Assembly: GCA_030068145.1 (NCBI GenBank)
Contig: JAPJBO010000236.1
Location: forward strand, 124,001-188,000
DNA from: Diplonema papillatum
Taxonomy: Eukaryota; Euglenozoa; Diplonemea; Diplonemida; Diplonemidae
Reading direction: 5' to 3'
DNA: 64,000 nucleotides
Within the stretch, counting starts at the first letter, position 1. Each line of letters begins with the position of its first letter. The notes under the pieces are model-generated. The model was not told the origin of the DNA. It did not search any database and saw only the letters and a list, made by a program, of their open reading frames with translations. Positions 1 to 64,000 of the stretch are shown in pieces. A program made the translations under genes and the position numbers.

Positions 1-25
1 CAAAAACTTCAAACCGAAAAAAAAC

Positions 26-91
26 ACTTCGCGCGGGGATCGAACCGCGGACCTGTGGGTCCGGAGACCGTCGCACTGTTGAAGTGGACCA
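26..91 (-). tRNA. tRNA-like sequence, probably a pseudogene or tRNA-derived repeat
   Basis: Read on the minus strand, this stretch has a perfect Pol III B-box-like GGTTCGATCCC, a potential 6-bp closing stem (CACTTC/GAAGTG) and a run of eight T directly after it, as a Pol III terminator would be. The D-arm is too short and the T-arm does not fold canonically, so a functional tRNA is doubtful. It resembles the two tRNA-like units at 16.9 and 17.2 kb. Confidence 0.35.
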
Positions 92-519
92 TACAGGCTT
101 GAAATCCAGGGGGAGAAAAAGCCAGCTCCGCGCTATTATCTAGTTCAAAAACAATACACTTTTTAGTGTAGAGAAAAGTGGGGTTGGCTCGAATAGAGGC
201 TATTCACATTGCATGTTCATAGGACCTCCAGTCTCGAAAAATTTTTATCAATGAATCCGCACAGTCGCTCGCGAATTTGTTTTTTCATCCGTCCCGGGTG
301 AGTCGCTGGCTGGCCTAGCACGCTTGCTAGCATCGGAGCAGCTGGCAGCCACCGAGAGGTCGCTCTCGACGAGACGGCGCCGCTGTTGCACCTGATTGTG
401 AATACAGAAACATGCAGTGTCCTTCAGCAACAGTTCCAGCTTTGCCGCAAAACTCAGCGTTGACTGGAACGGAAACCGACCCCCTCGCAAGCATTCTTCT
501 GGACTCGTAAGGGGACTCT

Positions 520-858
520 GCGCGTCGGCAGTATTTGCACTTCAGGATGGGGCTGCCGTCATGAGCGTAGACGGCTAGCGAGTGTCGGCAGAGGGTGCAG
601 TGGTCGGAGCAAGCTTGAACGCGGCAGGTCGGCGCCGCACAAATGAGTTCGTCGATGTACTTGTGTGCGGTCACCTTGCGCATGCGTCGCGCAGCCTGCG
701 AGATCACCCACTTCCGGGGTCGTCTGGATCCGGTCCCACGTGCCTTCATGCCTTTCCGCGTCTTCCGCGGCGGCCGCACGGTTCTCTGCCTGGTGGCCTC
801 TACCACCCGCTCGACCTCCGCGTCCCACGCTACCCTGTCTGCCATCAGCTCCCAGTGA
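520..858 (-). pseudogene. 3' end of a LINE-like retrotransposon (copy A)
   Basis: The minus strand encodes the C-terminal part of a non-LTR retrotransposon protein: LMADRVAWDAEVERVVEATR, a basic linker (RPPRKTRKGMKARGTGSRRP), then a zinc-ribbon-like Cys cluster (CRVQAC, HCTLC, LKCKYCRR). The same peptide recurs at 29.4-29.9 kb and 30.6-31.0 kb. There it joins a recognisable reverse-transcriptase C-terminal region across a transposon insertion (33.8-34.4 kb), which fixes the identity. Here only the last third survives, so the copy is 5'-truncated. Beyond the ribbon (below 520) the similarity to the other copies is lost. Confidence 0.6.
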
Positions 859-1231
859 GCCGGTCCATCCCCTCTTGATAGACTGTGATATACCGAAGAA
901 CACAGCACCGGGCAATTCGATGCAGCTCTAGGGACTAGGGATGGACCTGATAGACCGTGGTGGACCGTGATTCACTGCGATAAACGGCGGCGATGCACTT
1001 TCAAGAGATAGGGACGGACCGGCTCAGCTCCCAGGACTAAACACCTCGGGCGCAAGGGACCAAAAGAGCGGATAGAATGAAAAGCATGGGACTACGTTCG
1101 CACGGCCACGTTTGAAGAAGGTGGGGGACGGAAGATCTTAGTTTGATGTTCAAGCAGAACACTGCCTCTCCATGCATGTTTGGTGCTGGCGCCAAGTCTT
1201 CTTCGAAGAAAATGAGATAGAGAAATACTCT

Positions 1232-1377
1232 TTGTTGAACGCTTACGCCCGCCACTGAACCCAGATTCACCTGTGTTTCGTGTGGGCTACAGCACATTTA
1301 CCTCCTTTGATCTTTTGCAGCTGGCAGCCTCCTCAAGTGTCTCCTACAAAGCAGGTGCTTATACAAAAAAAAAAAGG
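1232..1377 (+). repeat. SINE-like dispersed repeat with A-tail (copy 1)
   Basis: A unit of about 145 bp starts near GTTGAACGCTTACGCCCGCC, runs through TACAGCACATTTACCTCC and ends GGTGCTTATAC followed by A(11). Near-identical copies lie at 21005-21152 and 30033-30169 on the plus strand, and at 15409-15490 on the minus strand (3' half). The fixed 3' end followed by an A-run is what a retroposed short element looks like. I see no clear Pol III A/B box, so the promoter type is unknown. Confidence 0.6.
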
Positions 1378-1728
1378 GGGACTGTAAGCAAGGGGCGGGG
1401 AGGGCCCCCTCCATGAAAAATATTGAGAGGCTAGATGGTGCCCAGTGAGTGCTAAGGCCGATAGGCCAGCCGTACTCTGAAGCAGCTTACGCTTGGGTGC
1501 GAATGGCGTTGCGTCTCACGACAACTGCACGGCGGAGTCAAGGTGGAGTTAAAGCGTGTGTTTGTGCGTACGTGCCATCACCTGCTAGGTAATTTCCACA
1601 GAACGCTGCCAACTGTCACTTTTTGATAATGACGACCGCGGTTGTCATTATTAGTCATTAGTTGTTTGTTTGTGCGATTTGACCTGTACGCGTTCAGATT
1701 AACCCGCTGCCAAGGTTCCTTTTTAGAT

Positions 1729-1910
1729 TTAAAGTTCGGGCGGCGCCGTTTTGTTCCGCCAGACGTCAGTGGCCCGCCGGCCGTCGTCCGTCGCCACGGC
1801 GATGCACCTGCCGTGGATGCGGGCGGGCTGGTGCCAGCCGACCTCCTCCCCGAGGGATTCGAGCGTCTGCTTCACGGCCCGCGTCACGAACGTCTCGGGT
1901 ATGAGCAGTC
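1729..1910 (-). pseudogene. Partial duplicate of the 3683-4429 gene
   Basis: From 1738 to about 1904 the DNA is almost identical to 3886-4055 and encodes the same segment (LLIPETFVTRAVKQTLESLG, then HQPARIHGRCIAVATDDGRR and VWRNKTAPP). A few substitutions are visible, such as YVWR to DVWR. Upstream on the minus strand the reading frame stays open into an unrelated stretch (CLDEAIAENGRR). Downstream the last roughly 70 residues of the full gene are absent. It is a gene fragment, either decayed or an alternative exon. Confidence 0.5.
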
Positions 1911-2139
1911 GGCGACCGTTCTCGGCGATTGCCTCGTCAAGGCAACCGTAGCAGTTCCTCTCGCCCGCACCCTGGGCGCTTTTCTGCAGCGCTGGCCGGC
2001 CGACGTGCTCAGCCATGCTGAAGGGTACTACCTCGGCATATTTGTCGCCGCTTTCATCGTTGCCGCTTGGACTTGTCTCGACGCGTACCTCTTCGTGAGA
2101 CGAGAATCCCGATCGCGCCACCTAAAAGCGTGCTGAGAA

Positions 2140-3480
2140 AGCCGATCCGACCACGGCGTACGGAGTTCGGATGTTCAGCCTGTTGTCGCCACCTTCCTTC
2201 GACAGTCATCGCCTCGGCAGGCAAGGATTCAAGCGGGGGCACCTCACAAAGCGGGATGTCAGAGCAGATTTAGGTCCGGGCTTGAGTCGAGTAAGGTGCT
2301 GTGAGTGGCGCTCTCCGGGTTCTACGGTCACAAAACCCCCGGTTCAGCGTCACTTAGAGCGAAGTGACACATGCCTCACCCAGCCGTTAGACCTCCACTG
2401 TGGCGCACCCGCTCTCGCAGCCGACATTCGTGGCGCTGGTTTGTCCGCTGAACACACACACGCGGCGGTATGGCCTTCCTCAACCGGTTCCAGCCACGAA
2501 GCCACGCCTATTGAATTGGATGGTATGTCACAACCGCGGGGTACTGAGAATCCCTGGTATGCCTCCAACCAGGGGGTGCGGCACTGAAAACACGCCGCAA
2601 GCAACAGTGGTGCCTACTGCACATCACCTGCACGCTGTATAATGTCTGACCAAGCTCACTGCACAGGAGCTTGCCACACATCCCTCGGGTCATGTGCCGC
2701 CTGTGCAAAGACATCCAGCGAGAAGCACTTTGCAGCCATGGGTGAGAAAGATGCCAGAAGGGAAGACATTGCCAGGAAAGCTCTGAAAGCCTGCCCTGAA
2801 AGCGGTGAAGCCTGCTTCAAAATCATGAAGTGAACGCGTCGTAGTCAACCGCTTGAGAACGGCTGATGATCGCCTGTTACTTAACGCTTGTCCTACTTCG
2901 TTCACCAAGCCTTGCAGAATCACCAGAATAGCATAACATGATGCAGGTAGAAGCCTGAACAGGCCTTAGAACAGTGAAAGTGGGCGCCAAAACCGAGGAA
3001 AGCGTCCCGCAAATCAGACCAGAGTTCTTAATGGACTCCAAAGCAGCACAAACGAAGCCCGAAACGGTGGATGTGGCGCCAAAGCCAGTGCAGGTTGACC
3101 CCAAAGCCTGTATAGACAGGCAGGGCGTAGTTCGGTCTGTCCCCAATGCAGGGGGCCATTCTCCTTATCTTTGCACGTCCCGGAACACCTGTGAGTGAAA
3201 GAAACCACGAAGCCCGAGGGTCGAATGCACCTGGAGAGTGCTAGAGAACGCCGAAAACGTGTGTTTGGGCTGGGATCTTGCACAGAGAAGCGACCCAGCA
3301 TCAGGTTGCGTATGTGTCTTCTATGGTGGTTTACGGCCAGCAGGCGGGGGGACCCCCTAAAAACCCACAAAATCGCATTTGGGACATCATAGAAGGCTCT
3401 CCGGAGGCTTCTGAGGGCGTATTTGAACGCAGAATGATGTTTTAGGAAGGGTATGGGGCCTCAGTACCCGTCAGACCCTG
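2140..3480. other. Stretch without a recognisable gene
   Basis: I recognise no protein domain or repeat here. One ATG-initiated 63-aa reading frame (2642-2833, plus) has several Cys residues near its N-terminus and a Lys/Glu-rich body (KHFAAMGEKDARREDIARK). It has no family I know and could be chance. Confidence 0.3.
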
Positions 3481-3482
3481 GT

Positions 3483-3538
3483 GAACTATGCGGGGATTTT
3501 TCCGCCCAAACCCCCCCCCCCCCTTTTGGCATCGTACC
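3483..3538. mobile_element. Isolated right end of the ATAT-target transposon family
   Basis: A C-run followed by CTTTTGGCATCGTACC and then ATAT (3539-3542) reproduces exactly the right terminus and target site of the 2.98-kb transposon at 58162-61141. I could not find a matching left terminus nearby, so this is a solo or truncated end. Confidence 0.55.
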
Positions 3539-3682
3539 ATATAGACATGAGACATATAGTTTTGCTTGAATCTCCGGGGGTTTTAGAGTCGCCGGTAAAT
3601 GAGACTTTTGGCAATAGAGATGCTCATGAATCGCGGCGTGTTCGTGAGGGTGATGGTCACAGTATTGTGTGTGCAGTGTGGC

Positions 3683-4429
3683 TCACCGTGTGCGCGCCCT
3701 CTTCGGCTTCGACTCTGGGATCGTTGTGTAGGCCTCGTTCAACCCGCGCAATTCGTCCGGCTGCGTTTCGAACTTGTCGGAAGGCCACGGCACGCTGCAT
3801 ATCAAGGTCGACGGCGTCACGAGGAACAACCCATCCGAGAGCTTGAACAAGTCGCGCACCGCCAGCCTCGGCGTGTTTACGACGGGCGGCGCCGTTTTGT
3901 TCCGCCAGACGTAAATCGCCCGCCGGCCGTCGTCCGTCGCCACGGCGATGCACCTGCCGTGGATGCGGGCGGGCTGGTGCCAGCCGACCTCCTCCCCGAG
4001 GGATTCGAGCGTCTGCTTCACGGCCCGCGTCACGAACGTCTCGGGTATGAGCAGCGCGCACGGGTCGACGACGGTCACCTCGTGGCCAGGGGGCTCTCCG
4101 ACCAGCTCCGGCCTGCGGCCAGGCCCGCACGCGGAATCACCAGCGGCAGCCCTGAAGCCCTTTCCGCACCGCAGGGGCGGCTCGCGGGCAGTGTCCCTGG
4201 GGTGCGAGCTGCGGGGGGTCCCCCTGTCTCGGCCACGCGCCACCGATGTTGCTGATGCCGATATTGCTGCTGATGCTGATGCTGCTGCGGCGGCGGCGCT
4301 GGCTGGCTCCGTCTGCACTTCGTCTTCGACGGCTGCCGATGCGTCGGGGCAGACGTGGGCGAGCCAGTGCTTCACTTTTGCGACCGCGATTTCACCGGGT
4401 GTCTGGGTCGGCGCGGGTCTCTTCTTCAT
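3683..4429 (-). CDS. Hypothetical 248-aa basic-tailed protein
   Basis: The frame is open from an ATG (complement of 4427-4429) to a TGA at 3683. The N-terminus MKKRPAPTQTPGEIAVAKVK is followed by a conserved-looking VKHWLAHVCPDAS segment, an Ala/Ser low-complexity stretch (residues about 42-65), an Arg/Pro/Gly-rich linker, and a well-ordered C-terminal half (PETFVTRAVKQTLESLGEEV, IHGRCIAVATDDGRRAIYVW, LFKLSDGLFLVTPSTLICSV). It ends in KPKRARTR, which looks like a nuclear localisation signal. I do not recognise the family. That the C-terminal half and the first 25 residues each recur in other copies (1.7 kb; 4.8 and 5.2 kb) suggests they are the constrained parts. Introns cannot be excluded in the linker. 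No promoter is visible, as expected if the mRNA is trans-spliced. Confidence 0.55.
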   Translation of the reverse strand: MKKRPAPTQTPGEIAVAKVKHWLAHVCPDASAAVEDEVQTEPASAAAAAASASAAISASATSVARGRDRGTPRSSHPRDTAREPPLRCGKGFRAAAGDSACGPGRRPELVGEPPGHEVTVVDPCALLIPETFVTRAVKQTLESLGEEVGWHQPARIHGRCIAVATDDGRRAIYVWRNKTAPPVVNTPRLAVRDLFKLSDGLFLVTPSTLICSVPWPSDKFETQPDELRGLNEAYTTIPESKPKRARTR

Positions 4430-5345
4430 AGTTTAGATGCTTTGTTTCCCCAACGACGAGCCCCGTTCTGTAGTGATTCAGCGAAGGTGACGGTCAGAAA
4501 TGAGTGTCAGTAACAAGGCATGTTAACAGTGTCAAGGCATGACATGTTGACAGTGACAAGGCAATGTTGGAGTGGCTGTTCGCAGTGTCAGCGGAAGTGC
4601 GTCACAAACGTCTCGGGGACGAGCAGGGCTCACCAATTGACGACGGTCACCTCGTGGCCAGGGGGCTCTCCGACCAGCTCCGGCCGGCGGCAGACACTCG
4701 TCTTCTTCGACGGCTGCCGATGCGTCGGGGCAGACGTGGGCGAGCCAGTGCTTCACTTTCGTGACCGCCGGTGTCTGGGTCGGCGCGGGTCTCTTCTTCA
4801 TAGTTCAGATGCTTTGTTTCCCCAACGACGAGCCCCGTTCTGTAGTGATTCAGCGAAGGTGACTGTCAGAAATGAGTGTCAGTAACAAGGCATGTTAACA
4901 GTGTCAAGGCATGACATGTTGACAGTGACAAGGCAATGTTGGAGTGGCTGTTCGCAGTGTCAGCGGAAGTGCGTCACAAACGTCTCGGGGACGAGCAGGG
5001 CTCACTAATTGACGACGGTCACCTCGTGGCCAGGGGGCTCTCCGACCAGCTCAGATACTCGTCTTTTTCGACGGCTGCCGATGCGTCGGGGCAGACGTGG
5101 GCGAGCCAGTGCTTCACTTTCGTGACCGCCGGTGTCTGGGTCGGCGCGGGTCTCTTCTTCATAGTTTAGATGCTTTGTTTCCCCAACGACGAGCCCCGTT
5201 CTGTAGTGATTCAGCGAAGGTGACTGTCAGAAATGAGTGTCAGCAACAAGGCATGTTAACAGTGACAAGGCAGTGTTGGAGTGGCTGTTAGCAGTGTCAG
5301 CGGAAGTGCGTCACCAACGTCTCGGGGACGAGCAGGGACATGTCA
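4430..5345 (-). repeat. Tandem repeats of the gene's 5' end and upstream region
   Basis: Two further copies of the first exon start lie upstream of the gene. ATG plus KKRPAPTQTP recurs with start codons at 4801 and 5163 (complement), giving periods of about 372 and 361 bp. Each is followed by VKHWLAHVCPDASAAVE and then breaks frame. The upstream spacer (TTCAGCGAAGGTGAC, GAGTGTCAGTAACAAGGC, TGTTGGAGTGGCTGTTCGCA) is repeated with them and decays towards 5345. The extra copies are therefore truncated 5' gene pieces. Confidence 0.7.
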
Positions 5346-5668
5346 ACAGTGACAAGGCAATGCTGGAGTGACGGTCAGAAGTGTCAGCGACAAGACATGA
5401 CATGTCAATGTCGGAGTGAACGGCAGTCACAAAGCAATTCTGGAGTGACTGTCTGACAAGCTTACTTCCGTAAGTCCCTTGGGCGGGTATTTTCCATCTT
5501 GCCCTGGTTCTTTCTTGCAGGCATCGCATCAAGGAGTATCCCAGATACTTGCTTTTCGTCAGCGAACAACAGGCGACAGACGACGAGAGTAAGCAGAATT
5601 GGTCACCCACAGCTGCGAGAAGGTTTTGTTTGTGTGTGCCGGTTGATCGTTTTCCCACTTTGTATCTA

Positions 5669-5790
5669 CACTGTGTATATTCAGGTAAGGAATTCTGATC
5701 AACCACCAAAACACGCTGCCTACGTCTTTTTAGCCTGCGCAATACATTGAAGGGCAACCCACAAGATTGTTACTGCTAAAAAGTCAAGCG
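5669..5790. repeat. Dispersed repeat GTAAGGAATTCTGATC...AAGATTG (copy 1)
   Basis: A roughly 110-bp block (TTCAGGTAAGGAATTCTGAT, AACACGCTGCCTACG, TTTTTAGCCTGC, TTGAAGGGCAACCC) recurs at 43568-43675, 45108-45200, 45300-45400, 45812-45905, 46413-46505 and 48838-48945. In the 44-47 kb copies it sits just 5', on the minus strand, of the membrane-protein exon copies. It may therefore derive from an intron end or 5' region of that gene family. Orientation of any transcript is not settled. Confidence 0.6.
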
Positions 5791-5847
5791 CAAAGGGAGA
5801 AGCACCGATGGAGCAGCTGCTGCTTATAGGGCAACGGGGTCATATTC

Positions 5848-6226
<379 letters not shown>

Positions 6227-6290
6227 TGTGGTGCGGAGAGTACGGATGAACGCCGCTCGAAAACGACGAGAAAGGTGGAAGGGTGGGTCG

Positions 6291-6955
6291 GGGATTGGAG
6301 CAAGAACGTGCTTGGAATGGACAAGTGAGTACGTCTCAAAAATACCTCAGAAAATTGTGCCCATTTTTCAATTTGCGACAAAGGCGTTGCCACGCGGGTG
6401 TCCCTGACCCGTCCCGTTCCTATATGAAGTTTCTGAGCTCGGATGGCTACCAGATGACTCCCAGGCTTCTATGTCCCCCAAATTCGAGAGAGAGAGAGAG
6501 AGACGAGTTAGAGTGCAGGGACCATCTCTCCGGGGAGTTTCCGGTCTCCTCACTTCTCTTCGCACTGCTACGGCGGGCGTAAGTCGCTCCGGAGGCGCGC
6601 TGCAGGTTGCGGCTCTGCTACAGTGAGTGGCGGCACCGGAGTTGGTGCGATTTTATGGGGTAGTTGTGTTCCCGCAAGCAGGAATTGCACCACGTCGGAG
6701 AAAGTCGACACTGATGGCAACGCCTGGTCGCAAATTAAAAATGGGCACAATTCCTACAAGGTATTTTTGAGACGTACTCATGTGCCCAACACCGCCACTG
6801 GTCATGTCCACGCCGTGTTGCAGTCCTTTAAATTGAATAGACACGGAACCTGAGGGTCTGCAGACAGGACAGCGGTATGAGCCTGGTTTGTTAGGCGGCT
6901 GTTCGACGCTCATCGCAGCCAGGACTACCCGTGCTTCTAGAACACAGGCGAATCC
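6291..6955 (+). repeat. Dispersed repeat (AACGTGCTTGGAAT family), copy 1, interrupted
   Basis: 6291-6325 and 6781-6955 together match the uninterrupted copies at 16299-16505 and 53191-53418. Shared landmarks are AACGTGCTTGGAAT, CAACACCG, GAGTGTCTGCAGACAGGAC (GAGGGTCTG here), GGCGGCTGTTCG and CAGCCAGGAC. The middle is occupied by the 455-bp TIR element at 6326-6780. Confidence 0.7.
6326..6780. mobile_element. 455-bp non-autonomous TIR element
   Basis: The termini are inverted: TGAGTACGTCTCAAAAATAC at 6326 and its exact complement ending at 6780. Similarity continues imperfectly for about 65 bp (AATTGTGCCCATTTTT, AATTTGCGAC, GGCGTTGCC). It interrupts a dispersed repeat that is intact at 16.3 and 53.2 kb, which supports an insertion. 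A target duplication is not evident. It contains a copy of the 72-bp GAGAGAGACGAGTTAGAGT repeat (about 6489-6560) and no transposase. Confidence 0.75.
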
Positions 6956-7474
6956 GTCATGGGGAGAAGAGAGAGAGGTGGAGGGAAAGGTGGGGAGTCA
7001 CGAACTTCGTAAACGGAAGGCTCGGGACGAACTTATACCGAAGAATGGACCGTGTTGGTCAAGTACAAAAACGCAAATCGGTCGCAAAGACACCAAACCG
7101 ATCGTCCCTGGGGATCGACGGCAGCACTACCCTGAGCCCAAATTCTGGATGTGGTGTCAGGTGGCAAATGATCATGGTCAGAAGGTCCTACTTGGGCGGT
7201 TCAGTTTCCTCACACTGCGTTGTTAAAGACAGTACACCGCGAGAGTAGGAGAAAGAAGAAAGGGAAACTAGAGTTTTGTCGTTGACCGCACGCCCAAATC
7301 CTGGACGTGGTTTCAGGTGGCAAATTTGGCAAATGATCATGATCAGAAGGTCCTACTAGGGCGGTTCACATTGCGTTGCTAAATAATAAAAAAAAAAAGA
7401 TGTCCCGAACAATGCAGTCGTTTGGGAGCTGGGAGGAGTCGTTATTGCACCTGTGGCCTCTTTGTTTGCTTGGT

Positions 7475-7567
7475 AAGGAATTTGGGCGACGCGCATTACG
7501 ACGGGTCTTGCAGGTGAGCTCTTTGAAGTCTCCGAGCGACTTTTAGCGATGTAAGAAGATATCAGGT

Positions 7568-7620
<53 letters not shown>

Positions 7621-7750
7621 TCTCGTCTTCTAATTAAAGACGCGCATGAATGGACCAATGAGATCCCTTCTGTCCCTACCTACTATCTGGCGAAACAGCA
7701 GTCAAGGGAACGGACTTGAAACTGTCAGCGGGGAAAGAAGATCCTTTATG
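7475..7750 (+). rRNA. Large-subunit rRNA fragment
   Basis: The sequence contains universally conserved LSU rRNA core motifs in order: GGTAAACGGCGGGAGTAACT, ATGACTCTCTTAAGGTAGCC, ACGCGCATGAATGGA, CTGTCCCTACCTACTATCTG, GCGAAACAGCAGTCAAGGGA and CAGCGGGGAAAGAAGA. Flanking LSU sequence is missing on both sides, so this is an isolated fragment of about 270 bp. It includes the site (TTAAGGTAGCCAAATG) used by R2-type retrotransposons in other eukaryotes. Confidence 0.9.
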
Positions 7751-7864
7751 CTCTGCGTGCTCTTAAAAAAAGGGCGGTGGCTACACGAGGTCAGAGAATC
7801 GGTGGGTACCTTTGTTGTTGATCGTTGGCGGTTTCGGCCACTATCCGCGTATCTTAACCCGCGG

Positions 7865-8009
7865 GGGTCGAATAATAACACCCCGAGTTATTATTCGATT
7901 TGTCGAATAATAAAAAAAGGTTCCGGGTAGCCGAACAGTAGCAGGATCAAATAGTGATAGCGTTTTTAGCCAACCAGATGTGTGTCAAACAACTGTTATT
8001 ATTCGACCC
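7865..8009. mobile_element. 145-bp MITE (GGGTCGAATAATAAC termini)
   Basis: Inverted ends GGGTCGAATAATAAC and GTTATTATTCGACCC are flanked by CCGCGG on both sides (7859-7864, 8010-8015). Flanking DNA (GGCCACTATCC on the left, GGTAGGCCCTCCTCAGTATG on the right) is contiguous at 11065-11115 without the insert, giving an empty-site paralogue. A diverged copy in the other orientation lies at about 14726-14892. Confidence 0.85.
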
Positions 8010-8710
8010 CCGCGGTAGGCCCTCCTCAGTATGGTGCCGTAGTAGGTGACCATCTGTCTTTGGTACCGCATGGCCGGCTCGTTGTGTCAGCTAGCAGCCT
8101 CCTCGGGTATTTCACGAAGGTCGGAGCATCTTTTGGAGCGCAAGTACCCTTGAGAATCCGCCGAGGTCTCCGGGGTGACACCGTTGTGAATTTGGGTTCT
8201 TCTTTTAAGACTCTTTTCTCTTGTGTTAAGAAGTCGGTGGTTTCTTAACAACAAGTTTCGCCTTTTTTAGGCGTCAGTGCCCGGCGATGATCACTCAGTC
8301 AGTTGCGTTCCGTCATAATTGCTTTTCCCAAGGACAGCAGAAGTGTCAACTAGCCTCCGAGGGCGGTCGAACCCTTTTGAGGCAGGCTTTTCTCTGCCAG
8401 AGGAAGTTGCTTGGCTTAGCTCTTTATTTAGTAGTTGCTTGCTGTTTTTTTTATTTTTTTTTTTTTCTGGGAACGTTTTCCTCTTCATTTTCCCCGACGA
8501 CAGCAAGTGTCAGACGAGCCCACCCGAATGCGGTTGTTTCTGGCGGCAGGTTTTCTCTACTGGCGGTTGCTTGCGATTTTTTTAAATAGTACACTCGGCA
8601 TTTTCGGGGAAAAACGGCGCGCACAAGAAAAAGGTAAACGACGCCCGCGAAAAAGCGATGGGTGGTACACGGTACGCGTGAAGAATACATGGTAGGGGGG
8701 AAAATGTTTC

Positions 8711-9052
8711 TTGGGTTTGAAGAGCGCGTGGTGCTTGCACCACTGAGGCCAGGTTATTTAACCGCGGATTTAGTGAGGGATTGTTCAGGAAACGGTCGCG
8801 AGCGAAACCCGACCAGGTAACGACCATTTCACTGTCTTCTTTGTTTTGTGATGCGAACATCACGAGGTGCTGTCCGAAGACACCGCCCACGTGAGCACTG
8901 TGAAGCAGCGGTTGCCAGATACTCCCGTAGCACCTATTCACGGGTTTGCAGGGGTAAAAAGGAAGGGTTTGAAGAGCGCGTGGTACTTGCACCACTGAGG
9001 CCAGGTTATTTGACCGCGGATTTAGTGAAGGATTGTTCAGGAAACGGTCGCA
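8711..9052. repeat. Direct repeat, about 90 bp, spaced 252 bp, with internal hairpins
   Basis: 8711-8800 and 8963-9052 are near-identical (TTTGAAGAGCGCGTGGT, ACCACTGAGGCCAGGTTATT, CCGCGGATTTAGTGA, GGATTGTTCAGGAAACGGTC). Each holds two short hairpins, GTGGTGC-TT-GCACCAC and GGTTA-TT-TAACC. In the second copy the latter becomes GGTTATTTGACC, which keeps pairing by G-U. No known RNA family is recognised. Confidence 0.6.
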
Positions 9053-9267
9053 AGGGGCGCAGAAAGGGGGAGTCGTGCGCTATCATGGAGTTCCAAGACG
9101 GACGTCATCGGGAAGGACATCGAAAACTGGGTCGACAAATGGTTTCCGCACGTGGAACCGTCCAGGTGTTCATACGCATCCTCAGGCACCTCTCCCGACC
9201 TTTGTCCTATCCCGTCGGCAGTGGTACTCGGACACTTGGCGAGTTCTGCACGGTGCACCAGTCATGC

Positions 9268-9354
9268 CATTTACTAGTCATATGACTACTGTCAGTACTG
9301 CAGTAGCCATTCAGTAAGAATGGCTACTGCAGGAGTCATTCCTACAAGTGAATG
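9268..9354. repeat. 87-bp imperfect palindrome with a perfect 15-bp hairpin core
   Basis: The core is CTGCAGTAGCCATTC (9298-9312), loop AGTAA, then the exact complement at 9318-9332. Outer arms CATTTACTAG and CAAGTGAATG continue the symmetry. A related weaker palindrome (AAGAATCACT ... TGATTCTCACTT) lies at about 9618-9680. Confidence 0.85.
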
Positions 9355-9408
9355 GGTCCACTTTTAGAGTTAAAGTTCGCTTGAAATTCCGGGGTTTCAG
9401 GGTCTGTG

Positions 9409-9530
9409 ACCGTTCATGAATGGGTTCTCTTAGAGCAAGAAAGGGCTATGTGGTTACGGGTTGTATATTTAGTGCACGCTTTCGTTATGGGTTATGGCTA
9501 GCCATGTCCGGGACTGTTTGTGACTTTTGT
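9409..9530 (+). repeat. Dispersed repeat with TGGCTAGCCA palindrome (copy 1)
   Basis: The unit includes GTGACCGTTCATGAATGGGT, TCTCTTAGAGCAA, GGTTATGGCTAGCCATGTCC and GGGACTGTTTGTGAC. Near-identical copies occur at about 13463-13650 and 63582-63740. Shorter related pieces are at 10262-10300 and 14503-14545, where TGGCTAGCCA or CGGCTAGCCA is followed within about 25 bp by CCGACACCAC. Confidence 0.65.
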
Positions 9531-9879
9531 GGGAAGAAATGCGGAGTTTTGTTTTATTCTTTTACTTGTTGAAACCGTACTCTTATAAAGAAATTCCTTC
9601 ACAAGATGCTGTAGTCACTGGTAAGAATCACTCGTAAGAATATTTGAGAATGACTAGTCATAATGATTCTCACTTAGTAGGAAGCACTTTTCAATGTTTT
9701 TCCGATGACTAATGCACCGAGTAGACGTGACCGAGGAGGTCAACCCTGAGAAAACAGAGTGCCCCCCCGGGTGTTAGGTCCCCCATTTTGGCCTCAAAAT
9801 ACGAGGTTCTGCAGGGTGTTGGCCGCATACTTCGCGGATATTTCTGCTAAGAACTCCCTCCTTTTTGGCATCGTCCCAC

Positions 9880-9910
9880 AGACGACAAAGGCAGACTGCC
9901 TTTGTCGTCT
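9880..9910. repeat. 31-bp near-perfect palindrome
   Basis: GACGACAAAGGCAG, a single A, then the exact complement CTGCCTTTGTCGTC, with one more A/T pair outside. It abuts a TTTTTGGCATCGTCCC sequence (9862-9876) that resembles the right end of the ATAT-target transposon family. Confidence 0.85.
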
Positions 9911-10319
9911 CTTGTCATCTTTGATCAGTTGATGGCCGATCAACCGGTTCGCACATCACTGCAACTTCATACTCCGGCGATGTTCTTTGGACCTGCACCT
10001 GCTTTGCGCGGAACACACACGAGGTGGCGGTTCGTTGAAGTACAAAGGAGGAAGAACGTTAAACTGCTGGAAAAAGCGTGGTTCGGTGGTGTCGCCTCAG
10101 GGGGGGTGGTTGTTATTGGTGCTGTTTTTGAGGGATAAGGGAAAGGTAAGAAATATTTTTGCAGTGGCCTCCGCCGGTCTGGTAGTTCGTGCTACCTCCG
10201 TTCTTTTACGCTCGTTCTTTTCTCTGCTCACTACTGTACGTACTCTTTCACTCTTTTACTCTCTTTGGCTAGCCAAAAAAGACTCCTGCGGCCGACACCA
10301 CGAACACATTCGCAATGAA

Positions 10320-10399
10320 TGTGGCCCTGAGCCCCCCGCGTGCATACATGTTGAGCAGGGGGCGCCTGAGGGGGGGTGGGGGTAATCTCAGGGCCACCC
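10320..10399. repeat. 80-bp segment with 11-bp inverted ends
   Basis: GTGGCCCTGAG at 10320 is repeated as its exact complement CTCAGGGCCAC ending at 10399, enclosing a G-rich centre. It may be a small MITE-like element. No flanking duplication is clear. Confidence 0.5.
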
Positions 10400-10769
10400 A
10401 CGTGATAAACCCGCTGAGCACTGGGAACTTTTGAAGGCATGAACCACATGTATTAGCATGCACCTTCTCACGGGTTATGTTACTATATACCGTTGAGCAG
10501 CAGCTACCCGCTTACCCCGTGAACACCTTTCCACAAGGAGTTGGACTTGTAATTCAACTACCCCTACTGTGTGGAAAGAGGATTTGTGATTCAACTACTC
10601 CACTAGTGTGAAAGGGAAGTGTAGTGTTGGTACTCTTACTGTTGTGCTGTGCCCCGGTTCGGTTCTAGTTCAGTTTCAGCAGATCTCGTGAGTACACGGG
10701 GTTGTGAAATCTCCGGGTGGCAGATGGCAAAGCGGCACTATTGCGGCGTTCGCGATGCGTGCTGCGGAC

Positions 10770-11260
10770 GGAAAATGCTCGACGCAGCTGCTTCGACTCC
10801 GAATGGAAGGAGGAACTGTAGGAATAGAGGAATATACGCAACCACAATCTGTGTTATTCTTCGCTTTCCCCACCGTGTGTTGGTTTTTCACTCGGTACTA
10901 TTTTCTAGAGGGAAAGTTCGCTTGAAACTCCGGGGTTTTAAAGTCTCCGGGTGACCTTCGTCGTTAAGGGAAGATATTATTTGTGCTCTGAGTGTCGTAA
11001 GAGTGGTGGTTACAGGAGGTAAGAGGATCGGTGGGTACCTTGGTCGTTGGTCGTTGGTGGTTTCGGCCATTGTCCACATACCTTACTTACGGTAGGCCCT
11101 CCTCAGTATGGTGCCGCTTTCTGTGTGTCTTGTCGTGTAGGGGTAGACCCGCATGATCTTCCTCGCACGTCCGTTCAACACGTGTTGCAGCAGTTGCAGC
11201 TTCGTCGAGCATTTCCTTCCAAGCTGGCGCTTAATATAAACATGGCGGCTTATGTAAAAA
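10770..11260. repeat. Dispersed repeat (TTCGACTCCGAATGGAAGG / GTTCAACACGTG family)
   Basis: 10770-10900 and 11130-11260 match two halves of a unit also present at about 20385-20640 (plus) and 54740-54960 (minus). Landmarks are CTTCGACTCCGAATGGAAGG, an ACACAATCTGT segment with TTCTTCGCTT, GCACGTCCGTTCAACACGTG, and TCGAGCATTTCCTTCCAAG. No coding content is recognised. Confidence 0.6.
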
Positions 11261-11483
11261 TGGGTGCTGCTTTATGCTTTTACTTGTTAGTCGTCGACAA
11301 CTTGCTCAGTAGTAGAATAGCTGAGTCGCGGCTCTTGAAAGACAGATAGAAAAATGAAGGTGTTTTCACTCTTCACTTTTTCTCACGAAAAACGGGAGTC
11401 GGTCCTGCTTTAGGTTTGATGCCAGCACAAGGTAGCACAAACCCAAGAGGTCTAGTCAACATTGCAGTGGTACTTTCATACTT

Positions 11484-11805
11484 TCAGTAGTAGTAGTAGC
11501 TTGAACTTGTTCTGCAGCAACAATCTGTGTCGATAGACTGCACAGTAGTAGTAATATGTGCCATCCTAATCCGGGACCAAGTCAGGGAGAAGAACGGAGC
11601 AATCTTTACAAACAAACGAGTGACATAAGGTGGCCGCTTGAGCGGCGCCAATCCGAGCGCACACAGCAGCAGTGACGCGTCGGCAGTATTTGCACTTCCG
11701 GATGGGGCTGCCGTCATGAGCGTCGACGGCTGGCGAGTGCTGGCAGAGGGTGCAGTGGTCGGAGCAAGCTTGAACGTGGCAGGTCGGTGCTGCACAAGCA
11801 TACTT
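11484..11805 (-). pseudogene. LINE-like 3' end (copy B)
   Basis: The zinc-ribbon end seen at 520-858 is present on the minus strand (11640-11800) together with a 3' tail (CTTACAAAGATTGCTCCG type, CCCGGATTAGGATG). It ends in ACTACTACT-type triplets. Copies C and E share the tail. Copies B and C also carry a further block (TTGAACTTGTTCTGCAGCAA, GACTGCACAGTAGTAGT) beyond it. Confidence 0.55.
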
Positions 11806-12500
11806 TCAAAAAAAAGAAAAACGCAACAGCGGGTCGACGCCTTCACGGACTAGAAGCTCTTGCGCGCGTTTCATGTTTGATTGACTACACGACCCACTTG
11901 TTGGCCCTATTCCGACCAGGAGATGTCCAGTTTAATCGGACTTTTAGAGTTTAGGTCAATCTAGGATCTTCTCCTATGCCTTCTCTTCAGAACTTGCAAA
12001 AGAAGGGTGTGCCACTCCTGGATGTGGTGAAACTCCAGGGCAACACGTGCAGTGGACCCTGGGTTGCCCCAGGGCTTTCCACTACTCCCGTGAAAAATTC
12101 ACAAAATATCTCAGCGCAAAGTGCGCTGTATCAGATATTAAGGGAAAGGCAAAACAACTGTTCCCCTCGGCTCAACTGCGGTTGATCGAGGGTGACATCA
12201 ATTGCACTTATCGGTGGATGTCTTGGCTCTGGGAACGATGAAGACCGCGGCCAGACGCGATAGTCAATGGGAATTGCAGAAGCATGAGACTCATCAGGTC
12301 GTCGAACGCATTAGCGCGCTGAGAATCCGGATTTCAGAGTCTCCGGAGACTTTTCTTAAGCCTGGGACCTTTTTCGCGCTACAGGCACTGTGGTTTGTGA
12401 GCATGCCTTTCCATAGATGTGCGCCTGTACAAGTAAAATTCTGAATACACAGGCACGGGAAAAAATGTAGTTTTCAGAGTGAAAGTTCGCATGATTGTAC

Positions 12501-12520
12501 TAACATGTGGCCACATGTTA
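12501..12520. repeat. 20-bp perfect palindrome
   Basis: TAACATGTGGCCACATGTTA reads the same on both strands. Its function is unknown. Confidence 0.95.
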
Positions 12521-12595
12521 TAGTCTTTCGCAGGCTATGTCACTTGTTATATATGGGTATATTCTGGAGGTGAATACCCCTTACAAGTGAATCGT

Positions 12596-12890
12596 TTAGT
12601 TCCCCGAGCGTAGGATCGGGTGGTTGATCCTATCGCGCTAGTGCCAGGTTTGCAGATTGGCACTTGCATCAATTTTTCGCTTGAGTTCTTCCGAGCGTAG
12701 GATTCGAGTGTATGGTCCTGCTGCGCTATTGCCAGGTATACAGACTTGATACTCCTGGCACTCGCTTTCATGTTTTGATTGAAGACTGGGGATTGAGTGT
12801 ATTGTCCTGCTGCAATACCGCCAGGTTTGCACTCGCAACATTTTTTGAATGAGTACTCCCCCGACGTAGGAACGATTGCTGCGGCCGTGC
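12596..12890. repeat. Degenerate tandem repeat, about 90-bp unit
   Basis: Three to four diverged units share CCGAGCGTAGGAT, a GATCCT or GGTCCTGCTGCG segment, GCCAGGTTTGCAG and a TCGCTTGAG/TTGATTGAA end. No gene is recognised. Confidence 0.55.
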
Positions 12891-13204
12891 TGCTCTGCGG
12901 GCGGGAGGGGAAATCTTAGTTTCGGGGGGGGTTGCAGGCTGAAAATCTCCTGGCCTCTCGCTTGATTTTTTGAGTTCGATTTGAGTGGTTCCCCCTTTTT
13001 TAAAAGGGGAAAGTTCGTTTGAGAATCCAGGGGACTTGAAGGTCTCCGGGTGATTACCGTCGAAAAGGGTTTCTTTATGGATATCGTTCATATTGGTACG
13101 CATATTCTATTTATGCTAGCAGCAGCGCATCCGTACGTGTGGGTGTGTGTGTGTGGAATTCATGACGAACGGGTTCGAGAGATGCGATGCGCTGGGTACC
13201 TGCT

Positions 13205-13430
13205 GGCTCGTTTTCTGCAGCACTTCAGGTTCGGCACGAGATGCCTTGCATTACCCCTCCGCCTAATAATTTTCTGCAGCACTGTCTCGGTCTGCGGGGC
13301 GAGTTCTGCTCGGCACGAGATGCCTTGCATCACCCTCCGCCTAATAATGTTCTGCAGCACTGTCTCGGTCTGCGGGGCGAGTTCGGCTCGGCACGAGATG
13401 CCTTGCATCACCCTCCGCCTGTTGCCGTCT
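13205..13430. repeat. Three tandem copies of a roughly 74-bp unit
   Basis: The unit contains TTCTGCAGCACTGTCTCGGT, CTGCGGGGCGAGTTC, GGCACGAGATGCCTTGCAT and CCTCCGCCTAATAAT. The first copy is shorter and more diverged. Confidence 0.85.
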
Positions 13431-14376
13431 TTGTTGCCTGTGTGTGTGTGTGTGTCTCCGTGTGACCGTTCATGAATGGGTTCTCTTAGAGCAAAATAGG
13501 GCTACATGGTTACGGGCTGTATATTTAGCGCACGCTTTCGCTATGGGTTATGGCTAGCCATGTCCGGGACTGTTTGTGACCGACACCAAGTACATTCCTT
13601 CGTGGAGTGTAGTCTTGGGCCCCCCACGTTCTACAAGTTGAGCAGGGGTTGCCTTGTAGCCCGTACCGGTCTGTTGTCCCCGTTTTTATGGAAATGTTTT
13701 GAAAAAAGCTGGACTGAACGGGGGCACGCCATAGTCGCGTCGGCTACTAAAAGACCGAACCCGAGTGCGGGAACGAGGTGTATCAGATCCTGCTGCGGGT
13801 GCTGCCTCAGCAACCTTGCGACCTGACTGCTGCTTCTCCTCCAGTTGAGGAGCAATGATTAAGCTGGTCCACCCGTAATTAGTTTTAAGAAGCCGGTGTT
13901 TTCCAGTCTCCGGTTGAATGTGGGGTGGGACGGGGGGTATTGAAGGGCTATTTACTACTACGTATGCACACAACAAGGCCACCAACACGGAGGATGCAGC
14001 CCCGCGTAGGTGTGCACTCAACTGTCGCAGGGCCCCTGACGGCGTGGAAAAAACAGGGGAGATCTCATTATCTTGCATCGGGCCGTACCGTTAACCACAA
14101 TAGGTCTCCTAGGCTAAAAGCCTCTGGCCGACTAGGGGAAGTCGGCAAACTGGATCCGTAACTTCGGGAAAAGGATTGGCTCTGAGGACACATGCGGGAT
14201 TGTCAGTGCGGGTTTAGGTCTGGCCTCAGATTGAAGGTGCTGTGAGTGGCGCTTTCGGGTGCTACCCGCGGCTGCTGATTTCTTCCAGGCCTTCTTGCAT
14301 GTTGTGCCCGCAATGAAGTCCTCCAGAAGTTGACGTGAGTTTCAGCATGACAACTGACCATGATCAGGGTCCTATC

Positions 14377-14443
14377 TATCTAGGTCCCCGGTTGACGTGC
14401 TTTAGGTCCCCGGTTGACGTGCTTTAGGTCCCTCCGGTTGACC
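14377..14443. repeat. Short tandem repeat, 24-bp unit, about 2.7 copies
   Basis: TAGGTCCCCGGTTGACGTGC followed by TT is repeated, the last unit being TAGGTCCCTCCGGTTGACC. Confidence 0.9.
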
Positions 14444-14725
14444 ATTGAGGCTGGGAGTCGGATAGTGAAAGGGATGTAGACACAATTGCGCACGTTAACT
14501 GCGGCTAGCCAAGTGCGCGACCGACACCACAACAACAACTCGCCACGAATTTATTCTTGGGCCCAAGTTTAGCTTTCGGCGCAATTTTCCCCGAGCCCTG
14601 CTGGAACAGCGGAAGTGTTCCACGCGCACGGAATCCTGGTCCGTCCCCGCTGTTATCACCCAAGGGAGGACGCGCCGTGCGAGTAGCCTTCCCGACTGCT
14701 GTTACAGCGCAGGCAGTAAAGGGAG

Positions 14726-14892
14726 GGGTCGTTGTATAATAGTCTCGTAAAGGGAATAATAACAGTTATTTTTGACACACGTCTGGTTGTCTAAAAACAC
14801 TACCACTATTTGATCCAGCTACTGTTCGGCTACCCGGAACTTTTTTGAGTATTCGACAAATCGAATAATACACAGGTGTAATTATTCGACCC
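14726..14892. mobile_element. Diverged MITE, same family as 7865-8009, opposite orientation
   Basis: Internal sequence (TTGACACACGTCTGGTTG, TTTGATCCAGCTACTGTTCG, GGCTACCCGGAAC, ATTCGACAAATCGAATAATA) is the complement of the 7.9-kb element. The flanks are themselves inverted (CAGTAAAGGGAGGGGTCG left, CGACCCCCCCCTTTACTG right). Confidence 0.75.
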
Positions 14893-14916
14893 CCCCCTTT
14901 ACTGCAGGGCTTACGC

Positions 14917-15064
14917 TCCACGTGTGGTACGTGTGGATTTCCACACGGTACTTCCTTTTGGATTTTTTTCCTCCACGTGTGCTTCCACGTGTGGATCCAC
15001 AGGTACCACATGTGGATTTTGATTTATTTTTCCCCCTAACACGTGCTTGCCACAGGTTGGTCCA
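14917..15064. repeat. Cluster of CACGTG-centred imperfect palindromes
   Basis: At least six occurrences of CCACGTGTGG, CCACATGTGG or half-sites lie within 150 bp, in both orientations, allowing several alternative hairpins. There is no coding content. Confidence 0.6.
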
Positions 15065-15960
15065 CATGCAGGGGAAGGCTATCCTGACGGAAACTTCGGA
15101 GCGAACCAGCTACAAGATGGTTCGATGGGTCTTTCGCCCCTATACCCAGCTTTGACGAGCGAATTGCACGTCAACACCGTAAAGGACCTCCACCAGGGTT
15201 CCCCCCGGCTTCGTCCTATCCAGGCATAGTTCACAATCTTTCGGGTCCCAACAAGTGTACTTTAACCTCAAAACCTTTCCAGTAAATCAGGGACGGCTGT
15301 GCTGCGTCCTCAGGGATTGGTTTTCCGGCACTGAGCTAGACTTGATCTCGTGCATCAGCCAAGTGGCCTCTCGCTGTTGCCTTTCCGCCTTTTTTTTTTG
15401 TATAGGCACCTTCTTTGTAGGAAATGCTTGAGGAGACTGCCAGTTGCGATAGATCAAAGGAGGTAAATGTGCTGTAAACGTTCAACAAAAAATGCCGAAG
15501 CAGCTCGATAGGTCGGAGCCTAAGCGTTCAACAAAAAAGACCCACTTTGTAGTTGTGTTGTTTTCTCCCCCTCTGGCCTCCTTCGAAATGAGCACAAGGC
15601 AGTCCCTCGAGTATTTTAGCGTTTTTTGTTAACAACCCTCTACGGACGGGAGGAACCCGAGCTGGTGGTCGGACACAGGGCCTCCAGAGAGCAAAGACAC
15701 GTCAAAATGGAGCAATGTTTGCTGCTGTGAAGAGATGTGCTACGGATGAGCTCCAGGTTTCCTATTTTTGGGGTCGTAAACCCCTGGAATTTGGCCCACC
15801 GACTCTCCAGAAGGCGTTCTGCGCGCGCAGGGCTGCGTCCCCGCGTTGTAGGCGTGTTATGCAGAAGCAGTTCTGGGGACTTGGTCAATCCCCCCCCATA
15901 ACTACAGGGCACATGCACACAACTACGACGACTCGAGGTATATAATATGGTAGAGTAAAA
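15065..15960. other. Non-coding stretch with one SINE-like 3' half
   Basis: The only recognised element is the minus-strand copy of the A-tailed SINE-like repeat (15409-15490, with the T-run at about 15393-15402). The rest contains no recognised domain or structure. Confidence 0.4.
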
Positions 15961-16298
15961 TTATTCGGAGGCTTGAAGCGGTAATTTAGAGTCTCCCGTT
16001 GACCGTAAAAGGCTTTGAGATTGGTAAGAGAGGATAAAAAAGATGGTGGGGAGGGAGCCTATTGACGTCGTGAAACTTGATTTCACGGTGGAGTCCAGCC
16101 TCAGAAGCTGGAGCTGAAAGATCGGGTGTGTCACACACGTGCATGCATTACGCGTTTTGGCCGCGTTTTGGCCATAGCACCCCCGCTTTTCGGATGTGAA
16201 TGGGCACACCCTTCGTAGACTGGACTTCACTGTGTGGGAACCCCCCTCACGCACTGGGGGGGGGGGGGGGGGGGGGTGATTGGGCTTTGGTTGAGAGG

Positions 16299-16505
16299 GG
16301 GATTGCAACGTGCTTGGAATGGATATGCGCTCAACACCGCACTGGTCCCGTCTGCGCCGTAAGCCTTAAGCCACGGACACACAAGGCGGACCATCATCAG
16401 CGCGGAACCTGAGTGTCTGCAGACAGGACAGCGGTGTGGGTCTGGTGTGTCAGGCGGCTGTTCGTAGCTCGTCACAGCCAGGACCACCCGTGCTACTAGA
16501 ACCCT
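16299..16505 (+). repeat. Dispersed repeat (AACGTGCTTGGAAT family), copy 2
   Basis: An uninterrupted copy of the family that is split by an insertion at 6.3-6.8 kb and is also present at 53191-53418. It is preceded by a G-run (16256-16277), as is the 53-kb copy. Confidence 0.75.
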
Positions 16506-16884
16506 GGTTGTGAGGGGGAGAGGTGGGCGTCGTTCTACTTTTTGGCGTTGAAAAAGTCAGGGCGGGTTCGACGGTGAATAGCTAAATTCACCGGAATGGC
16601 GCAGCCCACAAACCGCAAATTCGTGTGTCAAAAATGGTAACTGCGACTCTGATGTTCGTTGTGGAATACACTATACCACCCATTCCACGAAAAAGTGTCA
16701 CAGATTTTCCGTCTGAAAAGCAGCCCGTTTTGGGTCAAAATTTTGGAATTTTTGGGAAATTTTTTTTGGGATGGAAAGAGCTATCCCTGGCGATTATGGG
16801 CAAGCAATCAGCTCGCGTGGCGACCAAAATCTGGCGTGCAGATGGACAAAAGGTCGGTGTTGGGGTTGTTTCAAAAACCCAAAA

Positions 16885-16966
16885 AAACGATTTCCGGCAG
16901 GAATCGAACCACCGACCCACAAACCCCTGTGTGGGTGTGGTAACCTCTGGACCATGGGCTAAAAAA
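16885..16966 (-). tRNA. tRNA-like unit inside the 959-bp element
   Basis: On the minus strand an A-box-like TGGTCCAGAGGTTACCA is followed 40 nt later by a perfect B box GGTTCGATTCC, and a T(7) terminator lies just downstream. The anticodon arm (CCCAC ... GTGGG) has an oversized loop and the T-stem is imperfect, so this is probably a tRNA pseudogene or tRNA-derived module. Confidence 0.45.
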
Positions 16967-17164
16967 ACGGCGGAATTTTTTTTGTTCACTACCGAGTGAG
17001 AATTTTTGGACTCGTTTTGAGTTCTTCGCAAACCGGGCGAAATAAGCTCTGAGAGAGCAGAAATACCGTCCTGGGACACTGGAAACGAGTAAATGACGAT
17101 CTCGCACTTTCCGATAAGAATTCCAACTGAGCAGGCGCTAAAAGCGAATTTTGGCCCGAGGTTT

Positions 17165-17250
17165 GGCAACATAGCCTAACGGTTACCGCACCCTCCTGGG
17201 CCCCTGTAGGCCATGGTTCGATTCCCCCGGTCCGATTTTTTTTTTTTGCG
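17165..17250 (+). tRNA. tRNA-like unit inside the 959-bp element
   Basis: TAGCCTAACGGTTACCGCA resembles a D-arm/A box, GGTTCGATTCC is a perfect B box, and T(12) follows within 15 nt, as in Pol III genes. The T-stem does not pair well, so tRNA function is doubtful. It points away from the minus-strand unit at 16.9 kb. Confidence 0.45.
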
Positions 17251-17689
17251 ATTTTTCGGTGTGAAAAGCAGCCGTCTGGAAATTATTTTCGAGGTCTTTT
17301 TGGGAAATCTTTTGGTTTTCGAGTAGTTCTGGGATGCGCGATTATGGGCAAGCTGCCAGCTAGCCCAGCGATCAAAATCTGACCCCCTCCTGGATGCAGA
17401 GAGAAAAAAAACCGATCTCCAGGACCCCATTTTTTCGGGTGCCGACCTCCATTTCCGGGGGGGGGGTCGGTCAAAATTTTTATCCGACCAAATATTCGGA
17501 AAGCCCTGTCCTCAACGGATTCAAACGTGTCCTCAAAATCTCGAAACCGACCATTTTCGGACCTGCAGATGGAAATTTTCGGCAGAAATCCGAAAAAAGC
17601 CGAAATCTGTGACACTTTTTCGTGGAATGGGTGATACACTATCGTCTCCTACCTCGTTGTCGAGGAAGTCGGTCTCTTAACCCGAGAAG

Positions 17690-17990
17690 GAATAATCAAA
17701 ACGAAGTTCTCAGCGGTTCTCTCTTGAGTTTCGTCTAAGGCCTCGTTGCGCGGGATCAATAGGGACTGCGGGGGTCGTACGTACTCCTACGTCAGAGATG
17801 AAATTCTTAGATCGTGTGCCAGGTGGCAGCAACGGGTTCCGCCGCCACCCATTCCGAACAGGAAGGGAGGGAGGGGGGGCTGTTACGGCGGTTCTCTTTT
17901 GAGTTCCGTCTGAGGCCTCGTTGCGCGGGATCAATTGGGACTGCCGGGGTCGTACGTACTCCTTCATCAGAGGTGAATTTTTTAGATCGT
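17690..17990 (+). rRNA. Small-subunit rRNA fragment, internally duplicated
   Basis: TTCCGTCTGAGGCCTCGTTG, GCGCGGGATCAAT, GGGGTCGTACGTACTCC and CAGAGGTGAAATTCTTAGAT-like sequence match the SSU rRNA region before the 900-loop. The segment is present twice (17705-17818 and 17885-17990), separated by about 65 bp. The second copy runs into the tandem array, with a small change in the conserved GAAATTCTTAG motif (GAATTTTTTAG). Confidence 0.8.
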
Positions 17991-19715
17991 AGGAAGACGA
18001 ACTGCTGCGAAAGCATTCGACAAGAATGTCTTCATTAATCAAGAACGAGAGCGTGGGGATCCAAGATGATCAGACACCGTCGTAGTCCACTGCTGTAAAC
18101 GATGCCGTCTCAGCATCGAGGGAAGTTATTTTGGCTCCCACGGCACTCCCCGAACGAGAAATCGAAAATTATGGGTTCAGGGGGGAGTACATTTGCAATC
18201 GATCGTAGGAAGACGAACTTCTGCGAAAGCATTCGACAAGAATGTCTTCATTAATCAAGAACGAGAGCGTGGGGATCCAAGATGATCAGCTACCGTCGTA
18301 GTCCACTGCTGTAATCGAGGGAAGTCATTTTGGCTCCCACGGCACTCCCCGAACGAGAAATCGAAGATTATGGATTCAGGGGAGAGTACATTCGCAATTG
18401 ATCGTAGGAAGACGAATTTCTGCGAAAGCATTCGACAAGAATGTCTTCATTAATCAAGAACGAGAGCGTGGGGATCCAAGATGATCAGATACCGTCGTAG
18501 TCCACTGCTGTAAACGATGCCGTCTCAGCATCGAGGGAAGTTATTTTGGCTCCCACGGCACTCCCCGAACGAGAAATCAAAGATTATGGGTTCAGGGGGG
18601 AGTACATTCGCAATTGATCGTAGGAAGACGAACTTCTGCGAAAGCATTCGACAAGAATGTCTTCATTAATCAAGAACGAGAGCGTGGGGATCCAAGATGA
18701 TCAGATACCGTCGTAGTCCACTGCTGTAAACGATGCCGTCTCAGGTCATTTTGGCTCCCACGGCACTCCCCGAACGAGAAATCGAATATTATGGGTTCAG
18801 GGGAGAGTACATTCGCAATTGATCGTAGGAAGACGAATTTCTACGAAAGCATTCGACAAGAATGTCTTCATTAATCAAGAACGAGAGCGTGGGGATCCAA
18901 GATGATCAGATACCGTCGTAGTCCACTGCTGTAAACGATGCCGTCTCAGCATCGAGGGAAGTTATTTTGGCTCCCACGGCACTCCCCGAACGAGAAATCG
19001 AAAGATTATGGGTTCAGGGGGGAGTACATTTGCAATCGATCGTAGGAAGACGAACTTCTGCGAAAGCATTCGACAAGAATGTCTTCATTAATCAAGAACG
19101 AGAGCGTGGGGATCCAAGATGATCAGATACCGTCGTAGTCCACTGCTGTAAACGATGCCGTCTCAGGTCATTTTGGCTCCCACGGCACTCCCCGAACGAG
19201 AAATCGAATATTATGGGTTCAGGGGAGAGTACATTCGCAATTGATCGTAGGAAGACGAATTTCTACGAAAGCATTCGACAAGAATGTCTTCATTAATCAA
19301 GAACGAGAGCGTGGGGATCCAAGATGATCAGATACCGTCGTAGTCCACTGCTGTAAACGATGCCGTCTCAGGTCATTTTGGCTCCCACGGCACTCCCCGA
19401 ACGAGAAATCGAATATTATGGATTCAGGGGAGAGTACATTCGCAATTGATCGTAGGAAGACGAATTTCTACGAAAGCATTCGACAAGAATGTCTTCATTA
19501 ATCAAGAACGAGAGCGTGGGATCCAAGATGATCAGATAACGTCGTAGTCCACTGCTGTAAACGATGCCGTCTCAGCATCGAGGGAAGTTATTTTGGCTCC
19601 CACGGCACTCCCCGAACGAGAAATCGAAGATTATGGGTTCAGGGGGGAGTACATTCGCAATTGATCGTAGGCAGGCGAACTTCTGCGAAAGCATTCGACA
19701 GCGAGCGAGGATAGT
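17991..19715 (+). rRNA. Tandem array of one SSU rRNA segment (about 8 complete copies plus a partial)
   Basis: Each unit carries the SSU rRNA motifs GGAAGACGAACTTCTGCGAA, AGCATTCGACAAGAATGTCT, TCATTAATCAAGAACGAGAG, AAGATGATCAGATACCGTCG and TAGTCCACTGCTGTAAACGA. These are followed by GGTTCAGGGGGGAGTACATT. Units begin at 17991, 18207, 18406, 18622, 18827, 19044, 19249, 19454 and 19669, so lengths are 199-217 bp. Two length classes alternate; the short class lacks about 12 nt of AGCATCGAGGGAAGTTA. Normal SSU sequence after GAGTACATTCGCAA is replaced by the start of the next unit. The last unit degenerates after AGCATTCGACA. This cannot make a functional rRNA. Confidence 0.93.
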
Positions 19716-19719
19716 CCGC

Positions 19720-20380
19720 TGCCGTCCTTCGGGCGGTGACACATTGACGATCCTGTTGACCATGTCCACAGGCCCCGGATGATGCAGTCGTCTCTTTTTG
19801 AAGGAAGGGCTGACCCTTCCTTCGCGCACTTCACGCGGGGACAGGGTTAACTATCCTGGAAAGCTGCACTTTCTTCGTGTGGCAGGGTGTCTTGTGGATG
19901 TGCATGGAAAAAAACAGGGGAGATCTCATTCTCTTGTTGCCAGGTGACTCTCGCGGCGCTGCTCTCTCTCCTCTCTCTCTGCTCTCTCCTCTCTCCCTAC
20001 AGGCAACTGTATACATATCGGGATGAGAGGGGGGGTGGGAGGAAAGGTTGTCGCGTGCGCGTCGCCGACCCCCCCAGTTCGGGAAAAGGGGTCATGCCCA
20101 ATATAGGAAAGGCATGGATCCACTCTGCCGGACGACGATTTCCCGAGTCCAGAGAGACTCCCCTCCATTGAAAGTCCGAACCTCCCAAAGCAGCTGCCTT
20201 GGGGGGGGGTTGCTGTTGCACCCTTTCGAACTCAAAGGAGGTGTGAGGTCTCTAAAATTTCTTCTCTTGACAATTTCTTTTTTGCGGGGAGGGCGGTAGT
20301 GAGTTATGTGTCCTGACAGCGTGTCACGACAGTGTGTACTGACATTGTGTCACGACTTGTACACCGTGTGGGGCGCCAGA
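19720..20380. other. Stretch without a recognisable gene
   Basis: Beyond the rRNA array I see low-complexity CTCTCT tracts (19965-20000) and no domain or family member, until the dispersed repeat that begins near 20385. Confidence 0.35.
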
Positions 20381-20384
20381 AATA

Positions 20385-20640
20385 CTCGACGTATCTGCTT
20401 TGACTCCGAATGAAAGGGAGGAAATATAGAGGTAGAGGGGCAAATACAATACAAACACAATCTGTTCTTCGCTTACATATTTGACCTTTTGTGTTTGTGT
20501 GATGTGTCGTGTTGGGGTGACCGCACGTCCGTTCAACACGTGGTTCGGTACTTACAGCACTTGGGATCCCTTCGGTTCTTTGGCAGTTATTGTCGAGCAT
20601 TTCCTTCCAAGTTGGCACTTATGTGAAACATTTGGGTGAG
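20385..20640 (+). repeat. Dispersed repeat (GTTCAACACGTG family), fullest copy
   Basis: This is the longest contiguous copy of the family described at 10.8-11.3 kb. Its inverse lies at 54740-54960. Confidence 0.6.
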
Positions 20641-21004
20641 GGGGTACCTCTTATATTTTTTTCTCGAAATCTTCGCAACAACAACAACAATTCGCGGTTC
20701 GTCAACTACTGGTAGCAGTTGTCAGACAGCAGGCGCAGGCGGCGCCGGTCTCGCTTTTTTTTTTTTTTTTTGCCCCTTGGCGAGTCTCTGCTTCGGGCGG
20801 CTGTACTGCCAGGCAAGGCACGTGGAGTGACCGGGGGTAGGGTAGGGTACTGGTAATTGAAATTCTCCGGTTTGGCCGCAGAGGCTTGAACCGGTGACCG
20901 TTTTAGGTCGGAATGCAAAGAACCGTGATCGTTTGAAGTTGGAATGCGGAGTATGTGATGGCCTGCATTAGCGTCATCACTAGCAGACATCGGCAGGTTT
21001 CACG

Positions 21005-21152
21005 TTGTTGAACGCTTACGCCCGCCACTAAACCCAGGGTTGCCTGTGTTTCGTGTGGGCTACAGCACATTTACCTCCTTTGATCTATCGCAACTGGCAG
21101 TCTCCTCAAGCATTTCCTACAAAGCAGGTGCTTATACAAAAAAAAAAAGGAG
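21005..21152 (+). repeat. SINE-like dispersed repeat with A-tail (copy 2)
   Basis: Near-identical to the copies at 1.2 and 30.0 kb, ending GGTGCTTATAC followed by A(12). Confidence 0.65.
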
Positions 21153-21477
21153 GGTTTGCTTGTACGTGCCAAAAAAGCAGCAGGTAATGCGATATATGAG
21201 ATCTGGGGACCCGGGAAGGGCAATGGTCAACGCTTCTCGGATTCACAGCTACAGTGAGTACAGCGGCCTCGAATAGAAAGCACCGGGGACAACGGTCAAC
21301 GCTTCTCGATTCACAGTTCACAGTGAGTACAGTGGCATCTGCGTGTCAGACTTTTACCTGCAGTCAACTCGTATCAATCTTCTGAGATGCAACGGCTTCC
21401 GCGTCAAGTAGAAAGCACCCCGGGAGGCAACAGCCAACGCTTCTCGGATTCACATCTCATATCTCACATCTCATATC

Positions 21478-21840
21478 TCACATCTCACCACAGCTCATAG
21501 CGAGTAGTGCGACATCTGCGGGGAGCCCGGCTGAGGCACAGGCCCCGCAAGCATTTCGTGGACGCTGATGCCTCGATTCGGGGACTTTTTCTCGCAGAGC
21601 GAGCAGAGGAGCAGTCCGACGACGGCTACCACGCCGACGCCGATCAGGGTGAAGTGCCACCACAGCAACCCGGAGCCGCCGTCGTCGTCGTCCACGGGGG
21701 TGCTCTCCGCGTCGACGCCCCCGTGCCTGATCCGGTGCTGTCTGGCACGCTGCCGTTTGCCTGGGCAGGGGTCTCCGTGTCGGTTGCGTTGGCCGGAGGA
21801 GGAACGTCAACCGGTGGCTGCGTGAGCGGATTTCAGGCGT
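21478..21840 (-). pseudogene. Duplicated 3' end of the membrane-protein gene at 22071-23080
   Basis: The minus strand repeats the transmembrane and tail portion (SGLLWWHFTLIGVGVVAVVG, LLLCSLCEKKSPNRGISVHE, MLAGPVPQPGSPQMSHYSL) and the short stretch before it. The Thr/Ala/Pro repeat region and N-terminal domain are missing, and similarity ends near 21840. It is a tandem partial copy lying just downstream of the full exon. Confidence 0.75.
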
Positions 21841-22070
21841 CTTGTGGTGCGTATGAGACTGTTTTAGTGCTGTCAATTCATGTCGATTTTCCGAGACGCA
21901 ACGTCTTCCGCGTCTGATAGAAAGCACCCCCAGGCAACAGTTCACAGTGAGTACAGCGGCGTCTGCGTAATAGACTATTTCGTGCAGCCAACTCGTATCA
22001 ATTGTTTGAAAACGCAACGTCTTCCGCATCTGGCCAACGCTTCTCGGATTCACATCACATATCTCGCAGC

Positions 22071-23080
22071 TCATAACGAGTAGTGCGACATCTGCGGGGA
22101 GCCCGGCTGAGGCACAGGCCCCGCGAGCATTTCGTGGACGCTGATGCCTCGATTCGGGGACTTTTTCTCGCGGAGCGAGCAGAGGAGCAGTCCGACGACG
22201 GCTACCACGCCGACGCCGATCAGGGCGAAGTGCCACCACAGCAACCCGGAGCCGCCGTCGTCGTCGTCCACGGGGGTGCTCTCCGGTGCGTCGACGCCCC
22301 CGACGCCTGATCCGGTGCTGCCCGGCATGCTGCCATTCGCCTGGGCAGGGGCCTCCGTGTCGGTTGCGTTGGCCGGAGGAGGAATGTCACCCGGCTGCGG
22401 TGTGGGCGGCGGGACCCTGGACTCTGGGGCGTCTGTGTCCAGAGCAGGCTGCTGCGTGGCCGGCGCAGGAGCAGCGGTGCTAGGGGCATTCGTCCCTGGC
22501 ACTGGCGCAGCGGTGCTGGGGGCACTCGTGTTGAACGCTGGCGCAGCCGTGCTTGGGGCTTTCGTGGTTGCCACCGGCGCAGCCGTGGTCGGAGCATTTG
22601 TGTTCGCTGCTGGCGCAGTCGTGGTTGGCGCTGGCGCAGCCGTAGTCGGGGCATTCGTGTTTGACGCTGGCGCATCCGTGCTTGGGGCATTCGTGGCCAA
22701 CACTGGCGCATCCGTGCTTGGGGCACTCGTGGCCAACACTGGCGCATCCGTGGTTGGGGCATTCGTGGCCAACACTGGCGCATCCGTGGTTGGGGCATTC
22801 GTGGCCACCACCGGCGCAGCCGTGCTGGGGGCACTCGTGTCCAACACGGGAGCTTCGGTGCTTGGCGCCTCGGTCGGCTCGACCCACGGGAACCGGAGCG
22901 TGCAGCCGCCGGCTACGCTGCCGTAGACCTTGTCGCCGCCGCCGTTGTCTAGCATTTCGAAGTCGCCTGGGCTGAGGAACTTCAGGTCGTGCTCGTGGTA
23001 GAGCCGATTCGGGTCTTCGTCGCCGTACACGTAGTTCTCCTTGTCCCAGTACTTCGCCTTCGTGTAGTGGTCGCTCACCC
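22071..23080 (-). CDS. Mucin-like single-pass membrane protein (3'-terminal exon)
   Basis: The frame is open from a splice-acceptor-like CTACTCACAG at 23081-23090 (complement) to a TGA at 22071. It has no in-frame ATG near its start, so it is probably a last exon; upstream exons were not identified. An ordered N-terminal part (DHYTKAKYWDKENYVYGDED, DLKFLSPGDFEMLDNGGGDK, AGGCTLRFPW) is followed by about 135 residues of degenerate repeats (TEAPSTEAPVLDTSAPSTAA, NAPTTDAPVLA). These are typical of O-glycosylated stalks. A Pro/Asp-rich linker, one transmembrane helix (LLWWHFALIGVGVVAVVGLL) and a 34-residue tail (REKKSPNRGISVHEM ... MSHYSL) complete it. Topology is inferred as type I with the stalk outside the cell. 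I do not recognise the N-terminal domain. Strong GC bias and repeat slippage explain the open alternative frames. Confidence 0.7.
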
Positions 23081-23699
23081 CTGTGAGTAGGGTTGGCAGT
23101 TTTATTGGGCTGACCGATTATGAAACAATAAAACCAGGCGTAGAGCTTGGTTAAAGGAGTCGGGTCAGCTTGACCCGATTTTTGTTGAGGCCACCACGTA
23201 AAAAATTGTCGTCGGGCACCCATGCACTATGATTTCGTGAAGAATCTAAGAACCTGCGATCTTCGATACGTGGTGCCAAGTGGTGGTATGTGTCGTCTGC
23301 CGAAGCAGGCCGGAGACAGCAGGCGCAGGGGGCAGGTCTTGCTTTACTTCCCTCTTCTTCATGAAGACCCACCCCCAGGCAATCCCGACTGTCCAATCAG
23401 GGTCGCGAAAGGAGGGTGCCGTATAGTGATGAGGTGGTTGACCAGGCCCCCACGAAGCCTCATACACAAACACGGCTACAACACCAGGATGCAGCCCTGC
23501 TCTCACTCAGCCATCACAGGGCCCTAGATCTCGCAACTTGACCTGACACAGCAGGGTGGCGGCCGTAGCAGCAACCTTCGCAATGAAGGCGCGCAGCTGG
23601 AGTGTATGTAGGCAACTCCATACAACAGCTGCATCAGACGCAGCTTTTGGTCCGAGAGCTCGCTAGGGGAGGTGCGCTGCTCACCTGTCTGATCACCTG

Positions 23700-24020
23700 G
23701 CCGATCTCATACGTAGTAGTAGTTGGAGTAGTAGTAGTAGCTTGAACTTGTTATGCAGCAACAATCTGTGTCGATGGACTGCACAGTAGTAGTTTGTGTC
23801 ATCCTAATCCGGGTCACAAGTCAGGGAGAAGAACGGAGCAATCTTTACAAACAAACGAGTGACATAAGGTGGCCGCTTGAGCGGCGCCAATGCGAGCGCA
23901 CACAGCAGCAGTGACGCGTCAGCAGTATTTGCACTTCCGGATGGGGCTGCCGTCATGAGCGTCGACGGCTAGCGAGCGTCGGCAGAGGGTGCAGTGGTCG
24001 GAGCAAGCTTGAACGTGGCG
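23700..24020 (-). pseudogene. LINE-like 3' end (copy C)
   Basis: It matches copy B: zinc-ribbon codons on the minus strand (23900-24015), then the shared 3' tail, then the TTGAACTTGTT block bounded by GTAGTAGTAG triplets (23715-23745). Similarity stops abruptly at about 24020, a 5' truncation. Confidence 0.55.
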
Positions 24021-24029
24021 ATCTCATAC

Positions 24030-24790
24030 GAGAATAGCTGAGTTGCAGCTCTTTTTATTTCTTCGCTTTTTCTCACGAACGGGGGAGGTCGGTCCTGCTT
24101 TTGGTTTCGTAGGTTCTCCCGACTCCCCAATTCGTGGTTAGCACAAACTCAAGGGGTCTGGTCAAGTATTCCCTGCAGTATTAGCATGGTTCTTTCAACA
24201 AATAACATGCAGGGTCCAAACCTTGTGTCTTTTTAAAACGCTCCCGCGGAGCCGATGGACCCCAAAAAGAAAAGTTGGAAAAAAAAAGAATTGCTCAACT
24301 TCATCAAAAATTACTGCAGAGTTTGTTCCAAAATTTTAAAATTCAAAAAACCCAATTTTTTTTGGTGTGGTCGGTGGGCCAGTTCCCCGTAGTTCCCCCG
24401 TAGTTCAACATGGGGGGGGGGTGTCTTTTTTTTTTTTTTTCGTTTCTTGTTTTTTTGCTGAGTGCTTCAGGGATGCGGCCTTGGGTCCTGGAGAGCATTT
24501 CTGAGCTACTTTGCACGTTTTCGTCACAAAATAAGGACAATTTCGGGTAATTCGAGCGTATCAAGATCAAAGACCCCAGGAGACAAGCCACCTGGTCCAG
24601 GCCAAAATCGGTGAATTTCGGGGGGTAATTCCTTTGTGGCGATCACTTTGTGCAGTCGGCCCTGGCGAAGGTGGGGCGGAAGAGCTACAAAGGTGCAGTA
24701 TTACGGCCCCAACTTGCGCAGAGCGGCCATGTGCTATGCGTGCCCCGAAGAGGAAGGAATAGGATGAGAAGGAAGGACAGACTGGGAGTC
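24030..24790. other. Low-complexity and repeat-derived stretch
   Basis: It contains poly-G/T runs (24414-24441) and a block (GAATAGCTGAGTTGCAGCTC, CGGGGGAGGTCGGTCCTGCT, GACTCCCCAATTCGTGGTT) repeated at 56.6-56.75 kb and in part at 11.3-11.4 kb. No gene is recognised. Confidence 0.4.
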
Positions 24791-24805
24791 ACGGTTTGAC
24801 AGGTA

Positions 24806-25450
24806 GTGACAGGATCAGCTGCGGTAAGGAGAGCAGGAAATGTTCTACCAGAGGCCCCGCGCCCGCCGGGTTTCGAAGCGATCGCGGGACCGGAGACCTT
24901 CGCGGCGGTCGGAGGAGAGAGGTGGTTCCGGGCGCTGCAGTATTGGCTGGATGGGATGTGCTGGTCGGTGGCGGGTGACGTCTCGATGGCGGAGCTCGCC
25001 GTCGACTTTGAAGTGTGCACCAAACTGGATCTTCCGGGCAGTGTCGTAGCGACAACGGACGGGACACCGTTGAGCATGCGTGCGAGGGTACTCGGAAAAC
25101 TTTTAAAAACCGTCGGGAATGCGCTGGAGCGAAACGGCGACGGACCGCTTCTGCCAGACAGGAAACTGGAGAAGATAGGGTCGCTGAGAACGGTGGGAGC
25201 CCGGATCTTTTCCCTACGTACGGAGGTGGAAGGGCAGAGCGTGCGGCGAGATGGGCGGTGTTCAACGCTACGGAACACGAAAAGTGGAGTGAGCGGGTGT
25301 GCCACGAGCACCAGAAAGTGATGTGCGGCGTGTGAAAGCGCCGGTGCAGCAACCGGTGAACCTGGGCGAGCAATCGAAGAAGAAGCGAGGCACCAAACGC
25401 GCGCCTGAGCGCGACGATCAAGTTGAGCTAAAGAGGCGAAATAATGACAC
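24806..25450 (+). pseudogene. Retroelement-like C-terminal region, frame-broken
   Basis: The peptide RWFRALQYWLDGMCWSVAGD plus VSMAELAVDFEVCTKLDLPG looks like the W-rich segment followed by (E)LAVDFE found near the C-terminus of some retroelement polyproteins; this is a recollection, not a search. A first stop comes at 25322. The neighbouring frame then continues with KKKRGTKRAPERDDQVELKR, a basic tail that recurs at 41.56, 44.83 and 48.48 kb. I infer a frameshifted 3' end of a mobile-element protein. No reverse transcriptase or integrase motif is present here. Confidence 0.4.
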
Positions 25451-25519
25451 ATCACGTACGAAGAGATAACCGCGACACCGCAAATCGCCACAGATTATTT
25501 GCATTCTAACCCAAACTAT

Positions 25520-26590
25520 CAGAGGCGGTCGCGGTCGAAGACGGCAACCCGAGCGAGGAGTAAGGTTGATAACCAGAATGACAGGTCATAATAATAATGG
25601 CCATGCTGAAGGCAAGGTTGCGTTGCAGGAGGAGAAACTGGTGCTTGGCCGAGGATAAGATGGCTATGGCGGCAGGGGCAGAACAGAGAGACAGCGAGTC
25701 CTTCTTGTGGGGTAGTCACGCCTTCGCAGTCCCAGGACCTCCGCCCACTTGCGTACAGCCGTCGACTGGCCTTTCCCAAGAGGACGAGTTGGAATGCAGG
25801 TACCATCTCCGGAGAGCTTCCGGGTTCTCCCAGAGTAGAGGAGCTGATGCAAACGCCACCTGGGCTTCTGAACGTGATTGCAGATCACCTTCTTGCCAAA
25901 CCCAAGAGGGGTTGGAGTGTCGGAATGGCGCGCAAGGAGAGGCTCTGGCTTGTTTGCTTCTTTCGCTGGCGAGAGGGAGACTTCGGACACGGCAAAGCCT
26001 TCGGGTCTTCGGGCTCTGCATCCAGAGATCGTAGAGCAGTTTGCCGACAACAACATTAGCCTTGAATGGCATGCTGAGGGCATGCAGTTTATCAAGAACT
26101 TCTTATCAGCTTCCCTTCCATGCAGACACAAGTTGGACTCAAGCACATATTTTCTTCTATCACCGGACTCTTGATTGCGTGCTGCCAATTTTATCTGTGG
26201 GCTGTCCAAGACATCCTGCAGATCTCGATCGGCCAGGCCTCTGCCATCCGTCACGATAACGCGATTATTTTCAAGGGCCAGTACAAGCACGCAATGGTGG
26301 TAACTGAGCTTTTCGTTCAGTCCTCTTGGGGAACGTTGAAGGGGGCCCGGTAGCGAGCTTTACTTAGGTTCCTGCGAGCGTGAGCCAACCGACATCTGCG
26401 AGTCCTACGATAGCGTTCGAGTCTACTTTTCAGCGAATCCTTCATGCCACGGCGTCACGAAAGCACCAACCCCGACACCCCGAACGCTCCATTTTTCAAA
26501 AGGCTTGGCCCTTCTGTGGAAAGCCCAAGCAAGAGGAACCGTTTTGCTCACTCCAAAGCTCCCGGTTTGGTGGCGTTTGAAAAAATCCAC
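25520..26590. other. Stretch with no assigned gene
   Basis: A 72-bp-type repeat piece (GACGAGTTGGAATGCAGGTA, 25783-25830) is present. Open frames on both strands exist, the longest on the minus strand at 25664-26290, but none shows a motif I recognise and each could be chance in GC-rich DNA. Confidence 0.3.
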
Positions 26591-26750
26591 TACAAAAAAA
26601 AAAAAAGACACCCCAAGGTCAGTTCCCCGTAGTTCCCCCGTAGTTCCCCCTGGCTATACCGACCACACCATTTTTTCCTGAAAATTTTTTTTTTTTTGCC
26701 ATTTCCAAAAAGACACAAGGTTTTGACCCTGCATGATAAACAGCACCTAC

Positions 26751-27624
26751 CTGTGAGCGGCACGTTGCCGCCGTCGGCCATGAACATCCCGTACGTCTGC
26801 AGCGCCGTGACGAGCACCTGCGCTCCCGGCGGCAGCTTGTCGAAGTCGACGGTCGGGTGCCTCGTCAGCAGGTCCGCCATCGGCTTCAACCGGAGGTGCA
26901 CGCCGTATGGCGGCGCGCTCGCCGGCCCGCTGGTCGCCTTTGTCGAATGCGTTGCCGGGTATACGTACACGCTTGACCGCAGGTTCTTGTTCGGCAGCAC
27001 AAATCGGACCGCGTGGGGGATCACACCCGCCGCCAGCTCGTCGGCGGTGAACAGCAAAGGCGTTATGGGCAGTCCGGCTGCATCTGCGCTCGTGCACTCT
27101 CGGCCCCGGCCGTAGTCGTCGAGGTCTGCTACCGGCACGTCGAACCCGTATTCCCGCGCCATGTCCCAAGCCACGGTGCAGCCTCCGTAGAAGGGCACGC
27201 CGTCGGCCGCCCCGCTGACGATGTTGGCCCTGTACATCTCGTAGATCACGCCGGCTTCGCGGTCGACGCTCAGCAGGTGGCAGTCACCGTCATTCGCGCA
27301 GTGGAAGTCGGGTTCGCCCTCCACGCGGCCGACGTTCGGCACGGGCATGCGCACGTAGTCGCACTCGCCGTCGTAGAATCCTTCCTTTTCGAAGGTGCGC
27401 CGCACGGAGTTGCTCGAGTTGACTTCGAAGATGTGGAAGCTCATGTCGGCCCGCAGCTGGTTGCTGGTGCCGAAGCCGTTGCCGGCCTCCATCCACGCGA
27501 TCACTGTGTCCGAGTCTGCGTGCTTCGCCCGAGCCGTCACGTTTTGGTACCACAGCGCGGTGCTCGGAAAGTACGGCGCCACTGCCGCCACTTGCGCAGC
27601 AAGCAGGACACAAGCACCAATCAT
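26751..27624 (-). CDS. Secreted protein resembling a bacterial hypothetical family (5' exon)
   Basis: The start is an ATG (complement of 27622-27624). The first 16 residues (MIGACVLLAAQVAAVA) are a good signal peptide, followed by PYFPSTALWYQNVTARAK. The exon ends at 26751 with MFMADGGNVPLT and a consensus donor (CAG|GTAGGT on the minus strand). Downstream exons are not identified. The blocks GDCHLLSVDREAGVIYEMYR, TSADAAGLPITPLLFTADEL, AGVIPHAVRFVLPNKN and LRLKPMADLL recall a family of secreted bacterial hypothetical proteins that share FPS..PWN, YELYRA, TSADAAGLP and a closing YGM..AD.G. That comparison is from memory. Function is unknown. Cys residues occur mainly in pairs in the middle, consistent with disulphides. 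The gene lies beside broken copies at 27774-27978 and 28383-28475. Confidence 0.7.
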
Positions 27625-27773
27625 ATTCCGAGGGGGCTTCTTTTTTTCTTGGTTTCCTGACCGTAGGGGTGGAGCTTGCATTTTCGTTAATAATAGTTTT
27701 GGGGTTTTTTTGGTTGCATTTTCGAAGTTGTCGCTGAAAAAAAAAACAGTGATGACCGAACGTTGCTTCGCGT

Positions 27774-27978
27774 CGTGGTCGTCGAACCCGTATTCCCGCG
27801 CCATGTCCCAAGCTGCGGTGCAGCCTCCGTAGAAGGCCACGCCGTCGGCCGCCCCGCTGACGATGTTGGCCCTGTACATCTCGTAGATCACGCCGGCTTC
27901 GCGGCCGACGCCCAGCAGGTGGCAGTCGCCGTCGTTCGCGCAGTGGAATTCCGGTTCGCCCTCCACGCGACCGGAAGT
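27774..27978 (-). pseudogene. Duplicated internal segment of the secreted-protein gene
   Basis: It repeats about 68 residues of the 26751-27624 exon (GRVEGEPEFHCANDGDCHLL to WDMAREYGFD) with few substitutions, upstream of the gene's own start. It has no signal peptide. At 27978 it is joined to the unrelated tandem repeat at 27979-28385, and at 27774 to a poly-A-rich spacer. It reads as an isolated segment, not an expressed copy. Confidence 0.7.
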
Positions 27979-28385
27979 GAAGAATTCCGACGGCCAATGT
28001 AAGAGCAGCGAGGTACCGAAAGAAGAAGCGAGTGAAGTCGCGCCTTCTGGGCGATTCTTCCATTAGCGAGGACATGTTGCCGAGCCGCTACGACCCACAA
28101 CCGCATGGTACCGGGGAGCTTCCCGGGAGCAACGCGGAAGTGAAGAATTCCGACGGCAAACGTGCGAGAGCAGCAAGGTACCGAAAGAAGAAGCGAGTGA
28201 AGTCGCGCCTTCTGTGGGCGATTCTTCCATTAGCGAGGACATGTTGCCGAGCCGCTACGACCCACAACCGCATGGTACCGGGGAGCTTCCCGGGAGCAAC
28301 GCGGAAGTGAAGAATTCCGACGGCAAACGTGCGAGAGCAGCAAGGTACCGAAAGAAGAAGCGAAGTGAAGCCGCGGCCCCGTGTT
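27979..28385 (+). repeat. Tandem repeat, about 168-bp unit, 2.4 copies, possibly coding
   Basis: The units contain GAAGTGAAGAATTCCGACGG, GGTACCGAAAGAAGAAGCGA, CCATTAGCGAGGACATGTTG and CATGGTACCGGGGAGCTTCC. On the plus strand one frame encodes SEDMLPSRYDPQPHGTGELP followed by a basic KRARAARYRKKKR. This could be the C-terminal basic tail of a mobile-element protein. No longer gene is supported. Confidence 0.5.
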
Positions 28386-28475
28386 TGAGTTCCGAGCACC
28401 GCGCTGTGGTACCAAAACGTGTCGGCTTCGGCGAAGCACGCCAAGCTCGAAGTCAATTCGAGCAACGCCGTGCCG
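28383..28475 (+). pseudogene. Inverted, deleted copy of the secreted-protein 5' region
   Basis: One plus-strand frame reads PSTALWYQNVSASAKHAKLE and then VNSSNAV. This matches the mature N-terminus of the minus-strand gene at 27624 and then jumps about 40 residues ahead (FEVNSSNSV). The signal peptide is missing. It is a short inverted fragment with an internal deletion. Confidence 0.55.
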
Positions 28476-28930
28476 TGCAAATCATCCGAGCCGTGCAAAT
28501 CATCCGAGTAACCTGTCGTCTTGGTCTGACCCACATGTTGAAGCACCCGTCGGCAGAGACAAGCGTCTGCAAGACACGAGTAGGGAGGATGTGAGTAGGG
28601 GCACACGTGCGTGGTGATGATGACAAAATTGTTGAAGGAACAAACGGCCACCTTGAAGTGGTTGAAGTCGCCTCTACTACTACACTCGAGCCTCGAGGTA
28701 CAGTAGTTTTCCCTGGTGGTGTCCCGTTTCCAGTCGCGTATCCGAGAGTTCTCCCGCCGGTCACCCTCCAGCGGTGGCGTCTGGCAGCCGATACAAAATC
28801 GAAACGCGCCTTGGTTTACCGTCCCGGCACTACTACTAAAAAAAGAACAGGCACCGGAGCACGAGCGGAGTAGTAGTAACACGAGCGGAGTAGTAGTAGT
28901 AGTTTCAGCTTAGTGTGTGTTTGATCAAAG

Positions 28931-29002
28931 AGAGAGAGAGAGACGAGTTAGAGTTCAGGGACCATCTCTCCGAGGAGTATCCGGTCGCCCAACTAGAACT
29001 CT
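28931..29002. mobile_element. 72-bp insertion with CAAAG duplications
   Basis: The insert AGAGAGAGAGAGACGAGTTA ... AACTAGAACTCTC is flanked by CAAAG on both sides (28926-28930 and 29003-29007). The host repeat is continuous without it at about 54379 and 62675 (TTTGATCAAAG then ACATCAAGGCAG). Related 72-bp sequences occur at 6489-6560 and 25783-25830. Confidence 0.7.
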
Positions 29003-29049
29003 CAAAGTAACATCAAGGCAGCCCTTACAAAGACCACGGGCTTTTATAT

Positions 29050-29287
29050 GAGACGATGCCAAAAAAAAAAACCCCCTACTCTTTGCACTAATAAAATACT
29101 TGTCGACGTCACCCCTTACTGGCCCCGAAACCCCATCTGGGCCCACTTGTGGGCCTTCTGAGGCCTCTTTACCTTCACTTAACCCGCCAAAAACGTTCAG
29201 GGCCCGTTTTGAGCCGCACAGACAGCGTTTCGGGGCCGGCATACAGTATGGGGTGACGTCAAAAAGGGGGGGGTTCGGCATCTTATC
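29050..29287. mobile_element. 238-bp MITE of the ATAT-target transposon family
   Basis: The ends GAGACGATGCC and GGCATCTTATC, plus about 80 bp of inner inverted sequence (TTTGCACTAATAAAATAC, GACGTCACCCCTTACTGG), match the TIRs of the 2.98-kb transposon at 58162-61141. ATAT flanks both sides (29046-29049, 29288-29291). The host sequence around an uninterrupted ATAT is at 54430-54490 (GATATTAATCATCATG). Most of the interior is deleted and no protein is encoded. Confidence 0.85.
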
Positions 29288-29379
29288 ATATTAATCATCA
29301 TGTTTCAAACCCCCGATTGCGCGTAACCTGGAAGCACCCGGAGAGGGTGTCGGTGGTACAAAGGATGCGGGCAACTCAT

Positions 29380-29870
29380 CCGGCAATCAGCTCGCATCGG
29401 GGAGTGACTTAAGGTGGCCGCTTGAGCGGCGCCAATCCGAGCGCACACAGCAGCAGTGACGCGTCGGCAGTATTCGCACTTCAGGATGCCGTCATGAGCG
29501 TCGGCGGCTAGCGAGTGTCGGCAGACGGTGCAGTGGTCGGAGCAAGCTTGCACGTGGCAGGTCGGTGCCGCACAAATGAGTTACTTGTGTGCGTTCACCT
29601 TGCGCATGCGTCGCGCAGCCTGCGAGATCACCCACTTCCGGGGTCGTCTGGATCCGGTCCCACGTGCCTTCATGCCTTTCCGCGTCTTCCGCGGCGGCCG
29701 CACGGTTCTCTGCCTGGTGGCCTCTACCACCCGCTGGACCTTCGCGTCCCACGCTACCCTGTCTGCCATCAGCTCCCGGATCTCCTCCGTGTTCGACATG
29801 CCGAGCACGTCGAGATAGGAAAGCGGAGATCGACTGCGTTTCTTCTTTCGGCGCGTCGTTGCAAGAAGCG
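29380..29870 (-). pseudogene. LINE-like 3' end (copy D)
   Basis: It encodes the same C-terminal region as copy A, extending slightly further 5' (LGMSNTEEIRELMADRVAWD) and including DLSALLS-like remnants to about 29870. It contains at position 29752-29785 the intact sequence TACCCTGTCTGCCATCAGCT, which is the empty-site equivalent of the hAT-like insertion in copy E. Confidence 0.65.
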
Positions 29871-30032
29871 CTGGTCCGCCCTCAGGCAGTGCCCAGCGAA
29901 GCGGAGCCGCTTTCTCTACAACTCACATCGATCCTCGGGAGCACGAGCAGAAATACTCGAGGGACTGCCTTGTGCTCATTTCGAAGGAGGCTAGAGGGGG
30001 AGAAAACAATACAACTACAAAGTGGGTCTTTT

Positions 30033-30169
30033 TTGTTGAACGCTTACGCCCGCCACTAAACCCAGGGTTACCTGTGTTTCGTGTGGGCTACAGCACATTT
30101 ACCTCCTTTGATCTATCGCAACTGGCAGTCTCCTCAAGCATTTCCTACAAAGCAGGTGCTTATACAAAA
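30033..30169 (+). repeat. SINE-like dispersed repeat with A-tail (copy 3)
   Basis: Same unit as at 1.2 and 21.0 kb, ending GGTGCTTATAC followed by an A-run broken by one T. Confidence 0.65.
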
Positions 30170-30539
30170 AAATAAGAGCTCGTCACTCGCACAACCGCGG
30201 CTGATACAAAACTCATGATGATGATGATGATGTGAAGAGAGAGTTGTTTTCGTTGAACGCAGTGCCTGATCGTTTTTTACGTACAGCTGGATTCAGGACG
30301 CAAGTGAAAACGCCGCGGTTTGCGGCGACGAGCTTCTCATTTCCTCCAACATTTCATGTTTGGTAAGTAGTAGTAGTAGTAATAGTAGTAGTATGTGTCG
30401 TCTGCCGAAGCAGCCGGAGACAGCAGGCGCAGGGGGCAGGTCTTGCTTTACAATTCTCTTCTTCATGGAGACCCGCCCCCGGCAATCCCGACTGTCCAAT
30501 CACTGTCGAGAAAGGTTTGTGCCCTATGTTTGGTAAAGT

Positions 30540-30991
30540 AGTAGTAGTATGCTTCATCCTAATCCGGGAACAAAGTCAGGGAGAAGAACGGAGCAATCTT
30601 TACAAACGAACGAGTGACATAAGGTGGCCGCTTGAGCGGCGCCAATCCGAGCGCACACAGCAGCAGTGACGCGTCGGCAGTATTTGCACTTCAGGATGGG
30701 GCTGCCGTCATGAGCGTCGACGGCTAGCGAGTGTCGGCAGAGGGTGCAGTGGTCGGAGCAAGCTTGAACGTGGCAGGTCGGTGCCGCACAAATGAGTTGG
30801 TCGATGTACTTCAGCGCATTAACCTTGCGCATGCGCCGCGCAGCATGCGAGATCACGCGCTTCCGGGGGTCGTCCGGATCCGGTCCCACGTGCCTTCATG
30901 CCTTTCCGCGTCTTCCGCGGCGGCCGCACGGTTCTCTGCCTGGTGGCCTCTACCACCCGCTGGACCTTCGCGTCCCATGCTACCCTGTCTG
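30540..30991 (-). pseudogene. LINE-like 3' end (copy E, distal part)
   Basis: The minus strand carries the basic linker and zinc ribbon (SDHCTLCRHSLAVDAHDGSP, ILKCKYCRRVTAAVCARIGA, AQAATLCHSFVCKDC). A 3' tail follows, ending at the triplet run ACTACTACTACT (30539-30550, complement). The reading continues, on the other side of the hAT-like insertion, into 33761-34475. Confidence 0.7.
30985..30991. repeat. Left target-site duplication of hAT-like element
   Basis: CTGTCTG precedes the CAGGG terminus and is repeated at 33761-33767 after the CCCTG terminus. The uninterrupted sequence CCCTGTCTGCCATCAG is present in copy D at about 29757. Confidence 0.85.
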
Positions 30992-33760
30992 CAGGGTTCG
31001 GGACGTGGATCCACGTGGAAATGGAAATCGTGGAAATGGAAATCGTGGAAATTTCCACGGATTTCCACGTTTCACTGCCGCGCCGGTGAAATTATCAATT
31101 CCGCCAGTTGGGGTTTTTTGACGACTTGCCCGACTGTGGAGACACATTTTCCACCACCATTTTGACCTTCTGGGGCTCAAAACCCATGGTTCACCTTTTT
31201 CTCGGTTGTGAGTTAGTTTTACACACGGAACATTTCCAACACAAGGTTTCTACATTTCCTGTTGCACCCGTAATAAAATGACGAAAACGAGTGCCAGCCA
31301 GCATGAGCGAGCCCGCAAGTCGCGCAAGCGCGACAGCGACAACAAACGGAGCACGAAAAGGAGGAAAGTGGCGGTGGATGAGGCTAGTGAGGAATCCGAC
31401 GACGAAGTCCCGATGAAGTGTCTATGCGGTAAGCTGATGAAGCAGCTGACACAGGAGGAACTGCTGAGTCAGCGAGGGCACGAGCCCTCCTGGGAGTGCG
31501 ACGCCTGTGGGAGAGCCAGAGGACCACGGTTCTCCTGCCCTCAGGGCAGAGGACACAGCTGTGGCATGGACGTGTGCGGGGCGTGCTTTGCGAAGAACCA
31601 CAGCTTCGCCATCTTCGTAAACGAAACTGCCGAATCCTTTGCAAACAAGACGTCGAAACTGCGTTCGCGCATCCGCGAGCTGCTCGCCCAGCCACAGCCG
31701 CCTGCTGCAGCTCGGAGTGAGCCTGGGGCAAGGGCCGAGACTCAAGCCGCAAACACCGACACGAGCACCCGAACTGCAGAACCATCGCATCCTCCTCCAA
31801 CCCCCCCACTGACAGACCCGCAGACCCCTCCTCCGTCAACGGCCCTGCGCCGCCCAGAACCGCTCCCGGCAGTCGTTGAGTTCACTACTGAGTACAGTCC
31901 CGCTATTGCCAGTGGCGACGGAATCGGCTACTTATGCGGGCCGGTGTACAGCAAGCCAAGCGGCGCCAAGGTTGTCAAGTGCAACGCTTGCCAAAAGGAG
32001 ATTGCCAAAGCCAGCATCAAGAAGCATTGGCTGGGCCTGATTCTCCTCGCTCGAAAGTCTCAACTGCGGCCTCGGGCTCAGCCTATTCGCCGTCTGGCTC
32101 GGCTTCTCGCTGGAGTGTTGTCCCGTTCGTCAGACGGGTGGGCCTTTTTGTCGTCGAGCAGTGTCTGTGATGGACTCGGCCCTCTTCCGCTCCATCTTGA
32201 ACCCGGTCGAGTTGGCGCGGCAGCGGCTGTGGACGAAGGAGATGGTCCATGAAATTGGGCAATTCGCACAGGACACGGAAGAGCTGTTCTACCGGAACAA
32301 CGCGGGTGCCGACGTGTTCCTGTTACTCGACGGTGCCACAGTCCGGGGTCGACTTTTCCTCGGGTTTGCTGTCAGCAACGGGAAGGCGACCTACTTCCTG
32401 AAGAGCGCCGAGGTGCGTTGCATGACAGCAGCCAGCATCGAACGGGAAGTCGACGAGGTGGTCGAACACCTACGCGCCAAAGCAAACTTGAACGTGTTTG
32501 CTATGGTGGCGGACAACGCTTCGGCTATGCAAAAAGCCATGACCGACTTGTGTTCTGTCGCCCGCAAGTTCAATGTGACTGCAAGAGGCGCTGATGCTGA
32601 AAGCAACGACAGCGAAACTGTTGATGCTACCGAGGAGGCCGAGAAAGCTGTCGATGAGCTCCTGAGCGTGGCATTGAATGCCGCCAAAAAAAAAGGAATT
32701 TTTGCTTTCCGATGTGCATGCCACAGCATGCAGCTCTGCATTGGCGACATCGCTAAGCATGAATACATGAACGAAATTAGCACCTCAGTAATACAGCTCG
32801 CAGCAAAGTACAGAAAGCCCTCGGAAAAGTATGATTTGCGGCAAAAACAGATCAACGCCGGCGAAAGAAACCCTGTTGGCGTCAGGTATCCAACTGCAGT
32901 GCGTTGGAACAGTGTCTACGACACTGCGCTGAGCATTGCGCGGGTCTCACACTTGCCATCAACCATAGGTTGCTGAACAGTGAGCTCTATCCAGAGTCTA
33001 ACCAAGAGGTGCGGGCCGAGGAGCGCACACAGCGAGCACAGGCTACGCTTGCAACTGCGCTGCGAACAGGCCCGACTGATGAGCCTTCCATCCCGAGCCC
33101 GGGACCTACCTGTAGTGATTCCCTCGATACTGAGTCTCAGGATGAGACACTTGATGGCCTCAACGAGGTCGACCTTGAAGCAAGTGAGGCTCTCGTTGCC
33201 GAAACCAGAAGCACAACTCTCACAGAGGTGCTGCAGTTGGATATTCCCGGTATTCCGGAGAATGACACTGACAGCGAGAACGACGAATGTATCCGGAGTC
33301 TTTTCTGATTCTAATTCAGCGAATCCATCATGATTCCATTTTCTTTTCCAATTTCCGCTCTCAACCCCATCTCGTCTTCTTCTTGCTTGGGGGGTGCTGC
33401 TTGGCACCGTTGGCCACCATCGTTTTGATGATGTCGAGTCTACCTTTTTCTATCACCCATGTTCCGCTGTTATTCTACCCTGTGGGGTTCCCGGTACCGC
33501 GGCCGGACTCTTTGTCTTCCGTTTTTTTTTTCTCCGAGGGCTAACCTGCAGATACCGAGAAAAAGGTGAACCTTGGGTTGAGCCCCAGAAGGTCAAAATG
33601 GTGGTTGAAAATGTGTCTCCACAGTCGGCGTCAAAAAACCCCAACTGGCGGAATTGAAAATTTCACCGGCGCGGCAGTGGAACGTGGAAATCCGTGGAAA
33701 TTTCCACGATTTCCATTTCCACGATTTCCATTTCCACGTGGATCCACGTCCCGAACCCTG
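30992..33760 (+). mobile_element. 2,769-bp hAT-like DNA transposon
   Basis: Both ends carry long inverted repeats: 30992-31205 and 33555-33760, beginning CAGGGTTCGGGACGTGGATC and nearly identical for about 206-214 bp. They include repeats of GGAAATGGAAATCGT and the segment CTGTGGAGACACATTTTC. The CAGGG...CCCTG ends fit hAT elements; the 7-bp CTGTCTG duplication can be read as 8 bp if the terminal C is assigned to the target. The TIRs enclose a broken transposase gene (31278-33308). The element splits LINE copy E. Confidence 0.88.
31278..33308 (+). pseudogene. hAT-like transposase, frameshifted
   Basis: The ATG at 31278 starts a basic N-terminus (RKSRKRDSDNKRSTKRRKVA), then a Cys-rich module (CLCGKLMKQ ... 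WECDACGRARGPRFSC ... GMDVCGACF), then a BED-like finger (VVKCNACQKEIAKASIKKHW) near 32010. The frame then breaks; coding resumes in another frame at 32161-32976 with the RNase H-like core. That core has FLLLDGATVRGRLFLGFAVS (first Asp), FAMVADNASAMQKAM (second Asp), FRCACHSMQLCIGDIA and RYPTAVRWNSVYDTALSI. It shifts again to 32904-33308 (NHRLLNSELYPESNQE to ENDTDSENDECIRSLF). I see no clear C-terminal hAT dimerisation domain. At least two frameshifts, or undetected introns, separate the parts, so it is probably inactive. Confidence 0.72.
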
Positions 33761-34475
33761 CTGTCTGCCATCAGCTCCCGGATCTCCTCAGTGTTCAACA
33801 TGCCGAGGTCGCGTTGGAGCACATCGAGATAAGAAAGCGGAGGTCGACCGCGTTTCTTCTTTCGACGTGTCGTTGCAAGAAGCACGCTCGATGCTGGCTG
33901 GTCCGCCCAGCGAAGCGGAGCCGCTTTCTCTGCAACTCAACTTCGATCCTCGGGAACTGATCCGCAAAAAGGTCATTATTGCTACAGCGCGTTTCGCGAC
34001 TGTAGACGTTAATGCCTCGAACAAACCGAACTAGACAAGTGTATGCTCCCGTGATCTCAGGAAGCAGGGAAGTGCCAACGATCCAAGTTTCGGCGCCTGA
34101 CAGAAAGACGGGAACCACGAGCGTCTTGAAAAACAAAACCTTTAGGTCGAGCCTAATCGTGGACCGCCAAACAGACTTCAGTCTGTGTACTGCTACCCAG
34201 GCCAAAGACTTGTTCCGTACGAAATCCGCTCTGCTGTCTACGAGCATGGAGCCGAGGTATTTGTAGTCCGGAACCTCACGGAGGGAGGCCCCATCTGGAC
34301 GCGTTACGGTACGTACAACTGGCGAACCCAGGACGACTACCTCTGTCTTGCCTACGCCGTAGTTGACCTTCAGGCCATACTTCGCGGCTACCGCAGTGAG
34401 CTTGTGCAGGAGCACTCTGGCTGCTGCTGCGGATCGGGCTATTAGATTCTGTTGTGTGCATCTGTACTAGATGAT
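33761..34475 (-). pseudogene. LINE-like reverse transcriptase C-terminal region (copy E, proximal part)
   Basis: The minus-strand frame reads LTAVAAKYGLKVNYGVGKTE, DYKYLGSMLVDSRADF, KSLAWVAVHRLKSVWRST, FKTLVVPVFLSGAETW and QRKRLRFAGR, then in other frames RRKKKRGRPPLSYLDVLQRD and LGMLNTEEIRELMAD. This order (thumb/KTEV block, YLGS block, ...GAETW, R.LRW.G) is diagnostic of non-LTR retrotransposon reverse transcriptases downstream of the catalytic Asp pair. The catalytic domain itself is missing, the copy being truncated near 34475. Two frame changes are visible. Confidence 0.8.
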
Positions 34476-34479
34476 GTTT

Positions 34480-34884
34480 GGTCAGTGGCTTGTATATGGG
34501 TCTGGTGCTCGGACCAAGTCCGAGCAACCAAAAAAAAAAAAAAAAAGCACAGAATGATGCCCCGGCTGAGGGGCCCAGTAGTAGTGATACAGTACAGCAG
34601 TCACACTAGCAGTACACAGCACCGGTTACTGCACCTTTGGATCATCGTTGAAGCAACGTACAGCCTCAAATTTGGAACCTGCGACTGGCCCAATAGCTTG
34701 AAAAAAATTTCCGCGCCTGCGGCGCTGGTATAGTCTCTGTGGTGGACAGTAGTGACAACCACAAAAGAGGTGCACCCTGTCGGGTACATAAACGTGCAGT
34801 TGTGCCGCAACTGGGATTTTTAGTAACTCCGAGCAACTTATGGACAGTTACGTGGGGAACTTTTATATATAAGGCCCTGTGTTT

Positions 34885-34921
<37 letters not shown>

Positions 34922-35440
34922 GGGTGCCCTCGACCGTAGCAGGGTCTAATACTGGGAGTATTTTTGGACGCGTGTCCAATAACTGGTGGTGTTCGCCCCA
35001 CCCCTTTACCCTGAAGCGGCAAATCTCCCGGCAAGCACGGGGAGCGATGCCCTTCGGCTTCCTCGACGAAGAGAGGTTTTTGCAGAGAAGCATGCGCTGG
35101 AGAGAACTCGGATTCCGTGTGCGACTCCGGGTACGAGCACTGGACACAGGCGTCGACGCCATGTCCGGCTGGAAAAGTGCGCTCAGTCCCGACTCGCAAA
35201 GAGAAGCGCGGGCTTCGGAACGTGCTCACTCTCGTTTCAAGCCGCATGTCACAGCTTCGTTTACCGGCACGAAGTAAAGGTTCGACTGCAAGCCAGTCCA
35301 CAGGCTCGCGGCAAAAGCGAATTCTACAAACTACGTTCCAGTTTCGTAGCTCATGAACCCGATCCTCCCGCGTCAGGTGTAAATTTCACACGCGGTGCCC
35401 GTACGATTTGCAGGCATTTTTGAAGTGAGCACGCAGACGC
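34480..35440. other. Stretch with A-runs and no recognised gene
   Basis: It contains A(18) at 34530-34547 and about A(33) at 34888-34920, either of which could be the tail of a retroposed transcript. Frames on both strands (34666-35301 minus, 34986-35423 plus) are open but show no motif I recognise. Confidence 0.35.
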
Positions 35441-35443
35441 TGT

Positions 35444-35809
35444 TTGCTGGACTTGTCCCCAATAACATTCGGGACCTCTACGATTATGACGTCAAGCAGT
35501 GTCGTGGACTGCCAGGTCGAAAAATGCGACCGCGAAGGTGACTCAGAAGAGGATGATTGCGACGGCGACGACATCCACAAAGATGAGTCTCCTTCATCAT
35601 CGAATGCAGAGTACTGGAGGAGTCAGCCAATAGGAGCCGAGTGGCTGATATCGTTTGAGGATGTCATTGCTCAAGAGTGCCTGTTCGAAGAACCGGTGAT
35701 GCAGAAGCGCAGGGTCGACAGGACAAACCCATCGTTTTCCAAGAATTTGAGAGAGAAGGCAACGTCTTGCGCGAGGTTGAAAAGAGTGAGCCGGTCCACC
35801 CCATCCTGA
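35444..35809 (+). CDS. Hypothetical acidic/basic protein fragment
   Basis: The open frame lacks an ATG at its start (TTG at 35444). An acidic stretch (REGDSEEDDCDGDDIHKDES) is followed by ordered sequence (PIGAEWLISFEDVIAQECLF) and a basic tail (LREKATSCARLKRVSRSTPS), stopping 4 bp before the 10-bp satellite. I do not recognise it; it could be the 3' exon of an element protein. The sequence just before the satellite (GAGCCGGTCCACCCC) also occurs near 865 and, inverted, at 41880. Confidence 0.3.
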   Translation: MLDLSPITFGTSTIMTSSSVVDCQVEKCDREGDSEEDDCDGDDIHKDESPSSSNAEYWRSQPIGAEWLISFEDVIAQECLFEEPVMQKRRVDRTNPSFSKNLREKATSCARLKRVSRSTPS

Positions 35810-35812
35810 TGG

Positions 35813-35904
35813 CCTGTGATAGACTGTGATAGACTGTGATAGACTGTGATAGACTGTGATAGACTGTGATAGACTGTGATAGACTGTGATAGACTGTGAT
35901 AGAC
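35813..35904. repeat. 10-bp satellite array 1 (TGTGATAGAC)n, about 9 units
   Basis: Nine head-to-tail copies of TGTGATAGAC end exactly where the spliced-leader sequence begins. The same decamer forms the arrays at 39552-39770 and 41612-41852. A few isolated half-units lie near 878-965. Confidence 0.97.
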
Positions 35905-35944
35905 CTACCAACGATTTAAAAGCTACAGTTTCTGTACTTTATTG
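35905..35944 (+). other. Diplonemid spliced-leader exon sequence, genomic copy
   Basis: CCAACGATTTAAAAGCTACA followed by GTTTCTGTACTTTATTG (35908-35944) is what I recall as the Diplonema spliced-leader exon. It is not followed by the GT expected of an SL RNA gene intron but by GAGCAAAGAATG, as in a mature trans-spliced mRNA. I therefore read it as a reverse-transcribed mRNA 5' end, not an SL RNA gene. It lies 292 bp upstream of the reverse transcriptase start codon and is flush with the satellite array. Confidence 0.8.
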
Positions 35945-36235
35945 GAGCAAAGAATGTCAGTCTCACCTTCCTCTTTCTTTTTTCGGTTTTCGGACCGCTT
36001 TTTTCGGTAAAGCACAACCTCTTTTTTCGGTCAAGCACGCGGCCGCCCGAAGAGAGCCTTGCGAACCTCTTTTTTCGGTAAAGCACAACCTCTTCTTTCC
36101 GGTAAAGCGAACGGCCACCCGAGGAGACCCGCAAAGCGCCTTACGCATCTCCTTCTTTGGTAAAGCACACAAACACCCTCGACACGAAAAAACCCGTGAC
36201 GCGCTTCCATTTCCTCCTTTTCTGGTGATGTCGGG
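35945..36235 (+). promoter_or_regulatory. 5' leader of the reverse transcriptase element, with internal repeats
   Basis: The leader is pyrimidine-rich and holds at least five imperfect copies of CTCTTTTTTCGGTAAAGCAC (about 35990, 36018, 36066, 36094, 36147). Some copies are followed by ACGCGGCCGCCCGA or AACGGCCACCCGAGG. The repeats could be structural or regulatory; no function is known. Confidence 0.55.
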
Positions 36236-39175
36236 ATGAGAGACCGGAGAACGAGCGATGTGTGGCGGGACCTCGGATGCGGTCAGCGCGCCGAGGACGT
36301 GATTCTCGAGCTCCAGCTCGAGTATGTTGTTCCGGGGCACGCGTTCGGGTCCGACTGTGTGTGCGTGTTGGAGAGCCGGTTCGAGCCCTTGAGGGAGTGG
36401 CTCTATGTCGCGGAGTCGCTCGAGGGGTGGCGTGGTCGGCGTCAGTTCGTGTCGTTGGGAGAGCTGTTGCTGCGGGAACTGCGCATCGAGTTCGTGTGCG
36501 CCCGCGACGGGTTCTCGCGGAAGGAGTTCCGGATGCGGTTGCAGCTGGAGAGCGAGGATGCGCTGGACAGGGCCGTGGCTGAGCTCTGGTTGGATCGTCG
36601 GAAGATGGGCAGCGCACCGCCGTCCGAGGAGAGGCGGCCCAGGAGGAGGAAGCGCATCCCCCCGGCGATACGGCGCCGGCGCAAGCGCGACCAGTGCGAG
36701 GCAGGGGCGCCTCCGCAGCAGCCGAACCCATCGGGGGCTCCCCTCCTCCCTCCCCGAACAATCAACAACAACCCAACCACCCCCACGGGATTGGTCAATG
36801 ACGAGCACCGGCAACGCAACGCCGCATCGTCTGACTCCCGTGGGATCCGTTCAACTACCCGAGCTTCCCCGAACGAAGGGGAACCCCCAGCGCAGCGACT
36901 CAGCCTGGACCCAGGTCCGCAGAGCGACGCAGCGCGAGGCCCCGCAGGCGCAACGACCTGCGGTTACGCAGCGCAAGACGTCGGCCACAGCGGTCGTGTC
37001 GGGTGTGACAACCCATGCCCCGATGTGCTGCGACCCGGTCCGGTTGGTAGTTTCCCGTCAGGGGGACACGTGGCGTGCTCAAGCAATGCGCTGCGACCCG
37101 GCCCGGAGGAGGAACTTTTGGGGGCGAGACGTCTCGCAGTGGGCGGATGGAGTCCTGCCCTCGGGATGGCACCCGGGGTGGTAGATGGGCTAGGCCCGCT
37201 TTTGCCGCCAATCCCTGTGCAACCAGGAGTAACTCAGCTAGGTGTCACGGGGTTCGCTCCTTCTGTTTTTGACATATGGGAGGTCGGCGCTCCTTTTCCT
37301 TCTTCTGAGCTAGCCTTTGCAGAGGGAGCGCCTTCTCCGGAGGGTTTTTTCCCCTTGGCCTCCGCACTTCAGAGCGTCCCGGAGTTCAGGGTTGCTGATC
37401 TGCTGCCCGTCGAGGAGTTGCCCGCTCCGCCAGCCATGCCCGGCGCTGGGTTTACAGCTTTGCCGCCGCACGTGAAGGGGGATTGTCTAGCTCCGCTGAG
37501 CGACGTGGTGGGCCGTCGGGTCCACGGCTTTACCAGACGCGCGCACAACACGCGCATTCCACAGTCGCAGGCGGAAAAGGAGGCACCTCTCCACGTGGCG
37601 GCGGTGCCGGCCATGGACACCGCAGCGCTCCGGCACAGGATGCGACCCGACGTTCGCGCCAGATTCGACTCAGTCTGGAAAGCCACGTTTTTCCCCGTCC
37701 GGGATGTTCAAGGAGAAAACGCGTCCGAGGGCCAGCAGAGGAGGAGTCACCTCATGCACTCCCACGCTTCCGAGCTCGTGCGGCTAGGCATTGCGTCACC
37801 CTCCGACACGCCGGGCACTTTCCGCAACGTGCCTTTCACGGTCGTGGAGGACAAGGCGGGCCGCCTGCGCCAGCGGTTTATTTTGTGGACGCAGGAGGCC
37901 AACGACTTGCTGAGCCGCCAGGGCTACGTGGCCCAGGTACCATTGGGTCATGTCTCGGAGTATCTTGACGTAGTCGAGTCGGAGTGCGCCACAACGCGTG
38001 ATTTGCGTTGTGGCTTTTATCAAGTAGAGGTCCCGGAGGAGGCTCGAGAGAACTTCGGATTCCTCGATGAACAAGGCAATGCCTACGTCCTAAATAGGCT
38101 GCCAATGGGACACTCGTGTGCACCAGAGCTGATGCACACGCTAACAGCTGTGTTAGCAAGTCACCCAGACTTCGTTGGGCCTGAATTCACGGCCGACGGT
38201 GTGACAGTCCATGTCTGGGTGGACAATATTCGTTTTTGTGGGTCCCGTGCCGCAGTGCTCTGCCAGACCGAGAAACTCGATCGGCTGGCCGCACGGGCAC
38301 ATGCTTCTTGGAAGCCCGAGGATAGTAACGACGCTTCCTCGGGTTATGATTTTATAGGGGTCACTTTTGACCACGGTCGGAAGACCGTCTCTCCGGCGGC
38401 TCGCCTGATCGAAAAGATCCGGGCCGTCGATCTCTCTAGCCCCACCGCCGGCGATTTAGAATCGCTCGGCGGTCGTCTGCTCCATGCGAGCGCAGTCGTG
38501 AATGCGTTCCCCGGCTCGTTCTGGTTCGCCGTCAAGTTCTTGCGACGGATAACGAACAGCCTCAACAAGGGAACTCGCACGCAATCAGAGACTGTGCCTG
38601 TGCCGGCCTCCGTACGGAGAGATCTGCGATCGTGGATCGATTCGGTCGATGTGAGCAGAAAGTTCACGCGCCCGTCCACGAATCGCCCGTACGCGGTCTA
38701 CGTAGACGCGTCACTGCAGGGGTGGGGTGCTGTCCTGGTCGACCGGCAGACAGCAGAATTGACTGTGTTGGGTGGTACATGGACCGAGCAGGAAGCTTGG
38801 CACCACATCAACACACTCGAAGCACTGGCTCTGAAGAGAGCGGTGGATGCGCTACCCCCGTCAGTATCAGGGAGCGTGGTCGACGTCCATGTCGACAACA
38901 CGACCGTGGTCGGGGTGGCGCGAAAGAAAAACTGCATGTTGAACAAGTCATTGAATGACGCAGTTGTGCACGCGTTGACCCGACTACGGGATTTGAAATG
39001 TTCCTGGTCCATCTCGTGGATCAGCACGAAGGAAAACCCGGCCGATGTCCCTTCAAGAGTTGCCCTTGCCGCTGACGCCTCGGAAGAGGATCGACAGCGA
39101 CTTTTACTTGCGGTGAGGGCATTCTTTACTCGCGAGGGGGCAGGTGGCGTGACGTCGTCCCGGCGGCGATCATAG
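36236..39175 (+). CDS. Reverse transcriptase/RNase H polyprotein, DIRS/VIPER-like
   Basis: The 979-aa frame is intact from ATG to TAG. Residues 1 to about 540 are basic/Pro-rich and may hold Gag-like functions. The RT covers about 549-700: motif A is DLRCGFYQVEV, motif B NRLPMGHSCAPELMHTL, and motif C HVWVDNIRFCGS (about 655-667). Motif C has VDN instead of the usual xDD. RNase H follows with all four expected carboxylates: YVDASLQGWGAVL (about 820), HINTLEALALKRAV, DVHVDNTTVVG (about 885) and SWISTKENPADVPSR (about 926-940). This RT-RH layout, without protease, integrase or LTRs, recalls tyrosine-recombinase retroelements (DIRS, and VIPER of trypanosomatids). I found no recombinase ORF beside it, so the class is tentative. 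Being intact, it may be recent. It sits between two 10-bp satellite arrays and behind a spliced leader. Confidence 0.85.
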   Translation: MRDRRTSDVWRDLGCGQRAEDVILELQLEYVVPGHAFGSDCVCVLESRFEPLREWLYVAESLEGWRGRRQFVSLGELLLRELRIEFVCARDGFSRKEFRMRLQLESEDALDRAVAELWLDRRKMGSAPPSEERRPRRRKRIPPAIRRRRKRDQCEAGAPPQQPNPSGAPLLPPRTINNNPTTPTGLVNDEHRQRNAASSDSRGIRSTTRASPNEGEPPAQRLSLDPGPQSDAARGPAGATTCGYAAQDVGHSGRVGCDNPCPDVLRPGPVGSFPSGGHVACSSNALRPGPEEELLGARRLAVGGWSPALGMAPGVVDGLGPLLPPIPVQPGVTQLGVTGFAPSVFDIWEVGAPFPSSELAFAEGAPSPEGFFPLASALQSVPEFRVADLLPVEELPAPPAMPGAGFTALPPHVKGDCLAPLSDVVGRRVHGFTRRAHNTRIPQSQAEKEAPLHVAAVPAMDTAALRHRMRPDVRARFDSVWKATFFPVRDVQGENASEGQQRRSHLMHSHASELVRLGIASPSDTPGTFRNVPFTVVEDKAGRLRQRFILWTQEANDLLSRQGYVAQVPLGHVSEYLDVVESECATTRDLRCGFYQVEVPEEARENFGFLDEQGNAYVLNRLPMGHSCAPELMHTLTAVLASHPDFVGPEFTADGVTVHVWVDNIRFCGSRAAVLCQTEKLDRLAARAHASWKPEDSNDASSGYDFIGVTFDHGRKTVSPAARLIEKIRAVDLSSPTAGDLESLGGRLLHASAVVNAFPGSFWFAVKFLRRITNSLNKGTRTQSETVPVPASVRRDLRSWIDSVDVSRKFTRPSTNRPYAVYVDASLQGWGAVLVDRQTAELTVLGGTWTEQEAWHHINTLEALALKRAVDALPPSVSGSVVDVHVDNTTVVGVARKKNCMLNKSLNDAVVHALTRLRDLKCSWSISWISTKENPADVPSRVALAADASEEDRQRLLLAVRAFFTREGAGGVTSSRRRS

Positions 39176-39551
39176 CTTGCCTCATGGTCGGTGTTCCCCT
39201 TCGTTTGTTATGTGAGTATCCTGACTGGTGACCTTTTACCGTTCTCTTTCAACTGGAGTGGCCACGGCGGAACCCGTCAAGTGGGAGAACCCACCAACAG
39301 ACGAACGCAGGAAGGAGCTCAGGCCGAAGTTTGTAGAGCATCTGTGTGTGAAAGCGGAAAGTAGGTGCGAGAACAGGCAAACCTTGTGCGCTAGCTTCGT
39401 TCAACCGTGAATCAATAAGCAGGGCCTACCCCACATTCTCACTGTCATTTGAGAGAGAGAGAGCGCTGACAGAGGAACGCCAGCCGAACAACGGCTGCAG
39501 ACCCCGCCTCAGAACGAGTGCGATGATGCCAGAAGAAGCCAGCAACAATTC
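39176..39551 (+). other. 3' region of the reverse transcriptase element
   Basis: Between the RT stop and satellite array 2 there is no A-tail. A short plus-strand peptide (EPVKWENPPTDERRKELRPK, FVEHLCVKAESRCENRQT) looks coding-like and weakly resembles sequence near 41270. The phrase TCGGTGTTCCCCTTCGTTTG recurs diverged near 40003. It may be a remnant of another element ORF. Confidence 0.35.
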
Positions 39552-39770
39552 TGTGATAGACTGTGATAGACTGTGATAGACTGTGATAGACTGTGATAGA
39601 CTGTGATAGACTGTGATAGACTGTGATAGACTGTGATAGACTGTGATAGACTGTGATAGACTGTGATAGACTGTGATAGACTGTATAGACTGTGATAGAC
39701 TGTGATAGACTGTGATAGACTGTGATAGACTGTGATAGACTGTGATAGACTGTGATAGACTGTGATAGAC
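39552..39770. repeat. 10-bp satellite array 2 (TGTGATAGAC)n, about 22 units
   Basis: An almost perfect head-to-tail array with one 9-bp unit (TGTATAGAC) near 39684. All minus-strand frames stay open through it, which is a repeat artefact. Confidence 0.97.
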
Positions 39771-40760
39771 CCCTGGGTGATATTCGATGACATAATGTAC
39801 TATATTTGTGGGTATTGTAGTTTGTTTTGTGCACAGCCATGAGACTGGTGCAGGAAGAGGTCTCACCCGAAGCGACGAGAGAGTTTGTGTTGGGCAGGCT
39901 TCACGTTGACTGCAAGTTCCGGCCAGCGAACGAGTCCGAACCCAGAGCCAAAGCATGTCCGGCACACCATAAGTTTTTTGGCAGTAGATGACTCACGGTA
40001 CTCATCGGTGTTCTCCCCCTTCATTTGTGAATATCCTGTCTGTTGTTCACCGGTTGTTTCTTGTGAAGAGGCTGGTGCGAAATGGGGCAAGGCAACCCAT
40101 GGGAGAGACCTACGGCGACCCTAGATCAAGAAGAACTCACGAACGAGTGCAATGCCAGAGGAAGCTAGCTGCCCAATTCCGGAAGATCGCAGCCCTGATA
40201 ATTGTCTATACCGCAGACGTTTGCTGTCCTGTGCTTGGCCCACATATTCTCGGAGAATGCAGGGAATCTCGGCTGCATGATGTCTCTTCGGACGCGCCGA
40301 CCGAGTGACATGTTTTCGTCAGTGGTTTTAGGCCAATTTACATATGACCAGCCATACTAACGCATCATGCGTCATCGTGAGGAGAAGCCAGAGAACAGAA
40401 GTCAACGCAGCGGACAGGGTGCAGAGACGGCTGGAAGTAGCACGTGAAGATCTCTGTCCGAAAGCCGGAAAGAACTGCGTATAAATCACGTGGCAGATGC
40501 GAGAACATACTTTGCAGCAATGTGCAGTGCGTGGCAACGCAGAACTGGGAGAAGTCGCTGATTCGACAACTCCTGAACGAAAGAAAAGATCCGGACCGGT
40601 AGTCCTACCCGACAGTGAATCGGAACTCCCCTATCGTGTGATCGTGGAAACAAACTCTGTGCATGAGATCAGGAGGAAGAATGGAGCATCGATTTGGTAT
40701 CGGAAAAAGGTACGGTGGGAGGCGGACCCAGATGGCAAACCGAGAGACGGATCAAGAACA

Positions 40761-41366
40761 TCACAGCAAAGAGTACTTCGTTTTCTTCGCGGGCGGAAGC
40801 GAGGGCTCAGGGGTCGCAGGAACAGGGGCGGGGACAGTACTTGAAGAATCAGAGGCCGTATCGGCTCCCACAACATCGGGAGTTGCAAACTGAACTGTGG
40901 AAGCGATAGCCCGCATGAAGTACTTCGAGGTGCGCTCGGTATGGCGTACCACCGCGTCGTTCGTCTTCACGATGACAAGCGCAGCTAAGGCGGCATGCCT
41001 CCTCCATACTGCTTCGACTGAGTCGAAGTAAGTAAAGGATAGCGTGAGCACGTCCTTGTTGCGGCCAGGCAAGTCGCCCGCGTCCCCAGACAGACAGATG
41101 TCTCCAGTATTGAGACGCAGCAGAAACTCCATGTCCTGCAAGATCATGCTCAGTCCAAGAGCACGTCGTACGGCGCGTCGACTTACGTCATTCCTCAAGT
41201 CCAGATTTGGAAACGGGCGCAAGATGATGTGCGTGGTTTCCTTGATGAGGGTCGGGATCCTTGACAGCGGAACCCGAGCTACGACGAACGCAAGGACGAG
41301 CTCACGTAGTGAAGTGGAAACCTCCTCTTCTGCACCTGAACCAGTGCCGACATGTGGATTATTTTA
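40761..41366 (-). CDS. Hypothetical protein exon, about 200 residues
   Basis: The minus-strand frame is open from just after a TAA near 41370 to a TGA at 40761 and reads like ordered protein: SLRELVLAFVVARVPLSRIP, TLIKETTHIILRPFPNLDLR, RRALGLSMILQDMEFLLRLN, GDICLSGDAGDLPGRNKDVL and VEAVWRRHAALAALVIVKTN. It ends in a Pro/Ser/Thr-rich tail and PAKKTKYSLL. There is no ATG near its upstream end, so an upstream exon or splice acceptor is needed. I do not recognise the family. It lies between satellite arrays 2 and 3, in opposite orientation to the RT. Confidence 0.45.
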
Positions 41367-41611
41367 TTATGCGTGGAGGAGAAACCCTACGAAGGGGCAG
41401 AGCTTCTAATGCACAAACGGAACCCGAGGGTGATCGTAAGCTCATGTGGTGGGCTGAATTAGTTTGAGCTAAAAAACAGAGAAACGAAGGCGAGAATCTG
41501 CGTCGCCGACGCAACGGTTACCTCTTCGAACGTGAACTATCGTGCGTTCGCTTTTTCAGCTCGCCTTGATCGTCACGTTCAGGCGCGCTTGGCCGCCCCA
41601 GTCCACAAGCC

Positions 41612-41852
41612 CTGTGATAGACTGTGATAGACTGTGATAGACTGTGATAGACTGTGATAGACTGTGATAGACTGTGATAGACTGTGATAGACTGTGATAG
41701 ACTGTGATAGACTGTGATAGACTGTGATAGACTGTGATAGACTGTGATAGACTGTGATAGACTGTGGTAGACTGTGATAGACTGTGATAGACTGTGATAG
41801 ACTGTGATAGACTGTGATAGACTGTGATAGACTGTGGTAGACTGTGATAGAC
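41612..41852. repeat. 10-bp satellite array 3 (TGTGATAGAC)n, about 24 units
   Basis: Head-to-tail copies of the same decamer as arrays 1 and 2; two units read TGTGGTAGAC. The outer flank (GGGTGGACCGGCTC, 41879-41892) is the complement of the flank before array 1. Confidence 0.97.
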
Positions 41853-42126
41853 AGAAGAATGCACTTCGATGGGGGAGGGGTGGACCGGCTCAAAGAGTCT
41901 CCCTCCTTCTGATGTTGACCACCGATTCAGGAGCGAGCTCCAGGCATACGAAAGCTCGTAAGCGCGCGCGGCGTGACATCGAGAAGCGCTGGTGCACCTC
42001 GACTACTCGGCCAAATTTATAATAACATTATGTTTACCTCGTGATGAGGGGTTTCAAGAGGAGCATCGTTTGGCCAAAGCAAATGCTCCATTCTTGTTCA
42101 TGTTTTGGGAAAAAAGACTCGTCAGA

Positions 42127-43340
42127 ATGATGTCACGCCACCTGCAGTACGAAACGACTTACTATGTTTCGTGTGACACAAAGCAGGGCGCGGAACAGTC
42201 CGTGCAGGCAGTCCAAAAGTACATTGACGACGGGTTGAAGACCCGCTTTCCGAATGTCGAGGGCAGCCGCAAAGGGATGAAGTTAACGACTGGGATTGCC
42301 GGCAAACGCATCATAACCGCACTCCATTCTCGTTCATGTTGCGAACAGTGTCGTCCGTTGGCGACACCATGGGCGGTGTCGCATGATGGGGAAAGAACGC
42401 ATTGTCTTCGTCCCACAGCAGCCGGGCGGCTCGCCGGATATAGTACGACTGGGATGGTATCCCAATCTACGTTCGGTAGATCCATTTGTTCTAGGGTAGG
42501 CACAGCCGGCATATTTTTTGTTCGTGCGTACGTGTGGAAACCCTGTTTTGAGTGGTTTAACACAGCACGCTGCCATCCGACACTTTTTGATCTAGACAAG
42601 CAAGCTTGTTACCATAAAACAGACTCGCCAGCATGATGCCACGCCACCTGCAGTACGAAACGACTTACTATGTTTCGTGTGGCACAAAGCAGGACGCGGA
42701 ACAGTCCGTGCAGGCAGTCCAAAGTACACATTGACGAAGGATTGAAGACCCGCTTTCCGAATGTCGAGGGCAGCCGCAAAGGGATGAAGTTAACGACTGG
42801 GATTGCCGGCAAGCTCATCATAACCGCACTCCATTCTCGTTCATGTTGCGAACAGTGTCGTCCGTTGGCGACACCATGGGCGGTGTCGCATGATGGGGAA
42901 AGAACGCATTGTCTTCGTCCCACAGCAGCCGGGCGGCTCGCCGGATATAGTACGACTGGGATGGTATCCCAATCTACGTTCGGTAGATCCATTTGTTCTA
43001 GGGTAGGCACAGCCGGCATAGTTTTTGTTTGTGCGTACGTGTGGAAACCCTTGTTTTGAGTGATTTAACACAGCACGCTGCCATCCGACACTTTTTGATA
43101 TAGACAAGCAAGCTTGTTACCATAATGACGCCAGAATGATGCCACGCCACCTGCAGTACGAAACGACTTACTATGTTTCGTGTGGCACAAAGCAGGACGC
43201 GGAACAGTCTGTGCAGGCAGTAAAGTACACATTGACGAAGGATTGAAGACCCGCTTTCCGAATGTCGAGGGCAGCCGCAAAGGATGAAGTTAATGACTGG
43301 GGTGCACTGACGGCAAACTTCGTAACTGCGCTTTCCGCAC
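42127..43340 (+). repeat. Tandem duplication, about 505-bp unit, 2.4 copies, containing a hypothetical exon
   Basis: Units begin GATGTCACGCCACCTGCAGT (42127) and GATGCCACGCCACCTGCAGT (42632 and 43138). The first unit encodes HLQYETTYYVSCDTKQGAEQ, SVQAVQKYIDDGLKTRFPNV and EGSRKGMKLTTGIAGK in one open frame (41992-42636, no ATG at its start). The second and third units carry small deletions after AVQS or AVKST that break this frame. The remainder (GGGAAAGAACGCATTGTCTT, GGATGGTATCCCAATCTACG) is non-coding or intronic. I do not know the protein. Confidence 0.7.
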
Positions 43341-43712
43341 CTCCAAGGCCTTAAGCTTTGACTCACTTTTCGGACGATCCCGAATGGGCGTACAGATTGG
43401 TGTCGTTCGACCTTTGTTGTTTGCTCGAAAAGTGCAGCCTAGTACGTGCTTGTGGTGATCGGTGGGGTTCCCAAAAGAAACAGTCTAGAAATGTAATAGG
43501 AACGGAGGGGGGACGCTTCGTTTGTTGCGTGCCGGGTGATCGTTTTTCCACTTGATTATTTACTCTGTGTATATTCAGGTAAGGAATTCTGGTCAAGCAC
43601 CAAAACACGCTGCCTACGTCTTTTTAGCCTGCACAATACACTGAAGGGCAACCCGCAAGATTGCTAGCACTAAAAAGAAGAAGAAACACGTTTCTCAACA
43701 ACAAAAAGGTTG

Positions 43713-43733
43713 CCCGCCCTCTGAGAGGGCGGG
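43713..43733. repeat. GC-rich hairpin
   Basis: CCCGCCCTCT, one G, then the exact complement AGAGGGCGGG, a 10-bp stem. No T-run follows, so I do not call it a terminator. Confidence 0.8.
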
Positions 43734-43839
43734 AGCTTGGCAGCGGGCTAGCGGAGTAAGAGAGACGGCACGAGGGACTTGAATCTGAGCTGGTGATATC
43801 CAGCGCCGTCGCGGCGAAAGGGCGCCGGCGTACGCTTAC

Positions 43840-44765
43840 GGCAATGATGACTTTTCCAAGGCCAGGAAGGCCGTAAGGGGGGGAAAACCTTAGTTTCGTG
43901 TTCAGGCGCTACTTGCCTCTCGTGTATGTTTGATGCTTAGCGTCAAGTCTTCTTCGTGGGAATGCGAGGTCGAATGATAACAGCTATGCAGTCAGCCCGC
44001 TTCGCTCCGCGGCGGGGGTCACCCGGGCCCCGGTGACTTCCCCTGTGACGACGCCGCCTGACGAAGTTCAGCACCCACGCCTCTCTCTCTAAAGCGAAGA
44101 CGAGAGACGACGACCCCCCAACGGAAGAAGAAGTGCCCAGCGCCGTCGCGGCGAAAGGGCGCCGGCGTACGCTTACGGCAATGATGACTTTTCCGAGGTC
44201 AGGAAGGCCGTAAGGGGGGGGGAATCTTAGTTTCGTGTTCGGGCGCTACTTGCCTCTCGTGTATGTTTGATGCTTAGCGTCAAGTCTTCTTCGTGGGAAT
44301 GCGAGGTCGAATGATAACAGCTATGCAGTCAGCCCGCTTCGCTCCGCGGCGGGGGTCACCCGGGCCCCGGTGACTGTGACGACGCCGCCTCCCAGCGGGG
44401 ACAAAGTTCAGCACCCACGCCTCTCTCTCTAGACGACGACCCCCCAACGGAAGAAGAAGTGCCCATGACTTTTCCAAGGCCAGGAAGGCCGTAAGGGGGG
44501 GGAAAATCTTAGTTTCGTGTTCGGGCGCTACTTGCCTCTCGTGTATGTTTGATGCTTAGCGTCAAGTCTTCTTCGTGGGAATGCGAGGTCGAATGATAAC
44601 AGCTATGCAGTCAGCCCGCTTCGCTCCGCGGCGGGGGTCACCCGGGCCCCGGTGACTGTGACGACGCCGCCTCCCGGCGGGGACGAAGTTCAGCACCCAC
44701 GCCTCTCTCTCTAAAGCGAAGACGAGAGACGACGACCCCCCAACGGAAGAAGAAGTGCCCAGCGC
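43840..44765. repeat. Three tandem copies of a roughly 305-320-bp unit
   Basis: Each unit holds CATGACTTTTCC...CCAGGAAGGCCGTAAGGGGG, AAATCTTAGTTTCGTGTTC, GCGCTACTTGCCTCTCGTGT, GATGCTTAGCGTCAAGTCTT and a fragment of the membrane-protein gene (minus strand, WVLNFVPAG followed by out-of-frame juxtamembrane codons). The AAATCTTAGTTTCGTG...CAAGTCTTCTTCG part is itself a dispersed repeat, with copies at about 1133-1205 and 62955-63025. Confidence 0.75.
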
Positions 44766-45135
44766 CGCCCGTGAAAGCGAAGGCAAAGGTCGCAGAAGCA
44801 TGCAAACCGGCAAGGAAGGGAAGAGTCGCAATGCGACCGCGCGAAGACGATGATTCGAATGAGTGCAAACGCCAGAAGCACGACACGGTACGATCGTCTC
44901 TTCCTGCCAGCTCCATGCGGCCTTCGCCGTGTGCTCTCGTCTTTGCACCAGCCGTTGCCAACGCGCTGTTTTCTTTCCACCTCGGTTTAGTTGAACGTGG
45001 CGGCAATGCCATCGGTGCTCGGATTCTCTCCCCTTGCAGCACGAGACGACCCAACGTCGCTGTCGAATCGAGCATGAATTCTCGCCATCCGTCCTCTCGT
45101 CGTTTTTCAGGTCGGGAATTCTGAAACAACCACCA
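44580..45135 (-). pseudogene. Membrane-protein exon copy 1, broken
   Basis: The minus strand retains EDGWREFMLDSTATLGRLVL and then shifts frame (RIRAPMALPPRSTKPRWKEN in place of the STDGLVATFNYIEVKG phase). The C-terminal transmembrane part is replaced near 44640. The plus strand in the middle (44817-44890) carries the basic-tail motif MRPREDDDSNECKRQKHDTV. Confidence 0.55.
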
Positions 45136-45414
45136 CAACACGCTTGCCTGTTTCTCTTTTTAGCCTGCACGATACCGTTGAAGGACAACCCGCAAGATTT
45201 GCTGCCCCGACACTTCGGATCCCGTCCCCTTGCAGCACGAGACAACCGAACGTCGCTGTCGAATCGAGCACGAAATCTCGCCATCCGTCCTCTCGTCGTT
45301 TTCAGGTCAGGAATTCTCCACCAAAACACGCTGCCTACGTCGTCGCTAGCCTGCACAATTGACTTTGGAGGGCAACCGATAAGATTTGACTAGATATGCC
45401 AAGCCCTCTCAACG

Positions 45415-45830
45415 GGGTTTATCCCGCGACTCCGGGAACGAAGGCTTTCTTCGCCTGCCGCAGCTGCTGCGCGGTGGCGGGGGCCGGCGACTTCTTCACG
45501 GCGGGGAAGAGGGCGGTGCGGATGAGGGAGACCACGACCGCGACCACGAACACGAAGAACCCGAGCACCACCTTGTCCGTCAGCTCGCTCCGCTCCGCGG
45601 CGGGGGTCAGCCGGGCCCCGGTGGCTGTGACGGCGCCGCCTCCCGGTGGGGACTCAGTGCAGCACCCACGCCTCTTCGCCGACGGCCAGCTGTTTTCTTT
45701 CCACCTCGGTTTAGTTGAACATGGCGGCAATGCCGTCGGTGCTCGGATCTCCGCTTGCAGCAACGAGACGAACGAACGTCGCTGTCGAATCGAGCATTCC
45801 CGTCATTTTTCAGGTGAGGCATTCTGATAC
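45415..45830 (-). pseudogene. Membrane-protein exon copy 2, broken
   Basis: It keeps the C-terminal part intact (LTPAAERSELTDKVVLGFFV, FVVAVVVSLIRTALFPAVKK, SPAPATAQQLRQAKKAFVPG). The ectodomain half is shortened and frame-shifted compared with the 46540-46989 copy. Confidence 0.6.
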
Positions 45831-45934
45831 AACCACCAAAACACGCCTGCGTCTTTTTTTAGCCTGCGCAATACTTTGAAGGGCAACCGGCAAGATTGCT
45901 AGTACTACTGACTATAGAGAATCCACGTCCTCTC

Positions 45935-46430
45935 AACGGGGTTTATCCCGCGACTCCTGGGACGAAGGCTTTCTTCGCCTGCCGCAGCTGCTGCGCGGTG
46001 GCGGGGGCCGGCGACTTCTTCACGGCGGGGAAGAGGGCGGTGCGGATGAGGGAGACCACGACCGCGACCACGAACACGAAGAACCCGAGCACCACCTTGT
46101 CCGTCAGCTCGCTCCGCTCCGCGGCGGGGGTCAGCCGGGCCCCGGTGGCTGTGACGGCGCCGCCTCCCGGCGGGGACCAAGTGCAGCACCCACGGCTCTT
46201 TCTTTGCCAGCGGCCAGCTCCATGCGGGCCTTCGCCGCGTGCTCCTCGTCTTTGTACCAGCCGTTGCCGACCAGCTGACTTCTTTCCACCTCCATGTAGT
46301 TTCCATGTAGTTGAACATGGCGGCAATGCCATCGGTGCTCGGATCATCTCCTCTTGCAGCACGAGACGACCGAAACTCGCTGGCAGCATGTCTCGCCATC
46401 GTCTTTTTTTCAGGTGCGGAATTCTGATGC
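45935..46430 (-). pseudogene. Membrane-protein exon copy 3, broken
   Basis: As copy 2: the transmembrane and tail codons are intact (stop at about 45943) but the preceding ectodomain region has indels, including a duplicated TCCATGTAGTT (46291-46312). The frame is lost before WVLHLVPAG. Confidence 0.6.
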
Positions 46431-46539
46431 AACCACAAAAACACGCTGCCTACGTCTTTGCTAGCAGCCTGCACAATTGACTTTGGAGGGCAACCGGCAA
46501 GAGTTGGCTAGATATTCCAAGCCTCTCCCCCAACGGGGT

Positions 46540-46989
46540 TTATCCCGCGACTCCTGGGACGAAGGCTTTCTTCGCCTGCCGCAGCTGCTGCGCGGTGGCG
46601 GGGGCCGGCGACTTCTTCACGGCGGGGAAGAGGGCGGTGCGGATGAGGGAGACCACGACCGCGACCACGAACACGAAGAACGCGAGCACCACCTTGTCCG
46701 TCAGCTCGCTCCGCTCCGCGGCGGGGGTCAGCCGGGCCCCGGTGACTGTGACGGCGCCGCCGTCGGCGGGGACCAAGTGCAGCACCCACGACTCTTTGCC
46801 GACGGCCAGCTCCATGCGGCCTTCGCCGTGCTTCTCGGTTTTGTACCAGCCGTTGCCGACCCGCGCGCCCTTCACCTCGATGTAGTTGAACGTGGCGACA
46901 AGGCCGTCGGTGCTCGCATCCTCCCCTTGCAGCACGAGGCGACCGAACGTCGCTGTCGAATCGAGCGTGAATCTTCGCCACCCGTCCTC
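46540..46989 (-). CDS. Single-pass membrane protein, 3'-terminal exon (intact copy)
   Basis: After a consensus acceptor (GCAACAG|GAGGAC, complement of 46984-46996) the frame reads DGWRRFTLDSTATFGRLVLQ, EDASTDGLVATFNYIEVKGA, RVGNGWYKTEKHGEGRMELA and VGKESWVLHLVPADGGAVTV, then a juxtamembrane TPAAERSELTDK. One transmembrane helix follows (VVLAFFVFVVAVVVSLIRTA), then a 33-residue tail ending AKKAFVPGVAG, and a TAA at 46540. The alternating hydrophobic pattern before the helix suggests a small beta-sandwich outside the membrane. The family is unknown to me. Four related but broken copies precede it in tandem. Upstream exons were not found; the presumed intron contains the 13-bp minisatellite. Confidence 0.65.
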   Translation of the reverse strand, partial: EDGWRRFTLDSTATFGRLVLQGEDASTDGLVATFNYIEVKGARVGNGWYKTEKHGEGRMELAVGKESWVLHLVPADGGAVTVTGARLTPAAERSELTDKVVLAFFVFVVAVVVSLIRTALFPAVKKSPAPATAQQLRQAKKAFVPGVAG

Positions 46990-47046
46990 CTGTTGCGGGG
47001 GGATATAGTGGATGGCACTGCCTTTGACAGTCACACTGAGGGAGTT

Positions 47047-48130
47047 GATGCACGGTATAGATGCACGGTATAGATGCACGGTATAGATGCACGGTATAGA
47101 TGCACGGTATAGATGCACGGTATAGATGCACGGTATAGATGCACGGTATAGATGCACGGTATAGATGCACGGTATAGATGCACGGTATAGATGCACGGTA
47201 TAGATGCACGGTATAGATGCACGGTATAGATGCACGGTATAGATGCACGGTATAGATGCACGGTATAGATGCACGGTATAGATGCACGGTATAGATGCAC
47301 GGTATAGATGCACGGTATAGATGCACGGTATAGATGCACGGTATAGATGCACGGTATAGATGCACGGTATAGATGCACGGTATAGATGCACGGTATAGAT
47401 GCACGGTATAGATGCACGGTATAGATGCACGGTATAGATGCACGGTATAGATGCACGGTATAGATGCACGGTATAGATGCACGGTATAGATGCACGGTAT
47501 AGATGCACGGTATAGATGCACGGTATAGATGCACGGTATAGATGCACGGTATAGATGCACGGTATAGATGCACGGTATAGATGCACGGTATAGATGCACG
47601 GTATAGATGCACGGTATAGATGCACGGTATAGATGCACGGTATAGATGCACGGTATAGATGCACGGTATAGATGCACGGTATAGATGCACGGTATAGATG
47701 CACGGTATAGATGCACGGTATAGATGCACGGTATAGATGCACGGTATAGATGCACGGTATAGATGCACGGTATAGATGCACGGTATAGATGCACGGTATA
47801 GATGCACGGTATAGATGCACGGTATAGATGCACGGTATAGATGCACGGTATAGATGCACGGTATAGATGCACGGTATAGATGCACGGTATAGATGCACGG
47901 TATAGATGCACGGTATAGATGCACGGTATAGATGCACGGTATAGATGCACGGTATAGATGCACGGTATAGATGCACGGTATAGATGCACGGTATAGATGC
48001 ACGGTATAGATGCACGGTATAGATGCACGGTATAGATGCACGGTATAGAAGCACGGTATAGATGCACGGTAGATGCACGGTATAGATGCACGGTATAGAC
48101 GCACGGTATAGATACGGTATGGGTGCACGG
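47047..48130. repeat. 13-bp minisatellite (GATGCACGGTATA)n, about 80 units
   Basis: Head-to-tail GATGCACGGTATA units run almost without change from 47047 to about 48053, then as variant units (GAAGCACGG, GACGCACGG, GATACGG, GGTGCACGG) to about 48130. Because 13 is not a multiple of 3 and no frame of the complement contains a stop, every minus-strand frame encodes the same 13-residue cycle IPCIYTVHLYRAS. I regard that as an artefact, not a protein. Confidence 0.98.
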
Positions 48131-48439
48131 TATAGGTGAGTGGATACTCACACCGCGTGGGTGGATACCCATCCTGCGGTCCTAGATGCACGTAGTATAC
48201 ACTCACACCGCGTAGTGGTGGTATACATACTAGCCCTGTAGTACCTGTCGTACTACGTGGTGGCGGTATGTGGTAGATACCACACCTCGTATGGTCCACG
48301 AGTAGCTGAGGATTGCATCCACGAGCTCGTGACCGAGGTCATCCTGAGAGGCACCACGAAAGTCGATAAAAGTTTTGGGTGAGAGTGCAAAGAATCTGTG
48401 GCGATAATCTGCATCGTCCGGCGGCGCGGTTCTCTCTTC

Positions 48440-48560
48440 GCGCGTGATGTGCCATGCTTTCGCCTCTTTAGCTCGTCTTGATCGTCGCGCTCAGGCGCGC
48501 GCTTGCGCGTCGACTTCTGCTTCTTCACTTCTTCGATAAGAGAACTCCACACAGCCCTCA
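48440..48560 (-). pseudogene. Basic C-terminal tail of a mobile-element protein
   Basis: The minus strand encodes SSLIEEVKKQKSTRKRAPER followed by DDQDELKRRKHGTSRAKR. The last segment matches KRAPERDDQVELKRRNNDTS at 25.39 kb, KRAPERDDQGELKKRTHDSS at 41.56 kb (minus) and MRPREDDDSNECKRQKHDTV at 44.83 kb. Similarity to the 25-kb copy continues into the following non-coding DNA (CGCCACAGATT, CTCACCCAAA). Confidence 0.5.
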
Positions 48561-48749
48561 GGGTGTGGTTGGTTAATGTAGTATTCGTAGTTTGAACTTG
48601 ATATGCAAGCAACAATCTGTGACGATAGACTGCACAAGCCGCGACAGTCAAGTACTTCCTACAAAGCAGGTGCTTCGTTGACCGCACCCTGAACCCGAAT
48701 CCTGGACGTGGTTTCAGGTGGCAAATTGGCAAATGATCAGATGATCAGA

Positions 48750-49890
48750 AGGTCCTACTTTCTGAGTAAGTTTCTCGCTAAAAAAGACAGGCGCTTCGTT
48801 TTGTTTGTGCGTGCCGGTTGATCGTTTTACCCTGTGTGTATTCAGGTAAGGAATTCGGATCAACCACCAAAACACGCTGCCTACGTCTTTTTAGCCTGCA
48901 CAATACATTGAAGGGCAACCCACAAGATTGTTAGTACTATAAAGTCTTCGCGTTGCGTTAGTGGGGGGCCATTTGCAAGCAAAATGAGTACCGCACTAAC
49001 ACTCTGACGCCCTGATTTTTGTTTGTGCAATTTGACCTGTTCGCGTTCAGGTTAAACCGCTGTCAACGTTCCTTTTCAGCTGTAACAAATATGCTCTCTA
49101 AGGAGGTAGGTACTGGTTATCGCAAAACCTAAATTGTTGTGCATACGCTCTCGACCTTCCCGATGAGCCGTCCTCCGTTGCCAAGTTTAGACGCGTTCCC
49201 GGCCATGCTCCATGAGGATATCTCTGTGTTGTGGTGGTTTCGGGTGTGCAGCTAGGGGTGCTCCCAGGCAACGTCAATTGGGGGGGGGGGGGGGCAGTGC
49301 TGATACTAAGCCTGAGACCCAAAACGAAGTTGCTAACCCTGGGTGGGGGTGGGTACCCCCCCCCCTCCTGGTGCAACCCACTGTGGACCTACTGTGGGAC
49401 CCACCTTAGCTAAATTCTCTAAGGTGAAATGGTGGAAAAAGTGGGTCAAAAATTTTTTTTTTCGAGTGCTTTTTTGGGAGGATTTGGGCCAAAAAAAAAA
49501 GTTTTTTTTTCTTGGTCGCTGCTGAGGAAACCACCTTAGAGCGGTCACCACCCTGCTGCACACAGGCCCTGCAGGAGGGGGGGGGGGGGGGGGGGGGGGG
49601 GGCGGGGGGGGGGGCAGCGCTCTTGTTAAGGATCAGCCACTTTGGCCGGATGGCCGGATAAACCAGACCCCCCCCCTCTACAGTGCAGTTGCCTTGGAGG
49701 CTGGGTGGTCAAATTCTCTAAGGTGAAATGGTCAAAATTCCCTGCCAAAAGTGGGCCCACAAAATTTTTCCAAAGTGTGGTATTTGGGGTATTTGGGGCA
49801 AAAAAAAAATTTTTTTTTTCTGACCGCCCACCGTGGTGACCACCTTAGAGTGTGACAGGTAGCGTCTCCCCCCTCCACAGTGAAAATAGC
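48750..49890. other. Repeat-derived and homopolymer-rich stretch
   Basis: It holds one GTAAGGAATTC repeat (48838-48945) and an intron-like block shared with 1.66-1.73 kb (TTTGTGCAATTTGACCTGTT, CGCGTTCAG). It also has two diverged copies of a T/A-rich unit (CTAAGGTGAAATGGT...; 49418-49550 and 49707-49850) and long G runs. No gene is recognised. Confidence 0.45.
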
Positions 49891-50150
49891 CTGAGGGGGG
49901 GGGGGGGGGGGGGTGTTATTAAGATTTGGCCTAACCCGTAACATGTAACAAGTGCGGGTGGTGGTGGGGGGGGGGGGGGCCCCCCCCCCCCCCCTGCATG
50001 GCTGGCAGGTCACCCGGTGTCAAGCGACCGACTCCGCAACTGCCGCTGGCCAGGTCAGGCTGGCACGAAGGAGTTACGGAGGGCGGCAGCTTGGGCAATG
50101 CCGACTTTGCGGAGGCATTCAACGGACGACGATCTGTCGCAGTGGACACA
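49890..50150. repeat. Left inverted arm of the 49.9-53.1 kb element
   Basis: After a G-run this arm reads TGTTATTAAG, CGTAACATGTAACA, GGGTGGTGGTGG, GCATGGCTGGCAGGTCACCC, GGTGTCAAGCGACCGACTCC and GGGCGGCAGCTTGGGCAATG. The complement of the same series lies at 52862-53097. Length is uncertain because of poly-G and poly-C expansions. Confidence 0.7.
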
Positions 50151-50157
50151 AGGAGCT

Positions 50158-50290
50158 GAGCCCTGCGCTCCTTCCCAAAAACGCCAAGCAGCTCCTTTCG
50201 CTTCGCTGCGAGGTTATCCTTACCCTAATCTTGGCATCCGCGGAGTGCCCGTCCCGCGAGCGCTGTTCCAGAAACGGGCTAAAAAAACAA
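50158..50290. repeat. Duplicated transposase fragment
   Basis: It matches 52010-52132 in the same orientation (GAGCCCTGCGCTCCTTCCCA, AAAACGCCAAGCAGCTCC, GGCATCCGCGGAGTGCC). A piece of the transposase gene has therefore been copied next to the left arm. Confidence 0.75.
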
Positions 50291-50418
50291 GAGTCGAGGG
50301 CCGAGGAAACCTTTCGGTATTTAGTATGTACACTAAAACAAGGATTAATCATCTCTGCTCTCGGTAGCTATTTATTCCCGCAGGGAGCCTGAGATACAGT
50401 AAATACACAACAACAAAC

Positions 50419-50877
50419 ATGACGGATGCCGCCTTCTTCATTGAAGCTGTTGCAGACGGCACGTTTGGAGAGTGCGTTGAATGGAGTGAGGAAAGGGTGC
50501 TTGCTCGTATCCGCGACTTGCGTGGTTCGCAAACACAGGACGCGCAAGCCTTTCAGGCTGAGCTTGCTGCCGCAAGCAACCCAAACTTGGGAATTAGCTC
50601 CAACAATGAAGGAGTGAAATTCTGTGTGTGGCACGACAAAGGAGTTACGGAGGACGGCAGCTTGGGCAATGCCGACGTTGCGGAGGCATTCAACGGACGA
50701 CGATCTGCCGCAGTGGACACAAGGAAGGATGGGATAAGCACTCGCGTGGTGTACCAGCAAGCTGCCACAGCACGTGCAGTGGACCGGAGAGGTCTTCACG
50801 GAACAGGAGGGGGATTTCCACTTTGGCATACCAAATCATCAAAAGGCCGGTTGTTCCTTCATGCGAAGCCTTCGTGA
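50419..50877 (+). CDS. Hypothetical 152-aa protein, possible element ORF
   Basis: An ATG-initiated open frame starts MTDAAFFIEAVADGTFGECV and continues EWSEERVLARIRDLRGSQTQ and DAQAFQAELAAASNPNLGIS, which looks like ordered helical protein. Its second half overlaps the arm-derived block (HDKGVTEDGSLGNADVAEAF). The opposite strand of that block encodes a Cys-cluster peptide (CTCCGSLLV ... LPCVHCGRSSSVECLRNVGI) similar to the LINE zinc ribbon, so either strand could be the real coding one. I cannot decide. Confidence 0.35.
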   Translation: MTDAAFFIEAVADGTFGECVEWSEERVLARIRDLRGSQTQDAQAFQAELAAASNPNLGISSNNEGVKFCVWHDKGVTEDGSLGNADVAEAFNGRRSAAVDTRKDGISTRVVYQQAATARAVDRRGLHGTGGGFPLWHTKSSKGRLFLHAKPS

Positions 50878-50881
50878 GTGC

Positions 50882-52850
50882 CTACTTCCGTGCGCGTTTT
50901 GGTGCCGGTTCGTGCATGCTGTCAAGCAGGCGGGCAGAAACCTTTGCTGCTGGCTTCAAGCGCACGGGTAACGGCAGTTTAGCCCCCGGCTCCGATGGTC
51001 GAGATGGGACCTGGCGCTCTACACTTGCCTCCGTGGATGTTGAACTGGAAGCTGAAGATGTCGTCGAGCCAGAAGAGGAGGACCGTGAAGAGGAGGACGA
51101 CTGCGACGACACCGAAGATGAAGGCAGTGATGCATTCGGTGAATCCGAAGACTCGGATGCATTCGCGAAGGACATCGCCGACCACGTTTCGTTCCCTGAC
51201 CACGGCGCGAAAGACGGTACAACGCTACACCCCGAGTACTCAGTGCGCATATCCCCGTTAACCTGCTCGAATGCGTCGGCTCTATCCGTCTTCTTCTTTC
51301 CACCAGTCTTCCCCCCATGACGACGATTCTTCCGAGAGTGCCATATCTTGGCGCCGAGAGTGCAGGTTTCGCTTACTTCTTCATCGGTCATTCCTTTACC
51401 CTGTTCAGCGAGAATGAGTTCGTTGCTCAGAGTCTCCACCACCAAATGGGGCCGATTGCAACCCACGCGTTGTTTGGCCTTGCTGAAAAACGACTCAGCT
51501 ACGTTGCTGTTGTAGCGACTATGTGTGTGGACCAGCGCCAACACGTCAATGGCTCTCTGGTTGCCTTGTTCTTTTAGGGTTGCGAATACTCCGGTCCAGG
51601 CGTTCCACCCCAAGTCCTTGAACTGAACGGCAAGAATTTTTATGTCTTGCCAGTCCTTCTGTACGGAGCTCGCTTCAAACCTCCCGACGAAAGCAGCCAA
51701 ATAGGCGTACTCTTCGTTACCGTACGCCTTCAAGTCGGCTCCGGAGAGCACCTGCATTTTTTGTACGTCAAGAATGAGAGAGAGAGCTACGGCGTGGTCA
51801 TCCTTCTTTATCTTTTCCTCGACGGCTTCGAGCGCCTTCGCGACCTTCGCCAAGCGACGTTTGTTTTCGTTGCCATCGGTCATCCCTTCGATGGCCATAC
51901 GAGCTCGGCTCAACCGAAACTGCAAATGCAGAACGGTGGGCTCTTGATGCTGCGAGGCCAGCGAGATATTGCGCAACATCCTTAGTACAGGGTACCACTG
52001 CTGGAACTGCTGAGCCCTGCGCTCCTTCCCAAAAACGCCAAGCAGCTCCTTTCGCTTCGCTGCGAGGTTATCCTTACCCTTCTTGGCATCCGCGGAGTGC
52101 CAGTCCCGCGAGCGCTGTTCCAGAAACATCTTCCAGAGTGGCCACAATGCAGCGGCCTTCTCCCACAGACGAAAGGTTTTTGGCAACCACCGAATAGAGC
52201 AATGGAGGGATGGTTTGGGACCCGCAGCAAAGCCTTGCAGCTTAGCGAAACGCCTGAGTCGGCGATAAAGCTTTCCGGACGTTCGCAAGTTCGCCTCCAT
52301 CGTAAGAATTGCTTCCGTGATTTCTTCAACAACGGATGAATCGAAGGCTCGCTCAAGTTCGGTCTCCAGTCGGTGCGAAAAGTCCGGAACACGGGCACAC
52401 TGAGGGTTGAAATCTTTCTTCAACAAACCGTATACCCCTGTGATGTGCCCCGCTAGATTCGATCCCGAATCACTGCAGGTTGCCGTTATCTGCTGTGCCG
52501 CAACGCCGAAATCTGCAAGCATCGCACGAGACTTCAAGAAGATGGTGTTGCCATCTGTATCGTCGGAAGCCTCGAACCCCACGAGTCCCAAGGCAGTTTC
52601 TTTAACTGCGCACAACGATGAGACGAAGTAGCGTAGGATAACTACATACACCTCCATCTGCATTGCGTGCTTCAGTGTCGTTCCGTCCAAGATCAGCACA
52701 AAGGAGCTCGATACACTTAGTTCCTTGGCGATGCGCACTTGTGCGATGGAAGCCCAGATGCCCACCATTTCCGAGACGTGTGAAGTGGTGTTGTACTTCT
52801 TGGGTATATCAATACCCCGCAATCGGTCGGCTCTTATCTGCCGCACGGAA
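50882..52850 (-). CDS. hAT-like transposase
   Basis: The minus-strand frame stays open for about 650 residues to a stop at 50882. It contains SSSFVLILDGTTLKHAMQME (first Asp), EVYVVILRYFVSSL, TATCSDSGSNLAGHITGVYG (second Asp), FSHRLETELERAFD, SLHCSIRWLPKTFRLWEKAA and a late RYNSNVAESFFSKAKQRVG, NRPHLVVETLSNELILAEQG block. These match, in order, the RNase H-like core and C-terminal dimerisation region of hAT-type transposases. An acidic, Ser-rich linker and a basic tail (HEPAPKRARK) end the protein. The frame continues upstream without ATG into a poly-C artefact, so the true start is unknown; MVGIWASIAQVRIAKELSV at about 52770 is one candidate. The N-terminal DNA-binding domain may lie in a separate exon or have been lost. 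Confidence 0.7.
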
Positions 52851-52861
52851 CTTCTGTGAGA

Positions 52862-53097
52862 CACTCCTTCCGTTGAATGCCTCCGCAAAGTCGGCATTGC
52901 CCAAGCTGCCGCCCTCCGTAACTCCTTTGTCGTGCCAGCCTGACCTGGCCAGCGGCAGTTGGGGAGTCGGTCGCTTGACACCGGGTGACCTGCCAGCCAT
53001 GCAGGAGGGGGGGGGGGGGGGGGGGGTCCCCCCCCCCCACCACCACCCGCACCCCCCCCCGATCCGTAACATGTAACAGCCCTTAATAAGCACCCTG
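52862..53097. repeat. Right inverted arm of the 49.9-53.1 kb element
   Basis: Complement of the left arm: CATTGCCCAAGCTGCCGCCC, GGAGTCGGTCGCTTGACACC, GGGTGACCTGCCAGCCATGC, G- and C-runs, TGTTACATGTTACGG-like sequence, and an end CTTAATAAGCACCCTG that suits a hAT terminus (CAGGGTG). Confidence 0.7.
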
Positions 53098-53190
53098 GGG
53101 GGGGGTTCAGCCGGCGATGGATGGATGGATGGTTCTTAACAAGATGCCTGGGGGGCTGGGGGGGGGGGGGGGGGGGAGGGGGGGGGGGGG

Positions 53191-53418
53191 ATTGCAAGAA
53201 CGTGCTTGGAATCGGTATGTGCTCAACACCGCACTGGTCCCGTCTGCGCCGTGTTTCGGTCCTTTAAGCCACGGGCACATAAGGCGGACCATCATCAGCG
53301 CGGAACCTGAGTGTCTGCAGACAGGACTGCGGTGTGAGTCTGGTTTGTCAGGCGGCTGTTCGTAGCTCGTCACAGCCAGGACCACCCGTGCTACTAGAGC
53401 ACAGCCGAATCCGTCACT
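53191..53418 (+). repeat. Dispersed repeat (AACGTGCTTGGAAT family), copy 3
   Basis: Uninterrupted copy, also preceded by a G-run as at 16.3 kb. See the interrupted copy at 6291-6955. Confidence 0.75.
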
Positions 53419-53419
53419 A

Positions 53420-54350
53420 CAACCGTGTCTGAGCAATCAGTTAAAAAAATCAGGGAGGGAAGGCGGGGAGAAAACCCGCCACAGCAGCGCCTACAGCAAG
53501 GGTTCTTCTCGTTAAGAAAAAGGAAATAAGGAGCGAAAAGTTGATTATTATTATTTTTTGTTGACCACCTCCTCCTTTGTAAATTTTCGCAACTGGCGAC
53601 CACCTCAAGTACTCTCCTTCAAAAAGCAAGCAGGTGAAGTGTACACGAAAGAAGCCATGCATGCCCCCCCAAACCCACCAAGTACGTATTTAGCTTGAAA
53701 AGAACCCATTCGACGAAGGTCACCCGGAGACTCTAAAATCCCGGATTCTCAACCGAACTATAACTCTAAAAAAGGAGCTTTTTCAGAAACGAAAAAGCGA
53801 GCCTGCAAGTAACACGCATTCTGTCGTAGGACGATGCTGGCACGTAATACTTCGATGGCGGATGTCATAGTAATGTTTAGACAGAACACTGGGAGGGGGA
53901 TGCCGTGCACTGCGATCCTCAACCAATGTCGCTCCGTGCTCATCTGCTCGGGTGGTCCAACAAGTCGGTTCTTTGCTCGTTCAGCATTGCAGGAGCGGTG
54001 CAATGCGACGCTACAGCTGCGGGCTGTGCCGAGATTCCTCGTGTTAGACACCAAACGAACGCGTGAGCCCTGGACCGGAGGATTCGCTACATTCTGCAAG
54101 GGAGCGAGCTTGATGAGCAATGATGAGTTTTCAGGACAAACCCCCCGGGCGGGTTACAACGAAAAACGGACCCACAGAAAAGTCGAATCTGGGCATGGCT
54201 GCCATGGACCCCTGCGTCGCAGAAACGCACTTTTTTCGAAAACTTCTGCAGCCGAAACTTCGGGAAATCTTCGGTGCCTTCTGAGGGATGTGGACCGAGT
54301 CTGAAATCTTGACCGCGTGTCCGAAGCCGTTGTTGTACTCTGTAGTATCA
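53420..54350. other. Stretch with no assigned gene
   Basis: Frames of 120-156 codons are open on both strands at 53.76-54.30 kb, but neither shows a motif I recognise. A complement of the short CTTGAAATTCCGG...CTCCGGGTGACC repeat is at 53717-53780. Confidence 0.35.
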
Positions 54351-54354
54351 CGAG

Positions 54355-54560
54355 TTTCAGCTTAGTGTGAGTTTGATCAAAGCCACATCAAGGCAGCCCT
54401 TACAAAGACCAGCCCACAGTCAACGCCGCGTGGGTGCGGGTTTTTGATATTAATCATCATGTTTCAAACCCCCGATTGCGCGTAACCTGGAAGCGCCGAG
54501 AGGGTGTCGGTGGTACAAAGGTGCAGTTGCCCGCATCCATCCGGCAATCAGCTCGCATCG
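54355..54560 (+). repeat. Dispersed repeat (TTTCAGCTTAGTGTG family), uninterrupted copy
   Basis: TTTCAGCTTAGTGTGAGTTT, GATCAAAG, ACATCAAGGCAGCCCTTACA, GATATTAATCATCATG and CCCCCGATTGCGCGTAACCT are continuous here. At 28.9-29.4 kb the same repeat is interrupted by two insertions. A third partial copy lies at 62650-62745. Confidence 0.75.
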
Positions 54561-54739
54561 GGGAGGTGACACTACCCACCTGGACAAGGTGTCCTGCTGC
54601 CCCTACCCTGTAGCATCACGAGTAGTAGGGCCACCTTCTCTTCTCTATATTGAGCGCGACACATGATACGTGATGCGTAGTACGTGATACGCAACGCACC
54701 CACGTTTTGCGGGTGTGTCTCTTCTCTCTCCAAGTGCTG

Positions 54740-54960
54740 TAACTACCGAGCCACGTGTTGAACGGACGTGAGGTCGCTACCCCTACACGACAAATCACAC
54801 AAACACAACAGGTCAAAGTCCTGAGTGAGAAAACAACACACGGTGGTGTAAGCGAAGAACAAATCAGATTGTGTTTGTGTTGTATTTGCCCCTTACCTCT
54901 ATATTTCCTCCCTTCCATTCGGAGTCGAAGCATCTATTCGAGTGTTTTTCTTTCTCCAAA
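54740..54960 (-). repeat. Dispersed repeat (GTTCAACACGTG family), inverse copy
   Basis: Complement of the 20385-20640 unit, from CACGTGTTGAACGGACGTG to CCTTCCATTCGGAGTCGAAG. Confidence 0.7.
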
Positions 54961-54964
54961 TGTC

Positions 54965-57060
54965 GGTTGCAGCCCGATACCGGTTTTGGCAGCCCCGACT
55001 GGGTCCTCCCTGGGAGGCGCCGCTCCTTGGGGTTTGCATCGAAGAACCGGAAAGAAGTGGGAAGCGGGTATTCGAAAGCAGTGCTCCCGCTAGCGAAAAA
55101 GTGCGAGGAATTCCTCAAAAAAAAAAAAAAAAAAAGAGGCTGAATAAAAGAGGGTGAGAAATTCCTCATGAGGAATTCCTCACTTTTTTCCGGTTGGTAC
55201 CGTTCGCCGGGGGGGCCGGACCCCCCCATTTGGAAGACTCAGGTGCCCCCCTGCAACAGAAGCTAATAGGCTGCACCAAACGCGAGAGCCTAGCGGGGGA
55301 GAAAAAAAAAAGCCTCGCCCAGGTCTTTGGGTTTCCTCACTAAAAATGAGGTTAGCGGGAGCTCTGTTCGAAAGACAAAAAAAAAAAAAAGAGAGACGCA
55401 CCCACACGCCCCGCCCCCTTACGAGGGCGGCGGGGCTGGCGAGGGGAGGGAGAGGAGCGGCGCACGGGAGAGATGAGAGACAGAGAAGGAAAGGAAGAAT
55501 ACGGGTACTGTGATTGCTTGAGCAGGAACCATTGCTGCTTCTTATGGGGGGTTGGGAAGGGTAGGGGGGGGGGGGGGGGGTAGTCTCTCTCTCCCTCTCT
55601 CTTTAGGTTGGCTCTCTGTATTTCTCCTGTTCTTGGGGGGTTCCCCCCTACTTCTTACTTATTTGGTGTGTACGTGCTTGTGTCAACTCCGTTGTTGGGT
55701 AGATCAGCTGGTTCAAATGGTACCTGCGGCGAAATCAAAGCGTGCCGCGTTGAGTGCCCGTCCGCAGTCAACACTACATGGCATGCCTACGACTACATGG
55801 CATGCCTACGGTCGATTTGCAGAGGAGAAAAAGGAATGCCTCATTCTGAAGGCCTGATTCGAGTGTGGCCGCTGTCCTCCTTTGTCTGTGCTTTTTCCCA
55901 ATTCCTGCCTGGGGGGTCCAACCATTGAGACCAATAAAGTTCCCATTACGCTGAACTGGATGGCATCGGCCATGCTGGTGAGTGACGCAACTAAACTCGT
56001 TACTGGAGGCCACCTCGGCTAATATATATCGTACAAGAAGCCTGCGCTTCAATTTGAAATAAACAGAAGAAGAAGAAAAAAGATGTGGAACGGAAACGCT
56101 CTTCGAAAGATCAGGGAAGCGGAACATTTCAGGAGTTGGAAGAGGGGGTAGCTTGCACTGATGCAGAAGTGTGAAGGACGCAGGCATTGACTGATCAATG
56201 ATGTTCCTCGCGTGTCAGGGGGACCCAGCCAGAAGTCCCGCAAGCCTCGCAGGACCCAGTCAAATGCCTCGCAAGTCCTACAAGGTTCACGAAGATCCAC
56301 AGGTCCCAGAAGCCTCTCGGTGGGGGGAGGTTCCTGCATCAGCATCTTTGTTTCGTGGTTAACCAGGGATTATCCTTATTCTTCAAAGGTTACCGAAATC
56401 TTAGAGAATTTTTGTTTGGTATGTGGCTGTCGGTGCGCTGAGTGCCAAAGGAGATGCAAAAAGGTTGGTGATCGACGAATCGGCACACGAATTACAACGG
56501 TGGTATCATATCCCCGCGATGGGTCCTTGAGGCAAACAGTAGCACAAACGACCTTCATCTTCCTCAGATAATCTCTGGGGTCAACCAAGCCAGCGAATAG
56601 TTGAGTTGCAGCTCTTGACGAAGATAGATGGAAAATTATTCTTCGCCTTTTCTCACGAACGGGGGGTCGGTACTGCTTTTAGTTTTGTAGGTTCTCCCGA
56701 CTCCCCAATTCGTGGTTTGCACAAACTCAAGAGGTCTAGTCAACTATTCCCTGCAGTATTAGCATACTTTCAAGAAAAAAAGACCGTTTGCGGAACTGCG
56801 GTGCACGCCGCGACACTCAGCGGGCGCGTGCGACGTCGGGACTTTCTGAGTCTCCGGGGCTCCGGAGAAGGAGCCCGTCCGCACGCGGCCCCAGCCCGGA
56901 CTGCAGGGCTTCGGGTCACGTCCCTCCTCTTCATTGGTCGCCCGGTTCCTGTTCGGTACCTCGCGAAGGAACGACAGCTGCAAAGCGCGAATTCTCACGC
57001 TTTTTTTGTGTGTTTCCGGCGAATATCGCGCAGTCAGTTTTTTTGTTTTTTTCGTAGCAC
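54965..57060. other. Non-coding, low-complexity stretch
   Basis: It includes A/T-rich runs, a perfect palindromic pair around AGGAATTCCTCA (55149-55182), G-runs near 55565 and a block (GTTGCAGCTCTTGACGAAG, GACTCCCCAATTCGTGGTTT) shared with 24.05-24.15 kb. No coding feature is convincing. Confidence 0.4.
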
Positions 57061-57065
57061 CTACG

Positions 57066-57281
57066 CCCCCCCCCGTGCATAAGATGGATGAAAAACTCGG
57101 GTTTTGGCAGTATCCATCTTAATCAAGGGGGGTATCCATCTTAAACACGGGGGCGCTGTAGACTACAGTGTAGTCACTTTACACAGGGGTACCTCACCCC
57201 CGTGATTAAGATGGATTGGCATTCTCCCGTTATCCATCTTAATCAAGGGGGTTTGGCTATCCATCTTATGCACAGGGGTGG
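57066..57281. mobile_element. 216-bp MITE with nested inverted repeats
   Basis: Outer ends CCCCGTGCATAAGATGGAT and ATCCATCTTATGCACAGGGG are inverted. Inside, TATCCATCTTAATCAAGGGG occurs twice on the plus strand and its inverse (GTGATTAAGATGGAT) once, with a small TAGACTACAGTGTAGTC palindrome at the centre. There is no coding capacity, and no flanking duplication is identified. Confidence 0.75.
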
Positions 57282-57631
57282 GTAGGTACCAATGTTTTTT
57301 CCAAACACGAAGAGAACGCTGGTAGTGTATTTGGGAGAAATTAGCCTAACGATCATATTCGCTCACTATCAATCACTAACAGGCGAATCCTCCCCCCGGC
57401 ACGTACAAACAAACACACGCCTATTATTCTTGTGCCGTGCAGCTAATCAAGATGTTGTCGCAAAACCCTTCTGCTCGGCAGACCTTCCAAAAATCAGCCG
57501 GCTGATTGTCCGCCGGTCACTTTTTCAAGAATTTTTTTCCGGCTGAAGTCTGCCGCTTTTTTCCATAGAGCGAGCACTGGACGCTTGTGTTCGTCCATCC
57601 CACCCCGTCCCCCCCGACTCCGCAGGCGGTT

Positions 57632-58075
57632 CTAGTCTTCTTCGTCCGAAGACGGGCCGTAGGGAATGTCGATGTGCTTCTCGGTGCGGATCTGCTTAGC
57701 GGTGCACAGAGGGTTCGCCTTCGCGCGCTTCGGGCGGAGTTTGACGGTGCGGGCGTGGATGGAGATGCGGAGCGACGCGTCCTTGCACGGGGAGATGACG
57801 TACTGGCCCGGCTTGCAAGCCATCGCCAGGATGTCGACGTCGAACGGCAGCGCCTCGGACGTCGAGCCCTCGGGCAGGAACTCGACCAGGGTGAACGTCA
57901 CGAAGTCCGCGCCCACGTTCCCTTGGCCCGGCAGCCGGGTCGTGAACTTCATCTGCTGGTGCCACTCCACCACGCCGCTCTTGTTGCGGAACCGCCGCGC
58001 CGACTCCTGCACTTTGCCGCTCCGCACAGCGGCGATGCTGTACTTCATCTCTCGCTCGTCCATGACGCCGGTCAT
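57632..58075 (-). CDS. Small C2-like/hypothetical protein exon
   Basis: An ATG at 58075 (complement) follows a possible acceptor (CATTGTAG|GT). The 147-aa frame reads MTGVMDEREMKYSIAAVRSG, ARRFRNKSGVVEWHQQMKFT, GADFVTFTLVEFLPEGS, DVDILAMACKPGQYV and DASLRISIHARTVKLRPKRA, ending IPYGPSSDEED and TAG. The order (K.G.V.W...F, then beta-strand segments and SL.I.IHA) recalls N-terminal C2-type domains, but this is only an impression. The frame could also continue upstream through the acceptor. A 50-bp piece of this exon is repeated at 61217-61267, on the far side of the adjacent transposon. Confidence 0.5.
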   Translation of the reverse strand: MTGVMDEREMKYSIAAVRSGKVQESARRFRNKSGVVEWHQQMKFTTRLPGQGNVGADFVTFTLVEFLPEGSTSEALPFDVDILAMACKPGQYVISPCKDASLRISIHARTVKLRPKRAKANPLCTAKQIRTEKHIDIPYGPSSDEED

Positions 58076-58157
58076 ACCTACAATGTTGTTTTGGGGGTTT
58101 AGACGCCGAGCAGCTTTGCAAAACTCTGGTACTCTTGAAACTCCGGGGGGGTGTTCT

Positions 58158-58161
58158 ATAT
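58158..58161. repeat. Left ATAT target duplication
   Basis: ATAT directly precedes the GAGACGATGCC terminus and recurs at 61142-61145 after the GGCATCGTACC terminus. Confidence 0.75.
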
Positions 58162-61141
58162 GAGACGATGCCAAAACCCCCCCCCCCTTTGCACTAATAA
58201 AATATTTTTTGACGTCACTCCATACTGGCCCCGAACCCCCATCTGTGTGGCCCAAGACGGGTCCCAAACGGTTTTTGACGGGCTGAGTCGAGGTAAAGGG
58301 GTCTCTGAAGGCCCACGAATGGGCCCAGGTGGGCCCAGGTGGGCCCCGGAGCGGGCTCTCAGTGCGAGGGGGTGTGCCCCCAAAATGGGGTCATTTTCAA
58401 AGCCTCGCCACTACTCAAGCTAGTCAAACACCTTCTGGCCTCCAGCGGGAAACCCAGACTACACAACGACAAGATCGGCTGTGTTCCGCTGTAGATAGCC
58501 ACCAGCGGGTCCTCTTGAAGCCGAAGAGTGTTCTCAGGGGTCACAGATAGCCCTACTTGGCCACCCCGCCTGCAGCGCCTGCAGTGGGCAGGCACACATT
58601 GTAAATAGAGTGGGTGCAGCAGGTGCACCCTGCCTTTACCAGCAGTACTAATTAAGAATACAGGTTGACCCAGGAAAACGGAAACTAAGAGAGGGGAAAA
58701 TGCCAAAGATCACGGGTCTGGAGTTCGTGGAGTCATCGGTGCGAGCAATGCAGAAGTTATCGCCGTTTCATGAGGAAACAAGACGTGGTCAGTCCATGCA
58801 GAGACGACTCGTAGCCAGCAGGACCTTTTGTGAAAAGGTCTCTGGTGACGACCTGATCGGTTTCTTTCTCGCCCTAATGACAGAGGAGGAGAAGGTTGAC
58901 ATCTGGAAGCGCCTTTCTGGTAGGCTTTCAGAAGCCTTCAACAGCCTTGACGACGAGGCGAGCCGGCGACGCATCGTGAGCGGTTTGGACTGGGCACGTG
59001 CCCGGTACAGGGCTGTTGGAATGGTCGTGGGTGACAATCTCTGGAAGAACCGGGGAAAGGCTGCCGAGATTGGCGTTGGCGGGAGGCCCACAGTTGTCAC
59101 ACCAGAGATGCGTGAAAAGGTATCTCAGGAGCATGACCAATTCTCCACGCCAACATCAAGGGTACTGAAGAGGCTTTCAAAAGAAGAAGAAGAAGAGCCT
59201 GTCACGGCACACAACCTCTTGGTACCGTACCGTCTTGTGTACGACGAGAGCGACCTGCAGGATGAGGTGTCGTACACTACGTACCGGCGCATGCGGAATC
59301 CGAAGTTTCAGCATCTGTCCCGACGAACTGACGTGTGTGACATCTGCGATGCGGGGGAGACCGTCAAATCTCAGATGCGGCGATACATTGACGCGAACCG
59401 CCAGCACCTGACCTCAGCGCATTGGTACAACGCCAACAACCCGATGTTCCTCACCGCTTGCCTGTATGAGAAGATGATCCCGGAACGGGTAAGAAAGTGC
59501 ATGAGCGGCTTCTTGCACCAGCTCATGGAGGTCCAACACCACACGACCAGTGCAGAACGACAACGGAGCGCCTACAGAGCGCACTACACATCACCACCCG
59601 CCGGGACTGTGGTAGTCACTGTCGACTTCAAGCAGAAGGGAAGGCTGCCCATGTTGAAGCAGGAGCCCGGAAAGCTCTTTTACAGCCAGGGTGCCTTCTC
59701 ACTGCTCGGTTTCGGCCTACACTGGACCGAAGATGTAGTTGTCAGGCGGCACCATGTGGATGTGCTTCTTCGCACGCATAATCAGGACTCCATGGTATTC
59801 GTGCGTGCTTACGAATTGGTCAAGAACCGCCTCCCGCAGGACCGCAAGGTCATCTTTTGGATGGACTCTGGTCGGCACTTCCGATCGGTGCTTTCTGTTA
59901 GTCGTCTCCTGCTAGATCCTGACACACAGTCCATCAACTTTTTTGTTGGAGGGCACGGAAAGAATGACCGGGACCAGCACTTCGGAGCCATCAGCAGGAA
60001 ACTGGAGATGGTGTCCAAGTCCACAGACATTCTGAACCTCGGGCAAGTTAAAAAAGCCATCGAACAGATCCGAAACACAACGGCGCCCAAGCTTTGCCTT
60101 CGCAGCCAGGTTGCTGAATTTGAGGTGCTCGACATACCGAACCTCATGATGATTTCTTCTTTCGAGCGAGACCCCCTGACAGGTGCCTTATCGGTACACG
60201 AGCACTCTGGCGACAATGGCTTTCTGCTCAAAAAGCGAGTCCACGTCATAAAGTTCAAGTTTGTTGCCAAGGTTTCGGACAAACTGCCACTGGGCGAGTC
60301 AGATACTGACTGCTCAAGGTGTTCAGACGACATTGGCTCAAGTGCTTCCAGTGATGAACAGGAGACCGTGGCCGAGAAGATGCAGAAAAAGAGGACAAAG
60401 AAGAAAGAGATGTTTGCCAAGATGGCAGACCAGGAAATAAAAAACAGGGCCCGGGGAAAACATCCACCCAAGGAGAAGCCATCAGCAAAAGCCCAGGCCA
60501 AACCGCGTCCAAAGACATCCAAGTCCAGTGAACGGAGTTCAGATGCAGCCCCTCCAAGCAAGCGTCAGAAAAAGTGAAGTCGCCATCTCCACCTCTTGGT
60601 TCTTTTGCATTTTTCCACCTTATATTCTGCGTTTTCCTGGTAAGCACTGTGTTCTCAAAAGCGGGTGAAGCCGGATTCTAGGCAGGGCGCACTTGCACAC
60701 CGCACATTCTAAGCGTGTGCCTGCCCACTGCAGGCGCTGCGCACATGGGGCTAACTGTGACCCCCGAGAGCATTCTTCGGCTTCAAGAGGACCCGCTGGT
60801 GGCTATCTACGGCGGAACACAGCCGATCTTGTCGTTTTGAAGTCTGGGTTTCCCGCTGGAGGCCAGAAAGTGTTTGACTAGCTTGAGTAGTGGCGAGGCC
60901 CGAAAATGACCCCATTTTGGGGACTCTCCCCCTCGCGCTCCAGGGGCCTACCTGGGCCTACCTGGGCCCACCTGGGCCTATTCGTGGGCCTTCAGAGACC
61001 CCTTTACCTCGACTCAGCCCGCCAAAAACTGTTTGGGAACCGTTTTGGGCCACACAGGTGGGGGTTCGGGGCCAGTATGGGGTGACATCAAAAAAAGTTT
61101 TATTAGTGCAAAGGGGGGGGGGGGGGGTTTGGCATCGTACC
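58162..61141 (+). mobile_element. 2,980-bp DNA transposon with about 470-bp TIRs
   Basis: The left arm, 58162 to about 58635, and the right arm, about 60675 to 61141, are inverted copies. Shared blocks include TTTGCACTAATAAAAT, GGCCTTCAGAGACCCCTTTA, GAGTAGTGGCGAGGC, GAGGCCAGAAAGTGTTTGAC, ATCTTGTCGTTTTGAAGTCT-like, GAGGACCCGCTGGTGGCTAT and CGCCTGCAGTGGGCAGGCAC. Target sites are ATAT on both sides. One intact transposase gene lies between the arms. MITE and solo derivatives are at 29050-29287 and 3483-3538. I could not assign the superfamily; a 4-bp ATAT target with such long TIRs is unusual. Confidence 0.88.
58700..60577 (+). CDS. Transposase of the ATAT-target transposon
   Basis: Intact 625-aa frame from ATG (after GAGGGGAAA) to TGA. 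The N-terminal third is helical (IGFFLALMTEEEKVDIWKRL) and ends in an acidic KEEEEE stretch. A SYTTYRRMRN segment precedes a single CDIC pair (about 212-215). The probable DDE/RNase H-fold core has TVVVTVDFKQKGRLPML (Asp about 308), LLGFGLHWTEDVVV, RKVIFWMDSGRHFRSVL (Asp about 389) and NFFVGGHGKNDRDQHFG (about 413-428). The latter recalls the HGK...D motif of a group of poorly described eukaryotic DDE-like proteins. The last 70 residues are Lys-rich (KKRTKKKEMF to SKRQKK) and probably a nuclear signal. Absence of stops or frameshifts suggests a young copy. Residue roles are inferred from spacing only. Confidence 0.75.
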   Translation: MPKITGLEFVESSVRAMQKLSPFHEETRRGQSMQRRLVASRTFCEKVSGDDLIGFFLALMTEEEKVDIWKRLSGRLSEAFNSLDDEASRRRIVSGLDWARARYRAVGMVVGDNLWKNRGKAAEIGVGGRPTVVTPEMREKVSQEHDQFSTPTSRVLKRLSKEEEEEPVTAHNLLVPYRLVYDESDLQDEVSYTTYRRMRNPKFQHLSRRTDVCDICDAGETVKSQMRRYIDANRQHLTSAHWYNANNPMFLTACLYEKMIPERVRKCMSGFLHQLMEVQHHTTSAERQRSAYRAHYTSPPAGTVVVTVDFKQKGRLPMLKQEPGKLFYSQGAFSLLGFGLHWTEDVVVRRHHVDVLLRTHNQDSMVFVRAYELVKNRLPQDRKVIFWMDSGRHFRSVLSVSRLLLDPDTQSINFFVGGHGKNDRDQHFGAISRKLEMVSKSTDILNLGQVKKAIEQIRNTTAPKLCLRSQVAEFEVLDIPNLMMISSFERDPLTGALSVHEHSGDNGFLLKKRVHVIKFKFVAKVSDKLPLGESDTDCSRCSDDIGSSASSDEQETVAEKMQKKRTKKKEMFAKMADQEIKNRARGKHPPKEKPSAKAQAKPRPKTSKSSERSSDAAPPSKRQKK

Positions 61142-61448
61142 ATATGTTTACTTGTTTGTTGTCGGCAATAAATTGTGGTTGAGGTACCATTCAGATGTAG
61201 ATCTAAAGCCCTTGGCCCGGCAGCCGGGTCGTGAACTTCATCTGCTGGTGCCGCTCCACCACGCCGCTCTACCGCCGCGACGCCGGCATGCGTCGGTGGG
61301 GAAGCACCGGCGACCTCGCAAGATGAGAATGCCTCTGCCCTGGAAAGAAATGCGTAGTTTTGTTTTATTCTTTTACTTGTTAGTTGTCGACAACTTTTTT
61401 TGTATTGAGGTGCCATTCGGATGTAAATCCAAAGCCGCCCACGTCAAA

Positions 61449-61491
61449 TTTTGTTAAGCATTGAGTTCTTTTAAGTACATGAACCACATGG
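61449..61491. repeat. 43-bp direct repeat, left copy
   Basis: TTTGTTAAGCATTGAGTTCT then TTTAAGTACATGAACCACAT and GGA are repeated at 62498-62540, bracketing the Cys/His-rich gene. A further copy of the inner part is at 63760-63795, and a shorter one (CATGAACCACATGTATTAGC) at about 10439. Confidence 0.85.
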
Positions 61492-61519
61492 ATTAGCATG
61501 CACTGCCTTGAAAGTCAGG

Positions 61520-62377
61520 TTATCGGATGACGTCGTCACCTGCCATTGCGTCGTCAAGGTCGAGCATTTGTGGAGCTAGCGGGGTTTGGCTTTCTTGCGA
61601 TTCCAGAGACTGAGTCGGCGAGTACGAGGGCGGGCACGTGTGTCCGTTTTTCACTTTCGAGGGCATTGGTGTGCCCGTGGTCCCCGGTCGTTTCTGAGAG
61701 CTGCTTGCCCTCGGTACCTTCTTCTTCCTTCGATGCACCCCTGAGTCGGGGGTGGTCGCCTTCGTCTTCTTCCGCTTGCGGCCGGCGATCAGGCCTTCCT
61801 TCGGGGTGCCGAGCACCCTCTTCTTCAGCGCTGGTCGTTCGCTGGTTCCTGGCGTTGGTGGCGGCCTCTTGGTCGCCCGTCCGGTCGTCGCCGTCTCCTT
61901 TTTAGTTGCCGCGAGCGGCGCTCGCGCCGCTCGCGCCGCTCGCGCCGCTCGCTTTGTTTCCCGCTGTACACCCACCTGGGTGGGTGAGGAGGGCCTCTTC
62001 TTCTTGTTGCGTCCGGGGGTTGACTCGACGTTCGGCTTGTTGGACTGGTGGTGGCCGCGGCTGCAACATGCCGCCGGTCGCCTCTGCGTCAGCGTAGGGA
62101 GCCTTTTGCACTCTTGGCAGGTCCCTCTGCCATGCGTGCGGCAGGCATGATGCCCGCTGCGGCAACACGCCGCCGCCGTCTTGCACTCGCCGCACTTCGT
62201 CGTGCTGTGCTCTGTGCACACCGCGATCGGCTGCCCATCGTTCGCGTGGTGATGGTGCCGGCAGCACATCTCTACCGTGGGAACGTCCCTTCGGACGAGT
62301 GCTCTGCACGCCTCACACTTCCCTTTGTGATGGGTCGCGCACGTGACGAGTGCCTTCTCTATACCGACACCCGGCAT
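61520..62377 (-). CDS. Cys/His-rich protein with long basic tail
   Basis: I take the ATG at 62377 (MPGVGIEKALVTCATHHKG); the frame is open upstream to a GTG at 62491 and could begin in an earlier exon. The first roughly 100 residues are a repeated Cys/His module: CATHHKGKCEACRALV, EMCCRHHHHANDGQP, CTEHSTTKCGECKTAA, CCRSGHHACRTHGRGTCQEC, then RPAACCSRGHHQ. This suggests several zinc sites with alternating C-x2-C and H-x2-3 ligands. The rest is Lys/Arg/Thr/Pro-rich, with a 9-bp DNA repeat encoding (AAR)n at about 61915-61950 and motifs such as GRKRKKTKATTP. It ends TPLAPQMLDLDDAMAGDDVI. A nucleic-acid-binding role is plausible but not shown. The family is unknown to me. A second, partial copy begins at the window's right edge. 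Confidence 0.6.
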   Translation of the reverse strand: MPGVGIEKALVTCATHHKGKCEACRALVRRDVPTVEMCCRHHHHANDGQPIAVCTEHSTTKCGECKTAAACCRSGHHACRTHGRGTCQECKRLPTLTQRRPAACCSRGHHQSNKPNVESTPGRNKKKRPSSPTQVGVQRETKRAARAARAARAPLAATKKETATTGRATKRPPPTPGTSERPALKKRVLGTPKEGLIAGRKRKKTKATTPDSGVHRRKKKVPRASSSQKRPGTTGTPMPSKVKNGHTCPPSYSPTQSLESQESQTPLAPQMLDLDDAMAGDDVIR

Positions 62378-62497
62378 ATGCACGGGGTCTGGGTGCAGTT
62401 GTGGTGGGGCAGGCAGGGCCCACCTCGCCGCTCTCCCGATCGTCCAGTCAGGGTACGTCGGGCACTGCGTCCCTACATCGCTTCCTTTCACTTTCCT

Positions 62498-62540
62498 TTG
62501 TTAAGCATTGAGTTCTTTTAAGTACATGAACCACATGGAG
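62498..62540. repeat. 43-bp direct repeat, right copy
   Basis: Same sequence as 61449-61491, directly upstream (minus-strand sense) of the Cys/His-rich gene. Confidence 0.85.
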
Positions 62541-63069
62541 TAGATTTGTTAAGCAGCGGCTGCCAAAACTTGCGTGGTTTTGGTCTACTAGCGTTTACTG
62601 TGGTTTAGAGGTTACTCTTTTCCGTGTTTGCTGTCGACAACACATTGCGGTTCAGCTTAGTGTGAGTTTGATCAAAGTAACATCAAGGCAGTCCTTACAA
62701 AGACCCGCCCAGTCAAGTCAGGTGCGGGCTATTTATATTAAGTGTGCCTCCACGCGGAAGGAATGTGAAAACGGGTTTTTGCCTAGAGGCTTTTCGTGTT
62801 ATACTGCAGATGCTTTGAGCTATCTTTGTGTCTATGCTTTCGGTCGTCTTCTTAACCATGGTTAAGTGCGCAAATGGTGTCAGCCGGAACACCAGGCCCC
62901 ATGTCCCACCCAACAAAAAATAGGGCGGGGCTGGGCGGGGCGGGCGGCGGGGGGGAAAATCTTAGTTTCGTGTTCAGGCGCTACTTGCCTCTAAGTGTTT
63001 GATGCTAGCATCAAGTCTTCTTCGCGGAATGCAGAGTCTTTTTTTCTTCTTTTACTTTTAATTTTAATT

Positions 63070-63385
63070 TCAGGGGGGGGGGGGGGACAGGGTTCGCACA
63101 CCTTCGAACGTGAGGATTACGCGCACCGGCGGGCGGCAAACGTCAACAGGCGCGGGCAGCGGTTGCTTGGAAGACGGGTACACGGGCAGCGGGACCCCGT
63201 GCTCCCGCAGTGTGCGCTGCATGTGGAGGAGTTCGTGGGTCCAGCCGACGGCCAGGTGAGCGGCGACCTGCTCGATACGAGTGCGTTGATCGTCCGTCGG
63301 CTCATCGGGAATGAGGCGGGCGAGGATGTTTTCGAGCCCTGTTTTGTATTTTTGGCAGTGAACGCTTGTCGGGTTGTCCTTTCTT
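63070..63385 (-). CDS. Hypothetical exon
   Basis: The minus-strand frame reads CQKYKTGLENILARLIPDEP, TDDQRTRIEQVAAHLAVGWT, HELLHMQRTLREHGVPLPVY and DVCRPPVRVILTFEGVRTL. It has good coding character but no ATG near its upstream end, so it is probably an internal exon or a fragment. It runs out in a G/C homopolymer at about 63085. I do not recognise the family. Confidence 0.4.
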
Positions 63386-63581
63386 TGGAGAGTGTCTTTT
63401 AGACTGTTTCGGGTTTCAAGAAGCCGGTAGTTTCGAGTAAACGCGGTTGCAGTGATCACTGTCAGTTGGGGAGGCCTTGCCTTTCTATCATCTACACATT
63501 GCTGTACGTACTGTTTGTTCCTGACGACTCGTATTTAGAGTTAAAGTTCGCTTGAAATTCCGGGGGAGCAGGGTCTCCGTG

Positions 63582-63740
63582 TGACCGTTCATGAATGGGT
63601 TCTCTTAGAGCAAGAAAGGGCTAAATGGGTACGGGTTGTATATTTGGTGCACGCTTTCGTTTTGGGCTATGGCTAGCCATGTCCGGGACTGTTTGTGACC
63701 GACACCAAGTACGTTCCTTCGTGGAGTGTAGTCTTGGGCC
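63582..63740 (+). repeat. Dispersed repeat with TGGCTAGCCA palindrome (copy 3)
   Basis: GTGACCGTTCATGAATGGGT, TCTCTTAGAGCAAGAAAGGG, GGCTATGGCTAGCCATGTCC and CGACACCAAGTACGTTCCTT match 13463-13620 almost exactly. It is preceded by the short CTTGAAATTCCGG...GTCTCCGTGTGACC motif. Confidence 0.7.
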
Positions 63741-63756
63741 CCCCACGTTCTACAAG

Positions 63757-64000
63757 TTGAGCATTGAGTTCTTTTAAGTACATGAACCACACGGATTCAC
63801 ATGCACTGCCTTGAAAGTCAGGTTATCGGATGACGTCGTCACCTGCCATCGCGTCGTCAAGGTCGAGCATTTGTGGAGCTAGCGGGGTTTGGCTTTCTTG
63901 CGATTCCAGAGACTGAGTCGGCGAGTACGAGGGCGGGCACGTGTGCCCGTTTTTGACTTTCGAGGGCATTGGCGTGCCCGTGGTCCCCGGTCGTTTCTGA
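63757..64000 (-). pseudogene. Second copy of the Cys/His-rich gene, 3' end, cut by the window edge
   Basis: From GCATTGAGTTCTTTTAAGTA to the end of the window the DNA is nearly identical to 61456-61695, including the stop region and C-terminal codons (SLESQESQTPLAPQMLDLDD). Whether the rest of this copy is intact cannot be seen, so pseudogene is a provisional label. Confidence 0.5.

Follow-up and report, generated by a model that had tools for sequence, protein, structure and literature searches.

VIPER and TATE are tyrosine-recombinase retrotransposons of kinetoplastids that belong to the DIRS order and carry split direct repeats, as set out in the passages of PMC6681497 and PMC12278014 that deal with them. 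A further passage of PMC12278014 concerns SLACS, CZAR and CRE, which insert into spliced leader (SL) RNA genes. According to the relevant part of PMC12014239 (citing Slamovits and Keeling 2008), dinoflagellate retrogenes carry relic leaders, tandem ones included, and for Schistosoma mansoni the corresponding section of PMC5832876 describes six SL-containing transposable elements, which were possibly trans-spliced and retro-transcribed, or else produced by chimeric assembly. The sections of the Diplonema papillatum genome paper concerned (PMC10161547) report an assembly of ~280 Mb, ~2500 retroelement-type gene models, and repeat units in which 5S and U2 accompany SL RNA genes whose exon measures 39 bp; no mention of the SL at element ends was found in them.

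The window, by which we mean the whole stretch of 64,000 nucleotides that was analysed, comprises positions 124001-188000 of contig C236 of the marine flagellate D. papillatum, and a 271-Mb assembly of 2910 contigs of this organism was searched for related sequences. The window contains an element with an SL exon at its 5' end, set between two parts of a decamer minisatellite (Table 1). Judging from the sequence, this copy is very probably a VIPER-like split-direct-repeat retrotransposon that was copied from a mature trans-spliced mRNA.

Table 1. Features of the SL-tipped element and of the neighbouring arrays, in window coordinates.
Feature	Position	Strand	Remarks and source
Left part of the (TGTGATAGAC)n minisatellite, the target	35814-35904		9.1 copies; Tandem Repeats Finder
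Junction CTA	35905-35907	+	A possibly SL nt 2, CT extra; from sequence
Exon of the spliced leader, positions 3-39 of its 39 nt	35908-35944	+	Exact match; printed SL; SL RNA gene L026
'r', 38 nt past the trans-splice acceptor	35945-35982	+	Also in A2 of longer copies; blastn of copies, junction list
5' leader of the element	35945-36235	+	Homologous to outron-bearing copies from base 1
979-aa ORF, open	36236-39175	+	N-terminal part unassigned; RT by homology; RNase H
Repeat B, 405 bp	39147-39551	+	Ends ...CAACAATTC; no A-tail; single in the window copy
Right part of the decamer minisatellite	39551-39770		22.1 copies, continuing the phase of the left part; Tandem Repeats Finder
Second decamer array, 1.8 kb downstream	41612-41852		Tandem Repeats Finder

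In the preliminary description of the locus, the decamer array ended at 35904 and a second one began at 39552; Tandem Repeats Finder agrees, with a right start at 39551/39552. The SL exon had been placed at 35905-35944, and this holds exactly for nt 3-39 from 35908 onward, while the A at 35907 is possibly nt 2 and the preceding CT lies outside the SL. The same 37 nt make up positions 3-39 of the 39-nt SL listed as 'Euglenozoa 14' in PMC3795323, in a passage that does not carry the name Diplonema. At up to three mismatches the match is the sole one in the window, and shuffled sequences gave 0/100. A comparison with the SL RNA genes of the same assembly bears out the identification: in gene L026, adjoined by U2 and 5S genes, the exon is identical and is followed by GTACTTTAACACATCC. 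The statement that no GT intron follows the SL was also confirmed, the window reading GAGCAAAG from 35945 onward, which differs from the SL-gene intron GTACTTTAACACATCC.

The decamer array was probably there before the element inserted, since its two halves are in phase and decamer arrays were found on at least nine other contigs among the matches listed. It also exists without the element, both as the second array of the window and on other contigs. Pairs of decamer arrays ~1.8-2.6 kb apart were seen in the window (39551-39770 and 41612-41852) and, among the matches listed, on C8, C75, C102 and C120, as if they were part of a larger dispersed repeat. Elsewhere in the window, an ORF at 32161-32976 matches DUF659, a domain known from hAT-type transposases, and an 84-copy array of the 13-mer GATGCACGGTATA at 47047-48135 overlaps long open frames of the minus strand.

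Further evidence comes from other copies of the same family. The 5' leader of the element has at least 50 matching stretches (40 of the 874 first-look candidates were scored). Thirty family loci were read: 20 carry an outron (18 distinct places, as L046/L053 and L047/L056 overlap), five the SL or part of it, and five have no junction. The outron, 126-136 bp long when counted from CTATGG, ends ...CCCAGCAG/GAGCAAAG (the slash marks the joint), and intact 5' ends of outron copies are CTATGG, which stands where the window has the junction at 35905-35907. The acceptor is the same in both copy types, ...CAACAAAAGCCCAAACCCAGCAG/GAGCAAAG in outron copies against SL/GAGCAAAG, and in 5 of the 25 loci with a readable junction the SL or a part of it is found exactly at the outron-copy AG. 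Two of the copies read have the full SL, namely the window and C22:502115; the latter is composed of SL, 5'UTR, ORF979, B1, A2 and B2 within (CTA)n, i.e. a spliced mRNA without an A-tail. The SL is shortened at its 5' side in C1437, where it starts from ACAG, and in C457, which keeps 7 nt only, and C461 is a chimera of outron-GAGCAA, the 3' part of the SL and then GAGCAAAG. In a related subfamily at C13, the SL is joined three bases upstream (SL/CAGGAGC), as use of a neighbouring AG would give. Across the whole genome, we counted 13 SL junctions (up to two mismatches, related subfamilies included) and 240 outron junctions (up to three mismatches, A1 and A2 counted together), and outron-bearing copies are ~99% identical to SL-bearing ones.

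An SL at the outron AG, shortened SLs and an alternative acceptor form the pattern that is predicted by trans-splicing followed by reverse transcription. The SL of the window sits exactly where other copies have their AG-ended outron, which speaks for the earlier proposal that a trans-spliced element transcript was reverse-transcribed into the decamer array. Full copies without the SL do exist (20/25 with an outron), and the preliminary description had counted such copies against its own reading; since they show the acceptor AG at the point where the SL starts the element, they strengthen the case instead.

The genome as a whole contains 616 SL exons at up to three mismatches (backward-pattern control, 0). 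The SL RNA gene pattern, i.e. the exon followed by GTACTTTAACACATCC, occurs at 193 places at up to three mismatches, and most SL RNA genes are grouped in tandem arrays away from the window; 423 of the 616 exons are outside the gene pattern, some of them possibly divergent SL genes. Thirty of the 616 SL loci were read directly in addition to the family loci, and the remaining places were counted only; possible haplotype duplicates in the assembly bear on these counts. Two of those read start like SL RNA genes (L015, L026) and 28 do not, and nearly all of the 28 are embedded in long contigs and flanked by sequence at either end. On the cap side, an A stands at SL nt 2 in 23 of the 28 non-gene loci (P = 4e-10 against 25%) and at nt 1 in 5 of these 23, in a sample that is not fully independent, ten loci being from one family, and to which target preference may add bias. 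The first nucleotide at the cap is presumed to be modified, and reverse-transcription copying looks as if it had been halted at this nucleotide of the SL. Furthermore, tandem SL relics, in which a new SL is joined at CTACAG/ within an old one, were found 32 times in the genome, with some overlap among the places; 23 of them are exact, the control gave 0, and none was shown to belong to the window family. At C293:54578-54637 three overlapping relic units stand in series. Since the SL exon holds an AG of its own (CTACAG/TTTCTG), an SL-tipped copy can be trans-spliced again within the old leader.

Nine copies, the window included, were compared for architecture. Repeat A consists of the outron and the 38-nt 'r' past the acceptor, repeat B of 405 bp, and the order is A1-ORF-B1-A2-B2. 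All four repeats are present in C469 and C461, while the window copy has only B1. The end is B1-A2-B2 in C1437, C22SL (C22:502115), C461 and C469, and a single B in C2389, C1904, C22a, C236b and the window; as C2389, C22a and C236b lack A2-B2, the full repeat set is unnecessary for insertion. A2 retains the outron that trans-splicing takes off. Hybrid joins occur at the far end of 'r': in C1904, C469 and C22:369119 the A2-type TTTTTCCC runs directly into a leader position ~60 nt further downstream, and three other joins at the end of 'r' were seen in C461, C678 and C42.

The missing A-tail, already noticed in the window, is a trait of the family: none was found at the 21 distinct 3' termini read, two of which, C1984 and C2389, share a flank and are possibly one locus counted twice. 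Nineteen of the 21 termini end CAACAATTC, the exceptions being C456 and C967, whose final bases are different. Where both flanks were read, the targets are the decamer in the window and, elsewhere, (CTA)n, (CGTAGCGCAC)n, (CCCCTATATGA)n and further arrays; C540 and C984 have right flanks that are unlike arrays. There is hence no support for the decamer array as the standard target of this family, and it was rejected as a dedicated target, other copies being in other repeats and decamer arrays being present on at least nine other contigs. The flanks join in repeat phase, and since the targets are tandem repeats, a duplication of whole units would be invisible. SL-bearing copies keep the 3' end of outron copies (AATTC, without an A-tail), and both copies with the full SL are, like outron copies, inserted in tandem repeats.

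The intact 979-aa RT/RNase H frame of the preliminary description holds as an open ORF with an RNase H domain at residues 816-899 supported by Pfam, whereas its RT part found no Pfam match in the 979-aa ORF and is called by homology to RT/RH-like proteins of Diplonema, T. theileri and T. cruzi. Some relatives of the ORF match RVT_1 below the cut-off. The RT box reads VDN at residues 662-664, as in the majority sequence of 16 aligned proteins; the window ORF is thus a predicted RT whose box departs from xDD. The ORF has 979 aa in eight of the nine copies compared (window included) and 614 aa in C236b. A tyrosine recombinase (PF00589) was not found in the 979-aa ORF or in the eight relatives scanned, and at least 150 PF00589 matches are present elsewhere in the genome. 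A profile search with the relatives reaches the T. theileri and T. cruzi proteins (E = 6e-99 and 1e-82, respectively); neither is named VIPER by its source, and we infer that identity.

The window family resembles VIPER and TATE, as far as these are described in the passages concerned, in its A1...B1-A2-B2 split direct repeats. No TSD is visible in its tandem-repeat targets, where a duplication would be masked. Its RT/RNase H can be aligned at ~30% identity with the T. theileri and T. cruzi proteins, and the W(V/I)DNIR box is common to the family and the T. theileri protein (WIDNIR), the T. cruzi protein having WIGNIR. It differs from the elements described there in that its ORF is without a tyrosine recombinase, its A repeat carries a trans-splice acceptor, and some copies are SL-tipped. 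As no tyrosine recombinase was found, the element is termed VIPER-like here and is not classed as a VIPER. In T. cruzi, the SIRE/VIPER repeat has reportedly been described as a source of a trans-splice acceptor, which would be in keeping with the present family.

From these observations, a replication cycle may be proposed. The element would be transcribed and then trans-spliced in A1, and reverse transcription would proceed from the 3' end to or near the cap, reaching SL nt 2-3. Normally, the 38-nt 'r' common to A1 and A2 would let the cDNA switch onto A2 and regain the outron, whereas a failed switch would leave an SL-tipped cDNA to be inserted as it is, at the B end boundary. The recombinase would be supplied in trans, since none was found in the element and many are present in the genome. 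C461 looks as if A2 had been copied back onto an SL-tipped cDNA, and together with the hybrid joins at 'r' it may preserve scars of switching from SL-tipped cDNA to A2; in both, structures resembling template switching could also result from ordinary deletion or recombination. The CT between the decamer array and SL nt 2 of the window is unaccounted for by this model.

SL-tipped copies are not confined to the window family. Ten of the 28 non-gene SL loci form a second family that starts with GCTGCTCACGCGGCCGG or, in L020, with a downstream part of it. Its leader start has 77 genome copies, in 71 of which the 3' half of the SL is directly in front; of the other six, five were read, all with an altered or shortened SL or SL+TG, and the sixth starts at a contig end. 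The SL or its remnants are therefore present at 76/76 readable 5' ends, and no outron-bearing copy was found among these 76. The five copies missed by the SL pattern were considered as outron-bearing masters and rejected, all of them carrying SL remnants. The SL as a terminus does fit this second family. Its junction TTTATTG/GCTGC has no AG, so a renewed SL gain by its copies is unexplained; L020 shows an alternative acceptor, with the SL joined at ATCCAG/GACAAACA. SL identity across subfamilies that are 16-31% divergent was set aside as proof of renewal, the loci having been chosen by their SL, and the 31 nt after the SL are also identical in the nine of ten loci having them. The SL is not obligate in a third family, which starts with GTGGCTTACCGTGGTC and has 102 places: a perfect full SL adjoins 4 of its 25 places on C1-C371, a count that sees perfect full SLs and not shortened ones.

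Among 16 ORFs scanned downstream of the SL, RVT_1 was found in L007 (above the cut-off) and weakly in L025 (below it), and an astacin domain in L006; the remaining ones gave no Pfam match above the cut-off within 1.5 kb. L006 (C11:365927-368963, minus strand) has an open ORF with the astacin protease domain nine bases past a full SL and is possibly a host retrogene with a relic leader. By eye, repeat B of the window holds CCTACCCCACATTCTCACTGTCATTT at 39425-39460, which is similar to the start GGCTTACCCCACATTCTCGCTTTCATTT of an SL-tipped RVT_1 family, seen in L007 and L008 just after the SL. Upstream of the SL, L001, L003, L013, L020, L024 and L027 have one repeated sequence in common, which these SL-tipped copies from different families enter at points that vary slightly; this suggests that the repeat is a shared preferred target. 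L004 and L019 have a common 56-bp stretch upstream of the SL and may represent a second outron-SL chimera or a common target.

The occurrence of a host-type gene behind the SL (the astacin-domain ORF of L006) and of several different SL-tipped families raises the question of whether SL-tipped copies are by-products similar to processed pseudogenes, spliced element mRNA having been inserted in trans by unrelated LINE machinery. We regard this as unlikely, given that both full SL copies of the window family lie in tandem repeats like the outron copies, share their AATTC end and have no A-tail. The preliminary description had also considered use of the SL as the element's own terminus. A rival reading of this sort would be a fixed and inherited, domesticated 5' end which is not newly added by trans-splicing. 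The 76/76 SL-tipped ends of the second family would agree with such a view, yet for the window family it is highly improbable: 13 SL junctions stand against 240 outron junctions, the joints include shortened and alternative-acceptor ones, and the outron-bearing copies, ~99% identical, largely refute it and led us to reject it. The idea that the 5' terminus is made by an HDV-like ribozyme located at the SL end was likewise rejected: Rfam gave no match of this kind at E ≤ 1 in 20 loci, in which only U2 and 5S were above the gathering score.

Joining of the SL to element ends by chimeric assembly or as a cDNA artefact was raised by the Schistosoma authors for their own SL-containing elements, in the section of PMC5832876 concerned, but is hardly plausible in Diplonema, where nearly all of the 28 non-gene SL loci are inside long contigs, tandem SL relics exist and the cap-proximal ends are biased. 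The SL exon abutting the element might also recall insertion in or beside an SL RNA gene in the manner of SLACS, CZAR and CRE, a negligible prospect that was ruled out, as the SL-gene intron is absent after the exon, the other flank is the decamer array, and SL RNA genes are mostly in arrays elsewhere. The preferred explanation remains that of a VIPER-like element copied from its mature trans-spliced mRNA.

With SLACS, CZAR and CRE, as portrayed in the passage available, the window element shares a link to the spliced leader in euglenozoans; it differs in carrying the SL exon of its own mRNA, outside an SL RNA gene. The dinoflagellate case, in the part of the source that describes it, is alike in that the SL was reverse-transcribed into DNA, joined at the mRNA splice acceptor, with tandem relics from repeated cycles; those are host genes found from transcripts, whereas here the parents are retrotransposons, and the acceptor can be read from outron-bearing sisters. 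In the Schistosoma section, chimeric assembly was not excluded by the authors, and that section gives neither a comparison of acceptors nor a pattern across a family, both of which are available in Diplonema. Relic leaders of dinoflagellate retrogenes are thus already known, and the same has been suggested for six Schistosoma elements, in the relevant parts of PMC12014239 and PMC5832876. What appears new, and was not found in print in the sources covered, is an SL-obligate family and the link of trans-splicing to split repeats; in the parts of the openly licensed literature that were covered, neither families of SL-tipped elements in diplonemids nor a rescue of the outron through split repeats was reported, so that their absence from print is only weakly indicated.

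Trans-splicing of essentially all mRNAs strips a retrotransposon of its upstream sequence in every round. Since matched copies with an outron, the SL, SL remnants and a fused outron-SL are found in one genome, the question of how such elements survive this loss becomes directly testable. The SL also marks cDNA insertions by strand and to the exact nucleotide, and likewise the point near the cap at which reverse transcription stops. If true, outron rescue would give a function to the split direct repeats that are described but not explained in the passages of PMC6681497 and PMC12278014 concerned. Tentatively, trans-splicing might shape retrotransposon replication in this lineage: VIPER-like split repeats might exist to restore the outron, and in at least one other family, in which every readable copy is SL-started, the SL might be an obligate 5' terminus kept by re-leadering.
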